Virus record (IMG/VR): IMGVR_UViG_3300037041_001101
Coordinates: 1-64,000 of that record
Source of the DNA: a virus
Strand: one strand, 5' to 3'
Length of the DNA: 64,000 nt
Each line of letters begins with the position of its first letter. Position 1 is the stretch's first letter. The notes under the pieces were generated by a model, which was not told the DNA's origin, did no database searches, and saw only the letters and a program-made list of their open reading frames with translations. The translations under genes and the position numbers were made by a program. Shown in pieces: positions 1 to 64,000 of the stretch.

Positions 1-110
1 AGTTTTTTTCTTTCCTCACCTAACGATTGTATCTCTTTATATTTTTCTTTAGCTATAGCTACAGAAAAATATAAAGAGATACAATCGTTAGGTGAGGAAA
101 GAAAAAAACT
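1..110. repeat. Near-perfect 110-bp palindrome at the window edge
   Basis: Positions 1-48 are the exact reverse complement of 63-110. The 14-nt centre is itself palindromic except for one mismatched pair (49/62). The right arm reads in frame with the downstream virion gene, so it is real coding sequence and the left arm is its mirror. This pattern is typical of a fold-back artefact at a contig end, but a hairpin telomere would look the same. The sequence alone cannot decide. Confidence 0.9.
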
Positions 111-3100
111 ATTTGACACAGCTTATAAGAAATATTTTAACTTAGCTGGTGAAGCAGAAGCAAGGAACACACAAGCAAGACATATGTTGTCTGAAGAAGA
201 AAGAAAAACAACGTCCCCATTATCTACATTGGATGTTTCTCCGGAAGAATATACAAACGTCGGTGAAGAAGAAGCTGATATTGTAGAAAGCAAAGAAGGT
301 GTAAAATACTCTTTATCTCCACGTGGAGAGCAAGGCCTAGCGTCTACTGAAGCGAGACGTGAGGCGGCTACACCTGCACCTAAAGTTAAGACACCAAGAA
401 CAACCGGTGAGAGTATCACACGTGGTATCGATATATTAGAGACCAGTCTGACCTCTTACGACTCAGCATGGATTAACAAGTTACGAAGAGATCTTGTTAA
501 ATCAGGTCTACCTGTTGAATCTATAACCAAACTGATGCTAAAAGCATCTCAGTCTCAAACCGTACATGCAGGCTCAGTGGCTGCTCAAGGGACGATACGC
601 GGTGGGTTAAAGAAGAACGACGTTACCGAGAAATGGGAAGCGTTTGATGTTGATAATAAGATGCCAAACGTGCGTCTTATGTTAGACGATATCGCTAAAG
701 ATAATGATAAGACATTCAAGCAAGTGGCAAATCAGTTCGGTGACATCATGGTTGCTAGTCGTATCTTCGAGCTTCGACAAAGACCTGCTCAGATTAAAGA
801 GAAGATCGATAGAGCAGATGAACGTATTGAAGCCGTCTCTAAAAAGATCGAAGAGCAAACCAGTGCTGAAGTTAAGATTGAGTTAAGAAAAGAGAAAGCA
901 AAAGAAGAGCGTATCAAAAAGAGTTTAGAAAAGAAGTACAAGAAAGCGTTAGACTTAGCTAACAATCAACACTTATCGGTAGAACAAGTTCAAGAACAAT
1001 TAGATGTGTTAGAGGATCATCCTGAGTATAAGAAACCGATGAACGAGTGGCGAGCAATTCGTAAGAATATGGTTGAGTTTTTGTTTGAAACTGAACGCTA
1101 CTCAAAAGCGCAAGCTGAGGCTTACCTTGACGCGATTGCGTACGTTCCATTCAATCGTATTATGGAGCAGAAAGATCCTGAAGCAGCCTATGCTACGATG
1201 TCACAAGGCCATGGTAAAGCGTCTGCTGGTCTTACTAAAGGTCAAACTGAATATGGTATAAAAGGATCGCTTAAAGAAGTCGATGATACGGTAACCAACA
1301 TGGAAAAGTGGGTTATGAATAGTTTTGTTAAAGGGATTAACGCATCTAAAGCACGTGAGTTGATGCAACTCTCTTTAACGAATATGCCTGAAGGTACGGT
1401 AACAGAACTAGGAACTAACCCTAAGAACAAAGAAGGTGCGGTTAATGTCTATTATAACGGTAAGAAATATTATTTCCGTTATGCTGATCCGTTACTTCCT
1501 TTTTGTTTTAACGGTGTCAATCCTGTCGCACTACCTGCTCTAAAGTTCGGTGCGAAGTTTGCGAACAAGTTAAGACAGTTCATCGTATTGAATCCTTTGT
1601 TCACTGTATCTCAGTTGCCTCAAGATACGTTCTCAGCGATGTTCTCATCTGGGTTGAGAAATCCTTTTATGTTGCCTTTTGAAACGCTAAAAGAGTTTGG
1701 TAAAACTTTAGCGAGCACATCGGCTACCCATGAGAAACTAAAAGGACGGGGTGTTGTTGGGCAGAGAGATTTCATGGATGATGTCACCAAGAGCATCCAT
1801 GATATTGCGTACAATCAACACTCGGAAACAAAAGGCGTTGGTGCCAGTATCTTAAGAGGTCTTAATCATTTCTCTATGGCAGGTGATAACGCGTTGCGTC
1901 AAGCCATCTATAACAGAACGATGAAAGAGCTTAAGAACAGACCGGATGCCGATGCGATAGCTACCGAACGAGCCTTAGAAGTGATTAACTTCCGTAGACG
2001 TGGTGCAAGTGCTACTGCCGATATGATACGTCAGGTTACTCCGTTCTTAGGTGCATACCTGCAAGCGCAACGCGTTGCGTTTAACACCTTGTCAGGACGA
2101 GGTATAGCCCCGTCAGAACGCAAAGAAGCATTAGCAACACTAGCACTCACCACTGCTCAAGTTATCGCTATGACGTTCGTTTATAACGGTCTGTTAGATG
2201 ATGACGATGAGTTTAAAAAGAAGAACGCGAGAGAAAAAGATACTCGACTCTTCCTAATGGGATCTAAAGCTAACTTCACTATGCCACTACGACCTGATGT
2301 GTTCTCATTCCCGTTCGTGTTAGGCAACCACGCGTATCGCGCTATGCTCGATAAGGGTACTGAGAATCCAGAAGTCGCAAGACGAGCAATGAAAGATGCG
2401 TTCTTAGCGGCAGTGGTGGGTATGCCGATGGGTCCTACGATTATCAAACCTATCGTAGAAGTTGCAATCGATCATGATTGGTTTACAGGAAGAAGTCTTA
2501 TTCCTCAAAGGCTAGAAGGTTTTGATAAAGAACTTCAATACACAGATGGCACATCCGAGATCGCTAAGATGTTGGGCAAAACCGGTTATATTTCTCCAAT
2601 AGCAGTTGATCATTTGGTAAAAGGCTTCTTTGGTTATGTGGGTGGAGCAACTCTAAGTTTAACCGATATAGCGTTACGCGCATCGATGGATCTTCCTTAC
2701 GCGAGCAAAGCTGTGTACGGTAAAGATATCAATGATATACCTGGCATATCTCCACTCTACGCAAGAGAAAACAAACCGCAAATTATTGATAGCTTTTTTA
2801 AATTCAATGCGGAGGTTGATAAAACTCACCGCACATATAGTGAATATAAGAAGACTGGAAGACGAGAAGAAGCGAGAGAGTATAAAACAGAAGGCCTTAA
2901 CAAACTGTTGCTGAACGACAGAGTTCGTAAAGACTTGCACCACATGTCAACTAAGGTGAGTGATCTGAAAGAGAAACGAAGAAAGATAATGGAGACACCT
3001 AATGAAAGGATATCTCCAGAAGCTAAGAAAGAAAGAGTTGATAAGATTGATGAACGTATCTTACACGTGATTAAGAACATAGATCGACTGCAAGGTCGGG

Positions 3101-3111
3101 TGTACAAATAA
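1..3111 (+). CDS. Giant polyvalent virion/ejection protein, C-terminal part (5' incomplete)
   Basis: The frame is open back to base 1; the first ATG is at 184, but in-frame sequence before it (FNLAGEAEARN at about 139-171) matches the conserved lead-in to the last domain of phage 'large polyvalent proteins', so 184 is not the true start. Counting from 184, residues about 205-275 form a charged coiled coil and about 450-850 are hydrophobic and helical, resembling the LPD38-type domain that ends these proteins. Such proteins are several thousand residues long, are carried in the virion and enter the cell with the DNA. It is probably the end of the gene that starts at 61681. The first 20 or so codons lie in the palindrome and are unreliable. 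A terminator follows directly. Confidence 0.8.
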   Translation, partial: SFFLSSPNDCISLYFSLAIATEKYKEIQSLGEERKKLFDTAYKKYFNLAGEAEARNTQARHMLSEEERKTTSPLSTLDVSPEEYTNVGEEEADIVESKEGVKYSLSPRGEQGLASTEARREAATPAPKVKTPRTTGESITRGIDILETSLTSYDSAWINKLRRDLVKSGLPVESITKLMLKASQSQTVHAGSVAAQGTIRGGLKKNDVTEKWEAFDVDNKMPNVRLMLDDIAKDNDKTFKQVANQFGDIMVASRIFELRQRPAQIKEKIDRADERIEAVSKKIEEQTSAEVKIELRKEKAKEERIKKSLEKKYKKALDLANNQHLSVEQVQEQLDVLEDHPEYKKPMNEWRAIRKNMVEFLFETERYSKAQAEAYLDAIAYVPFNRIMEQKDPEAAYATMSQGHGKASAGLTKGQTEYGIKGSLKEVDDTVTNMEKWVMNSFVKGINASKARELMQLSLTNMPEGTVTELGTNPKNKEGAVNVYYNGKKYYFRYADPLLPFCFNGVNPVALPALKFGAKFANKLRQFIVLNPLFTVSQLPQDTFSAMFSSGLRNPFMLPFETLKEFGKTLASTSATHEKLKGRGVVGQRDFMDDVTKSIHDIAYNQHSETKGVGASILRGLNHFSMAGDNALRQAIYNRTMKELKNRPDADAIATERALEVINFRRRGASATADMIRQVTPFLGAYLQAQRVAFNTLSGRGIAPSERKEALATLALTTAQVIAMTFVYNGLLDDDDEFKKKNAREKDTRLFLMGSKANFTMPLRPDVFSFPFVLGNHAYRAMLDKGTENPEVARRAMKDAFLAAVVGMPMGPTIIKPIVEVAIDHDWFTGRSLIPQRLEGFDKELQYTDGTSEIAKMLGKTGYISPIAVDHLVKGFFGYVGGATLSLTDIALRASMDLPYASKAVYGKDINDIPGISPLYARENKPQIIDSFFKFNAEVDKTHRTYSEYKKTGRREEAREYKTEGLNKLLLNDRVRKDLHHMSTKVSDLKEKRRKIMETPNERISPEAKKERVDKIDERILHVIKNIDRLQGRVYK

Positions 3112-3117
3112 AACTGA

Positions 3118-3137
3118 GGGGTCGAAAGACCCCTTTT
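3118..3137 (+). terminator. Rho-independent terminator after the late operon
   Basis: Stem GGGGTC / GACCCC with a GAAA tetraloop (3118-3133) followed by TTTT. It lies 7 bp after the stop of the polyvalent gene and 7 bp before the convergent minus-strand operon ends, so it closes the late transcript. Confidence 0.9.
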
Positions 3138-3143
3138 CTTTAC

Positions 3144-3314
3144 TCAAATTTCATCGTAGGCTTCTTCGTGCTCATCCTCGGTATACACATAAAAACGAGA
3201 GACATACACGAATAGCCATGTGAACGCCCAACCCTCCTCATCACTGGTAATCCAAGGGAAGATGCCCCAATTACTGATGTGCCGTACACCCCATTCCCAC
3301 ATGATAAAAGTCAT
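3144..3314 (-). CDS. Small hypothetical protein (56 aa)
   Basis: Unrecognised. Its ATG overlaps the thyX stop in an ATGA arrangement, which supports translation by coupling. The product is rich in Trp and aromatic residues in its first two thirds and ends in an acidic Glu/Asp tail. It is the last gene of the leftward operon and ends just before the convergent terminator. Confidence 0.6.
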   Translation of the reverse strand: MTFIMWEWGVRHISNWGIFPWITSDEEGWAFTWLFVYVSRFYVYTEDEHEEAYDEI

Positions 3315-3877
3315 TCTGATTCTCCGAAGATAAGTGGTGCTACTGCTTGCAGTTGACGTTGGATTTCTAGTGCAACTTCTCGCACCTCAGATTGCGCAGA
3401 AGGTGTACTCCTTAGTTTGATGAAATCGCGTAGTGCTTGATAATTACCTGTCATGTACAACTCTGTTTCCTGCGCCTGTGGTAAGAAATAACGCGCGTCT
3501 TGTTTGCTCATTCCGTCAGCACGTAGCTCGTCGTATAAATCTTTGGCATCAGAATTATGACTGTGTATCTTTATCTTGCTGGTCGCGCTGAGTTTATCAA
3601 AACCTTCAGGTAGAATGAACTCGGCATCCGACTCATCACAGTAGCGCGAACTGCGTACAAGGTAAGATAAGTGAACACTCCTTGTTAACTGAGCGAGGCA
3701 TACACGACTGATTCCTTCAATTTTAAATACAGCCATGCCGAAACGCAAACAACTTAAATGCCCAACGTCAATTATGTGTTTTAATCTTTTCTCGTCATTC
3801 CCTTCTCGCCCATAACAGATACCTGAGTATTTCCCAATCAATATTGGATCTGTATATTGCTCTAAAGTTACTTTCAT
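3311..3877 (-). CDS. thyX: Flavin-dependent thymidylate synthase ThyX
   Basis: ThyX methylates dUMP to dTMP using methylene-tetrahydrofolate, NAD(P)H and FAD. The protein (188 aa) is close to the usual size. The C-terminal half is typical: ARYFLPQAQ, then TGNYQALRDFIKLR, then AQSEVREVA. The flavin-binding signature is altered: where family members read RHR followed seven residues later by Ser, this reads RSVHLSYLVRSSRY, so the His and second Arg are replaced by Ser and Val. I place the start at the ATG at 3877, which overlaps the stop of the upstream small gene (ATGA); an in-frame GTG lies 9 bp upstream. With dcd nearby it forms a dTTP supply module. Confidence 0.9.
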   Translation of the reverse strand: MKVTLEQYTDPILIGKYSGICYGREGNDEKRLKHIIDVGHLSCLRFGMAVFKIEGISRVCLAQLTRSVHLSYLVRSSRYCDESDAEFILPEGFDKLSATSKIKIHSHNSDAKDLYDELRADGMSKQDARYFLPQAQETELYMTGNYQALRDFIKLRSTPSAQSEVREVALEIQRQLQAVAPLIFGESE

Positions 3878-4023
3878 TTTATACACCCTCGTTCTGGTTT
3901 TATATCTTCTAATATTTTGTAAGTATGCTTACAATCTTCACACACCTTTGAGTTAAAACTGTAATACATTTGAAACGTGGTACATTTGTGCGGATAGAGC
4001 CACTCTATTATTTTTTTAATCAT
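3874..4023 (-). CDS. Small Cys-containing protein (49 aa), putative zinc knuckle
   Basis: Not recognised. It begins within the last bases of the HNH gene and ends in an ATGA overlap with thyX, so it is coupled on both sides. An HKC near the N-terminus and a CEDCKHTY motif in the middle could bind a metal. A GAGGG sequence near its 3' end serves as the ribosome binding site of thyX. Confidence 0.55.
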   Translation of the reverse strand: MIKKIIEWLYPHKCTTFQMYYSFNSKVCEDCKHTYKILEDIKPERGCIK

Positions 4024-4516
4024 CTTTGTTCTCGATCCAGAAGTTGTGATACTGCCGTTTTGCGGCTATATAAGCTGTTGAAGCTTCTTCGGCAGTATTG
4101 AAAAGTCCAAGGTGTTTGCTTTTACCGTTGAGCATTATTTGGGCTCGCCATTTTTTACTTGGCGTATACCAACTGACTCCTAATAACCCACAACCATTAG
4201 TCTTGTACGGTTTCGATTTGTTATGCTGATTTTGTTGCTCTGTTGCGACACGTAAATTGACAATAGAATTATCTCTCGGATTTTCATTTTTGTGATCTAA
4301 AAATGTTTCTGGAAATTCCCCATGTATATATAACCATGCTAGACGATGGGCTCGATATTTTTTGCGGTCAATTTCAATATTAATATAACCAGAAGCATGT
4401 TTACTTCCGGCAATAGAACCTTTCTTTGCAGTGCTGCTTCTTTGCGTAAGATTAGTGAAGATTCCCGTATCTGGATCGTAATGTAAAATTTGTTTTAGTT
4501 TTTCTTGTGTAAGCAT
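4016..4516 (-). CDS. HNH homing endonuclease with AP2 DNA-binding domain
   Basis: A free-standing homing endonuclease of the HNH/AP2 type (166 aa). The order is a short N-terminal region (YDPDTGIFTNL), an HNH core of the HNH_3 type (HRLAWLYIHGEFP, LDHKNENPRDNSIVNLR), and a C-terminal AP2-like domain (GLLGVSWYTPSKKWRAQI, then HLGLFNTAEEASTAY). Such proteins cut a DNA site and spread their own gene. The start at 4516 is chosen because a strong GGAGG lies 8 bp upstream; an in-frame start 42 bp further up lacks one. It sits between DUF3310 and thyX as an insert in the operon. Confidence 0.9.
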   Translation of the reverse strand: MLTQEKLKQILHYDPDTGIFTNLTQRSSTAKKGSIAGSKHASGYINIEIDRKKYRAHRLAWLYIHGEFPETFLDHKNENPRDNSIVNLRVATEQQNQHNKSKPYKTNGCGLLGVSWYTPSKKWRAQIMLNGKSKHLGLFNTAEEASTAYIAAKRQYHNFWIENKDD

Positions 4517-4617
4517 TTTGATACCTCCAGTTAAGGTCAGTGAAAGGTGAGTGGTCAACGCTTACTGAAGGCGTGTTCGGTTTGCATACCTAGACCACAG
4601 TTACAATTATATCTCAT

Positions 4618-4983
4618 CTAAATATTCGTTTCCAACTTTTTAATTTCTCGTGCCAAATAAAATTGAGCTTTTTTTAGATCCTCTATCTTGTTCGCCTTAT
4701 AGCCTGATCGGCTCACATATTTTATTACGTTCGCCAAATTCCAGTTTGTATCAAACCCTTTCGCTTCGATATAATCAATAACCTCAATACCCCCATGAGT
4801 ATAGTGTGATGGTTTATTAATAGGGTCGCCATCCACTTGTTTATCGTTTGCTCGTGCTTCTTTTAAGATCCATTGTGGCTTCACATTTGTTTCTTCGTTT
4901 ATCATCGCATAATCCTTAAATTGTTTTGGGTAATGCCACAAATTAATTGGGGGCATTGTAAAGTCTGCCCAAATTATAGTCAT
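4618..4983 (-). CDS. DUF3310 family protein (121 aa)
   Basis: The C-terminal 70 residues carry the DUF3310 pattern: NKPSHYTHGGIEVIDYIEA, then WNLANVIKYVSRSGYK, then EDLKKAQFYLAREIKKL. The family is common in phage replication modules, and its activity is not established (it is sometimes labelled nucleotide-kinase-like). The start at 4983 is supported by an ATGA overlap with the upstream zinc-finger gene. Confidence 0.85.
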   Translation of the reverse strand: MTIIWADFTMPPINLWHYPKQFKDYAMINEETNVKPQWILKEARANDKQVDGDPINKPSHYTHGGIEVIDYIEAKGFDTNWNLANVIKYVSRSGYKANKIEDLKKAQFYLAREIKKLETNI

Positions 4984-5168
4984 AACTCACTCGCGTCTCG
5001 ACATTCTATGGAGCACCATCGTCTACCATCTTCGACAGGTGCGTTGCATTCCCAGCACTGCCTCGACTCGTTCTGATACGGGTTGACCACGTTTTGTTTA
5101 ACCATCTCGATCTGCTTATCTAAAATTAATTGTGCTTGATCATTCGCTAAATCAGCAATATCTGCCAT
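4980..5168 (-). CDS. Small DksA/TraR-like C4 zinc-finger protein (62 aa)
   Basis: The N-terminus (MADIADLANDQAQLILDKQI) and a four-cysteine cluster, CWEC ... WCSIEC, match the short TraR/DksA-type phage proteins. By family, such proteins can bind in the RNA polymerase secondary channel and change promoter choice; that role is inferred here. I use the ATG at 5168, which has GAGAAAA upstream, rather than a GTG 12 bp earlier. It is translationally coupled to the DUF3310 gene. Confidence 0.65.
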   Translation of the reverse strand: MADIADLANDQAQLILDKQIEMVKQNVVNPYQNESRQCWECNAPVEDGRRWCSIECRDASEL

Positions 5169-5265
5169 AACTTTTCTCACATGCTTTGAAAGGGTTAATC
5201 GGAGGGATAGTAATTATAACAATCCAGTCCTCCGACCTCTGTTTGTTCGTTTTCTTATTTGCCAT
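5152..5265 (-). CDS. Possible small basic protein (37 aa)
   Basis: The ATG follows the dCTP deaminase stop immediately (TAAATG) and the frame overlaps the next gene by 17 bp. The product is basic and ends in a Cys. It resembles nothing I know; only its position supports it. Confidence 0.35.
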   Translation of the reverse strand: MANKKTNKQRSEDWIVIITIPPINPFKACEKSYGRYC

Positions 5266-5799
5266 TTAGCGTAAGCCTTTTGATTCAGTCACACCGCGCT
5301 GATTATTGTACTGTCCCATTACCGCATAACTCTTCTCAGCGGGAACAGGTTCGTGTCTGAAGAATACCATCTGACCAATACCCATACCTGGCGTTAACCA
5401 TAAAATGTGATTGTTAGTCATGTTCTTTAGCTCTAAGGTCAGTTTAGAATCGGACCACGTTGCGTCACAAAATCCCGCGTTGAGATGTTCAAGACCATTC
5501 CGCGCCATGCTCGACTTTAATTTATACTCGCAGCTGATATCGTCAGGCAGATTGAAATACTCCCTGCTAGACGCAAGGATAAACTCACCTGGAGCAAGCG
5601 CATAACCTTCGTCAATATTCAAAGAGATCATGTTGATATTGTCTTTGGCGATCAAGTCTACTATTTTACCATGTGTTGACTCTATTTTAATATCGTTATC
5701 CAACGTAATATCAATCGAAGCGCCATTCACTCTGCTCAGATCCGCTGTGATAACGCCTCGTTTAACAAGCTCTACCAATTCATCATGTGATAACAACAT
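5266..5799 (-). CDS. dcd: dCTP deaminase / dUTPase family protein
   Basis: Converts dCTP to dUTP (some members continue to dUMP), the substrate for ThyX. The protein is 177 aa, close to the usual 170-190. The conserved core is intact: SSMARNGLEHLNAGFCDATW followed by LTLELKN, where the Glu is the catalytic base by family comparison, then PGMGIGQMVFF. The C-terminal QYNNQRGVTESKGLR matches the flexible lid that closes over the triphosphate. Its start overlaps the upstream stop by one base (TAATG). Confidence 0.92.
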   Translation of the reverse strand: MLLSHDELVELVKRGVITADLSRVNGASIDITLDNDIKIESTHGKIVDLIAKDNINMISLNIDEGYALAPGEFILASSREYFNLPDDISCEYKLKSSMARNGLEHLNAGFCDATWSDSKLTLELKNMTNNHILWLTPGMGIGQMVFFRHEPVPAEKSYAVMGQYNNQRGVTESKGLR

Positions 5800-6086
5800 T
5801 ATTTTAATTCCTCTAATTTTACTGTAAGTGCTCGTATATCATGAGTCAAGCGTTTATGGAAAGCCTCTTCACTATCATCAGTTGACAATAGCCAATCGAT
5901 CCTACTTGTGTAGGCGTGTGCTAAGGTTAGAAACCTTACTGCCTGTTTAAATGCATTTATGGTTTCTTCAGTGTACCGATCATAACCAAAATACTCTGGG
6001 TTGGTATCATTAAGTATCACTTGCTCGATATCAAAGATGATGTCGGTAATGTAATGTTGTTTGTAATCAAAATATCCACCACTCAT
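5799..6086 (-). CDS. Conserved phage protein of unknown function (95 aa)
   Basis: The MSGGYFDY opening, a central YTEETINAFKQAVRFLTLAHAYTSR helix and a following DWLLSTDDSEEAF segment are typical of a widespread small phage protein without assigned function. It overlaps its neighbours on both sides (ATGA upstream, TAATG downstream). Confidence 0.75.
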   Translation of the reverse strand: MSGGYFDYKQHYITDIIFDIEQVILNDTNPEYFGYDRYTEETINAFKQAVRFLTLAHAYTSRIDWLLSTDDSEEAFHKRLTHDIRALTVKLEELK

Positions 6087-6241
6087 TCTTTTATCTCCTC
6101 AAAATCTTCATCTAAAATTTTCTGGTTAATCATATCAATCTGTCCATCATCGTAACCCGTCTTGTAGATCAACTGGATGGAATTTAACAACGAATGCCCT
6201 CCAGCTTTCCATAATACATAACATTCCTCATCGGTCAGCAT
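6083..6241 (-). CDS. Small hypothetical protein (52 aa), paralogue of the upstream gene
   Basis: The ATG overlaps the upstream stop by one base (TAATG) and the stop overlaps the next ATG. The product shares a pattern with the adjacent 71-aa protein: LTDEE at the N-terminus, a Trp about 6 residues on, then GY-DG (GYDDGQID here, GYQDGVIK there). The two probably arose by duplication. Confidence 0.6.
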   Translation of the reverse strand: MLTDEECYVLWKAGGHSLLNSIQLIYKTGYDDGQIDMINQKILDEDFEEIKE

Positions 6242-6456
6242 TAGCGGTTCCTATTCTTTTGATACTCGTAATACTTAGCGTCACGTTCTTCTAAGGTGTC
6301 AAGGTTTTGCATATCACTAACCAGGTTACGAAGGCCATTCATCTCTTTGATCACACCATCTTGATATCCACGCTCGTAAGCGGCTTGAACTAACTGGTTA
6401 AATGTTGCGCCACTATCCCAGATCTCGCAGATCTCTTCATCGGTTAATTGTTTCAT
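6241..6456 (-). CDS. Hypothetical protein (71 aa), LTDEE...GYQDG type
   Basis: Unknown function. N-terminal QLTDEEICEIWDSG, central AAYERGYQDGVIKEM and a charged C-terminus. It is related to the 52-aa product downstream. The same logic (PLSDEK ... GYxxG) recurs in the mosaic family at 7-9 kb, so it may be a minimal member. Confidence 0.7.
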   Translation of the reverse strand: MKQLTDEEICEIWDSGATFNQLVQAAYERGYQDGVIKEMNGLRNLVSDMQNLDTLEERDAKYYEYQKNRNR

Positions 6457-6487
6457 CTTCTACCTCAATTTTATTGTTAAAATTTTA

Positions 6488-6679
6488 TTACTTTACAACC
6501 CAGTAATCCTCTTCTTCAATTTTATGTTTACAATCTTTGGGATTAAAGAACGAGTACGTGTAACGACCTTGCTCCTCATCTAACGGGATAGTTAAATACC
6601 GCATGCACGAGTTTCTAACCGCACAAATTCCATTTTCATCGCCCGTACAACGTGATATGTCTCTGCTTAAAGGTTTCAT
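6488..6679 (-). CDS. Cys-rich small protein (63 aa)
   Basis: Begins MKPLSRDISRCTGD and has four cysteines (RCTGD, GICAV, SCMRY, DCKHK), a pattern seen in small phage proteins that probably bind zinc. Function unknown. Its start overlaps the upstream stop (ATGA). Confidence 0.7.
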   Translation of the reverse strand: MKPLSRDISRCTGDENGICAVRNSCMRYLTIPLDEEQGRYTYSFFNPKDCKHKIEEEDYWVVK

Positions 6680-6987
6680 TTATCTAAGAGCGTGTTGTGC
6701 TCTTTCATGTACTTGTTGCGCTCTGCAATCATGCAGTCAGCTAGTTGATAAGCATCACAAGCAAGCTCTTTGATTACCGCTAGAGATTCCTCATCTCGTT
6801 CTTTACCAGTTACCACCCACTCTATTCCAGATACATAAAGCGATTGCATCGCCAGTCCTGCAAAGTGGTCTCTTAACGTCATTCCAGTATGTAAAGGCGA
6901 TTTGCCATGCTTTGACGTAACTCCAGAAGCAGGATTAAACGTGGTGTAACTTTCTCCTGATGGATATGCTGGTATATTTTTACTCAT
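6676..6987 (-). CDS. Conserved phage protein, 'TLRDHFAGLAMQSL' family (103 aa)
   Basis: The central motif MTLRDHFAGLAMQSL and the C-terminal AYQLADCMIAERNK are hallmarks of a common small phage protein of unknown function. The 67-aa product at 7462-7665 is a paralogue with the same two motifs but without the Ser/Gly-rich N-terminal extension. The ATG at 6987 is chosen because GGAGG lies 5 bp upstream; two GTGs just before it are in frame. Confidence 0.75.
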   Translation of the reverse strand: MSKNIPAYPSGESYTTFNPASGVTSKHGKSPLHTGMTLRDHFAGLAMQSLYVSGIEWVVTGKERDEESLAVIKELACDAYQLADCMIAERNKYMKEHNTLLDK

Positions 6988-7255
6988 CACCACCTCCAGT
7001 TATACCGTGTTCTTGCTCAATAGCCCGCGCCAACTCAAATACACCCGCTTTTTTTAAGTCTTTTTTATCTATATCGTGTACTCCTAGTTGAATTGCGACT
7101 GATAAAGCGATTTTTAAAAGTTTATCGTCACTTAAAGGTTTTTTTCTTGTATAAAGAGGTTGGCATGTTAAATCTAATTTGTAAGGAAAATTATGATAAT
7201 GCCAATCATCTGTAACAACTCGATATGTTCGCCAAGCAACAGGTTCTTTACTCAT
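6980..7255 (-). CDS. Mosaic 'EPVAW ... AIEQEHGI' protein (91 aa)
   Basis: Member of a local family built from the same parts: an SKEPVAW opening, QPLYTRKKPLSDDKL in the middle and ARAIEQEHGI near the end. Function unknown. It overlaps the next gene by 8 bp. The second of two adjacent ATGs is taken as start. Confidence 0.7.
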   Translation of the reverse strand: MSKEPVAWRTYRVVTDDWHYHNFPYKLDLTCQPLYTRKKPLSDDKLLKIALSVAIQLGVHDIDKKDLKKAGVFELARAIEQEHGITGGGDE

Positions 7256-7334
7256 CATCTGACCCTATCTTATAAATACGCCACAAATAAGCAAAAACAA
7301 TCCCTATCCCCAAACCTAATAAAAAACTATTCAT
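7248..7334 (-). CDS. Predicted single-pass membrane peptide (28 aa)
   Basis: A strong AGGAG lies 7 bp before the ATG. Residues 4-16 are hydrophobic (FLLGLGIGIVFAYLW), followed by a positive RIYK and an acidic tail, as expected for an inner-membrane peptide with its C-terminus inside. It starts directly after the stop of the 50-aa gene and runs into the next gene. Function unknown. Confidence 0.55.
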   Translation of the reverse strand: MNSFLLGLGIGIVFAYLWRIYKIGSDDE

Positions 7335-7487
7335 CTATTTACTCCTGATATATTGACTGGTGGTGCATCTACGCCATATTGGTTTGGGTAGTTTGATTAC
7401 AAACTTATAATCATTACTCATTCTTGCATTGAATAGGAAATACCCTATCCTCGTGCTGTCGTTATACTTCCCACGAATCTGAAACAT
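7335..7487 (-). CDS. Small basic hypothetical protein (50 aa)
   Basis: Starts inside the end of the upstream gene with AGGA 9 bp before the ATG and stops one base before the next ATG. Rich in Lys/Arg (KFVIKLPKPIWRR). Unrecognised; support is its fit between two coupled genes. Confidence 0.5.
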   Translation of the reverse strand: MFQIRGKYNDSTRIGYFLFNARMSNDYKFVIKLPKPIWRRCTTSQYIRSK

Positions 7488-7665
7488 TACTCAATTCCTC
7501 ATGCCTTTCTTTATGATGCTTGTTACGTTCTCTTATCATTGCGTCCGCCAGTTGATAATAATCCTTAACATCATCTTCATAATGGCTATGTCTTCCTGCA
7601 TGTAAAGCAGCCAATGATTGCATCGCCAGACCAGCAAAGTGATCGCGTAGTGTTATGTTACTCAT
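7462..7665 (-). CDS. 'TLRDHFAGLAMQSL' family protein, short paralogue (67 aa)
   Basis: Opens MSNITLRDHFAGLAMQSL and continues to YYQLADAMIRERNKHHKER. It shares both motifs with the 103-aa protein at 6676-6987. Function unknown. Its ATG overlaps the stop of the upstream 25-aa membrane peptide (ATGA). Confidence 0.75.
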   Translation of the reverse strand: MSNITLRDHFAGLAMQSLAALHAGRHSHYEDDVKDYYQLADAMIRERNKHHKERHEELSNVSDSWEV

Positions 7666-7739
7666 CGTTTACCCCCAAACCAAACTTCCCAAAACGCTAA
7701 CGTGGATATAATTATAAGAACCCAATCAACTTTACTCAT
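7662..7739 (-). CDS. Predicted single-pass membrane peptide (25 aa)
   Basis: AGGAG lies 6 bp upstream of the ATG, and the stop overlaps the next ATG (ATGA). Residues 5-18 (DWVLIIISTLAFWEVW) can span a membrane, with a basic GGKR end. Function unknown; one of three such peptides in this operon. Confidence 0.5.
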   Translation of the reverse strand: MSKVDWVLIIISTLAFWEVWFGGKR

Positions 7740-8292
7740 CATCTACTCCTATACCGTGATATTGTTCAGCCCATCTAGCTCCTTCTATAAAGAAGTGCTG
7801 TTGTAACCCCTCCATGCAACTTGTGATGTTCTTTAGCGTTGACTTGGTTAAGGGCTTGAGTGGTGGTTGTTCTAAATAGAGTGGCTTGCCTTCGTCTTCT
7901 TCAGGTTTATACCACTCTAAGTTTATTTCTCCCGTAACTGCATCTCTGACCATCCAAGCTTTTGGCTTATCCACATCATCAACTCCAATGCCGTGTTGTT
8001 GCTCAATTGCTCTTGCAATTTCTATAAACTCATCCTCATTGCAGTAAAGCAAAAACTCTTCTTCCACCGCTATGGTTTTTAATTTTTCATCACTCAAAGG
8101 CTCACGTTTTAAAAAATACTTTGTATCTTCAACACCTTTTCCGTACCACCATTTATTGTTTTGCTCTTGCTCAGGTTGGGCGAGTAGGTTTTCAATCTCG
8201 TTGTGTAATTTTATATGCGGTCTTAGTTCTTCGAGTCTCAAAGAACCAAGTAGTGATAAACATTCTTTCAACAACTCTCTTTCTTTACTCAT
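7732..8292 (-). CDS. Mosaic 'PEQE ... AIEQQHGI' protein with two modules (186 aa)
   Basis: The largest member of the local mosaic family. The N-terminal half holds SKERELLKECLSLL, LLAQPEQE, KREPLSDEKL and ARAIEQQHGIGVDD. The second half repeats the layout in diverged form (KAWMVRD, PLKPLTKSTL, WAEQYHGIGVDDE). It looks like an in-frame fusion of two once separate genes. Function unknown. A GGAG lies 7 bp before the ATG. Confidence 0.75.
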   Translation of the reverse strand: MSKERELLKECLSLLGSLRLEELRPHIKLHNEIENLLAQPEQEQNNKWWYGKGVEDTKYFLKREPLSDEKLKTIAVEEEFLLYCNEDEFIEIARAIEQQHGIGVDDVDKPKAWMVRDAVTGEINLEWYKPEEDEGKPLYLEQPPLKPLTKSTLKNITSCMEGLQQHFFIEGARWAEQYHGIGVDDE

Positions 8293-8295
8293 TGC

Positions 8296-8709
8296 TCAAC
8301 TCCAATAGTTATTTGAAACTGGATTAAAAACTGGAACAGTATCACTATCACTATCACTATGCTCATATGGTATGGTATTACAAGCAAAAGGTTTGCGGGT
8401 TGGTGGTGATGTGTAGAGTGGGGTTATAATGTCTGGTCTTTTTAAGTTCTGGCTATTTTTAGCGTATTCTTCAGCATCACATAAAAATTTAAACACCATA
8501 TCTGTATAACCACCATCACCATACTTTCTAGTCCACATCCAAGCCACAGGCTCTTGCTCAGGTTGTGCGAGTAGTTCTTTGGTTTTGTTAATATCATCAA
8601 CTAGCCTTAATAAAAGTCTGTCATCTTCTGGTCCTTCATCTGTATAAATATCTGAAAGATCAAGCATCCAATTTAAAGCTTCTTTTAACAACTCTCTTTC
8701 TTTACTCAT
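8296..8709 (-). CDS. Mosaic 'QPEQEPVAWMW' protein (137 aa)
   Basis: Shares MSKERELLKE and LLAQPEQEPVAWMW with its neighbours but lacks the C-terminal 'AIEQxHGI' module. It ends instead with an unrelated tail containing a SDSDSD run. The ATG at 8709 sits 6 bp after AGGAG; a TTG and another ATG lie just upstream. Function unknown. Confidence 0.7.
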   Translation of the reverse strand: MSKERELLKEALNWMLDLSDIYTDEGPEDDRLLLRLVDDINKTKELLAQPEQEPVAWMWTRKYGDGGYTDMVFKFLCDAEEYAKNSQNLKRPDIITPLYTSPPTRKPFACNTIPYEHSDSDSDTVPVFNPVSNNYWS

Positions 8710-8980
8710 CATCAACTCCTATGCCGTGATACTGCTCAATAGCCACACAAATTTCATCAAATATGTAATATGGCACAGCACTTTTAAAAGTTGTCTCCCA
8801 TAAATCCTCCGCTTGTTTTGTACTCAAAGGCTCACGTTTTAAATCGAGTTCAGCTTGTGCGTAACCTTTTTTATATTCAGTTAAACCCTCTCTTGGCGTT
8901 AGCCCTTCACGTTTCGCAGGCACTTTATAACTCCACCCTAGCTTGTCCAACACTTCTTGTAAGTCTTCTCTCTCACTCAT
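8702..8980 (-). CDS. Mosaic 'KREPLS ... AIEQYHGI' protein (92 aa)
   Basis: Contains GYAQAELDLKREPLSTKQA and AIEQYHGIGVDDE, the C-terminal modules of the same family, joined to a different N-terminus. A 22-bp stretch around 'KREPLS' is identical to one in the 186-aa gene (8092-8113 and 8822-8843). The ATG overlaps the upstream stop. Function unknown. Confidence 0.7.
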   Translation of the reverse strand: MSEREDLQEVLDKLGWSYKVPAKREGLTPREGLTEYKKGYAQAELDLKREPLSTKQAEDLWETTFKSAVPYYIFDEICVAIEQYHGIGVDDE

Positions 8981-9396
8981 AAACTTTCCCCTAATCGTCT
9001 TAATTGTAAGTTTCTTAAATGCAACTCTTTGTTATTCTGCATGAAGGTGATCAAGTTATGCGCTATACTACCTTCTCTAAACTTGAAGTTCATACGCTCA
9101 TTCTTTTCTCGTCCTCCGAGTTTATGGAACGCTAATGCGTCCATCGCAAACGGATACCACTCTTTGATTTCTTTACGATCGTACAGATAGACAAGCCCAT
9201 CCATCGCTACGTGTAACGGCATACGATACCTGTCCTTTTTACAGATCCCTTCAACATACGTTAACTTAACACCAAGGTCTTCAGCGATCTCTCGCCTAGT
9301 GATGTAATCCGAGTTTCTAAGTTCGAGTTTCTCTTGTGCGATCCGTTCTTTCTTAGCTTTGTAATACGCTTTGTTTTGTTCCTTTGTCATTCCCAT
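8977..9396 (-). CDS. Putative DNA-binding protein with helix-turn-helix (139 aa)
   Basis: A Lys-rich N-terminal helix is followed by ITRREIAEDLGVKLTYVEGI, which fits a helix-turn-helix, then HVAMDGLVYLYDRKEIKEW, resembling the 'wing' of excisionase/MerR-type small DNA binders. No exact family recognised. AGGAG lies 6 bp before the ATG. A regulatory or accessory replication role is only inferred. Confidence 0.65.
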   Translation of the reverse strand: MGMTKEQNKAYYKAKKERIAQEKLELRNSDYITRREIAEDLGVKLTYVEGICKKDRYRMPLHVAMDGLVYLYDRKEIKEWYPFAMDALAFHKLGGREKNERMNFKFREGSIAHNLITFMQNNKELHLRNLQLRRLGESL

Positions 9397-9405
9397 AATA
9401 AGCTC

Positions 9406-9501
9406 CTAGCTGTTTGCCATGATGGTCATTATCAATATTGATAACAAACCTAATGCGCAAACGATAGCGATCATCTGTTGTTCTTCTTGTCTTCTTCTCA
9501 T
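9406..9501 (-). CDS. Predicted single-pass membrane peptide (31 aa)
   Basis: MRRRQEEQQ followed by a hydrophobic stretch (MIAIVCALGLLSILIMTIM), so a short basic cytoplasmic head with a C-terminal anchor. No clear Shine-Dalgarno. It lies just after a terminator and just before the strong ribosome binding site of the next gene. Function unknown. Confidence 0.45.
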   Translation of the reverse strand: MRRRQEEQQMIAIVCALGLLSILIMTIMANS

Positions 9502-9512
9502 AATTTTTACTC

Positions 9513-9537
9513 AAAAAAAATGCCCCATTGCTGGGGC
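9513..9537 (-). terminator. Rho-independent terminator (minus strand)
   Basis: Stem GCCCCA / TGGGGC with a 4-nt loop (9522-9537), followed on the minus strand by eight T. It lies 20 bp after the stop of the 79-aa gene, so it partly insulates the 3-9.5 kb gene cluster from the helicase region. Confidence 0.85.
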
Positions 9538-9557
9538 GAGTTGAGGGGTTTTAATCG

Positions 9558-9797
9558 TTACTCGTATTGACTCATGATCTGCTCTTCGATATTCATCAAT
9601 GTTTCCTCGTCGAGCACACCGGCAAGATCTACCATCCATTCATCTTTACCGTGGTAGACGTTAAGAATATCAATGTCAGAAAACTCGGTTAAAGCATCGT
9701 CAAATAAATCGTCTTGTGTGTTCTCTACATGCTGTACGAACTCAAATGAAACATCCATATCCACTCCAGCGACAATAACATTAGTAGTGTGAATCAT
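9558..9797 (-). CDS. Acidic hypothetical protein (79 aa)
   Basis: Strongly acidic (many Asp/Glu). Opens MIHTTNVIVAGVDMDVSFEF and ends in an acidic helix (DEETLMNIEEQIM). GGGT lies just upstream of the ATG. Unknown function; acidic small phage proteins may act as DNA mimics, but nothing here shows that. Confidence 0.65.
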   Translation of the reverse strand: MIHTTNVIVAGVDMDVSFEFVQHVENTQDDLFDDALTEFSDIDILNVYHGKDEWMVDLAGVLDEETLMNIEEQIMSQYE

Positions 9798-9800
9798 AAG

Positions 9801-9932
9801 TTACCCTTGTATAATTTTAAACTCTTGTTTCTTAGCGTAACGCGCATACTTTCTTTCAGGTTCGTAATCAATTAACCACCAACCTTTCTTCTCAAGATCA
9901 TGGCACTGCGCTACAAATTCTTTCTTACTCAT
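9801..9932 (-). CDS. Small conserved phage protein (43 aa)
   Basis: MSKKEFVAQCHDLEKKGWWLIDYEPERKYARYAKK is laid out like small phage proteins with a 'GWW-DYEPERKYARY' core. The ribosome binding site GGGGGT is 4 bp before the ATG. Function unknown. Confidence 0.65.
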   Translation of the reverse strand: MSKKEFVAQCHDLEKKGWWLIDYEPERKYARYAKKQEFKIIQG

Positions 9933-10117
9933 TATAACCCCCTATTGCGAAAACATTAAAATTATTTTGAGAAGAGGTTTGTTATGCGAAGGTCTATCGG
10001 TACTTGGTTCCGGCCTTGCCAACCTTCGACGTGGTTGTTACGTTTCACTCTTCCCTTGAGAAACAATTATACGGAGAGTTTAGTATTAGTAAACTTTTTA
10101 TTTTCTCGGAAGGCATA
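9933..10117. other. Intergenic gap with a hairpin
   Basis: No credible gene. Positions about 9985-10028 are bounded by a 7-bp inverted repeat (CGAAGGT / ACCTTCG) around a GC-richer core. It is too short and lacks the arms of a tRNA. It may be an RNA structure between the helicase and the small-gene cluster. Confidence 0.5.
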
Positions 10118-11452
10118 TTATTTTGCAAAGTCTTTGTTTTTCAAAGCGTTAAGTAATTTAGATTGCGTTACATCTTTGGCAGCGAGTGCGGTTATCAATC
10201 TTTCATCGATGGTATCTCTTGCCACTATATGAATGATACGCACAGGTCGGGTCTGCCCTTGTCGATATACACGCCCATTAAACTGTTGATAAAGTTCGAG
10301 TGACCAGTTAAGACCAAACCATACGATAATCCCACCACCCTGTTGTAAATTTAAACCAAATGCAGCGCTAGCTGGGTGGGCTAACAGTAACGGTATTTCT
10401 CCAGCATTCCACCGAGTGATCGTATCTGGACTCTTATCAAGTTGTTGCGCTTGTGGGAAGCGTTTCTGTAGCCGCTCAAGATCTGTTTTGAAATTGTACG
10501 CAACTAAAATGTTTTCCCCTTCGTTCTGCTCAATGATATCTGCGAGCGCATCGATCTTTACTGAGTGTATCTCCACCCAGTTTTTAAACTCTGAGGTATA
10601 GATTGCGCCAACCGAATATTGAAGCAACTTATTTGCAAGAACCGCTGCGGATATCGCTTCCACCACATCACCAGAATCGAGTTCTAAAAGAAGATCTTTT
10701 TCAAACTCATCGTATTGTTTCTTAACTTTGGGTGGTAGCTCTACATATTCAGTTAAGTCTATACGTTCAGGTAACTCTAAATAATCCTCCGCACTCATAG
10801 ACAGTACCATGTGTTGGATCGCATTATGTATTTGCATATCCGCACCTGGACGAGGCATATATTTATAACCCATATAATCAGCTTCAAAGAAGCGTTGCTT
10901 ATAAGCAGTCATGGTTCGACCTAGTGCTATACCACTATCTAATAGATAAATCTGTGCCCATAAATCGAGCAGACCGTTCGAGGCTGGTGTGGCAGTTAGG
11001 CCGACAAAATAGTTAGTGAACGGTAAGATTTTCTTCAAGTACTTATGACGTTGTGATGACGGGCTCTTTGCGGAGCTCAACTCATCAAATACAACCATAT
11101 CGAAAGGCCACTTTTTACCGTACAATTTAACCAACCACGGGATGTTTTCACGATTGATTGTGTAGACATCAGCGGTACGATGTAGTGCTGTTAGACGGTC
11201 TTTTTCTGTACCGGTACACACTTGTACTTTTAAGTGTGTTAAGTGTCTCCAGTTAGCCGCTTCGGTATGCCACACAGAGTTGGCTACTCGGAGTGGTGCT
11301 ATGATGAGCACCTTATGGACGTTCATCTGATCTTGAAGATCTGATATCGCAGTTAGAGTGGTTAAAGTTTTCCCAAGCCCTAAATCTAAAAACAAAGCGC
11401 AACGCTTTTTTTCTTTGATGAACTCAACGGCTTTAGTTTGATACGCATGCAT
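10118..11452 (-). CDS. SNF2-type superfamily 2 DNA helicase/translocase
   Basis: A two-RecA-domain ATPase (444 aa). Visible motifs in order: GLGKT (Walker A, residues 25-29), FDELSSAKS (DExx box), GLTATP (motif III) and a C-terminal GRVYRQGQTRPVRIIHIVARDTIDERL, the SNF2-type motif VI region. By family it moves along duplex DNA; in phages it sits next to VRR-NUC and is thought to help replication or recombination. The start at 11452 is chosen because MHAYQTKAVEF is the usual opening; a longer reading would overlap the nuclease gene. Confidence 0.9.
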   Translation of the reverse strand: MHAYQTKAVEFIKEKKRCALFLDLGLGKTLTTLTAISDLQDQMNVHKVLIIAPLRVANSVWHTEAANWRHLTHLKVQVCTGTEKDRLTALHRTADVYTINRENIPWLVKLYGKKWPFDMVVFDELSSAKSPSSQRHKYLKKILPFTNYFVGLTATPASNGLLDLWAQIYLLDSGIALGRTMTAYKQRFFEADYMGYKYMPRPGADMQIHNAIQHMVLSMSAEDYLELPERIDLTEYVELPPKVKKQYDEFEKDLLLELDSGDVVEAISAAVLANKLLQYSVGAIYTSEFKNWVEIHSVKIDALADIIEQNEGENILVAYNFKTDLERLQKRFPQAQQLDKSPDTITRWNAGEIPLLLAHPASAAFGLNLQQGGGIIVWFGLNWSLELYQQFNGRVYRQGQTRPVRIIHIVARDTIDERLITALAAKDVTQSKLLNALKNKDFAK

Positions 11453-11453
11453 A

Positions 11454-11720
11454 TCACTTTTCAAATGCACGAGCGTCCTCCATTGAGTTGATAACTCGTA
11501 CATCACAACCTAATGCGCGTCTACGTTCATGATCGAGTTCTTGTAAAGGTGTTGCGTGTTTCCCTTCGTTCTTCAGTTCGACGAATATAATAACACCACC
11601 AGGTAGTGTTACAAGACGATCAGGACAACTCCTACGTCCAGGCGTTACGAACTTTTCAGCCATGCCACCCAACTCTTTGACTCGCTTGACGAGTGCTTGC
11701 TCAATGTGTCGTTCAAGCAC
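11454..11720 (-). CDS. VRR-NUC domain nuclease (88 aa)
   Basis: A stand-alone VRR-NUC protein of the PD-(D/E)XK fold. The N-terminal helix (ERHIEQALVKRVKELGG) leads to FVTPGRRSCPDRLV (Asp of the active site) and IIFVELKNEGKHATPLQ (ExK). The family cuts branched DNA. I take the GTG at 11720, which has AGGTGA 5 bp before it; another GTG lies 9 bp earlier. It is followed after one base by the helicase gene, a pairing common in phages. Confidence 0.88.
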   Translation of the reverse strand: MLERHIEQALVKRVKELGGMAEKFVTPGRRSCPDRLVTLPGGVIIFVELKNEGKHATPLQELDHERRRALGCDVRVINSMEDARAFEK

Positions 11721-11883
11721 TGAGTTCACCTATTAGGTTATCCAATCTGTATTTTAAACTCTCAGGCATTTCGTTCTCCTCTTGAAAAACAGTGGCTGTT
11801 ACTCTACCTTCTGGAACCCAATCATGAGAGAAATAAATATCATTCATCTCTTCTACAAAAACTTTAAATTCAAGCCTTGTCAT
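11713..11883 (-). CDS. Small acidic hypothetical protein (56 aa)
   Basis: Overlaps the polymerase C-part by 14 bp and the VRR-NUC start by 8 bp. MTRLEFKVFVEEM at the N-terminus is followed by an acidic body. Unrecognised. Confidence 0.55.
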   Translation of the reverse strand: MTRLEFKVFVEEMNDIYFSHDWVPEGRVTATVFQEENEMPESLKYRLDNLIGELSA

Positions 11884-12280
11884 ATCCCACCTCTTTCAAT
11901 AATTCGTTAGCCATACTGATGTACACCGGATAATCCACATCTTGAGGGAAGATGTCCGGTAGATCCATTAACGGTCTTGCGCCACCAGACATTGGCACTC
12001 GGTTTGAGTTCTTCGCGTAGTGTATGCATGTTTCTTTATCAACCTCAGACGAGTAGTAAAAGCGTACTGCCTTACCAAGGTAGCCACCTTGCCATGTTGC
12101 TCCACCTGTCACCTTACGCACTGTGACGAACTGGGTGATGTCTTTGCATGCCATAATTGTTTGTTCAATTGGGACGTTACGCGCCACGCAATACGCAACC
12201 GCTTTCTGTACGATCGAACAGTTCGGGTTCTTAGCAAGGCCTGTGGGTGCAAAGATACCTTTGCCTTTGTATTTAATCAT
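11870..12280 (-). CDS. Family B DNA polymerase, C-terminal part (split gene)
   Basis: This 136-aa product is not an independent enzyme: KYKGKGIFAPTGLAKNPNC, then VTVRKVTGGATWQGGYLGKAVRFYYS, and the closing ISMANELLKEVGY match the thumb and end of phage family B polymerases and continue where the part at 12939-14402 stops. An in-frame TAA directly precedes the ATG, so it must be translated on its own. AGGAG 8 bp upstream, inside the endonuclease gene, provides the ribosome binding site. The two parts presumably associate into one working polymerase. Confidence 0.85.
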   Translation of the reverse strand: MIKYKGKGIFAPTGLAKNPNCSIVQKAVAYCVARNVPIEQTIMACKDITQFVTVRKVTGGATWQGGYLGKAVRFYYSSEVDKETCIHYAKNSNRVPMSGGARPLMDLPDIFPQDVDYPVYISMANELLKEVGYDKA

Positions 12281-12923
12281 TTATTTTTCTCCTAATAACT
12301 CTAAAACCTTTACAAAAAACATCATCAGACTTTCTTCTATGAAAATTGGATAAAACTGTTTGTAAATTTAACTCAACTAAACCTTTGTAATTAACAATTG
12401 TTTCTACACTGTCTTTAATGACAACATATTCGTATTTAGTTAGCGTTTTTGATAACAGTTTTGATTGTGTATCTTTTCGATAAGTATTATTTTTCCAATT
12501 ATCTTTTAACTTTTCCCCATGTAAGGAACGAAGTCCGTTTGACCATTCTTTTTTTAACCTGTTTGATATTTTTTTTGAAGTTTTTTCATGAGTTATCATA
12601 CCCTCTGGACAATCTCTTCTTAAGTTGTAACCAAAAACATCATCACATGTTTTTAAACTTTCAATCCAAAAAAATTCCTTTTCAAAAAGAAATTCTTCTG
12701 AGCATTCTTCCAATGTTATAAAATTAAAATTTTCAAATCCAAATTTCTCCATATCATACAAAAGATCATTGTTCATATGATTCAATCTTTTATTTTTAAA
12801 ATCAAGTTTATATGATGTAAATCTGTTGGAAAAATTTTTAGTTTTACCCACATAAATTTTTCCGTTTATAAGATTTAAAACACCATATATTCCGCTTTTG
12901 TTTTTATTACATTTAAATATCAT
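12273..12923 (-). CDS. GIY-YIG homing endonuclease splitting the DNA polymerase gene
   Basis: The catalytic domain is at the N-terminus: SGIYGVLNLINGKIYVGKTKNFSNR holds the GIY and YVG motifs with the expected spacing and the catalytic Arg. The catalytic Glu is probably in the FEKEFFWIE segment. The C-terminus is Lys-rich with likely DNA-binding repeats. The gene lies between the two parts of the polymerase with 16 bp upstream and an 8-bp overlap downstream, so no intron core fits around it. It is markedly more AT-rich than its neighbours, consistent with recent arrival. Its end carries the ribosome binding site of the polymerase C-part. Confidence 0.92.
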   Translation of the reverse strand: MIFKCNKNKSGIYGVLNLINGKIYVGKTKNFSNRFTSYKLDFKNKRLNHMNNDLLYDMEKFGFENFNFITLEECSEEFLFEKEFFWIESLKTCDDVFGYNLRRDCPEGMITHEKTSKKISNRLKKEWSNGLRSLHGEKLKDNWKNNTYRKDTQSKLLSKTLTKYEYVVIKDSVETIVNYKGLVELNLQTVLSNFHRRKSDDVFCKGFRVIRRKIND

Positions 12924-12938
12924 ATTGCCGCCATATAG

Positions 12939-14402
12939 TTATTTGTATACAGCAATATAATTGTTTACGTTTAAAAAAGCAATAGATTTATATTCTTTTA
13001 CTTCAAGTTGATAGCCTGTGGTTAATTCCCAATCGAAAGAAACCTCTTCACATTTATCTCTGATAGTATTTTTACCATAACAAACAATACCATCCGTGTT
13101 GGCTGACATAACAGAAATACCAGCGTCTTCCATTGCTTCAATTAACACGAGTAAACAAAGCTGACCTGTGATTGTAGTTTGTAATAATAATTCTGGCGCA
13201 TAGAGAGCACTGTATTTTGACCCTAGCTTCCCGAACGAACCATTACATGCTATTTTTTTAACATCTGATTCTGTTTTATACTTTAGAAGTTCTGATTTTA
13301 TAGATTTTATCTCAGATTCTTTTCCTTTTTCCTTTTCCAAACCGTCTATTATTGTTTCTAATTCGTCAATCTTCTTCTTTGCGAAATTTCTTTCTTCAAC
13401 AATCTTTTTGTAAATCTTTAAAAAAGGTTTACCCATGTTTTTAGGTGCTAACTTTTGTTGTAAAATGATACTCGGATAGTAGCCACGAACGTCCCGCTCG
13501 ATCAAGAACCATCCCTCTTTCGCCTCTATATACTGCGACTTCTCACACGAGTGTAGACCACCGATACCCATCTGATACTTGCGGCCGCTGATCTTAATGT
13601 CTTCTTTCTTTAACCAGTCCGGTAGCACTAGCGCACCGTTGACACCCAAGGTGAACGGTTCTTTGATAACACGTGCTAAGATGTTGTTCAACTGCTCGCT
13701 CTTGAAGGAGACGATCTCAGGGTCTTGATAATAGAACTTCGCATCGTCAGCGACCGTAGGTCTAGAAGGTTTCTTACCGGTAATCTTTTGCAGTTCGCTG
13801 GAGATAACCGTCTCGGCAATCTGAGCATCTGACTTAGAGCGCAAGTCCATACCGTACTGCTCAGTCATTGACTCGCGTAGCGTGATCTGAGGGATGAGTG
13901 CTTGGTAGAGTTCTTGTGTGGTCTGTAAGTCGTTCTCGCAATACTTTCTTAGCTCTTCTCGTTGCTCTGGTGAGATCAATGCGGAAGGTTCGATAGGTAA
14001 GTCTTGTAATTTCTTTGAGTGTAGCCTTCCACCGTAGATCTTCAAGGAAGACATACCAGGTGCTACTTCGATAAGATCAATATGATCCCATTTTGGACAG
14101 GGTAGGTTATTATCTTGGTAAGTCCTATACGCTGATCGGTTTGATCCGATAATAGAATCGCATAGCTTTTTTATTTGCGCATTGTTCCATCCAGACATAG
14201 CTGCCACGATGATCGGTAAGTCAAAGTTGTTACCGTTGAAACTGATCGTGGTGTTCTTACGCATGATATTGGAAAGAACTGCTAGATCTAGCGGTTGGTC
14301 TTCGTGCAACTCAAGGTGGATGATTTTACCTGTCTCTACACATTTAGCCGCGAAGAGAAAGTAGTTGGAGTAGATCTCTGTATCGATGATTATCTTTTTC
14401 AT
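12939..14402 (-). CDS. Family B DNA polymerase, N-terminal part (exonuclease and palm/fingers)
   Basis: Replicative polymerase part (487 aa). The 3'-5' exonuclease motifs are present: IIIDTE (Exo I, D7/E9), FNGNNFD (Exo II, D61) and YCENDLQTTQ (Exo III). Polymerase motif A is DVRGYYPSII (near 304), motif B is KIACNGSFGKLGSKY (near 386) and motif C is a variant, SANTDGIV (near 436). It stops at NNYIAVYK, where the family continues with a KGKG-type segment that is found instead at the start of the product at 11870-12280. The start at 14402 has AAGGA 7 bp upstream; an in-frame ATG 27 bp earlier lacks one. Confidence 0.9.
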   Translation of the reverse strand: MKKIIIDTEIYSNYFLFAAKCVETGKIIHLELHEDQPLDLAVLSNIMRKNTTISFNGNNFDLPIIVAAMSGWNNAQIKKLCDSIIGSNRSAYRTYQDNNLPCPKWDHIDLIEVAPGMSSLKIYGGRLHSKKLQDLPIEPSALISPEQREELRKYCENDLQTTQELYQALIPQITLRESMTEQYGMDLRSKSDAQIAETVISSELQKITGKKPSRPTVADDAKFYYQDPEIVSFKSEQLNNILARVIKEPFTLGVNGALVLPDWLKKEDIKISGRKYQMGIGGLHSCEKSQYIEAKEGWFLIERDVRGYYPSIILQQKLAPKNMGKPFLKIYKKIVEERNFAKKKIDELETIIDGLEKEKGKESEIKSIKSELLKYKTESDVKKIACNGSFGKLGSKYSALYAPELLLQTTITGQLCLLVLIEAMEDAGISVMSANTDGIVCYGKNTIRDKCEEVSFDWELTTGYQLEVKEYKSIAFLNVNNYIAVYK

Positions 14403-14425
14403 TTTATGTTCCTTGATGGGTGACA

Positions 14426-15007
14426 TCAATTATTTAGTTTGTAAACGTATGTTATTTTACCAGCAGTTTTCTTATAAGTCGCTTCTCCGTTTTCAATTGC
14501 TTCTTTTAATCGTTTTGCAAAGGGTTTTAATTCACCCTTATATTTTGTCCTGACAGCTTTATCATGGTATTGCTTATCATTCCAAAGAATAACTTTTGCT
14601 CCAGGTTTCTTACCTAAACATTCAAAGTTTGATGCTTTATATATTGTTCCCTCATGCCCATACTCCATATCAGCGTAGCTAACTATTACTTTCAAATCTG
14701 TATTCTTCTTTAACCATCGAAGCATACCACCTATAAAATAACTTTCTGTATTTTTAGGTGTATCGTCTATGCAACATAATCTTCTAAGTTCTATACAATC
14801 ACTTTCCTTATCGGCAAATCTTTTCCATTGATTCGCCATTGCCATCCTACCAAAAAATGCTGCTCCAATTATTTCAAAACCATTTGTTAGTTTAAAACAA
14901 TAATCGGTCATGCAACCATTGATGGATTTTGAGTAGTGATGTTCTTCTATAAACTTAACAATATCTTTTCGTTCGCATCGTTCTATTTTAAATTCTTTTA
15001 CTTTCAT
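14426..15007 (-). CDS. Mom-like DNA modification / GNAT-fold protein (193 aa)
   Basis: Resembles the phage Mom-type family: an N-terminal HHYSKSINGC segment, a central IELRRLCCIDDTPKNTESYFIGGMLRWLKK and VSYADMEYGHEGTIYKASNF. Mu Mom changes adenine to a carbamoyl-methyl form and protects phage DNA from restriction. By family this protein could do the same or use another acyl donor; the reaction is not shown here. The ribosome binding site (AAGGA, then ACATAAA) is nearly identical to that of the polymerase gene just downstream. Confidence 0.7.
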   Translation of the reverse strand: MKVKEFKIERCERKDIVKFIEEHHYSKSINGCMTDYCFKLTNGFEIIGAAFFGRMAMANQWKRFADKESDCIELRRLCCIDDTPKNTESYFIGGMLRWLKKNTDLKVIVSYADMEYGHEGTIYKASNFECLGKKPGAKVILWNDKQYHDKAVRTKYKGELKPFAKRLKEAIENGEATYKKTAGKITYVYKLNN

Positions 15008-15047
15008 TTTATGTTCCTTGATAGGGTAGCTATCGTTAGGGTTTACT

Positions 15048-15067
15048 GGTGTGTAAGATTACACACC
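15048..15067. repeat. Perfect 8-bp inverted repeat
   Basis: GGTGTGTA / TACACACC with a 4-nt loop, 40 bp upstream of the Mom-like ATG and 32 bp after the SSB terminator. It could be an operator or a leader hairpin of the Mom-like message. Confidence 0.6.
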
Positions 15068-15098
15068 AATGTAACTATTTTTATTTTCCTTTGTATAA

Positions 15099-15130
15099 CA
15101 AAAAAAAAAAAACCACCTGGGCAGGTGGTT
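15099..15130 (-). terminator. Strong rho-independent terminator after the SSB gene
   Basis: Stem AACCACCT / AGGTGGTT (15111-15130, 4-nt loop), followed on the minus strand by a run of about 12 T. It ends the SSB transcript, so the Mom-like, polymerase and downstream genes depend on read-through or another promoter. Confidence 0.92.
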
Positions 15131-15150
15131 TAATTCTGATCGGTTAGACT

Positions 15151-15678
15151 TTAGAACACGTCGTCTTCGTCATCTGATCCAAATGCATCAAAATCGTTAA
15201 CTGATCCTGAAGAGCCATCCCCGAAAGGCTGACCCTCCTTGAAGAACTGAACGCCTAATAAAGTAGCATTGATTCTCTTACCGTAATTGTTGTCTTGTGC
15301 CCACAACTCGATACTCGCATTGACATAACAACCTGAGTATGGACGGCCGTCGTCTTCAACCAACGGAGATTTGTCTCTGTCGATAACCAATGGTCTTTTC
15401 TTAGAGCTGGCTTTCAAAGAGAAGTGATTGGCGTATCCGTCATACTCAACCAAGTCGCCGTCACGAAGACACAATTTGTCTGGACCTAACTTAGCGCCTT
15501 TCAGGTTGGTCTTGATCAGTTCTTTGATCTGAGCTTGGATCGATTCGATCTGATCCGCTTGTGTTTCTTTGTCAAGCAGGAAAGTACCTTCAAACCCAGT
15601 TTCTTCACCGTTAAACACGGCTTTCTTGAACAAAGAAGGGAAAGAGATGCGTACGTTTTTTAAGATTATTTTAGCCAT
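15151..15678 (-). CDS. Single-stranded DNA-binding protein (DUF2815 type)
   Basis: Matches the DUF2815/gp2.5-like phage SSB group: MAKIILKNVRISFPSLF opening, EGTFLLDKETQADQI, RDGDLVEYDGYANHF and a final INATLLGVQFFKEGQPFG. The C-terminus is strongly acidic (SDDEDDVF), as in OB-fold SSBs whose acidic tail recruits replication partners. It has its own promoter and terminator, as expected for a protein needed in quantity. 175 aa, normal for the family. Confidence 0.88.
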   Translation of the reverse strand: MAKIILKNVRISFPSLFKKAVFNGEETGFEGTFLLDKETQADQIESIQAQIKELIKTNLKGAKLGPDKLCLRDGDLVEYDGYANHFSLKASSKKRPLVIDRDKSPLVEDDGRPYSGCYVNASIELWAQDNNYGKRINATLLGVQFFKEGQPFGDGSSGSVNDFDAFGSDDEDDVF

Positions 15679-15727
15679 TTTTTATTTTCCTTTTAGGATT
15701 GAGTTTTAAGTTTTATTTTTACAGCGA

Positions 15728-15761
15728 GTTAAGTGTAACTCAACTTTTAGGGTTGTGTCAA
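15728..15761 (-). promoter_or_regulatory. SSB promoter with overlapping operator
   Basis: Minus-strand TTGACA (15756-15761), 18-bp spacer, TACACT (15732-15737). The 17-bp dyad GTTAAG-TGTAA-CTCAAC (15728-15744) covers the -10 box. The same dyad recurs at about 17.7, 20.4, 20.5 and 26.5 kb. Confidence 0.8.
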
Positions 15762-15777
15762 ACTTTATTTTTAATAT

Positions 15778-16356
15778 TTAATCTATAACAACTCCGTATA
15801 TAGCTTCCCACACATCTTTGTGGTACGAATTAACTTCACCATAGTTTTGATCGAACACTTTCTTAACTTCATATCCATTCGATTTACTATAATTGCGTAG
15901 CGGTGGGTAAAAGTATTTCTTACCGTCACGCATCTCCATTCGTTTTATAGACGACCAGTCATGCGCCATGTCTAAAGTTACTTTTAAGTTTGCTCTTTCT
16001 ATCTCAATAGCTTCTAATCGTTCCAGCAAAACAACTTGTTCTCTTGCCAACTCAAGTTGTGTTTTTGGTTTCTGATTAGCTTCCAGTTCTTGCCACCTAC
16101 GTATTATTTTTAAACGTACTTGGACGTTATAACCACTAACAAGCAACACACTTAACTCCTTATCTAATAGGATTTCAGAGGTCATATTGTTATCAGCTAT
16201 AAGTATTTGATATTGTTCAGAACTCAGATCTGAGTCGTCTAAACCTTTCAACATTGTTCTAATATCTCGCAATACATTCCCGTGATCTTTCGCTGTTAGT
16301 TCGGCAAGTTCTTTACTAGACATAACTAATGTAGTTCCAAGGATTATTTCATTCAT
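15778..16356 (-). CDS. Rha-type phage regulatory protein / antirepressor
   Basis: The N-terminal domain fits the Rha/phage regulator family: TTLVMSSKELAELTAKDHGNVLRDIRTML, followed by LDKELSVLLVSGYNVQVRLKIIRRWQELE, then a coiled coil (about residues 95-130) and a C-terminal domain, as in antirepressors. The family interferes with prophage repressors or alters host regulation. 192 aa. It is expressed from a promoter at 16483-16511 through a structured leader RNA that ends in a terminator, which should limit its expression. Confidence 0.82.
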   Translation of the reverse strand: MNEIILGTTLVMSSKELAELTAKDHGNVLRDIRTMLKGLDDSDLSSEQYQILIADNNMTSEILLDKELSVLLVSGYNVQVRLKIIRRWQELEANQKPKTQLELAREQVVLLERLEAIEIERANLKVTLDMAHDWSSIKRMEMRDGKKYFYPPLRNYSKSNGYEVKKVFDQNYGEVNSYHKDVWEAIYGVVID

Positions 16357-16370
16357 TTTCTTACTCGCAT

Positions 16371-16476
16371 AAAAAAAAAGCCGCTTTAAACACCCTCGGA
16401 AGTGAGCAGATAAGTTGGCTCAGGGTAATTAAATTGGCTTTCGTTTAACATATCTTTTTAACGGCTTCCGACCGAG
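16371..16476 (-). ncRNA. Structured leader/small RNA upstream of the Rha-type gene
   Basis: The predicted transcript from about 16476 folds as a three-way junction. The closing stem is AAGCCG (16467-16462) plus UUAAA, pairing with UUUAA and CGGCUU (16383-16378). Inside are two hairpins: UUAAA/UUUAA (16448-16429), and ACCC plus UGAGC pairing with GCUCA and GGGU (16426-16392). Nine U follow at 16379-16371, so the closing stem doubles as a terminator. The layout, directly before an antirepressor-type gene on the same transcript, recalls the C4 antisense RNA that controls ant in P1/P7. That identity is unproven. Confidence 0.6.
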
Positions 16477-16495
16477 GCTTAATAATAACCTCGGT
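16471..16495. repeat. 7-bp inverted repeat over the -10 region
   Basis: ACCGAGG (16471-16477) and CCTCGGT (16489-16495), 11 bp apart, spanning the -10 box and the presumed transcription start of the Rha leader. It is unlike the shared 17-bp dyad, so probably the operator of a different regulator, perhaps the Rha protein itself. Confidence 0.6.
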
Positions 16496-16511
16496 TTGAA
16501 ATCTTTGTCAA
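16483..16511 (-). promoter_or_regulatory. Promoter of the leader RNA and Rha-type gene
   Basis: Minus-strand TTGACA (16506-16511), 17-bp spacer, TTATTA (16483-16488); TATTAT one base on would give an 18-bp spacer. The -35 box contains the stop codon of the upstream 45-aa gene. Confidence 0.75.
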
Positions 16512-16645
16512 ATTTTATTTTTATCCTCTTGTTGTTTGATGATAATCACCATGATCTTTTCAGCGTAATGCTGGCGATCCTTGGAGCTGTTGGTTGGTTT
16601 CTGATACAGATCGAGCAGTTCTTGTATTTCTTTAGTTAGTTTCAT
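16508..16645 (-). CDS. Small charged hypothetical protein (45 aa)
   Basis: The ATG overlaps the stop of the upstream secreted protein (ATGA). The product is helical and charged (MKLTKEIQELLDLYQKP ... HYAEKIMVIIIKQQEDK). Its stop codon lies inside the next promoter. Function unknown. Confidence 0.6.
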   Translation of the reverse strand: MKLTKEIQELLDLYQKPTNSSKDRQHYAEKIMVIIIKQQEDKNKI

Positions 16646-16911
16646 TCTTCCCCTATGTTCATATCATCTTGTTGCATTTGAAGAAAGCGTTCCGCGTCAA
16701 TCGCATCGTTTTGTCGTTGTCGGTTGGCCTGTTCTAGTTCGGCTAACACCTGGACACGTTGCATCGCTGCTACATCGTGCTCAGTCTGTTGCTGTTGTTC
16801 TAACGAGTTGTAGCCGTGCGAACGGTATCCGTACCCATAATCACCTGCGTCAATAGCGTACACGGTTGTGTGTACGGACAATGTGAGTACAGCGAAGAGT
16901 AATTTTTTCAT
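16642..16911 (-). CDS. Secreted Gln-rich small protein with signal peptide (89 aa)
   Basis: MKKLLFAVLTLSVHTTVYA is a clear signal peptide with likely cleavage after YA. The mature part begins with a Gly/Tyr stretch (DYGYGYRSHGY) and continues as a Gln/Glu-rich helix. It is presumably exported to the periplasm; role unknown. The start at 16911 has AGGAG 8 bp upstream; a longer reading would add a basic extension before the signal peptide. Confidence 0.75.
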   Translation of the reverse strand: MKKLLFAVLTLSVHTTVYAIDAGDYGYGYRSHGYNSLEQQQQTEHDVAAMQRVQVLAELEQANRQRQNDAIDAERFLQMQQDDMNIGEE

Positions 16912-16913
16912 TA

Positions 16914-17312
16914 TTAATCTCCTACTCGTTCTATATTGTCGTAACATACTGCTCTGTCTTCAGTACTCCACGAAGTGCACCCGTTAAGAAAAGCTGTGGG
17001 TGCTCCATTTTTATTTAACCCACCAAAATAACCTTTTTGAGTAACCCCATAGTCCCAAGCGTCATCCCAAACAAGGACCTTATCATCAATCTTCCAATCT
17101 TCGTAGGGAGACACTTCTATCAGGTCTAAACCAGATGTGTCAATATTATTACCCTCATGGAATCTACCTTCTAAACTCCAACTATTCATTTGAAAACCAT
17201 CAGTATAAACAATAGCTCCTTGAACCTGTTGGTCTCTGTTGTGAGGATAAATGGCATGTATAACTACAGTAGTTCCCGATCTTGTCTTGTACTTTTTATC
17301 CAAGCTGATCAT
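16914..17312 (-). CDS. Conserved phage protein of unknown function (132 aa)
   Basis: Two similar halves: KYKTRSGTTVVIHAIYP ... YTDGFQMNSWSLEGRF, and DWKIDDKVLVWDD ... NKNGAPTAFLNGCTSW. Both look like small beta-barrel units found in many phage genes of unknown role. It starts one base before the upstream stop ends and is followed closely by the secreted protein. Confidence 0.7.
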   Translation of the reverse strand: MISLDKKYKTRSGTTVVIHAIYPHNRDQQVQGAIVYTDGFQMNSWSLEGRFHEGNNIDTSGLDLIEVSPYEDWKIDDKVLVWDDAWDYGVTQKGYFGGLNKNGAPTAFLNGCTSWSTEDRAVCYDNIERVGD

Positions 17313-17313
17313 C

Positions 17314-17652
17314 TTAGTAATCTCCTACGTCTTCTTGTTGACATTCTAAGTAATCCCAGACAAGGTCTTCCAGCCTGTCGTTATTGATCACCTCTTCGAC
17401 CAGTTTGGACTGCTCAGGTGTGATGCTGATTGCGTTACCTTGTTCGTTATACACCTTAGTGATAACGAGGTTCTCTAGTTCAACGCTAGGCAACTCTTCT
17501 GGTTGCCACATTGTACCGGCATAACCGTTGTACGCTGAGAACTCAACTTCGATAAGAAGCGAAGAGAACTCTTCAGGTGGGCATAGAAGCTTACCGATCG
17601 AGTTGTCGATCTCTTGCTCGGTGGTCAACATGTAATCAATTTCTATTATCAT
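17314..17652 (-). CDS. Acidic hypothetical protein (112 aa)
   Basis: First gene of a transcript driven by the promoter at 17691-17720. Acidic, with a C-terminal WDYLECQQEDVGDY. No family recognised. It may act early, since its promoter carries the shared operator. Confidence 0.65.
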   Translation of the reverse strand: MIIEIDYMLTTEQEIDNSIGKLLCPPEEFSSLLIEVEFSAYNGYAGTMWQPEELPSVELENLVITKVYNEQGNAISITPEQSKLVEEVINNDRLEDLVWDYLECQQEDVGDY

Positions 17653-17686
17653 TTTAGTTTTCCTTTTAGGTTTTGTTTTAAGTCGT

Positions 17687-17720
17687 GTTAAGTATAACTA
17701 AACATTGGCGTGGGTGTCAA
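17687..17720 (-). promoter_or_regulatory. Promoter with overlapping operator
   Basis: Minus-strand TTGACA (17715-17720), 18-bp spacer, TATACT (17691-17696). The 17-bp dyad GTTAAG-TATAA-CTAAAC (17687-17703) covers the -10 box. It is the best match to sigma70 consensus of the operator-bearing promoters. Confidence 0.82.
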
Positions 17721-17728
17721 ATTTTTAT

Positions 17729-18853
17729 TTAATCAAAGTCAGAGATGTCCCCAGAGACGATCTCAGGGCGCGGATCGTTAAAGTGTGCCAAGGTTGGTTT
17801 GCCTTGGGTCTTGCTGATCAGGCCGTTAAGCAGTGCGGCTTTCTTCTTACCTAACGCCTTTTCTGCCATGGGGGCAGTGATTAGCTTCTTTGGTGCGAAA
17901 GCCTTTTCGCCTAACTCTTCTGTGAGTATACGTTCGGCTGTTTGCTCATCAGACCATGCTCGTGAGGAACGACCGGTTACCAACTTATAACCAGGGAAGT
18001 CTAAACCTTCTTGCAGTCTTTCAAAGGCCAGATCTTCGATCGCTTCAAGCCAGCTGATTATGAGTTTCTTGTTTTCCAATGCGAAGCGCAAATCTCTGGT
18101 AGAGAGTTTGTCTGGGGACTTAGGAGCAAGTGTCGCATCTGAGAAGTCCGCGAGCAGTGCGCTTTCAGTCAGATCCATCAACTCTTTACAGGTTGCTTTG
18201 GCTTTGCACCAGGTGCAAGCCTTCTCTGAGGCTACTCGTGGCGCGTCAGGCAATTCACAAAGGCTTGCTCGTTCTCTGACGTATTCGGCCCACTTGAGCA
18301 GAGTTGTGACATCTGTTTCCCATACTGAGATATGATCTAACCGTGGCTGCACGATGTGTATACGTATGGTCTGTATGTCGTACAAGAAACCAAAATCAGA
18401 CAGTGCGCCTAGCGCGTAGAGTTTCCCTTGAGGGTTATCCTCAGCGTCAACACGTATCCCTTTACCATACTTTAGGTCAATAATGTGCATCAGACTACCG
18501 TCGATAACAATAGCGTCACTCGTACCGAACGCTTCTGGCACCCACTCAGAGAAGTCAACTCTTTGCTCGATCATACGTGTACCTTGGTGTGAGTTCACGT
18601 AGTCTACGTATTCTTGCACATAGATACACATCTCTTCATCTACGTTCCATCCTGTCTCTGGTAGCGTGGTGTGCAGGTAAGATAACGCATCACGATCATT
18701 CTTAAGACAAAGCTCTGAGAGTTCGTGTGCTGAACTACCCTCATGTGCGAACTTTGAAGACTTCTCAACGATTCCTTCCTCTGCTCTAACTGACCCAGGG
18801 CAACGAAGCCAACGCTCCGCTCCCGATGCTGATAACTTCGCGTGGGCTAACAT
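17729..18853 (-). CDS. DUF2800 / Cas4-like PD-(D/E)XK nuclease-family protein
   Basis: The opening AHAKLSASGAERWLRCPGSV, the active-site region EAFGTSDAIVIDG followed by IIDLKYGKG (Asp ... DxK), and the late CTWCKAKATC cluster identify the DUF2800 family, related to RecB/Cas4 nucleases with an iron-sulphur site. 374 aa, normal for the family. It probably trims DNA ends in replication or recombination. The ATG at 18853 overlaps the upstream stop and has AGAGG 9 bp before it. Confidence 0.88.
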   Translation of the reverse strand: MLAHAKLSASGAERWLRCPGSVRAEEGIVEKSSKFAHEGSSAHELSELCLKNDRDALSYLHTTLPETGWNVDEEMCIYVQEYVDYVNSHQGTRMIEQRVDFSEWVPEAFGTSDAIVIDGSLMHIIDLKYGKGIRVDAEDNPQGKLYALGALSDFGFLYDIQTIRIHIVQPRLDHISVWETDVTTLLKWAEYVRERASLCELPDAPRVASEKACTWCKAKATCKELMDLTESALLADFSDATLAPKSPDKLSTRDLRFALENKKLIISWLEAIEDLAFERLQEGLDFPGYKLVTGRSSRAWSDEQTAERILTEELGEKAFAPKKLITAPMAEKALGKKKAALLNGLISKTQGKPTLAHFNDPRPEIVSGDISDFD

Positions 18854-19227
18854 TCGATGACCTCTAAATCTAGTTTCTCTTGTTCGCGTATGCGTCTTGC
18901 TTCTGCTCGTTGCGCTGCTTTCCAAGCTCTGCGTCCGGCTTCTTTTTCAAACGCTGCTATTTGGTTCGGGTGGTATACGATCTTAGTATGATCGTATACG
19001 TAGAACGTATCGCTGTGGAGATTGAGCTGATGCTTAACGATCGCGCAGTCATCCTCACCGAACACTTTGGGTTTGTACTCGGTGAGGTTCTTACAGTTAC
19101 GACCGATGGCGATCACCCTGGCGACCATCGCAACCGCTGTTGCATCATCTTGTTCGCTGTAGTTACGAATGATGATGCGTCTAGGTTCTTGGTCTGGTGG
19201 TACGTTTTTCTTTTCATACTCAAACAT
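18847..19227 (-). CDS. Hypothetical protein (126 aa)
   Basis: Unrecognised. RRIIIRNYSEQDDATAVAMVARVIAIGRN in the first half and a long Arg/Ala/Glu helix at the end (AGRRAWKAAQRAEARRIREQEK). It is coupled to the DUF2800 gene, a position often filled by replication accessory genes. The start at 19227 has AGGAG 8 bp upstream. Confidence 0.65.
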   Translation of the reverse strand: MFEYEKKNVPPDQEPRRIIIRNYSEQDDATAVAMVARVIAIGRNCKNLTEYKPKVFGEDDCAIVKHQLNLHSDTFYVYDHTKIVYHPNQIAAFEKEAGRRAWKAAQRAEARRIREQEKLDLEVIEC

Positions 19228-19229
19228 TG

Positions 19230-19550
19230 TTATTCTCCTATATCGTGTGCTTGTTCTGCGTATTTTACACCTGCCCAATAACTTTCCGCGTTGGTTGCAT
19301 CCTCGTCAGACCTAAACCCATGTGATATTTCTTTACCGCTTAAAGGTTTTTGCTCAGATTCAGGTTCTGCTCCATCAAGAAAGCCTTTTTTATACCCTTC
19401 TCGATATTTAGCGATTAATTCTTGCTCTGGTTCTGATCTTTTTACTATTTCTACTGCCATCTGTCTAATGATCTCTTTTAAACCTTTTTCTCCATACTCA
19501 TCTAACTGTAGAGCAGCAAGTATTTCATTTACTTGTTGGTCTTTACTCAT
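19230..19550 (-). CDS. Distant member of the mosaic small-gene family (106 aa)
   Basis: EPEQELIAKYREGYKKGFLDG, then EQKPLSGKEI, then YAEQAHDIGE reproduce the order of the PEQE, PLS and 'AEQxHGIG' modules found at 7-9 kb, more than 10 kb away. The ATG at 19550 has AGGAG 8 bp upstream and overlaps the upstream stop (ATGA). Function unknown. Confidence 0.65.
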   Translation of the reverse strand: MSKDQQVNEILAALQLDEYGEKGLKEIIRQMAVEIVKRSEPEQELIAKYREGYKKGFLDGAEPESEQKPLSGKEISHGFRSDEDATNAESYWAGVKYAEQAHDIGE

Positions 19551-19735
19551 TGTCGTTCTCCTGCAAATTTTCTTTGTAAGATTTTGGAGCATACAACGTG
19601 ACCGACCTTTGCGCCTTTGGCGATGTTGCACACTGGGCAGATGGACGTGTTACTCATACCGATGTTTTGCTTTGCTCTTTCTCTTGCGAGTTCGTTACCT
19701 TCCATTCGATACACGGTTTCACCGAACCTGTTCAT
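19547..19735 (-). CDS. Small protein with CPVC motif (62 aa)
   Basis: SICPVCNIAKGAKVGHVVCSKILQRKF could form a zinc site with the two Cys, a His and a third Cys. AGGAG lies 7 bp before the ATG. Function unknown. Confidence 0.6.
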   Translation of the reverse strand: MNRFGETVYRMEGNELARERAKQNIGMSNTSICPVCNIAKGAKVGHVVCSKILQRKFAGERQ

Positions 19736-19753
19736 ATATTGCTCCTATGATCG

Positions 19754-20176
19754 TTATAGTGCGCTTAAGCGTTCTTTAAGTTCCTCAAGGTGACCATCCG
19801 CGACTTTGGCGAGGTGTGTAGCACCGTTGTACTCACTGATGATCTTAACAATGTGTGGTTTGAGTGTACGATCCTTGACGATCTTGGCCGAGCAGATCTC
19901 TTGCAGCTCAACACGTAAGTGTGCAGGGTCGTTGACTTCTTTCTTCAAGTCTGCGACAGTGAGCGGCTCGCAGGTTGGGATTGAAGTAGGAGTTTCTTTT
20001 GTTTGTTCAGTATTTTTCTTTGTTTCTTTTGTACTTGGTTGCGCTGTTGCTTTCAGGCTTTGTTCTACTTGCGACAGCTCAGGTTTTGGTGCGCTGTTAT
20101 AGTTTAATAAAGTGATCGCAGTGGTGAGTTGTTGGATGCTTTCGTTTAAGGTTTTGATGCTTTCTTCTAGTGACAT
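19754..20176 (-). CDS. Hypothetical protein with coiled-coil head and helical tail (140 aa)
   Basis: Residues 1-30 form a coiled coil (SLEESIKTLNESIQQLTTAITLL), 35-75 a Thr/Glu/Lys-rich linker, and 80-140 a compact helical domain (PHIVKIISEYNGATHLAKVADGHLEELKERL). A similar C-terminal domain occurs in phage proteins next to recombination genes. No activity can be named. Confidence 0.6.
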   Translation of the reverse strand: MSLEESIKTLNESIQQLTTAITLLNYNSAPKPELSQVEQSLKATAQPSTKETKKNTEQTKETPTSIPTCEPLTVADLKKEVNDPAHLRVELQEICSAKIVKDRTLKPHIVKIISEYNGATHLAKVADGHLEELKERLSAL

Positions 20177-20204
20177 TTTATTGTTTCCTTTTTGTTGATA
20201 GTGA

Positions 20205-20375
20205 TTATAACGTGCTGATTTCTATCAGTTGTTCTAACAGATATTCGTCATTATAGGCATATAACGCTTCTGCAATGCAGTCTTCATATGTGTTTTTAAG
20301 CTCGATGTAATCGGCTTTTTTTGTTCGCTCTTTAGCAATGATGTTGATGGTTTTAACTCTTTGTTCAGGTGTCAT
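20205..20375 (-). CDS. Small hypothetical protein (56 aa), first gene of the leftward operon
   Basis: Helical and charged (TPEQRVKTINIIAKERTKKADYIELKNTYE ... YLLEQLIEI). The AAGGAACATAAA leader is the same ribosome-binding sequence used before the polymerase and Mom-like genes. It is transcribed from the promoter at 20423-20451. Unknown function. Confidence 0.6.
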   Translation of the reverse strand: MTPEQRVKTINIIAKERTKKADYIELKNTYEDCIAEALYAYNDEYLLEQLIEISTL

Positions 20376-20418
20376 TTTATGTTCCTTTTAAGTTTTGTTT
20401 AGGTTTCGTTTTAGTCGT

Positions 20419-20451
20419 GTTAAGCTTAGCTAAACATTGGGGTGAAGTCAA
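20419..20451 (-). promoter_or_regulatory. Main leftward promoter with operator
   Basis: Minus-strand TTGACT (20446-20451), 17-bp spacer, TAAGCT (20423-20428). The dyad GTTAAG-CTTAG-CTAAAC (20419-20435) overlaps the -10 box. It lies 125 bp from the divergent repressor gene. Confidence 0.8.
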
Positions 20452-20531
20452 ACTTTATTTTTCATCGGGTGTTAAAGGATCTGTTCATTGTTTTATTTTG
20501 TAATTTAATAGTTGTGATAAGTGGTTGTTAT

Positions 20532-20548
20532 GTTAAGCTACACTTCAC
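20532..20548. promoter_or_regulatory. Operator in the repressor leader
   Basis: GTTAAG-CTACA-CTTCAC, 28 bp before the ATG of the Cro-like gene. It matches the shared dyad except for one base in the right half. No convincing -35/-10 pair could be fixed on the plus strand; a TACACT-like hexamer lies inside the dyad. It would allow autoregulation. Confidence 0.65.
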
Positions 20549-20575
20549 ACTAAAGCAAGAGGAGTTTTAAAGAAG

Positions 20576-20794
20576 ATGTTAATAGAAGAAATTATAACGC
20601 ATTTCGGATCACGGGCGAAGCTCGCCAGGTTGTTGGAAGTGGATCGTTCGGCCGTTACACAGTGGTGTAACGATAACGCGTTTCCTCCGAAAAGGGCGAT
20701 ACAGATCGAGGTGCTCAGTGAGGGGAAGTTTAAGGCAAAGGATATTATTATGGAGTGGTGGAAAGCGGGTGATCGTGATGACACGAACGTATAA
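20576..20794 (+). CDS. Cro/YdaS-like helix-turn-helix repressor (72 aa)
   Basis: SRAKLARLLEVDRSAVTQWCNDNAFPPKRAIQIEVLS is a Cro/YdaS-type helix-turn-helix (residues about 11-47; recognition helix around RSAVTQWC), followed by a short tail. 72 aa is typical of Cro-like proteins. It sits at the divergent control region, so it most likely binds the 17-bp dyad sites there and elsewhere. The ribosome binding site GAGGAG is 11 bp from the ATG, longer than ideal. It overlaps the primase-helicase gene by 17 bp. Confidence 0.82.
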   Translation: MLIEEIITHFGSRAKLARLLEVDRSAVTQWCNDNAFPPKRAIQIEVLSEGKFKAKDIIMEWWKAGDRDDTNV

Positions 20795-23249
20795 GATTGC
20801 AGTTGGTCGAGCGGATAAGGGTGTCGTTGAGAACATAGAGAAGACGTGGGAGGAGTTGGTCAAGGGTTTTACCACACATAAAGTGTCTGCGAAGAAGGGT
20901 GGTTTGTTTTTCGTTGGGGGCAGTTTTAAGGGGACGAAAAGAATCGAGAATGAGCTTTTGTTCCGATCTTTGTTGACCTTGGATATCGATGATTCTGGCC
21001 TAGATTTAGGTGGGTTAACATTGGGGTTGCAATTAGGGTTAGATTGTGCATTCGTTGCCTATTCGACTTACTCTCATTCGGTTGAACAGGCGAAGATACG
21101 CGTTATCATCCCGTTGTCAAGCGATATATTAGCTAAGGATTACAGGGACTTAGCGTTGGACGTGTGTGTAGGGTTAGGTTTTAAGGTCGATCCGTGTTCG
21201 TTCAAAGCTAACCAGTTGATGTACATGCCGACCGCAGCAGATTTGGACGGGGTGTGGACTTTCGTTCAGGCGGGCGATCCGTATTTCGTAACAGGAAGTG
21301 CTGTTGATGAGGACGGTTTTGCCGATCCTGCTGCCGATCTCTCTAACGATGGGGCTCAGGGGCTAATCGAGGCGCTGAGGGATCAGCCGTTGGATATTAG
21401 TGATGCGGAGGTGGATGCGTATTTAGACGCATATCCGGCTTTGGGTTTGTGTTATGAGGACTGGTTGAACGTGGGTTGCTCGTTGCATCACCAGTTTAGG
21501 GGGGAGGAGCCGGGGTTTAGTCGATGGTTTGAGTGGTCTTTGTTGGGTAACAGTGCGGAAGATGAGGGCGCTTTAAGGCGCAAATGGGAAGGTTTGGGAG
21601 ACAGGGATAAGGTGCGAACGTTTGCGTCGGTTAAATGGGCTGCTAAGGCCGCTGGTGTGAGTGTTTTGAGTGGGGGTTTGGCTGTTCGATCAGAATTGTT
21701 CGATGATTTGCTGGTAGAGGCTTCAAATATCGACGATATGGCCTCATATGGCGCGTTTAAGACGAAAATACTCGGAATGAATGCGATGGTACTGGGTAGC
21801 GATTTGCGTGGCATGTTGGCTTCTGAGTTGGCTAATTCGTTTGGCAGGGGTGTTGGGATAACACGGGCAGAGATTAAGAAGGCGTTAACACCAGTTAAGG
21901 GTGGTTCCTACCATAGGAATGATGGTTCGGACGATGGTGAAGGCGGGGGAGGTTTGCCCTCGTGGTTGCAGGGGTGGATCTACGTAGAGTCGCAGTTGTT
22001 GTTCTACCATGTGGGTTTGAACTACGGGATAAGGCGGGAGGCGTTTAACGCTAAGTACGACAGGGAAGATGAATGCGTCTCTGGGGGGATGCAGGCTTCT
22101 CATGTAGCACTTGTGATGTTTAAGATTGAAACGGTGGTCGATACGATTTATTGGGCTGGTGGCTCGCAAATACTTAGGTATGAGGGTAAGTCTATGTTGA
22201 ATACTTATCGTCGCGTAGGGGTGCGTCCTTGTCCGAATTTGGTGGGTGATGTGGGGGGTTTGGAAGTTATTGATCTGATGCTCAAACATTTGGATCTGTT
22301 AATTGCCGATCGGAAAGAACAGTTGTTGCTGTTGCATTGGTTGGTGTTTATCTACCAGAACCCTGGTAAGAAGTTGAATTGGTCGATCGTGTTGCAGGGG
22401 TGTCCGGGATCGGGTAAGACTTATTTTGCAGATCTGATGAAGTTGTTGCTGGGGGATGGTGTGCGGTCACTTGGGGCAAGTTCGATCGGTGGTCGGTTTA
22501 ACGGTTGGGCAACAGGGTGCGTTTTAAATGTGGTCGAGGAGATACGGGTAGCAGGGTCGAATCGGTACGAGATTCTAGACATGATTAAGCCGTTGATCTC
22601 GAACAATGTGATACAGATTGAAGAGAAAGGGAAAGATCACCGGACAGTGCCCAACTTTACGTCGTATTTGATGTTGACGAACCATAAGGACGCGCTGCCT
22701 TTGGGGGACGAGGATCGACGATATTGTGTGTTGTTTTCTGACATACAGACGAAAGAGCAGTTGTACAAAGTGTGTGGCGGCAGTGAAGAAGCGTGTGGTG
22801 AGTATTTTGACATGTTGTTTGAGAAAACACGGGAACGCCCAGATGCGATAGCACGTTTTTTTACCGATTATGTTATCCCTGATTCGTTTAAACCTTTTGG
22901 ACGTGCTCCAGTTACTGTCGCAAAAGAAGAGATGAGTGAATTGGCGATCAGTGGTCCTCGCCAGGTGTTGGAGGATTTGTTAGACAAACATCGCTGCGGT
23001 TGCATCACGAAGGATTTTATTAATGTGACTTATTTGAATCAACTCTGTGAAGGTTTGGGTGATGAAGTTCCAAGGATGAAAGGGTTGTCTTCAATTTTGT
23101 TGGAGATGGGTTTTAGGCAGATTAAGGGGCGTTATTTCAGAACTTATAAACCGGAGAAAAAACACTATGTTTGGGTTAAGGAAGGTAAGAAGGACGAATG
23201 GGTGAAAGAGCAGATTAAGAAGTTTTTAAAAGAGGAGGACGAGATCTGA
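20778..23249 (+). CDS. Primase-helicase (PriCT_2 plus DUF5906-type SF3 ATPase)
   Basis: 823 aa. The N-terminal third contains LLTLDIDDSG (near 70) and a downstream AKIRVIIPLS, as in AEP-like primases. Residues about 205-290 match PriCT_2 (YEDWLNVGCSLHHQF ... KWAAKAAG). The C-terminal half is a superfamily 3-like ATPase: GCPGSGKTYF (near 540), VLNVVEEIRV (Walker B, near 583), SYLMLTNH (sensor) and DRRYCVL (Arg finger region). It primes and unwinds DNA at replication. The start at 20778 is inside the repressor gene. Codon and base use here are G-rich, unlike the neighbouring AT-rich genes. Confidence 0.9.
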   Translation: MTRTYKIAVGRADKGVVENIEKTWEELVKGFTTHKVSAKKGGLFFVGGSFKGTKRIENELLFRSLLTLDIDDSGLDLGGLTLGLQLGLDCAFVAYSTYSHSVEQAKIRVIIPLSSDILAKDYRDLALDVCVGLGFKVDPCSFKANQLMYMPTAADLDGVWTFVQAGDPYFVTGSAVDEDGFADPAADLSNDGAQGLIEALRDQPLDISDAEVDAYLDAYPALGLCYEDWLNVGCSLHHQFRGEEPGFSRWFEWSLLGNSAEDEGALRRKWEGLGDRDKVRTFASVKWAAKAAGVSVLSGGLAVRSELFDDLLVEASNIDDMASYGAFKTKILGMNAMVLGSDLRGMLASELANSFGRGVGITRAEIKKALTPVKGGSYHRNDGSDDGEGGGGLPSWLQGWIYVESQLLFYHVGLNYGIRREAFNAKYDREDECVSGGMQASHVALVMFKIETVVDTIYWAGGSQILRYEGKSMLNTYRRVGVRPCPNLVGDVGGLEVIDLMLKHLDLLIADRKEQLLLLHWLVFIYQNPGKKLNWSIVLQGCPGSGKTYFADLMKLLLGDGVRSLGASSIGGRFNGWATGCVLNVVEEIRVAGSNRYEILDMIKPLISNNVIQIEEKGKDHRTVPNFTSYLMLTNHKDALPLGDEDRRYCVLFSDIQTKEQLYKVCGGSEEACGEYFDMLFEKTRERPDAIARFFTDYVIPDSFKPFGRAPVTVAKEEMSELAISGPRQVLEDLLDKHRCGCITKDFINVTYLNQLCEGLGDEVPRMKGLSSILLEMGFRQIKGRYFRTYKPEKKHYVWVKEGKKDEWVKEQIKKFLKEEDEI

Positions 23250-23279
23250 GTTTGTAGCAGTTTGGGAGGTAAAAATATT

Positions 23280-23502
23280 CACCGCCCCAACGCCTTTTAT
23301 TAACGCCTATAAAAAAATGGTTATGGGCGTTAATTAAGTTATTGATTTTTATTTATTTTATATACTATACCGCCTCAAAGACTCAATAAAATAGTAAAAA
23401 GTATATTGGGAAATAAAAATAAAAGTTTATATTATTTTTATATTTATCCTATACAAATTTTTTTTTTTTTGAGAGAGGGGTATAAAAAAATCTGGGGCGG
23501 TG
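23280..23502. repeat. Inverted 10-bp repeats flanking an AT-rich segment
   Basis: CACCGCCCCA at 23280-23289 and its exact reverse complement at 23493-23502 enclose about 200 bp of almost pure A/T. The GC-rich arms stand out sharply from the surroundings. Confidence 0.7.
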
Positions 23503-23706
23503 TTTTTATGGACTGTAAAACCTGCTGAAGTCACGGACACCAAGGTGTAGAGTAACGCCTACATAAATTTTTATCAGGTACGATAACGGTCTTGTTAGGG
23601 CGGTTTTTAAGTCACACGCCTCAAACATTTTAAATTTTAGTAAAACTTTATAGTAAAACTATAAATAAACTATCATAAAGATATAAATAAAAGTATAGTA
23701 AAAGTA

Positions 23707-23735
23707 TTGACAAACTATAATAAAAGTATTCTAAT
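23707..23735 (+). promoter_or_regulatory. Candidate promoter for the 78-aa gene
   Basis: TTGACA (23707-23712), 17-bp spacer, TCTAAT (23730-23735), 41 bp upstream of the ATG at 23776. The -35 box is perfect and the -10 box is weak. Confidence 0.6.
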
Positions 23736-23775
23736 AATTTTTCTTATTTATTAAAACTATATAAAAGGTATAAAG

Positions 23776-24012
23776 ATGTCAAAAGATTTTGGGTGTCAAA
23801 TAACTTTAACTCCAGTTATCTACAGTATTTTAAGAGAGAAAGCTAAATCAAAAAGATATTCAGCACGGGCTTATTTAGATGTTTTGTTACATGAAGTGTT
23901 CTCAGAAGAGTTTAAAAAAAGGGAACCTATTGGGGTATTAGAAGTGTCTTTAGAAGAACATATTAAAAATTTAAAAGACCCTGATGATAATGAAGATCCT
24001 TTTAATTTTTAG
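23776..24012 (+). CDS. Small hypothetical protein, possible ribbon-helix-helix (78 aa)
   Basis: CQITLTPVIYSILREKAKSKRYSARAYLDVLLHEVF has the strand-helix-helix rhythm of ribbon-helix-helix DNA binders, followed by an acidic tail (KDPDDNEDPFNF). AAAGG lies 7 bp before the ATG. It is next to the candidate origin, so a copy-control or regulatory role is possible but inferred. Confidence 0.6.
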   Translation: MSKDFGCQITLTPVIYSILREKAKSKRYSARAYLDVLLHEVFSEEFKKREPIGVLEVSLEEHIKNLKDPDDNEDPFNF

Positions 24013-24021
24013 GAGAAGTTT

Positions 24022-24489
24022 ATGCGTTATGGTGGTGGAAATACACATTTAGAACCGAAGCCAGAACCGGAAAATAATTACGATCCGGAGACCGGTTTGT
24101 ATCATTATCGAATGATTGGAGGTTTTTGTTGGACGAAAAGATGTCTCGGAACCAACCTAATAACTAAACAACAGTGTGGTTTTGTCGCATTAAAAAGCTC
24201 AAGAACGCAAAAATGTGTCCGTCATGGGGGTAATTCTGGACACAAAAAGAACCCTACTTTGGCAAAATCTTTGACAAAAACAGGTGAATTTACGCGCAAA
24301 AAGATCGCAGATAAGGTGCAAACCAATCTCGATTTACGACTAATGGCTGAGGTTTTAGCCGTCACTGGAGGGATAGAAAAGCCAAAATTTAAAGGTCAAA
24401 AACCTAAAAATTACGTGCGTATCACGAATTTAGAAGAGGCAAATAAGTTTCTTTTAGATAAAATGAGGCGGGATCAGGCGAAGGAATAA
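24022..24489 (+). CDS. Hypothetical Cys/His protein (155 aa)
   Basis: Follows the previous gene by 9 bp with GGAG in the gap. The centre (CWTKRCLG ... QQCGFVALKSSRTQKCVRHGGNSGHKK) has a Cys/His arrangement like the short 'C-x-C-HGG' zinc motifs of phage and transposon proteins. The C-terminal half is helical and basic. Function unknown. Confidence 0.65.
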   Translation: MRYGGGNTHLEPKPEPENNYDPETGLYHYRMIGGFCWTKRCLGTNLITKQQCGFVALKSSRTQKCVRHGGNSGHKKNPTLAKSLTKTGEFTRKKIADKVQTNLDLRLMAEVLAVTGGIEKPKFKGQKPKNYVRITNLEEANKFLLDKMRRDQAKE

Positions 24490-24493
24490 CGCA

Positions 24494-24533
24494 AAAACCC
24501 CTACTAATTCGAATTAATATGGGTTTTATTTTG
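24494..24533 (+). terminator. Terminator after the 155-aa gene
   Basis: Arms AAAACCC (24494-24500) and GGGTTTT (24521-24527) enclose a palindromic TAATTCGAATTA, followed by ATTTTG. Likely a plus-strand terminator. Confidence 0.65.
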
Positions 24534-24609
24534 TCGCTAGGATCATAAGGTTTTTGTTGTGCCTATCGCTCATTGAATAAAAGACATCTAATTAGACATC
24601 TATTTTGTC

Positions 24610-24745
24610 GCTAGGATCATGAGGTTTTAAAGTTTAACCTGCTTTAATGAATAGATAAATGTTACTAAGATCATGAGGTTTTAAAGTTTAACCTGCTTTA
24701 ATGAATAGATAAATGTTGCTAAGATCATAAGGTTTTAAAGTTTAG
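24610..24745. repeat. 54-bp tandem repeat, two full copies and a partial third
   Basis: Copies at 24610-24663 and 24664-24717 differ at two positions; a third begins at 24718 and breaks off at about 24745, inside the end of the hydrolase gene. The first 16 bases (GCTAGGATCATAAGG type) also occur alone at 24536-24551. No spacers, so not a CRISPR. Confidence 0.85.
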
Positions 24746-25121
24746 ACATGATATAGAAGACATGAGCGCCTATTTTTTTCACTTTCTTGCCTCGATCATG
24801 AGGTATTTTCTTTACGTTCCAGCTGTCAGCCGTGCCTATCGTGCTATGGGAGTTTAGAGACAGCCTGGCAAGCTGGTAAAAGAACGGTTTTAGTTTCTCA
24901 CTAGGCTCATGAGCTGTAACACCTCGGATCTTACATAGATGTTTATTAGAACGCTTTGCCCTATTGATGGACGCGTAGCCAATAGCGAGTTGACCTTCTT
25001 TAGATTCCCCGCGGGCTTCGCTGTATATAATACGCGCCAGGCATTGGGTTTTGTCGCTAGTCGCATGAGATATATTGGGTAGGATTAACAAGGCGCTAGA
25101 TAGCAGTATTTTTTTAATCAT
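24735..25121 (-). CDS. SleB-type cell wall hydrolase with signal peptide (128 aa)
   Basis: After a signal peptide (MIKKILLSSALLILPNISHA), the Hydrolase_2 core follows: CLARIIYSEARGESKEGQLAIGYASINRAKR, where the Glu of 'SEARGE' is the likely catalytic residue, then a terminal ADSWNVKKIPHD ... IGAHVFY. The family cuts peptidoglycan. Exported hydrolases can act in lysis or superinfection exclusion. It lies on the minus strand, apart from the main lysis genes, and its 3' end overlaps the tandem repeat. Confidence 0.8.
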   Translation of the reverse strand: MIKKILLSSALLILPNISHATSDKTQCLARIIYSEARGESKEGQLAIGYASINRAKRSNKHLCKIRGVTAHEPSEKLKPFFYQLARLSLNSHSTIGTADSWNVKKIPHDRGKKVKKIGAHVFYIMSKL

Positions 25122-25145
25122 TAGATAACCTTAAATTTAAGACAC

Positions 25146-25181
25146 AAAAAAAGGGTAGCTCTTTTAAATTAAGCTACCCTT
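25146..25181 (-). terminator. Strong terminator (minus strand)
   Basis: Perfect 10-bp stem AAGGGTAGCT / AGCTACCCTT (25151-25181, 11-nt loop), followed on the minus strand by seven T. It ends the transcript of the 69-aa gene and lies 24 bp upstream of the hydrolase ATG. Confidence 0.92.
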
Positions 25182-25191
25182 AAGGCCTTAT

Positions 25192-25401
25192 TTATTTAAC
25201 ACGTTCCATTTTTTGGTAGCTATCTGTATCAGTTTCTAGCATGTTAACAGTGTAAAGGTTACCGTTAGTAATGATAAATAAGCCTTGTTTGGTATGCTGC
25301 AAGGTTACAATGTTTTTATCGATGGGATAGTAGCTACCCGCTAAAAATCCAGCTGATAAGATAGTTAAAGCGCCTATTGTTAATTGTATTTTAGTTTTCA
25401 T
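25192..25401 (-). CDS. Small membrane-anchored or secreted protein (69 aa)
   Basis: Residues 7-25 (LTIGALTILSAGFLAGSYY) form a signal anchor; the rest is a small beta-rich domain with no recognised family. It lies between the 51-aa gene and a strong terminator. Possible membrane-level role such as exclusion, inferred only from topology. Confidence 0.65.
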   Translation of the reverse strand: MKTKIQLTIGALTILSAGFLAGSYYPIDKNIVTLQHTKQGLFIITNGNLYTVNMLETDTDSYQKMERVK

Positions 25402-25407
25402 TGTCTG

Positions 25408-25563
25408 TTATCCCTTGTATGAGGCGCTAAAACCACCACGGTTTTTCCAATTAAAAAAAGTTTTCGGTTTTCCTGTCTTGCTTTTATAACGGCAAGACAG
25501 GAAAGATTTTTTATAACCCATATATTGTGCTTTTAAAGCTTTGCGATTGAATGATTTTTTCAT
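25408..25563 (-). CDS. Highly basic small protein (51 aa)
   Basis: Very rich in Lys/Arg and aromatics (MKKSFNRKALKAQYMGYKKSF ... NWKNRGGF). AAAAGGAT lies 8 bp before the ATG. Probably binds nucleic acid. It is 6 bp upstream of the membrane-anchored gene, presumably in one transcript. Confidence 0.55.
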   Translation of the reverse strand: MKKSFNRKALKAQYMGYKKSFLSCRYKSKTGKPKTFFNWKNRGGFSASYKG

Positions 25564-25677
25564 TTTATTTTATCCTTTTAAACTTTGGTTAACGCTATAC
25601 GCGTATGATTTTTTCTTGAGTGTATCAAATAGCACTGTGAAAACAGTAAACTATCAAATTAAAACCAAATAATAGTT

Positions 25678-25713
25678 GTAAATTAGTTTACATAAAATTG
25701 TAAACTAATTTAC
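25678..25713. repeat. Perfect 14-bp inverted repeat
   Basis: GTAAATTAGTTTAC (25678-25691) and its reverse complement (25700-25713) with an 8-nt gap, 9 bp beyond the GP88 stop. It could end the GP88 transcript as a hairpin, but no T run follows. Each arm is also nearly palindromic, so a protein-binding site is equally likely. Confidence 0.7.
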
Positions 25714-25721
25714 ATAAAACT

Positions 25722-26447
25722 TTAGCCAGTGACAACAAAACCGCTAGTATCTTTTTTTGCTTTGCCTTTGGCATATAACGCAACAATACCCGCACCATCT
25801 AAAAATCTTAAGTCTGTCTTATCCCCGTCAATTGTTTTCATACCATCAAAAGTAGCTGGTATATTGGCCGCTTTATCAAATACGACAGCAAAGCGCTTAA
25901 AGGTTAGATTTAATTTAGCGTGGTTATAAGTCTTTTTGAATGATTCCAAACCACTATAACTAAACGTCAAATCATAATTGCTAGGGATATTTTTACGCGT
26001 AGGGATTTTGGTGTAGTCGTAAAATTGCACGTCGGGAAACATTGCCATAATGTTAGCGTATTCTATACCGTCAAAAGTAAAGCTTTCATTTTCCCATGCA
26101 ATGTCAGATGTTCCATTAAGTCTTACCACGGGGATTAATTCTAAACGATCCGCTCTTTTAATAAGACGTTTAACAGACATAAGAGTATTGTAAAAAAATG
26201 TTTCCCGTTCCTTAAAAAACATAACTGTTTTATTTAACCTTGCTGTTTGTACACTGTTAAAAGCGCCACGGCCCGCAGTGTTTAGGCATGCGTCATAGCA
26301 CCCAGCTTTAATGGCAAATGGGCAAATGGTACGAAAACCGGCCAAATCAGCTGGCGCCAAATATAGGATACCAGTTAGATAACCAATTGATTGACCTTTG
26401 ATAGTTTTAGCATCGGCAGATATAGATAACATGTTTTTATATGACAT
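25722..26447 (-). CDS. GP88-domain protein (241 aa)
   Basis: Matches the phage/plasmid GP88 family: CPFAIKAGCYDACLNTAGRG with its cysteines, then VQTARLNKTVMFF, then VVRLNGTSDIAWE and YDYTKIPTRK. The function of the family is not established. The conserved Cys cluster suggests a metal or iron-sulphur site. AAGG lies 9 bp before the ATG. Transcribed alone on the minus strand from a leader with hairpins. Confidence 0.82.
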   Translation of the reverse strand: MSYKNMLSISADAKTIKGQSIGYLTGILYLAPADLAGFRTICPFAIKAGCYDACLNTAGRGAFNSVQTARLNKTVMFFKERETFFYNTLMSVKRLIKRADRLELIPVVRLNGTSDIAWENESFTFDGIEYANIMAMFPDVQFYDYTKIPTRKNIPSNYDLTFSYSGLESFKKTYNHAKLNLTFKRFAVVFDKAANIPATFDGMKTIDGDKTDLRFLDGAGIVALYAKGKAKKDTSGFVVTG

Positions 26448-26526
26448 TTTAATAAACCTTGTCAGAGTAGCTGACTGTTAAGGCTGTTAATCGGGGATCG
26501 ATTAACCTGGACACAGCTTATCATAT

Positions 26527-26543
26527 GTTTAGTTATAATCAAC
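26527..26543. promoter_or_regulatory. Diverged operator in the GP88 leader
   Basis: GTTTAG-TTATA-ATCAAC resembles the shared 17-bp dyad with changes in both half-sites. A minus-strand TTGATT, then 16 bp, then TAAGCT overlaps it and could be the GP88 promoter. Confidence 0.45.
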
Positions 26544-26609
26544 ACTTTATTTTAATCTGATAGCATTTATTTTATTGCCCTATCTATATAGTATAAATCT
26601 TGTTGTTGT

Positions 26610-26665
26610 CTCATCTCTTCCTGCTCATCTCTTCCTGCTCATCTCTTCCTGCTCATCTCTTCCTG
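26610..26665. repeat. 14-bp unit repeated four times
   Basis: CTCATCTCTTCCTG occurs four times head to tail without spacers (26610, 26624, 26638, 26652). One strand is pure pyrimidine apart from one A and one G per unit. Copy number likely varies by slippage. Confidence 0.95.
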
Positions 26666-27041
26666 ATAACATAACGCTATGTTATAACATCCAAGTAACG
26701 TTTATAATAAAGCTTTATATATCAATCACTTAGATAAGCTTAAGGCTTAACGATAATGATTAGAGTAATAGCATTGTATTAGATAATCTATTATCGTTTG
26801 ACTAGCGCGATATCTAAGTCATTGATTTATATAGGATTTATGAATTTTTCGATATAGTATAGGACAAAAGAGTCAACCCCCATACCCCCATTTTTAGGCA
26901 AAAGGTACCAGCCTTATTACATAGTAGTTTAGTCGTCCGATCTGCACTTTTTCAAACGAACCAAACAGTTACCACATTGAGCGTAATGTTATTCCACAGA
27001 ACACCCCGTTACTAAAATAATACGCAATCAAAAAATATTTT

Positions 27042-27070
27042 TTGCAAAATTTTCAGAACCATGCTATAAC
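27042..27070 (+). promoter_or_regulatory. Late promoter before terS
   Basis: TTGCAA (27042-27047), 17-bp spacer, TATAAC (27065-27070). The leader contains a 6-bp hairpin CTACAG / CTGTAG just before the start codon. It shares the TTGCA -35 element with the promoters at 36185 and 36828. Confidence 0.82.
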
Positions 27071-27101
27071 ACCCCCACTATCTACAGCCCTGTAGCGAGA
27101 C

Positions 27102-27584
27102 ATGAGAAAAATAATAGATATAACACCTAACAAAATTGTTGATTTTGAAACAGACGAAAACGATTTTAATTTCCTGTCTGACGATGACTCACACTTTCCT
27201 ATTAGAAAACCCCCTCAACAACGTCTCGAAGCTCTACTCAACGAATACGATTACGAAATGCCCAACAGCGCAAACAAAATGCGCCAGTACGTCTTAAACA
27301 AACTGTTTGAAACTGCTGAAGAGGGCGAACCCAACTTGTCTTTAAAAGCATTAGAGATACTCGGACGTGTTACCGAGATCGGTTTATTCACCACACGCAT
27401 CGAAGTCTCTGTTGCCGATAAGCCGACGGCTGATCTAGAGAACGACCTCAGCGTCCTTTTAAAGAACTACGCTAAAAAAGATTCCGAACCCGTGCAAGAG
27501 ATAACTGACGAAGAGTTACGCGGTTACTCTGAAGAGATTGAAGAAGGCGTGTACGAAGATTCTAGTGTGGACGAAGAAGAATGA
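27102..27584 (+). CDS. terS: Terminase small subunit
   Basis: Placed directly before terL with a 4-bp overlap. 160 aa. Its core (NSANKMRQYVLNKLFETAEEGEPNLSLKALEILGRVTEIGLFT) matches the small-subunit layout of phages with this TerL type; the C-terminus is highly acidic. It recognises packaging DNA and stimulates TerL. The ribosome binding site is weak and lies in a small hairpin, so its level may be limited. Confidence 0.78.
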   Translation: MRKIIDITPNKIVDFETDENDFNFLSDDDSHFPIRKPPQQRLEALLNEYDYEMPNSANKMRQYVLNKLFETAEEGEPNLSLKALEILGRVTEIGLFTTRIEVSVADKPTADLENDLSVLLKNYAKKDSEPVQEITDEELRGYSEEIEEGVYEDSSVDEEE

Positions 27585-29530
27585 GTATCCCACTAGGCGA
27601 TCTGACCATTGATGAAGACTTGCTCAAACAAGCACTCGCGTCTGCACCATTAAGTGAACGTGCAAAACTCATATCACTCATCGAAGAACTTAAACGCAGA
27701 CAAGCACGAGAGTTCGCTCAACAGAACTTCTTAGCGTTCGTGCAACAAGTGTGGCCTTCCTTCATCTATGGAAGGCATCACGCTCGCATGGCTCAAGAGT
27801 TTGAAAAGGTGGTATCGGGAGAGAACAAGCGACTCATTATCAATCTTGGACCTAGGCATACAAAATCTGAATTCGGATCTTACCTGCTACCCGCATGGTA
27901 TCTCGGTAAGAACCCTGATAAGAAAATCATACAATGTTCGCACACTGCCGAACTTGCGGTAGGTTTTGGTCGTAAGGTGAGAAACTTGGTCGGATCTACC
28001 GCCTATCAAGAGATCTTCCCTGGTGTTGAACTGCAACAAGATTCAAAAGCTGCCGGTCGTTGGAACACGAGCGCAGGTGGATCGTACTTTGCGATCGGGG
28101 TATCGGGCGCAGTAACGGGAATTGGTGGTGATATCATCATTATTGATGACCCACATGCACTTAAATTAGACACTGAGATAGCCACCACTGAAGGTTTTAA
28201 AACGATCGGAACTGTTGCTATTGGTGACTACGTTTTTGCACCAGACGGTACGCCAACACAGGTTGTTGCAAAATCAGAAGTATGGCACGATAGAGAGATT
28301 TACAAAGTTACGACCGATGATAATGTAGAAATATTTTGCGATGGCGGGCATCTTTGGAATGTTTGTATTATAGGGACTTGGTGCAATGTCCCCGCTTGGT
28401 ATTTGGCAAAACATGGTGAGTTTTCTTATTCTATACCCTCATCGGTACATTGTGAAAAACGAGCAATCCGATGTGAAAGAACAACTGAGCGAGCATCGGT
28501 ACAATGTATAACCGTTGCTAGACAAGATGGGCTATTTCTTGTTGGTAGAGAGTATGTTGTTACGCATAACTCGGAACAAGAGGCCGCAATAGCTGCATCT
28601 AACCCTGAGATCTACGACAAAGTATACGAATGGTACACATCCGGCCCAAGACAACGTCTACAGCCAGGAGGGTCCGTAATCCTCATACAAACTCGCTGGT
28701 CCAAGCGAGATTTAAGTGGACAGGTAAAGCAAAAAGAGTTAGAGGGTGGCGGCGATAAGTGGAAAGTGGTCGAACTGCCTGCCATATTGCCTAGCGGCAA
28801 ACCTCTGTGGCCTGAGTTTTGGTCTATAGAAGAGTTAGAAGCTACCAGAAACGCGATCGATGTCTCAAAATGGCAAGCGCAGTATCAACAGAACCCAACT
28901 TCTGAAGAAGGTGCGATTGTAAAGCGAGACTGGTGGCAAAAATGGGAGACAGATACACCCCCTCCGACCAGTTTTATCCTACAAGCGTGGGATACTGCGT
29001 TTGAAAAACACAATCGTGCGGATTACAGTGCATGTACCACGTGGGGGATCTTCAATCTTCCCGATGAGAACGGGGTAGACCGAGCAAATATAATTTTACT
29101 TGACGCTAAACGCGATCGACTAGAGTTTCCGCAACTTAAAGAAAAAGTTTTGTCCGAGTATCGCTACTGGGAACCCGATGTGCTACTCATTGAGAAGAAA
29201 GCTTCAGGTGCGCCTTTGATTTACGAGCTACGCCACATGGGTATTTCCGTTTCTGACTTCACACCGACCCGTGGTAATGATAAGATCTCCCGATTGAACG
29301 CAATATCTGACATCTTCGCATCAGGACGAGTCTGGGCACCTAGCACACGCTGGGCAGATGAGGTTATTGAAGAAATGGCCGCATTCCCCGCCGGACAACA
29401 TGACGATTATGTGGATTGTTGCTCCATGAGTTTAGCTAGATTTAGACAAGGCGGGTTTATCAGTACAGCATTGGATCGAGAAGATGAAGCGCCTGACTAC
29501 AGACGTAAAACCAGTTCCTCTTATTACTAA
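27581..29530 (+). CDS. terL: Terminase large subunit with in-frame intein
   Basis: DNA-packaging ATPase and nuclease, 649 aa before splicing and 511 aa after. ATPase motifs: GPRHTKSE in the Walker A position (near 90) and IIIIDDPH (Walker B, 185-191). The protein is interrupted after that His by the intein at residues 193-330, and the extein resumes at SEQEAAIAASNP. Next come YEWYTSGPRQRL and IQTRWSKRDLSGQ. Nuclease residues appear in LQAWDTAFEKHNRADYS (near 467), LLIEKKASG (near 535) and HDDYVD (near 607). Splicing is needed for a normal ATPase domain because the insert follows Walker B directly. Confidence 0.95.
   Translation: MSIPLGDLTIDEDLLKQALASAPLSERAKLISLIEELKRRQAREFAQQNFLAFVQQVWPSFIYGRHHARMAQEFEKVVSGENKRLIINLGPRHTKSEFGSYLLPAWYLGKNPDKKIIQCSHTAELAVGFGRKVRNLVGSTAYQEIFPGVELQQDSKAAGRWNTSAGGSYFAIGVSGAVTGIGGDIIIIDDPHALKLDTEIATTEGFKTIGTVAIGDYVFAPDGTPTQVVAKSEVWHDREIYKVTTDDNVEIFCDGGHLWNVCIIGTWCNVPAWYLAKHGEFSYSIPSSVHCEKRAIRCERTTERASVQCITVARQDGLFLVGREYVVTHNSEQEAAIAASNPEIYDKVYEWYTSGPRQRLQPGGSVILIQTRWSKRDLSGQVKQKELEGGGDKWKVVELPAILPSGKPLWPEFWSIEELEATRNAIDVSKWQAQYQQNPTSEEGAIVKRDWWQKWETDTPPPTSFILQAWDTAFEKHNRADYSACTTWGIFNLPDENGVDRANIILLDAKRDRLEFPQLKEKVLSEYRYWEPDVLLIEKKASGAPLIYELRHMGISVSDFTPTRGNDKISRLNAISDIFASGRVWAPSTRWADEVIEEMAAFPAGQHDDYVDCCSMSLARFRQGGFISTALDREDEAPDYRRKTSSSYY
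28157..28570 (+). other. Class 3 mini-intein in TerL (138 aa)
   Basis: Begins ALKLDTEIATTEGF and ends VVTHN followed by Ser. It lacks the usual first-residue Cys/Ser. It instead shows the WCT set that defines class 3 inteins: His65 and Trp67 in block B (GGHLWNV), Cys117 in block F (VQCITV) and Thr136 in block G (VVTHN). Such inteins start splicing from the block F Cys. At 138 residues there is no room for a homing endonuclease. The boundary fits because joining PH to SEQEA restores the usual terminase sequence. Confidence 0.92.
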
Positions 29531-29541
29531 AGGTAACGATC

Positions 29542-29730
29542 ATGACTGAAGATCCATTCGATTTTATAAAAATTATGATGCTATTGTTCTTAGCGTCCAT
29601 CGTTGCAATGGCTACACCTGATGCAAATGCATCAACTTGTAGAAATAGTGCAGTTAAACACCAATTTGACAAAGAACAAGGATATCCGCAAAACTCTACA
29701 AAAACCCGACAAGTATTTAACTGCAAATAA
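29542..29730 (+). CDS. Small secreted or membrane protein (62 aa)
   Basis: Residues 8-30 form a signal-like hydrophobic segment (FIKIMMLLFLASIVAMATPDANA), followed by a short Cys-flanked domain (TCRNSAVKHQFDKEQGYP ... NCK). The mature part vaguely resembles the 'F-tGYP' segment of small HNH proteins. AAAGG lies 8 bp before the ATG. Function unknown. Confidence 0.6.
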   Translation: MTEDPFDFIKIMMLLFLASIVAMATPDANASTCRNSAVKHQFDKEQGYPQNSTKTRQVFNCK

Positions 29731-29739
29731 GGAACACGA

Positions 29740-32253
29740 ATGATTGAAAAAAGTATGAACCCCGCTCCGCAGGGTATAGAACAAGTTGATCCTGATGCAG
29801 AACCGTTAGAGATTGAGATCGAAGATCCTGAGTCGGTTACGCTTCGACAGGGTGATGAAGAGATTGTCATCAAACCGATGTTCGACGAAGAAGAATTTAC
29901 TTCAAACTTAGCAGAAGATATTCCTGACAATATTTTAGCGTCTCTAGCATCTGATCTGATCAGTGACTTTGAGAACGACGTTAGTGCAAGACGTGATTGG
30001 ATAAGCACATACACGGATGGGTTAGAACTTCTCGGTCTTAAACTCGAAGAGCGATCCGAACCCTGGGAAGGTGCGTGTGCAGTTCAACATCCTCTACTCA
30101 CCGAAGCGGTTGTAAAGTTTCAAGCTGAGACTATCACGGCTACGTTCCCTGCAAGCGGCCCTGTTAAGACACAGATTATCGGTAAAGAAACCGATGAGAA
30201 GAAACAAGCCGCACAGCGTGTACAAGACGACATGAACTACCAACTAACCGATGTGATGGTTGAGTATCGCCCAGAGCATGAGCGTATGCTGTGGGGTCTA
30301 GGTCTTGCTGGTAATGCCTTCAAGAAAGTTTATTACGATCCTTACTTAGGTCGTCAAGTCAGTATGTACGTACCTGCTGAAGATGTGGTTGTGCCATATG
30401 GTGCGTCCAGTCTTGAGACAGCAGAACGTGTAACGCATGTGATGCGTAAGACAGAGAACGAAGTCAGACGACTTCAGTATGAAGGGTTCTACCGAGACAT
30501 TGAACTGGGTACACCTGCTAATACAATGGACGAAGTTGAGAAGAAGATCGCTGAACAGTTGGGCTTTAGAGCGACATCTGATGATCGTTACAAACTTCTT
30601 GAGATGCATGTGGAGATCGACCTTGAAGGGTACGAGCATGAGGATGCGAATACAGGTGAGTTGACCGGTATCGCCCTGCCCTACATCGTCACCATGGAGA
30701 AAGGTTCAAACACCATTCTTTCAATCCGTAGAAACTGGGATCCTGAAGATGAATCATGTAAAAAACGTAATCACTTCGTACATTATGGTTATGTGCCAGG
30801 TTTTGGCTTTTATTGCCTTGGGCTTGTTCATCTTATTGGTGCTTTTGCCAAATCTGGTACTTCAATCCTTCGGCAGTTGGTTGATGCAGGAACTCTCAGT
30901 AATCTTCCAGGCGGTTTTAAAACTAGAGGATTAAGAGTAAAGGGTGATGATACACCGATAGCACCTGGTGAGTTCAGAGACGTTGACGTACCGTCTGGTA
31001 CGATGCGTGACAACATCATGCCACTTCCTTATAAAGAGCCTAGCCAAGTCTTAATGGCGCTCCTATCAGCGATTGTAGAAGAAGGTAAGGCGTTTGCAGG
31101 CGCAGCTGATTTGGCGGTATCTGACATGTCAGCTAACTCACCCGTGGGAACAACCCTTGCGGTATTAGAAAGAACCTTAAAGGTAATGAGTGCGGTACAA
31201 GCACGTATTCATTACTCAATGAAACAAGAGTTCGTCTTGTTACGAGACATTATCAGAGACTATTGCCCAGATGAGTACGACTATGACCCAACCGAAGGTA
31301 GCAGACACGCTAAGAAAACTGATTATGATTTGGTGTACGTACTTCCTGTATCAGATCCCAACGCCTCGACAATGGCACAACGAGTCGTACAGTATCAAGC
31401 GGCCTTACAATTAGCACAAGGTGCACCACAACTTTATAATATGCCTGTCCTGCACAGACAAATGCTCGAAGTATTAGGTATACCTAACTACCAAAAGCTA
31501 GTCCCAATGGACGACGATATGAAGCCACGTGACCCTGTGACTGAGAATCAGAACATCCTTAAGAACAAACCGGTAAAAGCGTTCTTGTATCAGGATCATC
31601 AAGCACATATCGCTGTACACACATTAGCGATGCAAGATCCTAAGATACAAATGGTGTTGCAACAAGCGTTCGGACAAAACCCACAAGCGATGCAAGCTCT
31701 ACAAGCATCTATGTCTGCACACATCGCAGAACACTTGGGTTACGAGTATCGTAAGCAACTTGAGCAAACTATGGGTATTAATATACCGTCTTATGGCGAG
31801 GATGATAGCGACAATCAGGTGTCTATTCCTGAGAGTATTGAAGTGCAGATCTCGCAACTCGCTGCTCAAGCCTCACAGCAACTAACCGGACAGCATCAAC
31901 AGGAAGCAGAAGCGCAAGCTAACCAAGCGAAGCAACAAGATCCTGTGATTCAAATGCAACAAGGTGAGCTTCAGTTAAAACAAGGTGAACTGCAACGCAA
32001 GATGGCTAAAGATCAAGCGGATATTCAACTTGAGATGGCTAAGTTAGAACTTGAGCGCGAGAAGATTGGCGCTACTCAAGAGGTTGCTGGCGCTAACATC
32101 GGTCTTAAGATGAAGACCTTGCAAGATCAAAAAGACACCACAGCCGCAAAGATGGGTGTAGATGTCGCTATGAAAACACAAGATCGGCAACATCAGAAAG
32201 AGCAAGCGTTCAATCAACGAGTACAGCAAACTGAAAAGAAAGAACCTGAATGA
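29740..32253 (+). CDS. Portal protein
   Basis: 837 aa, of the P22-like large portal type. An acidic N-terminus (residues 1-60) leads to EERSEPWEGACAVQHPLLTEAVVKFQAET, then WGLGLAGNAFKKVYYDPYLG, then the core YGYVPGFGFYCLGLVHLIGAFAKSGTSILRQLVDAG, and NSPVGTTLAVLERTLKVMSAVQ. The last 150 residues are Gln-rich coiled coil, comparable to the P22 barrel. It forms the dodecameric ring through which DNA enters and leaves. Confidence 0.93.
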   Translation: MIEKSMNPAPQGIEQVDPDAEPLEIEIEDPESVTLRQGDEEIVIKPMFDEEEFTSNLAEDIPDNILASLASDLISDFENDVSARRDWISTYTDGLELLGLKLEERSEPWEGACAVQHPLLTEAVVKFQAETITATFPASGPVKTQIIGKETDEKKQAAQRVQDDMNYQLTDVMVEYRPEHERMLWGLGLAGNAFKKVYYDPYLGRQVSMYVPAEDVVVPYGASSLETAERVTHVMRKTENEVRRLQYEGFYRDIELGTPANTMDEVEKKIAEQLGFRATSDDRYKLLEMHVEIDLEGYEHEDANTGELTGIALPYIVTMEKGSNTILSIRRNWDPEDESCKKRNHFVHYGYVPGFGFYCLGLVHLIGAFAKSGTSILRQLVDAGTLSNLPGGFKTRGLRVKGDDTPIAPGEFRDVDVPSGTMRDNIMPLPYKEPSQVLMALLSAIVEEGKAFAGAADLAVSDMSANSPVGTTLAVLERTLKVMSAVQARIHYSMKQEFVLLRDIIRDYCPDEYDYDPTEGSRHAKKTDYDLVYVLPVSDPNASTMAQRVVQYQAALQLAQGAPQLYNMPVLHRQMLEVLGIPNYQKLVPMDDDMKPRDPVTENQNILKNKPVKAFLYQDHQAHIAVHTLAMQDPKIQMVLQQAFGQNPQAMQALQASMSAHIAEHLGYEYRKQLEQTMGINIPSYGEDDSDNQVSIPESIEVQISQLAAQASQQLTGQHQQEAEAQANQAKQQDPVIQMQQGELQLKQGELQRKMAKDQADIQLEMAKLELEREKIGATQEVAGANIGLKMKTLQDQKDTTAAKMGVDVAMKTQDRQHQKEQAFNQRVQQTEKKEPE

Positions 32254-32381
32254 TCGCAACCCTAATCGCAGAGGTAGTTTTGCTACCTCTTAAAGCAATC
32301 GGGCTTATCTTTGTGTTTGGATATCTCTTTTATTGTGCATGGCTCAAAGCCTGTGAGGTTGTAAAACGATGGACAAAATAG
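32250..32381 (+). CDS. Single-pass membrane peptide (43 aa)
   Basis: ATGA overlap with the portal stop. Residues 7-31 are hydrophobic (AEVVLLPLKAIGLIFVFGYLFYCAW), followed by a basic tail (KRWTK). It overlaps the next gene by 13 bp. Possibly a small inner-membrane protein used in infection or lysis; function unknown. Confidence 0.55.
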   Translation: MIATLIAEVVLLPLKAIGLIFVFGYLFYCAWLKACEVVKRWTK

Positions 32382-32560
32382 CAGCGATACTAACGAAGCA
32401 GTTAGATGAAAAGATAATGTTACTACAGAACTCTTTAAGCGATGGTCGAGCAAAAGACTACGCTGAGTACCAACGGGGTGTCGGAGAAATAAGAGGTTTA
32501 TTAACCGCACGTCAATATATAACAGTTTTAAACAACAAAATGGAAACATACGATGAGTAA
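32369..32560 (+). CDS. Conserved small head-region protein (63 aa)
   Basis: SDGRAKDYAEYQRGVGEIRGLLTARQYI is a pattern common to small genes between portal and capsid in podoviruses of this kind. It is helical. Role unknown. It overlaps the next gene by 8 bp. Confidence 0.7.
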   Translation: MDKIAAILTKQLDEKIMLLQNSLSDGRAKDYAEYQRGVGEIRGLLTARQYITVLNNKMETYDE

Positions 32561-32969
32561 AATATTGTTAGCAACTAATCCTAAAAATCCGCAAATCGTG
32601 GGTTCAGTGGATATGGAAGCTTCAAACGAAGAAAAAGCTACACAGCTTCCTATTCCTTCTGGTTACCGAATACTATGCGCACTGCCTCAATTGGAGAAAG
32701 AGTATGAGAGCGGATTGCTTAAAGCCAACGAAACCCTGCATCATGAAAATCTTCTTGCTACTGTTCTGTTCGTGGTTGCTATGGGGCCTGACTGTTACGC
32801 TGATAAAGATCGGTTTCCTAGTGGTCCTTGGTGTAAAGTTGGGGATTTTATTGTAGTGCGTCCTAACGCAGGAACACGATTAAAAATACACGGCACAGAG
32901 ATGCGCTTGATTAACGATGATTCTGTAGAAGGTACCGTTTTGGACCCTCGCGGTGTATCCAGAGCTTAA
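32553..32969 (+). CDS. GroES-like co-chaperonin (phage Cpn10)
   Basis: 138 aa with the Cpn10 order: IPSGYRILCALPQLEK at the start of the barrel, ESGLLKANE in the place of the GroES mobile loop, TVLFVVAMGPDCYAD, GPWCKVGDFIVVRPNAGTRL and a closing MRLINDDSVEGTVLDP. By family it would cap the host GroEL, as T4 gp31 does for capsid folding. It sits between portal and scaffold/capsid genes, which supports a role in head assembly. No GroEL is present. Confidence 0.82.
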   Translation: MSKILLATNPKNPQIVGSVDMEASNEEKATQLPIPSGYRILCALPQLEKEYESGLLKANETLHHENLLATVLFVVAMGPDCYADKDRFPSGPWCKVGDFIVVRPNAGTRLKIHGTEMRLINDDSVEGTVLDPRGVSRA

Positions 32970-32981
32970 AGGAGATATAAC

Positions 32982-33929
32982 ATGGCTTACGTAGACGAAG
33001 AAGAATACACGTTCCCTGATGAAACGCCAGAAGTTGAATCAACTGACGAAGGGTATGAAATTGAGATAGAAGATGACACACCGGTTGCGGACAAAGGTAA
33101 AACACCGTTACCAAAAGTAGTCGTTGATGAGTTAGAAGAAGCTGATGACTCTGACGAGTATACTGGTAAGGTACAAACCAAGTTCAAGCAATATAAGAAA
33201 GCGTGGCATGATGAACGACGAGCAAAAGAAGAAGCGGTTCGAGAACAAGAAGAAGCTTTAAATATCGCTCAACGCGTACTTGATGAAAACAAACGATTGA
33301 AGAATCTATTGGAGTCAGGTGAGAAAGAACTGATCAGCACTTACCAAACCTCTGCGGAGATGGAAGTAGAGAAAGCTAAACGTAATTATAAGGAAGCTTA
33401 TGACTACGGCAACACTGATGCGATTATCGAGGCGCAAGCTGAGTTAATGAAGGCTACAAATAAGCTTGACAAAGCTAATAATTTCAGGCCTACTATTCAG
33501 AACGTCGACGATAACGTACAAGTGTTACCAAAAAAGCAGCCTCAAGCTGCACAGTTAGACCCTAAGGTAGCGGAATGGGTAGCCGAAAATCCGTGGTATG
33601 TAGACCCAACTAAGAAGTCTATGTCAAGATTCGCTGTAGGCATACACGAAGACTTGCTAGAAACTTATGGGGAGAAGTTTGTTGGTACTGACGAATACTT
33701 TAAACATATCAATCGAGAAGTTTCTCGCAGATTCCCAGAAGAATTTGAAACCTCAAACGATGAGCAAAAAACTCAACGTACATCTAAACTCAGCACGGTA
33801 GTCGCCTCTGCGAAGCGAAGCACATCTTCAAAAAAGATTACGCTGACCACAACGCAAGTCGCTTTAGCAAAGAAGTTCGGTTTAACACCAGAACAATACG
33901 CCCGTGAACTAACAAAATTGGAGGCCTAA
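32982..33929 (+). CDS. Scaffolding protein
   Basis: 315 aa, highly charged and helical. The N-terminal 60 residues are very acidic, a coiled coil spans about 70-160 (AWHDERRAKEEAVREQEEALNIAQRV), and the C-terminus is basic (ASAKRSTSSKKITLTTTQVALAKKFGLTPEQYA), the end that usually binds the coat. It precedes the capsid genes and has a strong AAGGAG ribosome binding site, fitting a protein made in quantity. Confidence 0.82.
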   Translation: MAYVDEEEYTFPDETPEVESTDEGYEIEIEDDTPVADKGKTPLPKVVVDELEEADDSDEYTGKVQTKFKQYKKAWHDERRAKEEAVREQEEALNIAQRVLDENKRLKNLLESGEKELISTYQTSAEMEVEKAKRNYKEAYDYGNTDAIIEAQAELMKATNKLDKANNFRPTIQNVDDNVQVLPKKQPQAAQLDPKVAEWVAENPWYVDPTKKSMSRFAVGIHEDLLETYGEKFVGTDEYFKHINREVSRRFPEEFETSNDEQKTQRTSKLSTVVASAKRSTSSKKITLTTTQVALAKKFGLTPEQYARELTKLEA

Positions 33930-33931
33930 TC

Positions 33932-34372
33932 ATGGCTCAAACACCTAGAGAATTAACTACACGTAGCACAACTGAACGTCCTAAGCAGTGGGCACCAGCA
34001 GAGCTTTTACCAGAACCTGATAAACAGCCTGGCTACGCATATAGATGGATACGTACTTCTACACTGAACGAGTCTGACCCACGAAACCTTTCATCAAAAC
34101 TGAGAGAAGGTTGGGAGCCAGTCGGTGTTGCAGAACAACCTAAATTTAAACTGTTAGTCGATCCTAATAGTCGCTTTAGCGATAATATTGAGATTGGCGG
34201 GTTATTACTTTGCAAAACCCCTGTGGAGTTTATTGAACAGCGTAATGCGCATTTTCAAAAACAAGCTCAATCACAAACGGAAGCAGTGGATAATAATTTA
34301 ATGCGCGAAAGTGATCCTAGAATGCCTATTTTTAACGATAGGAAAAGTTCTACTTCCTTTGGCAGAGGTTAA
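33932..34372 (+). CDS. Head-region hypothetical protein (146 aa)
   Basis: Contains AYRWIRTSTLNESDPRNLSSKLREGWEPV and VEFIEQRNAHFQKQAQ, followed by MRESDPRMPIFNDRKSSTSFGRG. Proteins of this layout lie beside capsid genes in related podoviruses, with no set function. GGAGG lies 8 bp before the ATG. Confidence 0.7.
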   Translation: MAQTPRELTTRSTTERPKQWAPAELLPEPDKQPGYAYRWIRTSTLNESDPRNLSSKLREGWEPVGVAEQPKFKLLVDPNSRFSDNIEIGGLLLCKTPVEFIEQRNAHFQKQAQSQTEAVDNNLMRESDPRMPIFNDRKSSTSFGRG

Positions 34373-34395
34373 TAATTAATTTTTTGGAGGCCTAA

Positions 34396-35208
34396 ATGGC
34401 ATACCCCACTATAGATAAACCCTACGGCTTCAAACCCGTAAATTTGATTGGAGGTCAGCCTTACGCTGGTTCCACTCGTACATTGCCTATTTCTTATGGG
34501 TACACTAGCAATATTTTCTACGGTGACTTTGTCAACTTAGTAAGTGGTTCAGTTGCTCTTGTAGCAAATACACTTGCAACACCAACTATCGGTGTATTCT
34601 TGGGTTGCTCTTTCACTGATCCTGTTACTAAACAAAAACGCTTTTCACAATACTGGCCTGCCAGTACTTTGTCTGGTGATGCTGTTGCTGTTATTGCTGA
34701 TGATCCAGATTTGGTATTTAAAACAGCTGTTGTAACTGCTGCTGGCACTGCAACTATTGCTTCTGGTTCTAACTTTTTAGTCGGTGCTAACCTTGCAGGT
34801 AACACTACTACTGGTTCGACCACTACTGGCAACTCTGCTGGTGGTGTTGTTGGTGCTTCTGCAACTGGCGGTAATTTTCGTGTTATGGGTGTTGTTCCTG
34901 AAACTCAAATTCAGTCTTCAGCCGCGTATATTAGTGGTACTGGTACTACAACTTTAACTGTATCAGGTTTAACTGTTGGTCAAGTTTTACCTATCGGTAC
35001 TGATGTATATCAATCAGTAGCTGGAAAGCTGCAATTTACAGGTTCTGTATTAACAGCAGCTGTTACTGTAGCCTCTTCGACTTCTCAAGCACTTTCTGTT
35101 CTTGCGTCTTCAGCTACAATCCTGACTACTAACCCATTGGTTTTAGTACAGTCCCCTGAAGTGTTAGTAAAAATTACTTTTGCTTCACACAGATATTACG
35201 TTGCTTAA
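34396..35208 (+). CDS. Putative head decoration / capsid-associated protein (270 aa)
   Basis: Gly, Ala, Thr and Ser-rich and beta-rich. The N-terminal KPYGFKPVNLIGGQPYAGSTRTLPI segment, a Thr/Gly low-complexity centre (about 130-155) and the place directly before the major capsid gene suggest a decoration or minor head protein. GGAGG lies 7 bp before the ATG. Confidence 0.65.
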   Translation: MAYPTIDKPYGFKPVNLIGGQPYAGSTRTLPISYGYTSNIFYGDFVNLVSGSVALVANTLATPTIGVFLGCSFTDPVTKQKRFSQYWPASTLSGDAVAVIADDPDLVFKTAVVTAAGTATIASGSNFLVGANLAGNTTTGSTTTGNSAGGVVGASATGGNFRVMGVVPETQIQSSAAYISGTGTTTLTVSGLTVGQVLPIGTDVYQSVAGKLQFTGSVLTAAVTVASSTSQALSVLASSATILTTNPLVLVQSPEVLVKITFASHRYYVA

Positions 35209-35220
35209 GGAGCATAACAT

Positions 35221-36129
35221 ATGGCTATTTCACGTTCGCAACTATTAAAAGAATTGCTTCCGGGCTTAAACGCTCTATTTGGTTTAGAGTATGCCCGTTA
35301 CGGTGAAGAACATAAAGAAATTTATGAAATCGAATCATCTGAGCGTTCTTTTGAAGAAGAAACAAAACTGTCTGGCTTTGCCGCCGCTGCCGTTAAACCT
35401 GAAGGTTCAGCCATTCAGTATGACAATGCGCAAGAAGCTTGGACTGCTCGCTACAACCATGAGACAATTGCTTTGGGTTTTTCTTTGACCCAGGAAGCTA
35501 TGGAAGACAATTTGTATGACTCATTGGCTGCTCGTTATACTAAAGCATTGGCTCGTGCCATGTCTTACACCAAACAAGTAAAAGGTGCGTCCATATTAAA
35601 CAATGGGTTTAACGCTGCTTATGCTGGTGGAGACGGTCAATCATTGTTCTCTGGCGCTCATCCTTTGGTTTCTGGCGGCACTAACAGTAACCAACCAACC
35701 ACTGCTGCGGATTTAAACGAAACTTCTTTGGAAGCGGCTGTTATCCAAATCGCTGGCTGGACAGATGAACGTGGTTTGTTATTGGCTGCTAAACCTAAGA
35801 AGTTGGTTCTTCCACCCGCATTGCAATTCGTTGCAACTCGTTTGTTGGAAACTGAAGCTAGAGTTGGCACTGCCGATAATGATATTAATGCGATCAAGTC
35901 AAACGGAATTATTCCTGGTGGCTTTACAGTTAACCATTTTTTAACTGACTCCAACGCATGGTTCTTGACGACTGATGTTCCTAACGGTTTGAAGCATTTT
36001 GTCAGAGCGCCTATCAGTAATGATATGCAAACTGATTTTGACACTACAAATGCAAGATATCGGAGCCGCGAACGCTACAGTTTTGGCTGGTCCGATCCTC
36101 TGGCTATTTTTGGTTCCGCTGGCGCATAA
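35221..36129 (+). CDS. Major capsid protein (HK97 fold)
   Basis: 302 aa. An N-terminal arm helix (SRSQLLKELLPGLNALFGLEYARY), GFSLTQEAMEDNLYD, ARAMSYTKQVKGASILNNGF and a late RYRSRERYSFGWSDPLAIFGSAGA are typical of Mu-type/HK97-like coat proteins. No protease gene was seen, and the short N-terminal arm agrees with a separate scaffold instead of a fused one. Strong AAGGAG ribosome binding site, and a terminator follows. Confidence 0.9.
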   Translation: MAISRSQLLKELLPGLNALFGLEYARYGEEHKEIYEIESSERSFEEETKLSGFAAAAVKPEGSAIQYDNAQEAWTARYNHETIALGFSLTQEAMEDNLYDSLAARYTKALARAMSYTKQVKGASILNNGFNAAYAGGDGQSLFSGAHPLVSGGTNSNQPTTAADLNETSLEAAVIQIAGWTDERGLLLAAKPKKLVLPPALQFVATRLLETEARVGTADNDINAIKSNGIIPGGFTVNHFLTDSNAWFLTTDVPNGLKHFVRAPISNDMQTDFDTTNARYRSRERYSFGWSDPLAIFGSAGA

Positions 36130-36154
36130 ACATAATCTAAGACAAGATTAAATT

Positions 36155-36179
36155 AAAGCCCTCTTCGGAGGGCTTTTTT
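36155..36179 (+). terminator. Rho-independent terminator after the capsid gene
   Basis: 9-bp stem AAAGCCCTC / GAGGGCTTT with a TTCG tetraloop, followed by T. It ends or weakens the head transcript. Confidence 0.95.
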
Positions 36180-36184
36180 ATGTG

Positions 36185-36213
36185 TTGCATTTTTATCAAT
36201 AGAAGATTATAAT
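36185..36213 (+). promoter_or_regulatory. Promoter of the HNH gene
   Basis: TTGCAT (36185-36190), 17-bp spacer, TATAAT (36208-36213, perfect -10). It starts 5 bp after the capsid terminator. Confidence 0.85.
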
Positions 36214-36244
36214 ATTCCTAGTCTCAAAACACATAGGAACTATT

Positions 36245-36826
36245 ATGGATTATTCTCAATACCCAAAAACAAGAAAAGAAGCTCAAGAATCAGGTAGTAA
36301 ATATTATTTTACAGGGTTACCATGCAAGCATGGGCATATCGACATACGTAAAACAAAAGGTGTTTGCGTGTCTTGTATGAAACTTGAAACAATAGCGTAT
36401 GCAGAAAAAAGAAAAGATTATTTTGATTCGTATAACAAATCAGAAGCGGGGGCAAAAACAAAGAAAAAATACTATGAGAAAAATAAAGAATTAGTCATAG
36501 CAAAAGCTATGAGTAGACCTAACGAAGATAAACAAAGATATAGGCAAAAATGGAAAGAAAATAACCCTGAGTTTGTTAAAGCGGATGATTTACACAGAAG
36601 GCGAAAACATAGGGACGCTACACCAAAGTGGTTAACACAAGAACATAAAAACCAAATACGAGCCATCTATTTTGAAGCTATGGAAAAAACAAAAACAACA
36701 GGTGAAAAATACGCTGTTGATCACATTGTTCCTTTGCGTGGAAAGTTGGTCTCAGGGCTTCATGTTCCTTGGAATCTGGCTGTTATAACAAGAGAAGAAA
36801 ATAGTAGGAAATCAAACAAATATTAA
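36245..36826 (+). CDS. Free-standing HNH endonuclease (193 aa)
   Basis: A zinc-binding N-terminus (YYFTGLPCKHGHIDIRKTKGVCVSC) is followed by a long basic helical linker and a C-terminal HNH: EKYAVDHIVPLRGKLVSGLHVPWNLAVI with the conserved DH, H and N. It is related to the HNH at 57121-57810. It lies between the capsid and tail genes with its own promoter and is flanked by a terminator, so it is an insertion that causes little polar effect. It is more AT-rich than its neighbours. Confidence 0.9.
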   Translation: MDYSQYPKTRKEAQESGSKYYFTGLPCKHGHIDIRKTKGVCVSCMKLETIAYAEKRKDYFDSYNKSEAGAKTKKKYYEKNKELVIAKAMSRPNEDKQRYRQKWKENNPEFVKADDLHRRRKHRDATPKWLTQEHKNQIRAIYFEAMEKTKTTGEKYAVDHIVPLRGKLVSGLHVPWNLAVITREENSRKSNKY

Positions 36827-36827
36827 G

Positions 36828-36856
36828 TTGCAAACCTAATAAAAAGGTAGTATAAG
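36828..36856 (+). promoter_or_regulatory. Late promoter before the tail genes
   Basis: TTGCAA (36828-36833), 17-bp spacer, TATAAG (36851-36856), starting just after the HNH stop. The 90-nt leader to the next ATG can form short stems (CCGA/TCGG; AATAG/CTATT around CTGC/GCAG). Confidence 0.8.
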
Positions 36857-36950
36857 TATCTTCATACCGAGATAATTTTCGGCTTAATAGACTGCTCTCG
36901 GCAGACGCATAGAAGACTATTAGGCTTTAACTTTCTATGAAGGAACTATC

Positions 36951-37439
36951 ATGTCAAGAACTACCTTTTCAGGCCCAGTCAAAGTTGGTAACATTCGTTA
37001 CAACCAATATAAAAACGTTGGTTCTGTTCAACTTACTCAAGTTATCCAAGTACCTGTTAACACAGGTGGCTTAACAGCAACCAGCACACCTATCTATATC
37101 CCTGCGGGTAGTCAGATTGTTGGTATCAATATCACAACTTCTGTAGCGTATGATTCTGCAACTTCAGCCACATTAACTGTAGGTAAAACCGCAGCGGGTA
37201 CTGAATACGCGGGTGGTAATGCTAAAACAGCAGGTCTAGTCACTACTACTGTTACCGCAGCTCAAGCGACTAACTGGTTAGCTACTCCTACAGATGTAAC
37301 ATCTGTAACAACAGGTTCATTCCCAGCATCAACTATTTACGCACAGATTGTTTCTGTCGGCCAACCTACAGTCGGTAATGCAGTAGTGGTTATCGAATAC
37401 ATCCAATTTGACGATCGTTCTACTTTCTCTACTCAATAA
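36951..37439 (+). CDS. Virion structural protein (162 aa)
   Basis: Thr/Val/Ala-rich and beta-stranded, with no predicted helix or motif. It is made from a strong GAAGGA ribosome binding site and its own promoter. It could be a decoration or head-fibre protein; nothing more specific can be said. Confidence 0.6.
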   Translation: MSRTTFSGPVKVGNIRYNQYKNVGSVQLTQVIQVPVNTGGLTATSTPIYIPAGSQIVGINITTSVAYDSATSATLTVGKTAAGTEYAGGNAKTAGLVTTTVTAAQATNWLATPTDVTSVTTGSFPASTIYAQIVSVGQPTVGNAVVVIEYIQFDDRSTFSTQ

Positions 37440-37452
37440 GTAGGAGACTGAA

Positions 37453-37779
37453 ATGAGAAGACAGGTTGCTATCGTTACAGGGACAGGTGTATCTGCCCCT
37501 ATTGCGTTGGATCATTATATCAGCCCATTTAACGTGGGCTTCGGTGCAGTAGTTTCGGCTACTGCCACCTTTAATGTTCAACATACTTTTGATGATGTGT
37601 TTTCACCGACCTACGTACCTGCGTCAGGCACTTGGTTTAATCACCCTAACTTTACTTCTGCTAATGCTACTGGTGATGGTAACTACGCATTCCCTGTTAT
37701 GGCTGTGCGCTTAAGCGTAGCAGCAAGCACTGGTTCTGTTAGTTTAACTTTGATTCAAGCTGGACAGGTAGGCGGTTAA
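37453..37779 (+). CDS. Virion structural protein (108 aa)
   Basis: Beta-rich, with NVQHTFDDVFSPTYVPASGTWFNHP and a C-terminal VRLSVAASTGSVSLTLIQAGQVGG, like small decoration or tail proteins in related phages. AGGAG lies 8 bp before the ATG. Confidence 0.6.
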   Translation: MRRQVAIVTGTGVSAPIALDHYISPFNVGFGAVVSATATFNVQHTFDDVFSPTYVPASGTWFNHPNFTSANATGDGNYAFPVMAVRLSVAASTGSVSLTLIQAGQVGG

Positions 37780-37780
37780 T

Positions 37781-40700
37781 ATGGGTGTTGGGGTTGGAGG
37801 CGTTGTTAATTATGCTAATGTCTCTTCAGGGACAGCATCTGACGTTGTTGCCTACGGAGGCGTAGGCGGCCCTTACGAGTATTGCTCCTTCTTCAGCGTC
37901 CTTAATTGGTTCTCCAAAGGCGAACCCGGAGCTTGGTACGACCCCAGTGACTTCCAGCCAAACTGGCGCAGGAATCTGCTGACTTATAGTGAGGATTTTA
38001 GTCAAGGTGTTTGGACTAAAAGTGCAGTGAGTATTGCGCCAAATACGATGTTAGCACCAGATGGTACATTGACAGGGTGCAGAGTCGTTGCGCCTTTTGG
38101 TGCTGCTCAACCAATACAAATTTCACTATATTCTGGAAACTCAAATACATTTACTGGTGGAATCTGGTTAAAGGGCGATAGTGGTGGCGAGAAGGTTAAA
38201 TTAGACATTTTCCAAGCCGCTATTGCGGATAACTTCTCTAACGAGCTAATATTAACTACAAGCTGGCAATATATTAGTAAAACAATGACAGCCTCCAATG
38301 CGTCTAATAATATTGGGATGTCTATTTGGAATACAACTAATGGTAGTGCGACATATTACATGTGGCATCCCCAACTCGAACAGTCCTCCTCAGCCTCAAC
38401 TTACCAGAAGATAACTGACGGCATACAAGATTATTACACTGTCCAACCTCAACCTGTCCTATTCCAAGACTCCGCAGGTACTATACCTGTAACCGCAGTC
38501 GAACAGCCAGTTGGTCTGATGCTCGATAAGTCTAAGGGCTTGGCGCTGGGTGCTGAGGTAAAACAGACAGGGGTAACCGGACTTGTCGGTACATTAGCAA
38601 CACCTGCAACTTATAACACCACAACTGGTGTAGGAAGCGTTGCTAGAGTATCTTTCCCTGCCGAGCAATCCTATGTGACGTTCACTGGGCTTGTACCAAA
38701 CTCAATGTACATTATTGTGTTTTCAGCGATAACAGGGGCTGTAAATTTAAGATATGGTGTATATGATAGCGGGGCTTGGACTGTTGTTTCAACAGCAGGA
38801 ACTTACTATACAATTACTAGCCCAACTGGTGTTATAACACTAACCTCATCCACAAATACATCTGCAACATTCACACTAGCTTCTCTCAAGCAAATAGCAG
38901 GAAACCACGCCTTTCAAGGCGACCTGACCACAGGTGCAGCGGCTAAACGTCCGATGCTAAGTGCGCGGGTGAATCTGCTGACTAAGACTGAGGATTTTAG
39001 TACAACTCCTTGGGGTTTGTTAAATATATCTGGGTTTGCGACAAGATCAGGTAACACAGTTAGTTTTGCTACTGGAACAATTTCTCAACAAGATAGGTTG
39101 TATCAACAAACGCCAATAGTTGCAGGACTAGCATATACTGCGTTAATTACAGTAAGCGGAACTGGAACTGTACGCTTAGGTGTATTAGACGGATCAGGGT
39201 CAATAACAGCAATATCTCCAGTTGATATAACATTAACCGCTACGCCAACAACTTACTCCACCTCCGGTGTGATGATAAGTGGTGGTGTCAATGGTGGAAT
39301 ACAAGTACAAAGTAAAGGAACTGTTGCGTCATTTACCCTATCAAATGCAGACCTACGCCCCACAAACTCAGGCGCACTGCTACCACCATATCAACGAGTC
39401 AACACCGCATCAGACTACGACACTGTCGGCTTCCCGCTATATCTCAAAGCTAACGGCTCATCCAGCGCGATGTCGACTAACAGCATTGACTTTACGTCTA
39501 CGGATAAGATGACTGTGGTGACTGGGGTGCGGAAACTGAGTGATGCGACAAGAGGTATGATCGGGGAGTTATCAAGCTCGCTAGATACTAATAATGGCGC
39601 TTTTAACCTTTCAGGCTCTTTCCCTAACGCAACTGCTAATTATCGTTATGAAAGCAAAGGTACGTTAGTTTCATCCGCTGACTGTGGTACGGGCTACATT
39701 GCGCCAATTAATAATGTATTAACCACTAAAAGCTATATAGCGACAGACTCAGATAGTATGCGAGTCAACGGTACGCTAGTTGCCACAAGTCCAGCCGATC
39801 AAGGCGCAGGTAACTTCGGTAATTACCCATTCTATTTATTTGCAAGAGCTGGTACGTCACTATTCTTAAATGGTCAATTCTACGGTGGGATTATACGCGG
39901 CGAGGTATCAGACACTGCCTCGATTGTCCAAGTTGAAAACTACATGGCAGTTAAAACAGGTATTGTAATTGCATCAATGATGGGTGATAGCAAGATAGGT
40001 GTAGCTGGTACTCAAGGTTTTGGGGTTGGTATAGCGCCTGTGTTACCAACTGGCTTTAGTGAAATGGACGGTACGCGCTTGTTAGGTTCTGCAAATTACG
40101 GAAACTACCAGTACACCGATGGTTCGGTTATGTGTTGGATACCGGCTTTTTATTACAAGATCGGCACAGGCAGTAATGGTTTGGCTTTAAATGCAGTTGA
40201 TATTAAAGACTACAGTTATTATGCAGATGTTGCGACTGCCAATGTCGCTGGTTATGCCCTACATCGTGCTTTTTATAATGCTGGAGTGGTTCAGACAGGC
40301 GTGTTTGTTGATAAGTATCAATGCTCAAATAATGCCGGTATTGCTTCGAGTATAAAGCTGGGCAATCCTTTATCCAGTGCGTTAGTGCATAACCCCTTTA
40401 GTGGCTTAACCGGCTTAACGACGGGTGACAATATCTATGCAGGCGCTTTTAAAGCGGCTAAGACGCGAGGAGTTAAGTTCTTTTGCAACTCGCGGTTTAT
40501 CTTTAGCGCACTTGCACTGTTGTCTTTGGCGCATGGGCAAGCCGCTACATCTGCGACTGCCTGTGCCTGGTATGATGCAGCAGGCATTACCAATTTCCCG
40601 AAAGGCAATAACAATAACGCCTTAAAAGACGCTAATGATGCCACTGTTACCTATATCACGGATGGTTATCCGAATTGTGGACAAACCGGATCAGCATCTA

Positions 40701-41233
40701 ACCTGGCTAAAACGGCTCATAACGGTCAAAGCTGTGGTGTGGTTGATTTAAATGGCAATCTGTGGGAAATAAACACTGGTATTGTTAGTAATGGCACAAA
40801 TTATTACTTATTAAAAACCAGCGTTGATATTAATGCACTGACGGGCGGTAATACGCTAAGTACCGATGCGTGGGGCGCTGCCAGTATCACTGCTAATTAT
40901 GATTTGCTGGGCGCAACGTATGGCGGCTTAACCGCGTCCAACACCGCTAAATACTTTAATTCGACCGGACAAGTATTTAGCGAAGTGGTATCGGGAGCAG
41001 GTGCTTGGGCAGCAACTGGCGCAGGCCTACCTTTAGCAACCGGTGTGTCAACAGGCGGCACCAACATAATGGGTAATGATGTGTTATACGATTATCGACC
41101 AAACGACATGTGCGCTGTTGCCGGTGGCTACTGGGCCGATGGGGCGGGTGCGGGTGTGTGGGCGCTCCATTTGGGCTACGATCGGGCGGGTTCGGGCAAC
41201 GGTGGTGGCTTTCGCTCGGCCTTGTATCTTTGA
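37781..41233 (+). CDS. Tail fibre with lectin-like domains and C-type-lectin-fold tip
   Basis: 1150 aa. Two related carbohydrate-binding-like modules (NLLTYSEDFSQGVWTKS near 70; NLLTKTEDFSTTPWG near 400) are followed by a concanavalin-like region (about 565-730, ending FYGGIIRGEVSDTASIVQVENYMAVKTGI). The last 400 residues form a formylglycine-generating-enzyme/C-type-lectin fold (VVDLNGNLWEI near 988; final GGYWADGAGAGVWALHLGY ... GGGFRSALYL). This last type of tip is the usual target of diversity-generating retroelements. It probably binds the host surface. Confidence 0.82.
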   Translation: MGVGVGGVVNYANVSSGTASDVVAYGGVGGPYEYCSFFSVLNWFSKGEPGAWYDPSDFQPNWRRNLLTYSEDFSQGVWTKSAVSIAPNTMLAPDGTLTGCRVVAPFGAAQPIQISLYSGNSNTFTGGIWLKGDSGGEKVKLDIFQAAIADNFSNELILTTSWQYISKTMTASNASNNIGMSIWNTTNGSATYYMWHPQLEQSSSASTYQKITDGIQDYYTVQPQPVLFQDSAGTIPVTAVEQPVGLMLDKSKGLALGAEVKQTGVTGLVGTLATPATYNTTTGVGSVARVSFPAEQSYVTFTGLVPNSMYIIVFSAITGAVNLRYGVYDSGAWTVVSTAGTYYTITSPTGVITLTSSTNTSATFTLASLKQIAGNHAFQGDLTTGAAAKRPMLSARVNLLTKTEDFSTTPWGLLNISGFATRSGNTVSFATGTISQQDRLYQQTPIVAGLAYTALITVSGTGTVRLGVLDGSGSITAISPVDITLTATPTTYSTSGVMISGGVNGGIQVQSKGTVASFTLSNADLRPTNSGALLPPYQRVNTASDYDTVGFPLYLKANGSSSAMSTNSIDFTSTDKMTVVTGVRKLSDATRGMIGELSSSLDTNNGAFNLSGSFPNATANYRYESKGTLVSSADCGTGYIAPINNVLTTKSYIATDSDSMRVNGTLVATSPADQGAGNFGNYPFYLFARAGTSLFLNGQFYGGIIRGEVSDTASIVQVENYMAVKTGIVIASMMGDSKIGVAGTQGFGVGIAPVLPTGFSEMDGTRLLGSANYGNYQYTDGSVMCWIPAFYYKIGTGSNGLALNAVDIKDYSYYADVATANVAGYALHRAFYNAGVVQTGVFVDKYQCSNNAGIASSIKLGNPLSSALVHNPFSGLTGLTTGDNIYAGAFKAAKTRGVKFFCNSRFIFSALALLSLAHGQAATSATACAWYDAAGITNFPKGNNNNALKDANDATVTYITDGYPNCGQTGSASNLAKTAHNGQSCGVVDLNGNLWEINTGIVSNGTNYYLLKTSVDINALTGGNTLSTDAWGAASITANYDLLGATYGGLTASNTAKYFNSTGQVFSEVVSGAGAWAATGAGLPLATGVSTGGTNIMGNDVLYDYRPNDMCAVAGGYWADGAGAGVWALHLGYDRAGSGNGGGFRSALYL

Positions 41234-41279
41234 AGCCCTGAGCGATAGCGATAGCCTTAACAACTAATAGGAAAATATA

Positions 41280-41588
41280 ATGGCAAATTATACATGCAGT
41301 ACGATTATAGTCCTCGCGGCTGACAGACTCAAAGCTCAGGCTGTGAGTAGCGATCAGTATTTTAACGCAGAAGCTTCAGCGGATGGATTATCTCCGGCAA
41401 CGCATTATTTTATGAGTGGGCCGTTTAGCAATGAAGAGGTTGATGCGATTGTCAATACAGTCTGGCCTAAATGGGTGAGATCAGATGATTGGCAAGGTGC
41501 GTTGGCAGGGTTGGGATTGGTGCAGGTTGTACCGGTTATTCCTGAAGCTGATCCAAGTGTTGTGTTGACTGTTCCTCCTACTGAATAA
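41280..41588 (+). CDS. Tail-fibre-associated hypothetical protein (102 aa)
   Basis: MANYTCSTIIVLAADRLKAQAVSSD ... FMSGPFSNEEVDAIVNTVWPKWVRSDDW. Placed directly after the fibre gene, as small fibre chaperone or tail-assembly genes often are. Function unknown. Confidence 0.6.
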   Translation: MANYTCSTIIVLAADRLKAQAVSSDQYFNAEASADGLSPATHYFMSGPFSNEEVDAIVNTVWPKWVRSDDWQGALAGLGLVQVVPVIPEADPSVVLTVPPTE

Positions 41589-41598
41589 GAGCTATACT

Positions 41599-41859
41599 AT
41601 GCCAGAACATCAACGAGCAACTGACCCTGAAGTACGTACCGCTAGGGAACTAGCAGAACATGGCGCTGAAATTAAACACCTACAATCTGATATGGACAAA
41701 ATGATAAAGGATATGGATGAGGTGAAAGACACGCTAAAAGAGATCAGTAAAACCTTAGCGGAAGCTAAAGGCGGTTGGCATATGCTGATGGCAGTTGGTG
41801 GACTCGGTACAGCACTAGGTGGTACAGTAGTCTGGGTCTTAGAATACTTTAAACACTAG
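41599..41859 (+). CDS. Coiled-coil membrane protein, XhlA/holin-like (86 aa)
   Basis: Residues 15-60 form a heptad coiled coil (EIKHLQSDMDKMIKDMDEVKDTLKEISKTL) and 62-80 one membrane span (MLMAVGGLGTALGGTVVWVLEYF). This matches the XhlA-like group that assists holins. A lysis role is inferred from family and topology. Confidence 0.7.
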   Translation: MPEHQRATDPEVRTARELAEHGAEIKHLQSDMDKMIKDMDEVKDTLKEISKTLAEAKGGWHMLMAVGGLGTALGGTVVWVLEYFKH

Positions 41860-41866
41860 GATTAAC

Positions 41867-42145
41867 ATGGCAACTAAAGCGCCAGTCTTATCGGTAGGTC
41901 GAGGTGAAAAGCTTCCTGTCTCTAAAGGAGCAGGGCTAACAGCCAAGGGTAGGGCAAAAATAAACAATGCGACAGGCTCTAACTTAAAAGCACCTGCACC
42001 TAATCCAAAGACTAAAGCGGATGCGGGTAGGAAGAAATCATTTTGCGCAAGAGCAAGCGGTATGCCAGGTCCGATGAAAGACGAGAAAGGCAACCCTACT
42101 CGTAAAGCAGCCTCCTTAAAACGATGGAACTGCGGTGCCAAGTAA
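41867..42145 (+). CDS. DUF6321-like basic protein (92 aa)
   Basis: GAGLTAKGRAKINNATGSNLKAPAP ... GRKKSFCARASGMPGPMKDEKGNPTRKAASLKRWNCG matches a small, very basic phage protein family. Probably a virion-associated or DNA-binding protein; no function known. It overlaps the next gene by 11 bp. Confidence 0.78.
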   Translation: MATKAPVLSVGRGEKLPVSKGAGLTAKGRAKINNATGSNLKAPAPNPKTKADAGRKKSFCARASGMPGPMKDEKGNPTRKAASLKRWNCGAK

Positions 42146-42521
42146 AACTTTAAAACAAGCTCGGTTCATGAGAGCAGTTGCGCATAGTCCTGAGTTCGCT
42201 AAGAAAGCAGGTGTTCCACAAGGTGTAGGTAAAGAATTTGTATCTGCCGATAAAGGCAAAAAATTTAAAACAGGTGGCGAGATGAAAAGTAAACCCGATC
42301 TAAAGAAGTTGTTCAAAGGTAAAGAGTCCGTTAAAGAAGAACTGAAAGAAGCCAAGGCAATCAAGTCTGGTAAGATCAGCCCGATGCAATACGCTAAAGG
42401 CGAACAGTCTGAAAAGAAAATGAAAGCCGGTGGCTCTACCAAATGTTACGCCAAAGGTGGATTGACTGGACGTGGTGATGGTATCGCCTCTAAAGGCAAA
42501 ACCAAGTGTAAGGTGATCTAA
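42135..42521 (+). CDS. Basic small protein with GRGDGIA-KGKTKC tail (128 aa)
   Basis: GTG start. MPSKTLKQARFMRAVAHSPEFAKKAGVP is followed by a Lys-rich body and YAKGGLTGRGDGIASKGKTKCK at the C-terminus, a tail shared with the next gene and in diverged form with the product at 44422-44592. Such short basic proteins recur next to tail adaptor genes in podoviruses; role unknown. Confidence 0.72.
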   Translation: MPSKTLKQARFMRAVAHSPEFAKKAGVPQGVGKEFVSADKGKKFKTGGEMKSKPDLKKLFKGKESVKEELKEAKAIKSGKISPMQYAKGEQSEKKMKAGGSTKCYAKGGLTGRGDGIASKGKTKCKVI

Positions 42522-42522
42522 T

Positions 42523-42987
42523 ATGGCTACTCCTAAAAACAAAGCACCCGCGTCACGGATGGTAAACCCTGACACAGAATATACCCGAAGCACGTCTGGA
42601 AAAGATGCTAAAAACTGGGGGGAAGGTATGAGTCAAAACTATGAGGGGATGAGAAAAGCCTATGAAAAATATAAACAATCGGACGACCCTTCGGTAAAAG
42701 AAGTTACAAAAAGACTTAATGCTTCTTCACAAGATGCTTTAGATAGAACCAGTAGAGCTTTAAGTGCATCTGATAGGGCTAGACGATCCGGTGACGAAGA
42801 GGCCAGAGCAAAAATAAATGAAAAATCAAAAGCAAAACCAGGAGAATATGATTTTAAGAAAGGCGGTTCAGTTACAGACAAACCTAAGACTAAGACTAAG
42901 ACTAAGTGTATGGCTAAAGGTGGTTTGACTTCTGGTCGCGGTGACGGTATTGCCTCTAAGGGCAAAACCAAATGTAAGTACGTCTAA
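42523..42987 (+). CDS. Basic hypothetical protein with the same C-terminal tail (154 aa)
   Basis: Helical, charged body (residues 30-110) and the tail MAKGGLTSGRGDGIASKGKTKCK, nearly identical to that of the previous gene. A KTKTKTK run just before it is encoded by a short hexamer repeat. Function unknown. Confidence 0.7.
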   Translation: MATPKNKAPASRMVNPDTEYTRSTSGKDAKNWGEGMSQNYEGMRKAYEKYKQSDDPSVKEVTKRLNASSQDALDRTSRALSASDRARRSGDEEARAKINEKSKAKPGEYDFKKGGSVTDKPKTKTKTKCMAKGGLTSGRGDGIASKGKTKCKYV

Positions 42988-43000
42988 TTAGGAAACATAT

Positions 43001-43234
43001 ATGTCTGATGTAAAGATCTCTGGATTACCAAGCTCGACAGGTGTTGCCCCTGCGTCAGACTATATCCCTATTGTCCATAACGGTACGACTGAAAAAGTAA
43101 CACCACAAGAATTGTTTAATGCAAATACCGTTTTGTTACCTGTCTATGCGGATAACGCAACAGCGGTAACAGGGGGTCTTGCTGTCGGGTATTTGTACCA
43201 AACAGTAACTGGTGAAGTTAGGATCGTTGTGTGA
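43001..43234 (+). CDS. Small structural protein (77 aa)
   Basis: MSDVKISGLPSSTGVAPASDYIPIVHNGTTEKVTPQELFN resembles the N-terminal attachment segment of phage tail fibres ('KISxLPxxT...D.ip.v..g.t.kvt...l'). It may be a detached fibre head or an adaptor. Its end overlaps the next GTG. Confidence 0.68.
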   Translation: MSDVKISGLPSSTGVAPASDYIPIVHNGTTEKVTPQELFNANTVLLPVYADNATAVTGGLAVGYLYQTVTGEVRIVV

Positions 43235-43386
43235 GAGCTTCACGTGGTATGGGCAACATTGCACCCAGCAAAATTCCAAAGAAGATTGTTCGTAAGGACA
43301 ATCCAAATAGTGTAGACTTGTATAAAAAAGGAGGGGTTGCCAAAAGCTTTCCTCCAGCCACTAAGTTTAAACAGGCTAAGAAATGA
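43231..43386 (+). CDS. Small basic protein (51 aa)
   Basis: GTG start overlapping the upstream stop; ends in ATGA with the adaptor gene. RASRGMGNIAPSKIPKKIVRKDNPNSVDLYKKGGVAK is a conserved small protein placed before the gp4-like gene in many podoviruses. Function unknown. Confidence 0.65.
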   Translation: MRASRGMGNIAPSKIPKKIVRKDNPNSVDLYKKGGVAKSFPPATKFKQAKK

Positions 43387-44066
43387 CAACAACGAATACC
43401 GCTACGTTCAATTTGGAGCTTTCCGAAATTTTTGATGACGCAGCAGACCGCTGCTCATATGAACTTAGATCTGGTTATGATTTTAAAATAGCTAGGCGTT
43501 CGCTAAACTTGCTACTGATGGAATGGAGTAATTTTGGAATTAACCTCTGGACCATACAGCAAGGTTCTATTCCTTTAACCACTGGTATTGGCACGTATGA
43601 TTTACCATCCGACACAATCGATTTACTTGACCAAGTGGTACGAACTGGTACTGGCACTAGTCAAATCGATATTAACCTATCTCGTATATCTAGTTCTACG
43701 TACTCTACTATACCTGCTAAGAACGTACAGGCTCGCCCTGTGCAAGTTTGGATAAACAGACAAGCGCAAATACCGCAGATCAACGTGTGGCCTTTACCTG
43801 ATGCTGCTACGCCTTATACGTTCGTCTATTGGCGCTTAAGACGTATCCAAGATGCCGGTGACGCATCTAATACACAAGACATACCGTTTAGATTCTTACC
43901 TGCGCTGATCGCAGGTTTAGCGTTTCACTTGTCGATTAAATTGCCAGGTGTCGATCCTTCTCGTAGCATGGCACTTAAAGCAATGTATGATGAAGCGTTT
44001 GAAATTGCTTCGCAAGAGGATCGTGAGAAGAGTTCGTATCATGCTACGCCTAGGATCTTCCGCTAG
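43383..44066 (+). CDS. Head-tail adaptor (P22 gp4-like tail accessory protein)
   Basis: 227 aa. DAADRCSYELRSGYDFKIARRSLNLLLMEWSNFGINLW, then TYDLPSDTIDLLDQVVR, then FRFLPALIAGLAFHLSIKLPG are the usual segments of podoviral connector proteins that bind the portal and close the head. It is the first of two adaptor-type genes here (the other is at 44589). Confidence 0.85.
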   Translation: MTTTNTATFNLELSEIFDDAADRCSYELRSGYDFKIARRSLNLLLMEWSNFGINLWTIQQGSIPLTTGIGTYDLPSDTIDLLDQVVRTGTGTSQIDINLSRISSSTYSTIPAKNVQARPVQVWINRQAQIPQINVWPLPDAATPYTFVYWRLRRIQDAGDASNTQDIPFRFLPALIAGLAFHLSIKLPGVDPSRSMALKAMYDEAFEIASQEDREKSSYHATPRIFR

Positions 44067-44404
44067 TGACCGTTAAGTACACGTCAGGCAAGTACACCCA
44101 GAGTTCGTGCGATAGGTGCGCGGAGTGGTTTAAGCTCAGTAAGCTGAGGAAGATCGTACTTAAAGATAACGTAACGAACATCAAAGTTTGCTCAAGATGC
44201 TGGGAGACTAGTCATCCACAATTGAGATTAGGTCAGTATCCAGTTGTCGATCCGCAAGCGGTTAGAGAACCAAGACCGGATAGTCCTGAGACAGGCGTAC
44301 ATCTTAGTCCGTCCTTGTTATGGCAAGATCCTGCTATCAGTGAAATGGGTTTGATCGCAGGGTATTTGGTGCAAGAGAACGGTGGAAGTTTATTAATCGA
44401 ATAA
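44066..44404 (+). CDS. Small Zn-ribbon protein (112 aa)
   Basis: GTG start overlapping the upstream stop. SSCDRCAEWFKLSKLRKI ... KVCSRCWETSHPQLRLG is a two-CxxC zinc ribbon, followed by a Pro-rich segment and a C-terminal SEMGLIAGYLVQENGGSLLIE. The family lies between adaptor genes in related phages; possibly a virion protein. Confidence 0.72.
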   Translation: MTVKYTSGKYTQSSCDRCAEWFKLSKLRKIVLKDNVTNIKVCSRCWETSHPQLRLGQYPVVDPQAVREPRPDSPETGVHLSPSLLWQDPAISEMGLIAGYLVQENGGSLLIE

Positions 44405-44421
44405 TTATGAGGACAAAAACA

Positions 44422-44592
44422 ATGGCTAAACAAAGCAATACGAAAGAAGCGATCGACTCTTCAAACCCAAAATCTGTACCTGTGCCTAACACTTCAGGTT
44501 ATCCTGAAACTGGAATTAAAACCTCCGGTGTGGTAACACGTGGTAATGGTTGTGCCACTAAGGGCAGAATCGCAAGAGGTCCGATGGCGTGA
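44422..44592 (+). CDS. Small basic protein ending TRGNGCATKGRIARGPMA (56 aa)
   Basis: The start at MAKQSN has AGGA 8 bp upstream; an ATG 15 bp earlier is in frame. The C-terminal SGVVTRGNGCATKGRIARGPMA is a common ending of small podoviral proteins and resembles the GRGDGIA tails at 42.1-43.0 kb. The stop overlaps the next GTG. Confidence 0.7.
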   Translation: MAKQSNTKEAIDSSNPKSVPVPNTSGYPETGIKTSGVVTRGNGCATKGRIARGPMA

Positions 44593-45257
44593 ACTACACG
44601 TCATTAAAACAAGCGATCGAAGATTTTTCGGAAACGGATGAGCCTTCGTTTATCGATAATATTGATTTGTTCATCAAACAAACAGAGCAGAAAATCTACA
44701 ATTCTGTACAGATTCCTGTGCTCCGTAAGAACGTAACCGGCGTGTTAACCTCATCGAACAAGTACGTGTCTTGCCCTGATGACTTTCTGTCTGTGTATTC
44801 GATCGCGGTTATCAATACAACCGGTGATTATAGTTATCTGTTAAACAAAGATGTCAGTTACCTGCGAGAAGCGTATCCTAATCCAACGGTAACGGGTTTA
44901 CCTAAGTATTACGCGATCTTTGGTCCGCAGTCTGCTAACTTGTCTGAGTTGTCTTTGATCCTTGCACCGACACCCAGTGCTAACTATGCGACCGAGTTGC
45001 ACTATTACTACTACCCTGAGTCAATTACAACTGCGGCTTCAGGTACCACATGGGTAAGTGATAACTATGATCCCGTGTTACTCTATGGGTCATTACGCGA
45101 AGCGATCATCTATATGAAAGGCGATCAAGATTTGGTTACCTATTACGAGCAGAAGTTTCAAGAGGCGATTTCTCAACTGAAACGACTATGCGAAGGCCTG
45201 GAACGCGGAGACAATTATCGTGAAGGCCAAGCTAAAATACCACTTAAAGCATTATAA
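44589..45257 (+). CDS. Second tail adaptor protein (222 aa)
   Basis: GTG start in a GTGA overlap. YTSLKQAIEDFSETDEPSFIDNIDLFIKQTEQKIYNS, then LRKNVTGVL, then YVSCPDDFLSVYSIAV belong to the phage adaptor family that follows gp4-like genes. Likely forms the next ring of the short tail. Confidence 0.82.
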   Translation: MNYTSLKQAIEDFSETDEPSFIDNIDLFIKQTEQKIYNSVQIPVLRKNVTGVLTSSNKYVSCPDDFLSVYSIAVINTTGDYSYLLNKDVSYLREAYPNPTVTGLPKYYAIFGPQSANLSELSLILAPTPSANYATELHYYYYPESITTAASGTTWVSDNYDPVLLYGSLREAIIYMKGDQDLVTYYEQKFQEAISQLKRLCEGLERGDNYREGQAKIPLKAL

Positions 45258-45269
45258 CAGGATACACTC

Positions 45270-45692
45270 ATGGCAGCTTTTGTAAAATATAATTCGGGTG
45301 CTGAAGCACTTGTTGAAGGTATCAATGCAGGTTCTGATACTTGGAAAATAGCTTTAACAAATACTACGCCTAATGTGTCAACCAACACCGTACTGGCAAA
45401 CATCACTGATCTACCGACCTCTGGTGGGTATACTGCTGGCGGCAACACTTGCGCTGTAACGTCTTCTGCTCAAACAGGTGGTGTATACAAACTGGTGCTG
45501 GCAAGCCCTGCAATGTGGACTGCTTCTGGTGCGGGTTTTACTTTTAGATACGCAGTTCTTTATGATGTCACAGCTTCTAATTCATTAGTTGGTTACTGGG
45601 ATTATGGTTTACCTGTTGTGATGAACGGAACCAATGGTGACACGTTTACTATTACCTTAGATGCTGTCAATGGCGTATTTTGGGTAACTTGA
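45270..45692 (+). CDS. Tail-associated structural protein (140 aa)
   Basis: Beta-rich, of the 'WKIALTNTTPN ... TDLPTSGGYTAGG ... RYAVLYDVT' type that appears near tail fibres in many phages. Probably a minor tail protein. A 14-codon open frame in the 46-bp gap after it is too short to call. Confidence 0.65.
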   Translation: MAAFVKYNSGAEALVEGINAGSDTWKIALTNTTPNVSTNTVLANITDLPTSGGYTAGGNTCAVTSSAQTGGVYKLVLASPAMWTASGAGFTFRYAVLYDVTASNSLVGYWDYGLPVVMNGTNGDTFTITLDAVNGVFWVT

Positions 45693-45738
45693 TCATGGTA
45701 AAAATAGACTTCTCTAAAACTGAAGGTGTGTTTATCTA

Positions 45739-47682
45739 ATGGCTAGTCGCTACTGGGTAGGCGGTACAGGTTCGTGGACAACCACCAACACCACCAACTG
45801 GAGCACAACATCGGGCGGTGCAGGAGGCGCATCAGTTCCAACAGTACTTGATGCGGTATTCTTTGACGGTTTATCGGGTACAGGTACTGTAACCACATCT
45901 CCCAGTGTAACCTGTGAAGCAATGACGATTAATCGTACAGGCCTAACCCTTACACTGGGTGCGGCTTTTGTTGCAACTGGCGTGGTTACGCTAACAATCG
46001 GTAATTTAAATTTAGCCGGATACTCGTTGACGTGCTTTACGTTTAATTCTTCCAATATCTATACGCGTTCTATTGCGTTTGGTACGACAGGTCAATTCTT
46101 TTGTACAGGCAGTGGCGCTATTTGGAATACTGGTACAACAACTGGGTTGACTATTACCGGTACTAACCCAACCGTTAACTATACTTATGCTGGGCTTTCC
46201 GCTTCTACATTTGCTGCTGGAACAACGCTCGGTGTTTCAAATTTATTGTCTCTCAATATTACTGCTGGTACCTATAGTTTCACTACCAGCGCTATGATTA
46301 ATAACCTAAACTTTACTGGTTATAGTGGTACTTTTAGGGGTCTTTCACTTAACCTATACGGAAGCTTAACACTATCACCTACAATGAGTGTGTCAGCTAC
46401 AACTTCTACTTTATCCTTTTTAGGTACATCTGGTACTCAGCTTATAAACACCAATGGTGTGCTTATCGACATGCCTGTCGTCTTCAACGGTGTTGGCGGT
46501 ACGTTTAAACTTCAAGATGCGTTAACAATCGGTACGACTAGGACAATTACTTTAACCAACGGCACATTCGACGCTGATATTTATAATGTAACAACGGGAC
46601 TGTTTGCTTCAAGTAATGCAAATACGCGCTCGCTATTGATGGGTAGTGGTACATGGACGTTATCTAATGTGGGTACGGTTTGGAATCTGGCAACTGCTAC
46701 AGGGTTAACTTTTAACGCAAGTACATCAACGATCAGTTTAACGAACACCTCAGTAACTGCTCGAACTTTTGCGGGAGGTAGTTTAACATACAATGTTTTA
46801 AGCATAGATGGTTTGTCTGGAATTTCAGATCTTTATGTTTCTGGTAATAACACATTTAATACGTTTCGCAGCACTAAACCCATTGCTCATAGAATACTAT
46901 TTACTAATGCTTCAACTCAAACCATTAGTAATTGGGGAGTATCTGGCAGTTCAGGTAATTCGGTTACGGTATCTAGTACAAGTTCAACCAGAGCTAATTT
47001 GGTTAAATCAGGCGGTGGGATCGTCTCTGCGGATTACTTAAGAATCTCTAATACCAACGCCACACCATCAACAGCTACTTGGTATGCGGGCACTCATTCT
47101 TTAAATTTAGGGAATAACATTGGTTGGTTGTTTGTTGCACCGCCGCTCAATTACACATTAGGCGCATCTGCCGGTACCTATAGCGAAACAGGTGTTGCAG
47201 CAACACTCACCTATGTGGCAGGCAATGTCGCTTATAATTACACATTAACCGCATCTACCGGTGCCTATAGTGAAGCAGGGATTGCAGCCACACTTGTGTA
47301 TGTGTCAGGCGCTGGTGCTTATAATTACACGTTAAGTACGTCCACTGGAGTCTATAGTTGTATAGGTATGGACGCTAGTTTTAGGCTAAATAAAAAACTG
47401 ATAGCGTCAAGAGGTAGCTACACCTATACAAAAAACGCAGCGGATTTAAATTTTGTATCAAAAGGTTGGCAACCTATCGATAATCAAAACACACCTGCGT
47501 GGCAAAATTTAAGCACAACACAAACCCCAACTTGGGCACCTGTGAACACTACTTCAAACCCACTCGTTGTTTTAGGTTGGGATAATGAGGCTGGGCAAAT
47601 AGTAGGTTGGCTAAACAATTTTGGAAATACCGTTTCATGGACAAATGTTTTTTCTTGGCAACCTATAAACACATCTAAATAG
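45739..47682 (+). CDS. Large tail fibre / adhesin-like protein (647 aa)
   Basis: Opens ASRYWVGGTGSWTTTNTTNWSTTSGGAGGASVPT, typical of a family of phage surface proteins. Residues 30-440 are Thr/Ser/Gly-rich and beta-helical in character. Three 29-residue repeats (YNYTLTASTGAYSEAGIAAT type) span about 471-556. The C-terminal 90 residues repeat W-P/A-N segments. Probably exposed on the virion and host-binding. Confidence 0.7.
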   Translation: MASRYWVGGTGSWTTTNTTNWSTTSGGAGGASVPTVLDAVFFDGLSGTGTVTTSPSVTCEAMTINRTGLTLTLGAAFVATGVVTLTIGNLNLAGYSLTCFTFNSSNIYTRSIAFGTTGQFFCTGSGAIWNTGTTTGLTITGTNPTVNYTYAGLSASTFAAGTTLGVSNLLSLNITAGTYSFTTSAMINNLNFTGYSGTFRGLSLNLYGSLTLSPTMSVSATTSTLSFLGTSGTQLINTNGVLIDMPVVFNGVGGTFKLQDALTIGTTRTITLTNGTFDADIYNVTTGLFASSNANTRSLLMGSGTWTLSNVGTVWNLATATGLTFNASTSTISLTNTSVTARTFAGGSLTYNVLSIDGLSGISDLYVSGNNTFNTFRSTKPIAHRILFTNASTQTISNWGVSGSSGNSVTVSSTSSTRANLVKSGGGIVSADYLRISNTNATPSTATWYAGTHSLNLGNNIGWLFVAPPLNYTLGASAGTYSETGVAATLTYVAGNVAYNYTLTASTGAYSEAGIAATLVYVSGAGAYNYTLSTSTGVYSCIGMDASFRLNKKLIASRGSYTYTKNAADLNFVSKGWQPIDNQNTPAWQNLSTTQTPTWAPVNTTSNPLVVLGWDNEAGQIVGWLNNFGNTVSWTNVFSWQPINTSK

Positions 47683-47689
47683 GATATTT

Positions 47690-49930
47690 ATGACTGTTCC
47701 ATATGTTTTTAAAAACGCAACGGGTACTATACCGTTATCTCAGTTGGATGATAATTTTACGGCTGTTGTTGATAAAGCAACTTTGGCCGGAACTTCAGGC
47801 GCAACCTCGATCGGTATAACCCCCGCAGGTACAATCTCTGCTACTACCGTTGCAGGTGCGCTTAACGAGTTAGATACTGAGAAAGCCACTACAGCAAGTG
47901 TTGCTCTAAAAGCAAACATTTCAAACCTAGCCGCGTCAACAGGTGCAGCAACAGTTGGGTTTACGCCCAGTGGAACAATGGTTGCTACGAACGTACAAAC
48001 TGCGATAACAGAACTCAGCACATCGTTTGTGCCTACGAGCGCATCCGCAGTAGGGTTTACTCCCACTGGAACAATCACTGCTACGAACGTACAAGGTGCA
48101 ATAGTAGAAATCAATACAGATCTGGCCGCACCCACAGGCGCATCCACAGTGGGGTTTGCGCCCACTGGGACAATAGCCGCTACAACCGTACAAACTGCGA
48201 TAGCAGAAATTAACACAGATCTTGCATTGAGTACAGGTGCAGCTCTGGTAGGGTTTGCGCCCACTGGGACAATAGCCGCTACAACTGTACAAACTGCGAT
48301 AGCAGAAATTAACACAGATCTGGCACTGTCTACAGGCGCAGCTCTGGTGGGGTTCGCTCCGATTGGGACAATAGCTGCAACAACCGTACAAACTGCGATA
48401 GAAGAAATTAACACAGATCTCGCATTGAGTACGGGTTCAACTTTAGTGGGAAACATACAACCTGGCACAGGTGCAGTTGCCCGTACTGTTAACGCTAAAC
48501 TAAGAGAAACGGTGTCGGTCAAAGATTTTGGCGCTGTTGGTAACGGGATCGCTAATGATACCACCGCTATAAACAACGCCATACTTGCCGTAAATGCACA
48601 AGGTTCTGTTAAGTTGTATTTTCCGGCTGGTATATACCGATATCAGGGAGGTGGTTGGTTGGGCGACGGTGTTGTTATTACAGGCGATGGTCGAAATGCA
48701 ACAATTATTCGTTCGATTATAGCAAGCCCCACAAGTGGCTACTTGTTTTCCTGTGGGGGATATGGCGCTGGTATTCAAGATGTACGTTTCGATGCTGTTG
48801 GAACAAGCCAAACAGGAGGATGTTATGTTTGGTTACAAGGGGCTGAGTCATTTATAGATAATTTTTACATGACAGGGGATTATAATGGTGTTTTGATGAC
48901 CGGTAATGTTTCCCGTATTCGGCATGGTCGATTTCAAAATGGTGCTTCTGGCGCTATTCGTATTCGTGCCGAGGGCGGTGATAACAGCCAAAGTATTGAT
49001 GATGTGTTAATGGGCGCTCAAACACCTCAGATAAGTTTTGCGGGTATTCGTGTTCGTAACTCATCTGCTTTAATGATCACAAACACTTCGGTAATTCAAC
49101 AGGGACATGGGTTGTTGATTGACCCAACAACGGCTACCACCAGTGCAAACACAGCCGACGGTAGTGTGTTTAGTTTGTATGTAAACAACTGTTTTTTTGA
49201 CAACAATAGCGGTAACGGAATTCGGATTGTACCAACCGGAAATAGTTCGGTTGTTAGATGCCGGTTTGCAAATGTTTGGGCATCATCGTCTAATTCCGAT
49301 GGAATTTTAATTCAAAATTCAAGTAGCGCAACAATTTCTGGAATGCACTTTGAGTCACCCCATATTCTATTGAACACAGGTTCAGGGGTTTCACTCGGTG
49401 GTACTTTGTCCGACATTGCAATTAATGGTGGAGAGATCTGTAATAATTCTTATGGTGTTTATGTAAATAATACAGTAACTAATTTGAGAATCATTGGCGC
49501 TACCATTGGTTCTGGAGCTGGCCTTTCAGGAAATACAAATAGTGGAGTTGCTTTTGGAACAGGGACATCTGCCTCAGATTACATAGCCATTGCAAACAAC
49601 GTGATGCGAAACAATGGCGCTGTTGCCATCGTCTCATCTTCTGTCAGTGGAGTAAATCTTTCAATTTATAGCAATATTGGATATAAAAATTCTTACAGGG
49701 GTGTAGCAACTTTTCCTTCTGGAAGTTCTTCGCTAGTAGTTACACATGGTTTATCAGTAACACCTGGTCAAGGAGATTTTTTAATTTCCCCTACTGTAAA
49801 TGTGACTGCTGGAGGCGTAACTCAATATTGGGTATCGTCCGCAAATTCAACAACATTCACTATTAGTGTTAATGCTACAGTAACAGCGACTTTATATTTT
49901 GTTTGGGATGTTAAGACGGCAGGGGCATAA
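47690..49930 (+). CDS. Tailspike with pectate-lyase-like beta-helix (746 aa)
   Basis: Residues 1-80 are an attachment region (TVPYVFKNATGTIPLSQLDDNF is a common fibre opening). Residues 83-247 are five 33-residue repeats. About 272-730 form a right-handed beta-helix of the pectate lyase 3 type (VSVKDFGAVGNGIANDTTAI, then YFPAGIYRYQGGGWL). Spikes of this kind often cut or bind surface polysaccharide. The active site cannot be assigned from sequence. Confidence 0.82.
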   Translation: MTVPYVFKNATGTIPLSQLDDNFTAVVDKATLAGTSGATSIGITPAGTISATTVAGALNELDTEKATTASVALKANISNLAASTGAATVGFTPSGTMVATNVQTAITELSTSFVPTSASAVGFTPTGTITATNVQGAIVEINTDLAAPTGASTVGFAPTGTIAATTVQTAIAEINTDLALSTGAALVGFAPTGTIAATTVQTAIAEINTDLALSTGAALVGFAPIGTIAATTVQTAIEEINTDLALSTGSTLVGNIQPGTGAVARTVNAKLRETVSVKDFGAVGNGIANDTTAINNAILAVNAQGSVKLYFPAGIYRYQGGGWLGDGVVITGDGRNATIIRSIIASPTSGYLFSCGGYGAGIQDVRFDAVGTSQTGGCYVWLQGAESFIDNFYMTGDYNGVLMTGNVSRIRHGRFQNGASGAIRIRAEGGDNSQSIDDVLMGAQTPQISFAGIRVRNSSALMITNTSVIQQGHGLLIDPTTATTSANTADGSVFSLYVNNCFFDNNSGNGIRIVPTGNSSVVRCRFANVWASSSNSDGILIQNSSSATISGMHFESPHILLNTGSGVSLGGTLSDIAINGGEICNNSYGVYVNNTVTNLRIIGATIGSGAGLSGNTNSGVAFGTGTSASDYIAIANNVMRNNGAVAIVSSSVSGVNLSIYSNIGYKNSYRGVATFPSGSSSLVVTHGLSVTPGQGDFLISPTVNVTAGGVTQYWVSSANSTTFTISVNATVTATLYFVWDVKTAGA
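47936..48430 (+). repeat. Five tandem 99-bp repeats in the tailspike gene
   Basis: Units start at 47936, 48035, 48134, 48233 and 48332 and encode TGAALVGFAPTGTIAATTVQ-type 33-residue repeats. Units 3 to 5 are nearly identical at DNA level, so copy number could change by recombination and lengthen or shorten the spike stalk. Confidence 0.9.
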
Positions 49931-50002
49931 TTAGTGTGATCGTTACGCATAAACAATAACTTGGCAATTACTCGATACGAAACAGTAAAATAAGGTACAA
50001 TT

Positions 50003-50191
50003 ATGAAAGAATTTATGATAAACCGTTTGAAAGAACCATCCACTTGGAGGTCTGCGATATGGGTACTAACAAGTTTTGGGTTGGTTGCATTTGAAGGTGA
50101 GCAAGCGGAGGCGATTATCGCACTCGGTATGTGTCTTGCTGGAAGTGTTGGGGTTTTATCTCCTGACAAGCTGTTCAATAAAAAAGTGTGA
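50003..50191 (+). CDS. Holin-like small membrane protein (62 aa)
   Basis: RLKEPSTWRSAIWVLTSFGLVAFEGEQAEAIIALGMCLAGSVGVLSPDK has two hydrophobic segments and matches a common small membrane protein found before lysis genes. AAGG lies upstream of the ATG. A holin role is inferred; the endolysin lies 1.6 kb downstream. Confidence 0.68.
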   Translation: MKEFMINRLKEPSTWRSAIWVLTSFGLVAFEGEQAEAIIALGMCLAGSVGVLSPDKLFNKKV

Positions 50192-50309
50192 TCTATACCC
50201 CGCTACGATAGAACAGATTGGTTGGGTAAATACCACCTTTGATGGTGGTCAAATAATAGTTGATTGTAAGGTGGAAACAGATGAATATAAAAGCGATAGT
50301 AATCAGTAA
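50076..50309 (+). CDS. Overlapping lipoprotein-like small gene, possible Rz1-type
   Basis: Overlaps the holin-like gene in another frame. After a basic start (SKRRRLSHS) comes a hydrophobic stretch ending in LLTSC, which fits a lipobox, followed by a conserved-looking domain (DLYPATIEQIGWVNTTFDGGQIIVDCKVE). The exact start is uncertain: TTG at 50076 or GTG 21 bp on. If real, it would be an outer-membrane lipoprotein, comparable to spanin subunits. Confidence 0.45.
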   Translation: MGWLHLKVSKRRRLSHSVCVLLEVLGFYLLTSCSIKKCDLYPATIEQIGWVNTTFDGGQIIVDCKVETDEYKSDSNQ

Positions 50310-50511
50310 CGCAGCCAAGTTAATCCTCGGTGGAAAGTTATGGGTAGACGTGCGTCGCCTTGTGTCGACTATCAATGGCGATACAAACCTGACAGGTGCT
50401 GAGAAACGCGCATCTGTTTACTCAGATTTACGTGTTATCTTTAGCAATGTGAGTACCGTGCTTTTAAACTGCTCCATCGAGATCGCTACGCTTTGGGTTA
50501 AGACCCTTTAA
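50281..50511 (+). CDS. Small hypothetical protein (76 aa)
   Basis: Start at ATG 50281 with GGAAACAG just upstream; a longer frame from 50260 lacks a ribosome binding site. MNIKAIVISNAAKLILGGKLWVDVRRLV is followed by a hydrophobic C-terminal part. Located among lysis genes; function unknown. Confidence 0.6.
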   Translation: MNIKAIVISNAAKLILGGKLWVDVRRLVSTINGDTNLTGAEKRASVYSDLRVIFSNVSTVLLNCSIEIATLWVKTL

Positions 50512-50526
50512 TTAAGGAATACAGAT

Positions 50527-51780
50527 ATGCCAAGTTCTAGCTCAACATCACTACGCTTGGAGCTAATGGCTTCAGGAGAAAAGGCCAACACATGGGGCGA
50601 CATAACAAACAATAATCTAGGCACACTTTTAGAAGAAGCGATTTGCGGTTACATAGAGGTGATGGTATCCGATACAGTAGACACTGTTCTTAACAACGCT
50701 GATTGGGTGTCAAACGAAGCACGTAACGCGGTTATTCATTTGATAGGTACGACAACCTCTATTAGAACCATCATTGCGCCACAAGCGCCTAAAGTTTACA
50801 TTATAAAGAACGATACAAGTGGTGGGTATAATGTTGTGTTTAAAAGAGCGGGTGGTGTGGGTATAACCATACCTAACGATAAAACCGTTATCTTGTATTA
50901 CAACAGTATTACTACAGATTTTGAACAGATCGTACCATACTACGCAGATTTAGCGCAGAACCTTTCGGGTGGTATTGCTTGGAACACGGCGGGAAGAATT
51001 AATTCTGTTGCTAATATGTTGACTTGGAGCGATGGTGGTGACAACCATGTTGTTTTTGACGCTTCTGATGGCAATGCGCCAGATTTAACACCTGTAAATA
51101 ACGAAAATTCAGCAACCGCATGGCAAGCCGGTTACCCAACACTAATGGGGTGGAACGGAACTTCCACATATGGAGTCCGTGTCGATAGTGCGCGATTAGC
51201 AAACACTTCAAGCGCTTGTTCAGGCAATGCGGCTACTGCAACAACAGCGACCAATACTGCAGGGGGTACTATTTACGGAACCTTAGTAAGCACAGGGGGA
51301 ACTATTTATGCGGCTGGCACTATAAATTCTGGAAGTAGTATACAAGCGGATACCAGTGTAAGAGCAAACACCACTCTAATTGCGGGTAGTAATATAAAAG
51401 GTGAGCATTGGGGTGGCGGTGGATCAACAGATTGCTGGATTCAGGATCAAGGTCTCCTATACAGGAATTCTGACTCATCGCTTAAACAAGAAGATTTAAC
51501 AGCATCTATCCCTGGTCTTGCTGAATTATTGCAATTACAACCAAAAGCGTATAAATGGCTTTGGGACATTGAAGCTAGAGGTGCTGACGCTGTTACTGAA
51601 GTTGGTTTTTTTGCCGATCAAGTAGCGCCTATTATCCCATCGGCTGCACCTAAAGATAAAGATGGGTTATATGGGTTTTTCAGTAGACCGATTATTGCGG
51701 CGTTAGTCAATGCGGTTAAAGAACAGCAAGTAATGATAAACACATTAACTGATCGTATTACTGCGTTAGAAGCTAAGTAG
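50527..51780 (+). CDS. Tail fibre with C-terminal S74 chaperone domain (417 aa)
   Basis: N-terminal fibre region (SSTSLRLELMASGEKANTWGDITNNNLG) is typical. Residues 240-300 are a repetitive Ala/Thr/Gly stalk. The C-terminal 105 residues match the peptidase S74/intramolecular chaperone: RNSDSSLKQEDL with the Ser-Asp pair and Lys, then YKWLWDIEARG and EVGFFADQV, ending in a coiled coil. The domain folds the trimer and cuts itself off before that SDSSLK. Confidence 0.85.
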   Translation: MPSSSSTSLRLELMASGEKANTWGDITNNNLGTLLEEAICGYIEVMVSDTVDTVLNNADWVSNEARNAVIHLIGTTTSIRTIIAPQAPKVYIIKNDTSGGYNVVFKRAGGVGITIPNDKTVILYYNSITTDFEQIVPYYADLAQNLSGGIAWNTAGRINSVANMLTWSDGGDNHVVFDASDGNAPDLTPVNNENSATAWQAGYPTLMGWNGTSTYGVRVDSARLANTSSACSGNAATATTATNTAGGTIYGTLVSTGGTIYAAGTINSGSSIQADTSVRANTTLIAGSNIKGEHWGGGGSTDCWIQDQGLLYRNSDSSLKQEDLTASIPGLAELLQLQPKAYKWLWDIEARGADAVTEVGFFADQVAPIIPSAAPKDKDGLYGFFSRPIIAALVNAVKEQQVMINTLTDRITALEAK

Positions 51781-52317
51781 ATGAAAGCCAACTTCTCAAT
51801 TGCTTTGAAGCATATCTTTGAATCTGAAGGCGGTTATCAAGAGGATAGCAAAGACTCTGGTAATCGGCTTTCTAATGGTCGATCAGGCTCTACCAACCTA
51901 GGTGTCACACAAGCGGTTTGGGAAGAATGGGTAGGCCATCCTGTCAGTAAAGAAGATATGCGTAACCTGAGGCGAGAAGGTGTGGAAAGACTGTATCGTA
52001 AAAAGTACTGGGATGTGGTACAGGGTGATGATTTACCTGTAGGTTTAGACTTTCTTATGTTAGACTTTGCTATCAATGCAGGTCCGGGTAGAGCGATCAA
52101 AACATTACAAGAAGCGTTAGGGGTAACAACTGACGGAAACATCGGACCTAAAACTGCATACGAGATCAAACGCGCCTCAACAAAAGAACTCATCAAAAAG
52201 TTCACAAAAATCAAAGATACTTTTTATAAAGAATGTCGCGGGTTCCCAACTTATGGAAAAGGATGGTTGAATCGTTCAGCAAAGGCAGAAGCTCTTGCTA
52301 ATACTATGATAGGATAA
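51781..52317 (+). CDS. Endolysin, GH108 muramidase with PG-binding domain
   Basis: 178 aa. The N-terminal ALKHIFESEGGYQEDSKDSGN holds the catalytic Glu of GH108 (ESEGGY), then GSTNLGVTQAVWEEWVG, RKKYWDVVQGDDLPVGLDFLMLDFAINAGPGRAIKTLQ and a C-terminal PG-binding-3 region. It cleaves the sugar backbone of peptidoglycan at lysis. It has no signal peptide, so it needs a holin. It starts one base after the fibre stop. Confidence 0.92.
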   Translation: MKANFSIALKHIFESEGGYQEDSKDSGNRLSNGRSGSTNLGVTQAVWEEWVGHPVSKEDMRNLRREGVERLYRKKYWDVVQGDDLPVGLDFLMLDFAINAGPGRAIKTLQEALGVTTDGNIGPKTAYEIKRASTKELIKKFTKIKDTFYKECRGFPTYGKGWLNRSAKAEALANTMIG

Positions 52318-52320
52318 GTT

Positions 52321-54411
52321 ATGCCATTACAGAAAATGCAACTGGTTCCGGGGATTAACAAGGAAAGCACGGCGTATGGAAGTGAGGGAACATGGTACGA
52401 CTGCGACAAAGTGCGTTTTCGTTCGGGCAATCCTGAGAAGATCGGTGGATGGACTCGCTACTCTGATTATCAATACACCGGTGTTGCACGTAACCTATGG
52501 AATTGGATTGATCTGACCAACAATAACTGGTTAGCGATCGGAACAACCAGTAAGTTTTACGTAGAGAACGGTGGTACCTTCTACGATGTCACGCCAATAC
52601 GAGGCGCTGTTTTTACTACTGCTCTAGGTTACGACCTGTGGTACACATCAGGTGCTGCACCAACAGCAACCAACAATTGTTTTACCACGGTCTCTGGTTC
52701 AAAAACGGTTACCGTAGCGATATCAGGTCACGGTGCGATTGACGGCGACTATGTTACTTTCTATGGTGTGACAGGCACGTACGCAACCGCATTAAATAAA
52801 GAGTTTGTAGTCACCTTTGTTAGTAACAGTTCGTTCACTATTGAGTTAGATGTTGCTGCTACTACATCAGGTACTACCGGTGGCACAGGTTTATTAGGAA
52901 CAACTTACGCTGCGTTTCAAATAACAACAGGTACTACCGTCTATAACTCAGGCAATGGTTGGGGTGCAGGTACTTGGAATAGCAGTACCGCTTGGAATAC
53001 GCCAACATTAGGCACTTTGTCGGCAGGGGTTGGTATCCAGTTAAGAATATGGACGATTGATAACTTTGGTGAAGATTTACTCTACGCTCCTCGTGGCGGC
53101 GATGTCTATTATGCAACTACGTTTGCAGGTACTATACCAAGAACACTGTCTTTAAAAACCCAAGCGAGTCTTAATCCTCCATCTGTTGGCGTTTACATCA
53201 ATGTGCCAACGGCTGCCAACATTGTTATGTCCTCTAACGAGCAGTTCATTATCCTGATGGGTACGCAGCAGTTAGGCGATGAAGCGGCACCTGGCGGTAA
53301 TATAAACCCCTTGCTAGTGCGTTGGTCAGATCAAGCTAATCCTTTTGAGTGGTACCCTAGTGTTACGAATCAGACCGGTGAGTACACGTTATCTCACGGG
53401 TCAGCCATCATACAAGCGGTTCAAACTCGTCAAGAGACTTTAATCTTTACAGATACTGCTCTGTATTCTATGCAGTATCAAGGTCCTCCGTATGTGTGGG
53501 GCTTTAACTTGTTGATGGACAACATCTCCATCATGTCGCCCAACTCTGCGTACACGGTCAACGGTGTAACTTACTGGATGGGTGTTGACAAGTTCTATAT
53601 GTACTCAGGTACGGTAGAGACACTGCCTTGTACGGTCAAACAGTACGTGTTTGAAGACATGAATATCGAACAGTCTTGGCAATCTTTTGTGGGTGGTAAC
53701 TCAGGTTATAACGAGGTGTGGTGGTTTTACTGTGGTCAATACGTGTTAGATGGCGACGGTAACACTTTTCTTGATCTGTCTGGTAACCCGATTAAAAATA
53801 CACAAATTAATAAATATGTTATCTATAACTATTTGGATAGAACTTGGTATATTGGTACGATGGCAAGAACTGCGTGGCTTGACTCAGGTCTTAAACCTTT
53901 TCCGATAGCGGCTGATTATAACAATCGTATCCTTTATCATGAGAACCATGTGGATGACGTGTCAGGAACCAGTGCGGTTGCAATTAATGCGTATGTAAGA
54001 TCCTCTGAGTTTGATATTGAAGATGGGCAGAGTTTTGGATATATCTGGCGCGTCCTTCCTGACGTTAACTTTAATGCCTCTACCGTTAACGGTGCTAAAG
54101 TGTATATGACGCTTACACCAAGACGTAACTCAGGTTACAAACCTGGAGCGGTTAAAACAACAACATCTCTACCTGTACCTAGTGCTGTTAACCCCGAACA
54201 AAACGCAGTGGAAACACAAAACCCAACAGCGGTTGTTAGTGGTAACGACTATACGCACGCACCTGTGTTTACGGTACAAGAGTTTACCGGACAAGTGTAC
54301 ACACGTATTCGTGCAAGACAGTGTATTTTTAACGTAAGCTCTAAGGATATCGGTGTGGCATGGCAATTAGGTTCAGTTCGACTGGACGTTAAACCTAGCG
54401 GTAGAAGGTAG
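52321..54411 (+). CDS. Tail hub / DNA stabilisation protein, P22 gp10-like
   Basis: 696 aa. LQKMQLVPGINKESTAYGSEGTWYDCDKVRFRSGNPEKIGGW is the hallmark opening of this podoviral tail protein. Later segments include WNWIDLTNNNWLAIGTTSKFYV and YTLSHGSAIIQAVQTRQETLIFTDTALYSMQYQGPP. It forms part of the short tail tube or plug and holds the packaged DNA. Confidence 0.85.
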   Translation: MPLQKMQLVPGINKESTAYGSEGTWYDCDKVRFRSGNPEKIGGWTRYSDYQYTGVARNLWNWIDLTNNNWLAIGTTSKFYVENGGTFYDVTPIRGAVFTTALGYDLWYTSGAAPTATNNCFTTVSGSKTVTVAISGHGAIDGDYVTFYGVTGTYATALNKEFVVTFVSNSSFTIELDVAATTSGTTGGTGLLGTTYAAFQITTGTTVYNSGNGWGAGTWNSSTAWNTPTLGTLSAGVGIQLRIWTIDNFGEDLLYAPRGGDVYYATTFAGTIPRTLSLKTQASLNPPSVGVYINVPTAANIVMSSNEQFIILMGTQQLGDEAAPGGNINPLLVRWSDQANPFEWYPSVTNQTGEYTLSHGSAIIQAVQTRQETLIFTDTALYSMQYQGPPYVWGFNLLMDNISIMSPNSAYTVNGVTYWMGVDKFYMYSGTVETLPCTVKQYVFEDMNIEQSWQSFVGGNSGYNEVWWFYCGQYVLDGDGNTFLDLSGNPIKNTQINKYVIYNYLDRTWYIGTMARTAWLDSGLKPFPIAADYNNRILYHENHVDDVSGTSAVAINAYVRSSEFDIEDGQSFGYIWRVLPDVNFNASTVNGAKVYMTLTPRRNSGYKPGAVKTTTSLPVPSAVNPEQNAVETQNPTAVVSGNDYTHAPVFTVQEFTGQVYTRIRARQCIFNVSSKDIGVAWQLGSVRLDVKPSGRR

Positions 54412-54414
54412 ATT

Positions 54415-55062
54415 ATGACTATTAAAACAGTACGTGTCAAAACACCGAAAGCGCCTAACTTACCGTTAGCACCAGTTACTTATGAGAAGCGATTTCATGA
54501 GCAGTTTAGTAACGTGTTGCGTCTATACTTTAATCAGGTCGATACGATCATTGAGAGTTTGTTTGGTGTAACAGGTACTAAAACATTACGTGCGCCATAC
54601 GGTACGTTTATCAGTACTGTCACGCAATCAGCCGCTGCTATAAACACACCCTATACAATGACTTACAACACCACATTGTTTGCCAGTGAGGTTACTATAG
54701 ATTCTACAAACCCTTCTCGTGTAACGTGTACAAACGCAGGTGTTTACAATTTTCAATTTTCAGTTCAATTAGAAAAAACAAGTGGCTCTGCCGGTTATGT
54801 CTATATCTGGCCTCGGATAAATGGTGTTGCTATCCCTGACTCTGCAAGTCGAGTAGCTATCCAAGGTAGTGCGGCAGAAGCTATCCCCTCTTGGAACTGG
54901 GTGGTGGAGATGGAAGCTGACGATTATTTTGAAATAGTTTGGGTTGCCAATGACACCACTATACATCTTAATTCACAACTTGCTATCACAACACCTTATG
55001 TACGTCCAGCAGTTCCTTCTGTTATACTAAGCGTATGTTTTGTATCCGCGCTTCCTACATAA
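54415..55062 (+). CDS. Tail protein with C1q-like jelly roll (215 aa)
   Basis: A short helical N-terminus (ERFHEQFSNVLRLYFNQVDTIIESL type, about residues 20-50) precedes a beta domain (PYTMTYNTTLFASEVTIDSTNPSRV, then GVYNFQFSVQLEKTSGSAGYVYIWPRINGV) that looks like a C1q/TNF trimeric fold. Probably a minor tail or head fibre. Confidence 0.68.
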   Translation: MTIKTVRVKTPKAPNLPLAPVTYEKRFHEQFSNVLRLYFNQVDTIIESLFGVTGTKTLRAPYGTFISTVTQSAAAINTPYTMTYNTTLFASEVTIDSTNPSRVTCTNAGVYNFQFSVQLEKTSGSAGYVYIWPRINGVAIPDSASRVAIQGSAAEAIPSWNWVVEMEADDYFEIVWVANDTTIHLNSQLAITTPYVRPAVPSVILSVCFVSALPT

Positions 55063-55065
55063 ATT

Positions 55066-55494
55066 ATGAGCAACTTATCCCTACTGGGCACAATGCCTGA
55101 GATACTACAAATCGAACAAGAGATTTTAAAACAACCTCAAGTTGAGTGTCCGTTAATACATTATCATATCGATGGTGTATACGCACGTAGAGGGTTCATA
55201 CCGGCAGGCACTGTGTTAACAGGCGCGATACATAAATTTGAAAGCATCTCCATTCTTGCCCAAGGGACATTACGAATTACCAATGGTAATACATCACACA
55301 TCATATCTGCCCCGCATGTTATGACGGACAAACCCGGCATAAAACGTCTTGGGTATGCGGAAACTGATTGTACGTTTATTACTATACATAAAACAAATAC
55401 AAGAGACGAAGGGGATATCAGAGATAAATTGATCTGTGATACTTTTGAAGATTATGAAAAACACGAACAGCAACTGCTGTTAGGAGATAAGTAA
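55066..55494 (+). CDS. Cupin-like phage protein (142 aa)
   Basis: CPLIHYHIDGVYARRGFIPAGTVLTGAIHKFESISILAQGTLRITNGN is a cupin barrel with HYH and H residues for a metal; the second half contains MTDKPGIKRLGYAETDCTFITIHKT. Similar proteins lie among tail genes of T7- and P22-like phages. Role unknown. Confidence 0.72.
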   Translation: MSNLSLLGTMPEILQIEQEILKQPQVECPLIHYHIDGVYARRGFIPAGTVLTGAIHKFESISILAQGTLRITNGNTSHIISAPHVMTDKPGIKRLGYAETDCTFITIHKTNTRDEGDIRDKLICDTFEDYEKHEQQLLLGDK

Positions 55495-55495
55495 T

Positions 55496-57124
55496 ATGTT
55501 AGTAACAGCAGCAGCAGCGTTAGGGGCAACAGCAGCAGCCTCACTTGTAAGTGCAGGAACTTTAGGTTTGACAGCCGGTGCTATTGGCGCTGTTGGATCT
55601 GCTGTTGGCGGGGGATTGGCAGCGGGCGCGATTGGAGCAGGGCTTGGTGCAGGAACAGCTGCTCTTACTGGAGGTGATGTTGGCAAGGGTGCGCTGATGG
55701 GCGGTGTTGGTGGAGCTCTTACTGGAGGGCTTGCTAGTGGTATTGGCGCTGCTGGAGGTGCTGCTGCCGCTGGTACTGGTGCTTCTACTGCTATCGGTGC
55801 TGGTTCTGGGGCTGCTGGAGGAGCTGCTGCTGCTGCCGCTGGGGGTGAAGATCCTTTAAAAGGTGCGCTGATGGGTGGGGTTGCTGGTGGTATTGGTGGT
55901 TATGCTAAAGGAATAGATAGTGTTGCTACTCCGGCAGCAGATACAGGTGTTTCCAAGATGGCTAATCAAACGGTCATCGGTGTAAAAAACCCATCTATGG
56001 GATATGGTAGTTTGCCAAACTCACCTGCAATCACAAATGCTCCACCTGCGAGCATGATGTCTTCTGTTGGTGAAGCTCCGGTTTATGGTTCTTTACCTCA
56101 ATCTAATTTAGCAAATGTTAACCCAAATATGTCAGGACTCCCTGCGGCATATACTCCTACACCTGTCGCTTCAGCAACACCATCCTTGGCATCAACAAGT
56201 TCTGGATATTTACAAAAAGGTATCGATCTAATCAAAGAACACCCTGCTGAAGCCATGCAGATCGGTGGTGCAGGTATTAATATGCTCAGTACACCACAAA
56301 ATCAGCAGTTTCCACAAGGGCAACCTATTAATACGACTAACTACCTGTCACCTAACTTTCAACGCTATGAGGCTACACCTACATACGCTGATGGTGGTTC
56401 TGTTGGTTATGAGCCTTCTGTTACTATGTATGGCGGTGCAGCGGATGGTTATGCGGATGGCGGTATGTTAGGAGGAATGCCTGGCGCTGGTATGGTTAAA
56501 GGTATATACAATGCGGGTATTGGTGGATCTGTTGCACCTGGTTTAAAAAACACATTATTCGGTAAAGATGAGACCGATACTCAAATGCAACAAGCGCAAC
56601 CTCAACAAGCGCCTCAACAAGCGCCACAAGGTCCGATGAACCCTATTGTTGCTAAAGCCATGGCTGCAACACAACAAGTACAACAAGCCGAACAAGCGCA
56701 ACAAGCGCAACAAATTCAACCCGTGCAAGCACAACCACAAGCGCAACCCATTACTCCATCCATGGGTATAGCACAACCACAAATCCAACCTGTAGGGATG
56801 GCAAGTGGCGGTATCACAGATGGTTATAATTTAGGTGGTTACGCACATGGTGGGATTCCTCGGTTGTTGAGCGGTGAAGGCGATGGTGTTGATGACCAAA
56901 TACCAGCGACTATAGGTGAAGATGGAAAACAACCCGCAAGACTCGCTAACAACGAGTTCGTCATTCCTGCGAGGGCAGTGTCTGAGTTAGGTAATGGATC
57001 TTCAGAAGCTGGTGGAAAAATATTACAACAAATGGTTGATAGAGTTCAAGCTCGAAGAGCAAAGACTATAGGTAAAGGTAAGATTGCTGTAAACAGTAAA
57101 GCTGTTAAAGATCTACCAGCATGA
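55496..57124 (+). CDS. Ejection/internal virion protein with glycine-zipper N-terminus (542 aa)
   Basis: Residues 1-135 are Gly/Ala-rich with GxxxG zippers, likely membrane-inserting. Residues 365-430 are a Gln-rich low-complexity stretch. The C-terminal part has YAHGGIPRLLSGEGDGVDDQIPATIGEDGKQPARLANNEFVIPARAVSELG, a motif seen in phage internal proteins. It probably helps form the channel for DNA entry. Confidence 0.72.
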   Translation: MLVTAAAALGATAAASLVSAGTLGLTAGAIGAVGSAVGGGLAAGAIGAGLGAGTAALTGGDVGKGALMGGVGGALTGGLASGIGAAGGAAAAGTGASTAIGAGSGAAGGAAAAAAGGEDPLKGALMGGVAGGIGGYAKGIDSVATPAADTGVSKMANQTVIGVKNPSMGYGSLPNSPAITNAPPASMMSSVGEAPVYGSLPQSNLANVNPNMSGLPAAYTPTPVASATPSLASTSSGYLQKGIDLIKEHPAEAMQIGGAGINMLSTPQNQQFPQGQPINTTNYLSPNFQRYEATPTYADGGSVGYEPSVTMYGGAADGYADGGMLGGMPGAGMVKGIYNAGIGGSVAPGLKNTLFGKDETDTQMQQAQPQQAPQQAPQGPMNPIVAKAMAATQQVQQAEQAQQAQQIQPVQAQPQAQPITPSMGIAQPQIQPVGMASGGITDGYNLGGYAHGGIPRLLSGEGDGVDDQIPATIGEDGKQPARLANNEFVIPARAVSELGNGSSEAGGKILQQMVDRVQARRAKTIGKGKIAVNSKAVKDLPA

Positions 57125-57810
57125 AAATGATATCTTTGAAAGAAGCAAAAGAACAAGGTTTACATGTTTATTACACTGGAAAAATATGCGTACATGGACA
57201 CATAACATATAGATATGTAAAAGATAGAAGGTGTTCTGATTGTGCAAAAATAAAGCAACAAAACTATGTTGCTAATAATAGGGATAAGATTACAATTAGA
57301 AATTCTACTAATTGGGCAAATAGAACAGAAACAGAAAAATTAAAAATTAACAAATACAGAAGGCAGTATTATGTTGAAACAAAAAATGTAAGATTGGCTG
57401 AAAAGAAAAAGGCGTATGAAAAATTAAAGTTAAACCCTATATGGGTTACAAATAAAAACGAAAAAACAAAATTATACAGAGCTAATCATGATAGAAAAAA
57501 ATATCCGGTGTCTGAACAAAAATGGAGGTTGGCAAATATAGGCGTTTTAAACGCTCATCGCACAAAAGGAAGGGTTGCAAAACTACATCGAACTCCAAAA
57601 TGGACTACTGAAAAAGATTTGAAAGCGATTCAACATATCTATATTTTAGCTAATGATTTTTCAAAAGCTTTTAATGTTAAATATCACGTTGACCATATTA
57701 TACCACTACAAGGAAAATTAGTATCTGGTCTACATGTTCCGGGCAATTTGCAAATAATACCCGCAACGGATAATTTGAAAAAAAATAATAAGTTTGAGGT
57801 TAGTGCATGA
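57121..57810 (+). CDS. Free-standing HNH endonuclease (229 aa)
   Basis: ATGA overlap with the ejection protein stop and with the next gene. An N-terminal zinc region (VYYTGKICVHGHITYRYVKDRRCSDC), a long basic linker rich in Lys/Asn and a C-terminal HNH (KYHVDHIIPLQGKLVSGLHVPGNLQII) match the enzyme at 36245. It is much more AT-rich than flanking genes. A mobile insertion between two virion genes that keeps translational coupling. Confidence 0.9.
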   Translation: MKMISLKEAKEQGLHVYYTGKICVHGHITYRYVKDRRCSDCAKIKQQNYVANNRDKITIRNSTNWANRTETEKLKINKYRRQYYVETKNVRLAEKKKAYEKLKLNPIWVTNKNEKTKLYRANHDRKKYPVSEQKWRLANIGVLNAHRTKGRVAKLHRTPKWTTEKDLKAIQHIYILANDFSKAFNVKYHVDHIIPLQGKLVSGLHVPGNLQIIPATDNLKKNNKFEVSA

Positions 57811-58226
57811 TAACAATACAGCATGTAGAACCGATGTACGTACAACAGGTTTGGCCTATGGTCGAACCTTGGTTAATACCTGTCTTTGATAAGAGTGATT
57901 TGAACAAGTATTATACAATAGATAACTTAAAAGAGTATCTGTTGCGCGGTGAGCAAACCCTACTTGTAGCAGTTGATGAAGACGCTGTTATACAAGGTGT
58001 TTGTGCGATACAATGGTTGAATATGCCTAGTGCTAGAATTGCTTATATAACAGCAATAGGTGGAAGATTAATAACCTCTAAAGAGAACCATAATATCCTT
58101 ATCGATTGGGTTCGTGCTTGTGGTGGTACACGTATTGAATGGTCTGCTAGAGAATCTATAGTTAGACTTTGTAAAAACAAATTAGGGTACACCCCAAGAC
58201 AAATCACGATGGAGTTTCAATTATGA
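57807..58226 (+). CDS. GNAT-like protein of the ejection region (139 aa)
   Basis: MITIQHVEPMYVQQVWPMVEPWLIPVF, then TLLVAVDEDAVIQGVCAIQW and a late RACGGTRIEWSARESIVRLCKNKLGY fit an acyltransferase-like fold found beside internal virion proteins of T7-like phages (gp13-like region). It may be structural instead of enzymatic. Confidence 0.72.
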   Translation: MITIQHVEPMYVQQVWPMVEPWLIPVFDKSDLNKYYTIDNLKEYLLRGEQTLLVAVDEDAVIQGVCAIQWLNMPSARIAYITAIGGRLITSKENHNILIDWVRACGGTRIEWSARESIVRLCKNKLGYTPRQITMEFQL

Positions 58227-61200
58227 TATTCAAACTAAGCAATCTTCCTAAATTCTTTTTCACTTACATTTGCCCCACTTTCTATGGTGGTAGCGCACCT
58301 GCTACGCCTTCGACCACTACTCAAAACATAAACAGCATCCCTCCAGAGTTGATGCCTTATGTGTTGGGCAATCTGCAAGCGGCTAAAGGACAACTCTTTA
58401 AGACTGATGCAAGTGGACAGATCACAGGTTATCAAGATTACAAACCTTATAGCACTGATCCTAACAAATACGTAGCGGGTTTCAGCGCACTGCAAAAGCA
58501 AGCGCAACAAGGTGCTGGCGCATTAAAAATGCCCGGTCAGTTCGCCACTGCTACCGGTATGGCTACCTCTGCTGGTCAAGGTGCGTTAGGTGCTGGCGAT
58601 CAGTACAATCAGATGGCGACAGACCCAGGATCTATGTCTCAATGGATGAGTCCTTACATGGAGAATGTGGTTGACTATCAAACACAGCAAGCTAATCGGC
58701 AGTACGATATATCAGGTGCTGCTCAAATGGGTAACGCTGCACGTTCTGGTGCGTTTGGGGGTAGTCGTGATGCGATTATGGCTGCTGAAAATGCACGGAA
58801 CCGTAACCAAGCGATCACGGGTATACAAGCAACCGGTGCTCAAACCGCATGGCAAGATGCCAGACAAGCACAACAGTTCGGTGCCAACTTAGGCCTGCAA
58901 GGTTATCAAACCGCCATACAAGGATCACAACAGTTAGGTAATTTGGGTACGCAACAACTTGCTGCTCAGACTGACATCTTAGGCACTAAGAGTAAGTATG
59001 GTGCTGAAGTACAAGGAAGAAACCAAGCGTTGATCGATCAACGTATTAAGAACTTTGAGAACCAACAAAACCAACCCTACCGTGCAATGGATGTCATGTC
59101 TGGTTTGGTACGTGGTATACCTATTAACCAGTCTTCAAGCACTGCTTATGCGGCTAACCCTAGTTACGGTCAACAGATCGGATCGACTATCGGTGCGTTG
59201 GGTAGCATGTACGGTGCATATAAAGGTAAAGCGAATGGTGGTATTGTCCAAGCGTATGCAGATGGTGGATCTGTTGAGCAAGGTATTAAGTCTAAACTAC
59301 GTGATATGTCGCCTGAACAACTGCGAGCGCACATTCCTGAGATTACCAGTCAAGAAGAACTGAGCATCGCCAAAAAGATCCTCGCTGAAGAAACGATGTC
59401 ACAATACGCAAGAGGCGGTATTGTTGGTTATGCTGAAGGCGGGCAATTGGGTTGGAGAGAACAACTCGAATCGACTCAGCAAGAAATGAAAGCGAATGAT
59501 TATAAATTACACGGCTGGACAGATGAGGATATTGCAAATTATGAGTCTTCCGGTCGCGTTCCTTTAGACCCTAAAAAACAACTTGCGCTTAGAGATGTTG
59601 AACCTGCTCCGAGAATCCCTTTAGATAAAGATACTTATTATAGGCGACTTCAAGAAATAGGTCGAAGAGTTCCTGAAGAAAAGGTTATTCGTCTTCCTGA
59701 TGAAAATGCGGTTAAGTCTGAGCCTTTTAAAAACGTAGGTGCTGATAAAGGTATCACAGGTTACCGTCCACCAGCAGAAGAGTATGTGCCACCTAAGTTT
59801 GGTGGAAACTTAGAATCACCTGCTGTAGAAGGCGAGTATTTAGGTAAAGAAATACCCAGTTCGAGTGCGCCTTCAAGCACAGCACAACAAGAACCTATTT
59901 CTGGTGAGAAAGGAAATTTAAAATACGGTGAGTTTACAGAGAAAGAATACGCTGAACGTATGAAAGCTCGCGCAGATGCGATGAGTGGAACACAACGCCC
60001 AATGAACGCAGGACAAGCCAGAGAAGACATATTAAACAAGGCAAAAGCTGGCGAAAGTTTTTCACCTAAAGAAGGTGTTGCAGGACCGTCTCCTGAAGCA
60101 CCTGTCGGAAAAGACTCTTGGAAAGCGCCTGCCGGAGAAAGTCCTGTTGGAAAGAACATCGCCAAAGGGATTACTTCTGTAAAAGGAGCAATGAAAGATC
60201 TAGCTAAAGGAGCAGGAAAAGTTTTACTTGCTCCTGAAAACATAGCGATGATGGGTTCAGATATCAATGCTCAAAGATTTGAAGAGTCTTTAGCTAAAGG
60301 GGATAAAGGTGCAACATCAACAGCGTTAAGTGCAATTCTTGGTTCACCACAAGTTGTGCAAAATCTTTTAAAACATGGTACTGGTGGTGATCTAGGTGAA
60401 CAGTTTAGAAAACAAAACCCAGCATTAGCATCCGCAATTGATGAAGCTGGTGATAGTGTTGCTGAAAGATATCAAGTTCTAAAACAATGGATGACCACAC
60501 CTATTGTAGGCCGTGAGGAAAAACCTGAAGCAACTGGTTTAGCACAAACTACTGCTGATCAATTTGTAGCACCTGAAAAGAAAGGTTTAGAAACAATATC
60601 TGATATGGGTGCACCTACACCATCTGCTGGACCTAGAGTTGGTTTAGGGCAAACTGCACAAGCACAAGAAGGAAAAGTTTACCCACAAGAGATAAGCAAG
60701 GTCTACAGAGAAAAGGGTCTTGACTTACCTGTACAATCTACAGCGTATCAACCTGCTGAAGAGGCTGCTCAACCTGTGGCACAACAAGCGCCTGTCGATG
60801 ACGGTCTTAGCGAAGATCGAGCAACTGCTGCTAAAACACCTTTGCAAATCCTGCAAGAGCGTCAAGCTGAGATGGAGAAAGCCGGTATTCGATCCTCCGA
60901 TCAGATCTCTGCTGAACAACGAAAAGAGATTATGGCTGAGAAAGCGAATGCGCAAGATGAGAGCAAACGCCAAATGTATTTACGTATGGCTGAGTTCTTC
61001 TCTAACTGGGGATCTACACCAGGCTTACCGCTAGTCGCTGGTCTAAAAGCAATGAAAGAAACACTACCTAGCGTTATGTCTGACAGCAAAGAAGACCACG
61101 CTGTGATGCGTAGCATTAACAAATCTTTACGTGATCTTGAACATGCGACCGAACTTGAAAAAGCCGGTAAGTATAACGAAGCGTATGCAATCAAGGAACA

Positions 61201-61678
61201 AGCCTCTGAACGTATTCGCAAACACGATGAGCATGTTGCTGATCTAGGTGCTAGACGTGAAGAGTTGAATAAGACTTTGGAATCGCATGAAAAGACAGCT
61301 AAGATTGCTGCTGGCGCATCTATGTATGGAGCAGATGAACGTGCAAGCAGAGCGGCTACTGGTGATGTAGGAGCTAGATATAACGCTTCTCCTGACATAG
61401 CATCGTTACGAGATATTCGTGAAGAATTAAAAGGTATAGATGCAAAAATAGAAGATGTTTCAGGATCTAAATCACCTGAAGATGTTGCTATGCTTAAAGA
61501 ATTACAAGCTACGAAAAAAGAATTGTTGGATGAAAAGGTGATAGTGAAAAACAGAATGGATAGCAGGGGCATGAGTGAGTATGCTTCTACCAAAAACCCT
61601 TCACCAAGAGTCAATAAAAACTTATCGACTATGAGTCAAGAAGAAAGGTTTGCACAGCAATCTAAATTAGGTAAATAA
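58223..61678 (+). CDS. Large internal virion / ejection protein (1151 aa)
   Basis: ATGA overlap with the GNAT-like gene. The first 330 residues carry the podoviral segment YVLGNLQAAKGQLF ... NRQYDISGAAQMGNAARSGAFGGSR. Two 'GGI' motifs follow (ANGGIVQAYADGGSV, YARGGIVGYAEGGQLG). Residues about 400-830 are Pro/Glu/Lys-rich and probably disordered, and the last 300 are helical (STPGLPLVAGLKAMKETLP and coiled coils). Probably travels with the DNA into the cell. Confidence 0.75.
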   Translation: MIFKLSNLPKFFFTYICPTFYGGSAPATPSTTTQNINSIPPELMPYVLGNLQAAKGQLFKTDASGQITGYQDYKPYSTDPNKYVAGFSALQKQAQQGAGALKMPGQFATATGMATSAGQGALGAGDQYNQMATDPGSMSQWMSPYMENVVDYQTQQANRQYDISGAAQMGNAARSGAFGGSRDAIMAAENARNRNQAITGIQATGAQTAWQDARQAQQFGANLGLQGYQTAIQGSQQLGNLGTQQLAAQTDILGTKSKYGAEVQGRNQALIDQRIKNFENQQNQPYRAMDVMSGLVRGIPINQSSSTAYAANPSYGQQIGSTIGALGSMYGAYKGKANGGIVQAYADGGSVEQGIKSKLRDMSPEQLRAHIPEITSQEELSIAKKILAEETMSQYARGGIVGYAEGGQLGWREQLESTQQEMKANDYKLHGWTDEDIANYESSGRVPLDPKKQLALRDVEPAPRIPLDKDTYYRRLQEIGRRVPEEKVIRLPDENAVKSEPFKNVGADKGITGYRPPAEEYVPPKFGGNLESPAVEGEYLGKEIPSSSAPSSTAQQEPISGEKGNLKYGEFTEKEYAERMKARADAMSGTQRPMNAGQAREDILNKAKAGESFSPKEGVAGPSPEAPVGKDSWKAPAGESPVGKNIAKGITSVKGAMKDLAKGAGKVLLAPENIAMMGSDINAQRFEESLAKGDKGATSTALSAILGSPQVVQNLLKHGTGGDLGEQFRKQNPALASAIDEAGDSVAERYQVLKQWMTTPIVGREEKPEATGLAQTTADQFVAPEKKGLETISDMGAPTPSAGPRVGLGQTAQAQEGKVYPQEISKVYREKGLDLPVQSTAYQPAEEAAQPVAQQAPVDDGLSEDRATAAKTPLQILQERQAEMEKAGIRSSDQISAEQRKEIMAEKANAQDESKRQMYLRMAEFFSNWGSTPGLPLVAGLKAMKETLPSVMSDSKEDHAVMRSINKSLRDLEHATELEKAGKYNEAYAIKEQASERIRKHDEHVADLGARREELNKTLESHEKTAKIAAGASMYGADERASRAATGDVGARYNASPDIASLRDIREELKGIDAKIEDVSGSKSPEDVAMLKELQATKKELLDEKVIVKNRMDSRGMSEYASTKNPSPRVNKNLSTMSQEERFAQQSKLGK

Positions 61679-61680
61679 AT

Positions 61681-64000
61681 ATGGCTACTAGATATGAAGA
61701 AAGTTTTCAAACAGCGTCTCAAGAAACAGGTATTCCTTCTAGCCATTTAAAAGCCTTAGCCACACAAGAAACGAATATTAATCAGATTAATAGTAAACAG
61801 AGCAATGCATTAGGGGTTATGCAAATAATCCCTAAGTGGCACCCTGCTTTAGATCCTGAAAGATTAGCTAACGACCCTGACTATAATATCAGGGGTGGCG
61901 CAGCCTATTTGGCAGATCTTATAGAAAAAACTGATCCTGATCTACCTTACGATGATCGTTTTGGATTGGCGTTAGAAAATTATTATGGAAGTAAAAACCC
62001 TGCTAAGAATGCTGAATATGCGCAAAGCGTTCTTAGTAAAATAGGAAACGCACCTGAAGTAGAACCTGATAATTATTTATTACCGGGCGAAGAGAATGCT
62101 TATAACGAATGGTTAGCAAAACAACCTGCTACCGAAGAAACACCTGAAAGCTATCTCTTACCAGGTGAAGAAGATGCTTATAACGAATGGTTGGCAAAAC
62201 AAGGCGAACCTGTACAAGAGGATCGTACAGCAAAGCAAGTGGGTTCTGATATTTTAACCACTGCTGGGAAAGGTATTATCGGTGTTCCACAATCACTTGT
62301 TGGTTTAGCTGATATCCCTACGGGTGGTAAAGTTGGTAAGTACCTTGAAGAGAAAGGGTACAACTTCGAGAAGATGCAAAAGGAGTTAAGCGAACAATAC
62401 TCTCCTCAGCAAAAAGAAGATATCAAAGCTTTGCAAGAAGCGAGTGGTGTAGCAGATAATCTTAAGGCCGCATGGGAGCACCCTGAGGCGGTTGCCTCTA
62501 TGGTAGGTGAATCAATACCTTCTATTTTTGCTGGTGGTATGTTTGGTAAAGCGGCTAAGGCTGCGGGACTTGTTAAGTCTACAGCAGGTGCGGCAGGTTT
62601 AGGTGAAGCTCTGGTTGCTGGTGGGCAAAGTGCGGAAGACATACGTGTACAGTCACCAGATAGAGAACTCTCAACAAAAGGATCACTCTCAGCACTCGGT
62701 GCTGGTGCAGCGACAGGTGTGTTGGGTTTTGTCGGTAGTAAAGCAACGTCTGCGCTAGGTGGTATTGATGTCGATACGCTATTAGTGGGTGGAGCAAGAC
62801 GAGCGATCAGTAAAAAAGTGGGCGAAGAGGCTGCCAAAACACCAGGTGTGTTTAGACGTGTGTTAACCTCTGCGTTTGGTGAAGGCATATTGGAAGAAGC
62901 AACTCAGTCTGCTCAAGAAAAGATGTGGCAAAACTACGCGACTGACAAACCCTTAATGGAAGGTGTAGAAGACGCTGCCACTAAAGGTGCGATCTTAGGT
63001 TCTGTTACCGGTGCAGCTGTTGGTGCGTTACCAGCTGGTAAAGAAGGTGTTGTTACACCAAGTATCCCTTCACCTGTCGTGCAAGCACCTGAGTTGTCAG
63101 ATCGAGAAGAAGAGTATCGCAAATCAAGAGAACTAAAAAGACGATCAAGCGAGATCGAAGCGGCTGGTATACCTACAGAAAGCAAACTGCACGATGATCT
63201 GCTCTCTTTGGATTATAACAAAGCTGAAGATTTAGCCACTGCTAAAACCTTAGTCGATGAAGCTGCGCAGACTGATGAGTACGAGGATCTAGACCTTGAG
63301 AACTTCGATGAGCATATCGCCAAACACGAAGCCAAACTAGCCGAACAAGCGGCAACACCCGAAGCTGAAGTCGTTACACCCGAAGCTGAGACTGCTGAAG
63401 CTCCTAAATATTCTATCGCTCAAGAAGAATATATGTCTCAACACCGTCCTCCAAGTTTTGAAGACGGTGCTCCTTTGCATGATGTTACAAAAAACGGAGA
63501 GATATATCCTGACGATATTTATACTAACAAAGGTTTGCAATATTATGGTACCGGTCAGGATCAGGCAGATAAAGAAAGTATGCGTGTCATACATACAACA
63601 AAAAACAAACCTGACGCTTTAGTAACAATGTATAGGGCTGTGCCTAAAGACAGCGATATCACTACCATAAACAGTGGTGATTGGGTTAGCCTTAGTAAAA
63701 CCTATGCTAAAGAACACGGTGAATCAGCACTTGATGATGACTATAAAATAATATCTAAAAAAGTAAAAGCAAATGAACTGTTTACAAATGGCGACTCTAT
63801 AAACGAGTTTGGTTATTGGGGAGAAAAACCTGTAGAAACCAATCAAACATTCTCCGTAGCCCCTACTGAAAATATCACAGTTCATACGGCTGACTCGTTA
63901 CGAAAAAGCTTAACGCCTGAAATGAAACGACTTGAGGCTACCGGCAAGTTCGTTCTGCATGATACGCAAGACACGTTACCTGGTACAGATCACCCTGCTA
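61681..64000 (+). CDS. Giant polyvalent virion protein, N-terminal part (runs off the window)
   Basis: At least 773 aa. Residues 1-90 are a lytic transglycosylase: KALATQETNINQINSKQSNALGVMQI with catalytic Glu30, opening the cell wall during entry. A duplicated motif follows (SYLLPGEEDAYNEWLAKQ, twice). Glycine-rich membrane-like segments lie at about 280-460. About 635-715 resemble the ADP-ribosyltransferase domain of polyvalent proteins (ALVTMYRAVPKDSDI, GDWVSLSKTYAKEHG, SINEFGYWG). No stop occurs before 64000. The part at 1-3111 is probably its C-terminus. Confidence 0.82.
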   Translation, partial: MATRYEESFQTASQETGIPSSHLKALATQETNINQINSKQSNALGVMQIIPKWHPALDPERLANDPDYNIRGGAAYLADLIEKTDPDLPYDDRFGLALENYYGSKNPAKNAEYAQSVLSKIGNAPEVEPDNYLLPGEENAYNEWLAKQPATEETPESYLLPGEEDAYNEWLAKQGEPVQEDRTAKQVGSDILTTAGKGIIGVPQSLVGLADIPTGGKVGKYLEEKGYNFEKMQKELSEQYSPQQKEDIKALQEASGVADNLKAAWEHPEAVASMVGESIPSIFAGGMFGKAAKAAGLVKSTAGAAGLGEALVAGGQSAEDIRVQSPDRELSTKGSLSALGAGAATGVLGFVGSKATSALGGIDVDTLLVGGARRAISKKVGEEAAKTPGVFRRVLTSAFGEGILEEATQSAQEKMWQNYATDKPLMEGVEDAATKGAILGSVTGAAVGALPAGKEGVVTPSIPSPVVQAPELSDREEEYRKSRELKRRSSEIEAAGIPTESKLHDDLLSLDYNKAEDLATAKTLVDEAAQTDEYEDLDLENFDEHIAKHEAKLAEQAATPEAEVVTPEAETAEAPKYSIAQEEYMSQHRPPSFEDGAPLHDVTKNGEIYPDDIYTNKGLQYYGTGQDQADKESMRVIHTTKNKPDALVTMYRAVPKDSDITTINSGDWVSLSKTYAKEHGESALDDDYKIISKKVKANELFTNGDSINEFGYWGEKPVETNQTFSVAPTENITVHTADSLRKSLTPEMKRLEATGKFVLHDTQDTLPGTDHPA

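Follow-up and report, generated by a model that had tools for sequence, protein, structure and literature searches.

A viral family B DNA polymerase encoded in two parts, with a GIY-YIG endonuclease gene between them at the position of a β-hairpin turn

Introduction

It is already known that essential phage genes, that of a family B DNA polymerase included, can be split by free-standing endonucleases. A close described case is gene 43 of Aeromonas phage 25, in which 43A and 43B flank seg43 and whose split products, as summarized in PMC2988022 (citing Petrov et al., 2006), copurify and are active. The split in phage 25 may predate the endonuclease, and related 43B/gene 43 genes contain group I introns (PMC2993671). 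In phage Aeh1, nrdA is split by mobE, and the two polypeptides yield an active enzyme (PMC2988022). Split polymerases with a small ORF of unknown function have also been reported in OM43 phages (PMC10580990).

The locus described here lies in a stretch of 64,000 nucleotides of viral DNA, hereafter the window (positions 1 to 64,000 of IMG/VR record IMGVR_UViG_3300037041_001101). It is a further case of such a split, in another polymerase family.

Organization of the locus

The polymerase is encoded by two open reading frames, polN and polC, with a third frame between them (Table 1). The frame of polN starts with an ATG at 14402, stops with a TAA at 12939–12941 and ends in NNYIAVYK, while that of polC starts with an ATG at 12280–12278 and ends at 11870. 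Both match the same PHROG profile, polN at positions 53–507 of phrog_1252 (E=2.3e-142) and polC at positions 512–655 (E=2.9e-32), so that the two are consecutive parts of PHROG_1252 and cover the family end to end. Read from the sequence, polN has the exonuclease motifs DTE, NGNNFD, and YxxxD, polymerase motifs A (DVRGYYPS), B (KKIACNGSFGK), and C (NTDG), and a KxY-type strand, NNYIAV. The exonuclease, motifs A, B, and C, and the KxY-type strand expected of a family B enzyme are thus all found across polN and polC, and all of the catalytic motifs are intact. The Pfam model PF00136 scored below threshold for the window polymerase; as it misses this family, PHROG_1252 and a profile of our own were used for the polymerase searches.

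The middle frame matches Pfam PF01541 (E=7.3e-9, 36.3 bits against a cut-off of 22.6). The residues characteristic of the GIY-YIG domain are present (GIY at 11–13, YVG at 24–26, R34, E83, and N100) and are kept in five to seven relatives; domain and catalytic residues together place the protein among GIY-YIG endonucleases of the homing type. It is the only GIY-YIG gene in the 65-kb record. A scan of viral contigs with the single endonuclease sequence gave no match, relatives being recovered with an alignment as query, and an AlphaFold model of the endonuclease was set aside for its low pTM (0.48).

A preliminary description of this DNA had proposed a polymerase split around a GIY-YIG gene, and the split is real: polN and polC belong to one family, and the middle frame exceeds the Pfam cut-off. 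The exonuclease and motifs A–C do lie in a single gene ending in NNYIAVYK. An in-frame TAA (12283–12281) immediately precedes the polC ATG, and the AGGAG lies within the endonuclease gene, both as described. The 8-bp overlap after the endonuclease was also correct, but the gap before it is 15 nt (12938–12924) and not 16. The endonuclease gene fills the insert, which is coding sequence throughout. The arrangement goes far beyond what chance would give: independent phages have the same gene order at the same polymerase position.

Table 1. Positions of the features discussed; window coordinates unless a relative is named
Feature	Position	Strand	Basis or remark
polN, 487 aa; part of a family B DNA polymerase with the 3'-5' exonuclease, the palm and the fingers	12939..14402	(-)	phrog_1252 match and motifs
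GIY-YIG homing-endonuclease-type gene, 216 aa	12273..12923	(-)	Pfam PF01541
polC, 136 aa, with its own start codon; covers the end of the palm, and the thumb	11870..12280	(-)	phrog_1252 match and identity to L001
15-nt gap, polN stop to endonuclease start	12924..12938	(-)	
8-bp overlap, endonuclease stop with polC start	12273..12280	(-)	
AGGAG, ribosome-binding-type sequence for polC, within the endonuclease gene	12289..12293	(-)	8 nt upstream of the polC ATG
Target-like copy 1 (AACAATTATATTGC), polymerase codons NNYIA	12952..12965	(-)	
Target-like copy 2 (AATAACTATATGGC), element-borne leader motif, holds the polN stop TAA	12930..12943	(-)	
AT-rich mosaic tract, polymerase residues ~291–487 (palm and fingers)	12942..13532	(-)	~64% aa identity to L001
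GIY-YIG inserts at the fingers site	L004 3102–3838; L009 3836–4599; L012 3150–3909		

The unsplit sister and the site of the break

The nearest relative of the window, L001, encodes one uninterrupted polymerase of 592 aa, whose amino acid identity to the window is 78% over polN and 92% over polC; in a tree of 85 polymerases the two pair with full support. At the site, L001 reads DVNNYIAVKTDGKIKGKG, and the window reads NVNNYIAVYK-stop and M-IKYKGKG. The window thus has an endonuclease gene between two frames of an essential enzyme that is unsplit in relatives.

An AlphaFold model of the L001 polymerase built from 27 unsplit sequences (mean pLDDT 91.9, pTM 0.87) resembles solved family B polymerases (Tgo, Z 16; E. 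coli Pol II, Z 14.5; KOD also). In this model the break sits exactly in a surface turn, the four residues 458–461 between the strands 452–457 and 462–465. A profile match aligned the strand-turn-strand hairpin with KKNYFGVYQDGKVDIKG of the 1s5j polymerase, and we take the hairpin to be the KxY motif and the turn that follows it, at the palm–thumb border of family B enzymes. An alignment with an unsplit homologue, which the preliminary description had named as a check, was made with L001; one or two turn residues at most are missing at the junction. The model and the comparison with relatives support the suggestion, made earlier from the window's letters, that the split point lies in a tolerant loop.

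The polN gene is mosaic relative to L001. Its exonuclease part and the thumb part in polC, on either side of the tract listed in Table 1, are 90–97% identical to L001 at the amino acid level; the tract itself is far less so and stops at the insertion, where its final 17 residues show 88% identity to the split polymerase of L011 and 53% to that of L001. Such a pattern would be expected if flanking sequence had been transferred along with a homing endonuclease. A donor resembling L011 is indicated by the last ~100 bp of the tract only, and the recombinant could be L001 instead of the window.

Immediately upstream of polN is an AT-rich gene for a Mom-like DNA modification protein (14426–15007, minus strand; Pfam Mom, E=2.9e-34). 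The starts of this gene and of polN share a near-identical leader of ~20 bp (ATCAAGGAACATAAAATG), as if the ribosome-binding region had been duplicated when the Mom-like gene was inserted. L001 has a terminator-like sequence immediately before its polymerase. A promoter scan returned sites no more frequently than in shuffled sequence.

Recurrence of the split

The same turn is split in several other phages. In L011, an endonuclease 61% identical to that of the window occupies the turn, and both the 8-bp overlap and the stop ahead of the ATG are as in the window. Related GIY-YIG genes are also found there in L142, L030, the Klebsiella phages KpTRp1 and KpTDp1 (45% identity to the window endonuclease), and the Acinetobacter phage phiAB441. 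Five Klebsiella Jedunavirus isolates (JD001, FZ14, KpV79, JustaPhage, and BUCT791) are split at this turn by an endonuclease of another architecture, in which zinc ribbons in the N-terminal region are combined with a GIY-YIG domain of the T5orf172 type at the C-terminal end. Near relatives are unsplit, namely KpV52, RCIP0080, and the E. coli phage CWW26; CWW26 and the split KpTRp1 are 87% identical in DNA over their shared parts. In all same-site cases examined, the endonuclease gene ends at, or overlaps, the start of polC, and polC has a start codon of its own in all nine splits examined, several with a ribosome-binding-type sequence. GenBank lists the parts of the split Jedunavirus polymerases as genes of their own, labelled DNA polymerase or hypothetical. 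For JD001 (L119), the RefSeq record annotates only the last 63 aa of the endonuclease, whose frame (2586–3416) is intact; the idea that it is a decayed copy, the split having outlived its endonuclease, was rejected on that ground.

A second split site lies in the fingers just before motif B and was found in L004, L009, L012, L181, L183, L184, and L199. The endonucleases there belong to another GIY-YIG subfamily, and there too the endonuclease gene runs up to, or overlaps, the start of the polymerase part downstream of it. The 85-polymerase tree calls for at least seven changes at the thumb turn and at least four at the fingers site, these counts being approximate, as the tree was a quick one with some long branches. 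Judged from these comparisons, the thumb-turn split arose repeatedly in related phages, cultured ones included. Mobility of the endonuclease is likewise supported, indirectly, by the unsplit L001, the filling of the same site in unrelated backbones, the number of changes in the tree, and the pattern of the flanks.

Some further arrangements were noted. In Flavobacterium phage Fpv1 (L110, 2168–5235), two annotated polymerase genes flank a homing endonuclease whose relatives include the fingers-site subfamily, with the break at motif A (profile position 308); an intron and a split gene are both possible there. In L031 (1–1068) and L034 (30–3115), relatives of the window endonuclease lie directly downstream of apparent T7-type family A polymerases, a likeness that rests on a C-terminal NW.xCH read by eye.

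Weighing of alternatives

It could be supposed that the split killed the polymerase, leaving a gene in decay, with replication entrusted to a polymerase of the host or of a helper. As a viral contig the record may be incomplete, so that such a polymerase is possible. Some split polymerases could also be decaying: L011 has an in-frame deletion of 3 bp in motif B near 4060, removing one residue (NGFGKL vs NGSFGKL of relatives), which could be a sequencing error, decay, or a real change. Against this supposition, the catalytic motifs of the window are all intact, and selection on polC is strong. Between the window and L001, polC gives a dN of 0.047 and a dS of 0.74, and two Jedunavirus polC genes, both from split polymerases, give 0.085 and 0.79; these substitution rates point to purifying selection on a maintained protein. 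The 65-kb record holds no second polymerase among those searched for (PHROG_1252 or family B, family A, and bacterial Pol III); an intact one elsewhere in the genome had been named in the preliminary description as evidence that would tell against the split. Finally, plaque-forming Klebsiella phages have the same split. We consider loss of the polymerase improbable.

Less probable still is a reading of the insert as a group I intron (or as a twintron-like derivative of one) with an embedded endonuclease, the polymerase message being spliced. The proposal has a real basis in the relatives. Group I introns interrupt polymerase genes in crAss-like and other phages (L028, 3689–4713; L032, 2893–3264 and 3776–4662), and those at DV|NNY, a few codons upstream of the window break, hold homologues of the window endonuclease, as seen by Rfam in crAssphage cr3_1 and L032 (L032 having another intron at motif A); L027 and L033 share that layout and the motif GATATAGTCC. 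For the window, however, a permissive Rfam search of 801 bases (12200–13000) gave no match to the group I intron model RF00028 at E≤10, whereas the same mode recovered the two halves of the cr3_1 intron at E=1.5e-9 and 3e-4, unusual introns being ones that Rfam can miss. The window search was repeated on this short stretch because a run on eight loci together had missed the cr3_1 intron, which a short-stretch run caught. Moreover, the insert is coding between its 15-nt gap and its 8-bp overlap, and each of the nine same-site polC genes examined has a start codon. The earlier statement that there is no room for an intron core agrees with this all-coding insert. The proposal of a split gene that yields two polypeptides without splicing is supported by the unsplit L001, the structure model, the lack of detectable intron or intein, and the cultured phages that share the split.

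Rejoining of the parts is the least credible of these readings: ribosomal bypassing during translation would have to span ~660 nt, far above the 50 nt bypassed in T4 gene 60. A split intein acting after translation has a precedent, with an HNH endonuclease, in PolB of phage MIJ3 (PMC6892783), but in the window no intein or split intein domains were found, and since no more than about two residues of polN and polC lie beyond the polymerase homology there is no space for intein halves.

Target-like copies in the element

The polymerase codons NNYIA at the end of polN (copy 1) are followed, 22 bp away, by a similar sequence in the leader of the endonuclease gene (copy 2), in which the polN stop lies out of frame. 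L011 and L030 have the same 22-bp register, and KpTRp1 and L142 show it more weakly; the repeat is absent from phiAB441 and from the T5orf172-type splits, which served as a control. The probability of such a repeat by chance was 4e-4 in the window, 2e-4 in L011, and below 5e-5 in L030. The motif AAYAAYTAYATNGC is also present ahead of an endonuclease relative in L031, a phage with no PHROG_1252 polymerase in its 90-kb record, and it lies inside the L032 intron just before the endonuclease. The leader copy may be an insertion scar, or a mimic of the homing site that serves as an operator. The use of a homing-site mimic as operator is familiar from I-TevI.

Discussion

It is very likely that a mobile GIY-YIG gene was inserted in a family B polymerase gene at the turn of the KxY hairpin, that the message is left unspliced and its two polypeptides reassemble into a working polymerase, and that the endonuclease spreads by cutting unsplit genes. 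On this account, a homing endonuclease gene would have entered the replicative polymerase gene at the β-hairpin turn on the palm–thumb border, giving an unspliced message with three cistrons (polN, endonuclease, and polC). Translation of polC would begin inside the end of the endonuclease gene, aided by the AGGAG and probably coupled to translation of the endonuclease. The two products would then reassemble non-covalently, as a dimer in the window phage, into one working polymerase, helped by a break that falls in a surface turn and costs almost no residue. The endonuclease would cut at the conserved DVNNYIAV codons of unsplit polymerase genes, and the repair that follows would copy in the endonuclease along with flanking polymerase sequence; the polymerase would survive because the turn is tolerant and because polC can be translated from a start in the end of the endonuclease gene. 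As Klebsiella and Acinetobacter isolates with the same split replicate, such split polymerases very probably function, and the window polymerase very probably works as two pieces.

A broader proposal is offered tentatively, and we hold it to be possible but doubtful: that free-standing endonucleases of different kinds repeatedly enter the gene at the KxY β-turn and there break the polymerase into two working subunits, that the window-type element bears its own target codons (AAYAAYTAYATNGC) in its leader as an operator or homing-site mimic, and that the element moved from a free-standing form into the adjacent group I introns. The last step is suggested by the persistence of the AAYAAYTAYATNGC copy in the L032 intron and in L031.

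Several consequences follow for the study of these enzymes. A replicative family B polymerase tolerates a break of its chain at one precise turn, repeatedly and with at least two endonuclease architectures, with unsplit neighbors near at hand. The conversion of one protein into a two-subunit enzyme by a mobile element is directly testable in cultured phages, and, for the engineering of polymerases in two parts, the turn is a split site supplied by nature. The same few codons also link intron-encoded with free-standing members of a single endonuclease family. In the papers searched, no description was found of one β-turn hit repeatedly, in scattered phages, by two endonuclease architectures and with introns a few codons off, nor of an element-borne copy of the polymerase target sequence.

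Comparison with known systems

The preliminary description likened the locus to nrdA of Aeh1 split by MobE. The likeness is apt for the way of working, as both have a free-standing endonuclease in an essential gene that is left as two ORFs. However, MobE is an HNH endonuclease, in a ribonucleotide reductase gene, whereas the window enzyme is a GIY-YIG protein in a DNA polymerase gene and so is not a member of the MobE family; gene 43 of phage 25 and the Jedunavirus polymerases are closer. As in the window, the replicative family B polymerase of phage 25 is divided between two genes, and an endonuclease gene, there of the seg type, lies at the split (PMC2988022). Phage 25 differs in that its polymerase is a T4-like gp43, of another polymerase family; in the window, unlike in phage 25, the endonuclease is the entire insert. 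The endonuclease of crAssphage cr3_1 is homologous to that of the window (30% identity) and lies near the same DVNNY codons, but it is nested in a group I intron about five codons upstream of the window split.

For the split Jedunavirus polymerases, no paper discussing the split was found in searches that missed most subscription journals. These Klebsiella phages (KpTRp1, KpTDp1, JD001, FZ14, KpV79, JustaPhage, and BUCT791) share with the window both the polymerase family and the split turn, although in JD001, FZ14, KpV79, JustaPhage, and BUCT791, unlike in the window, the endonuclease is of the zinc-ribbon and T5orf172 type.
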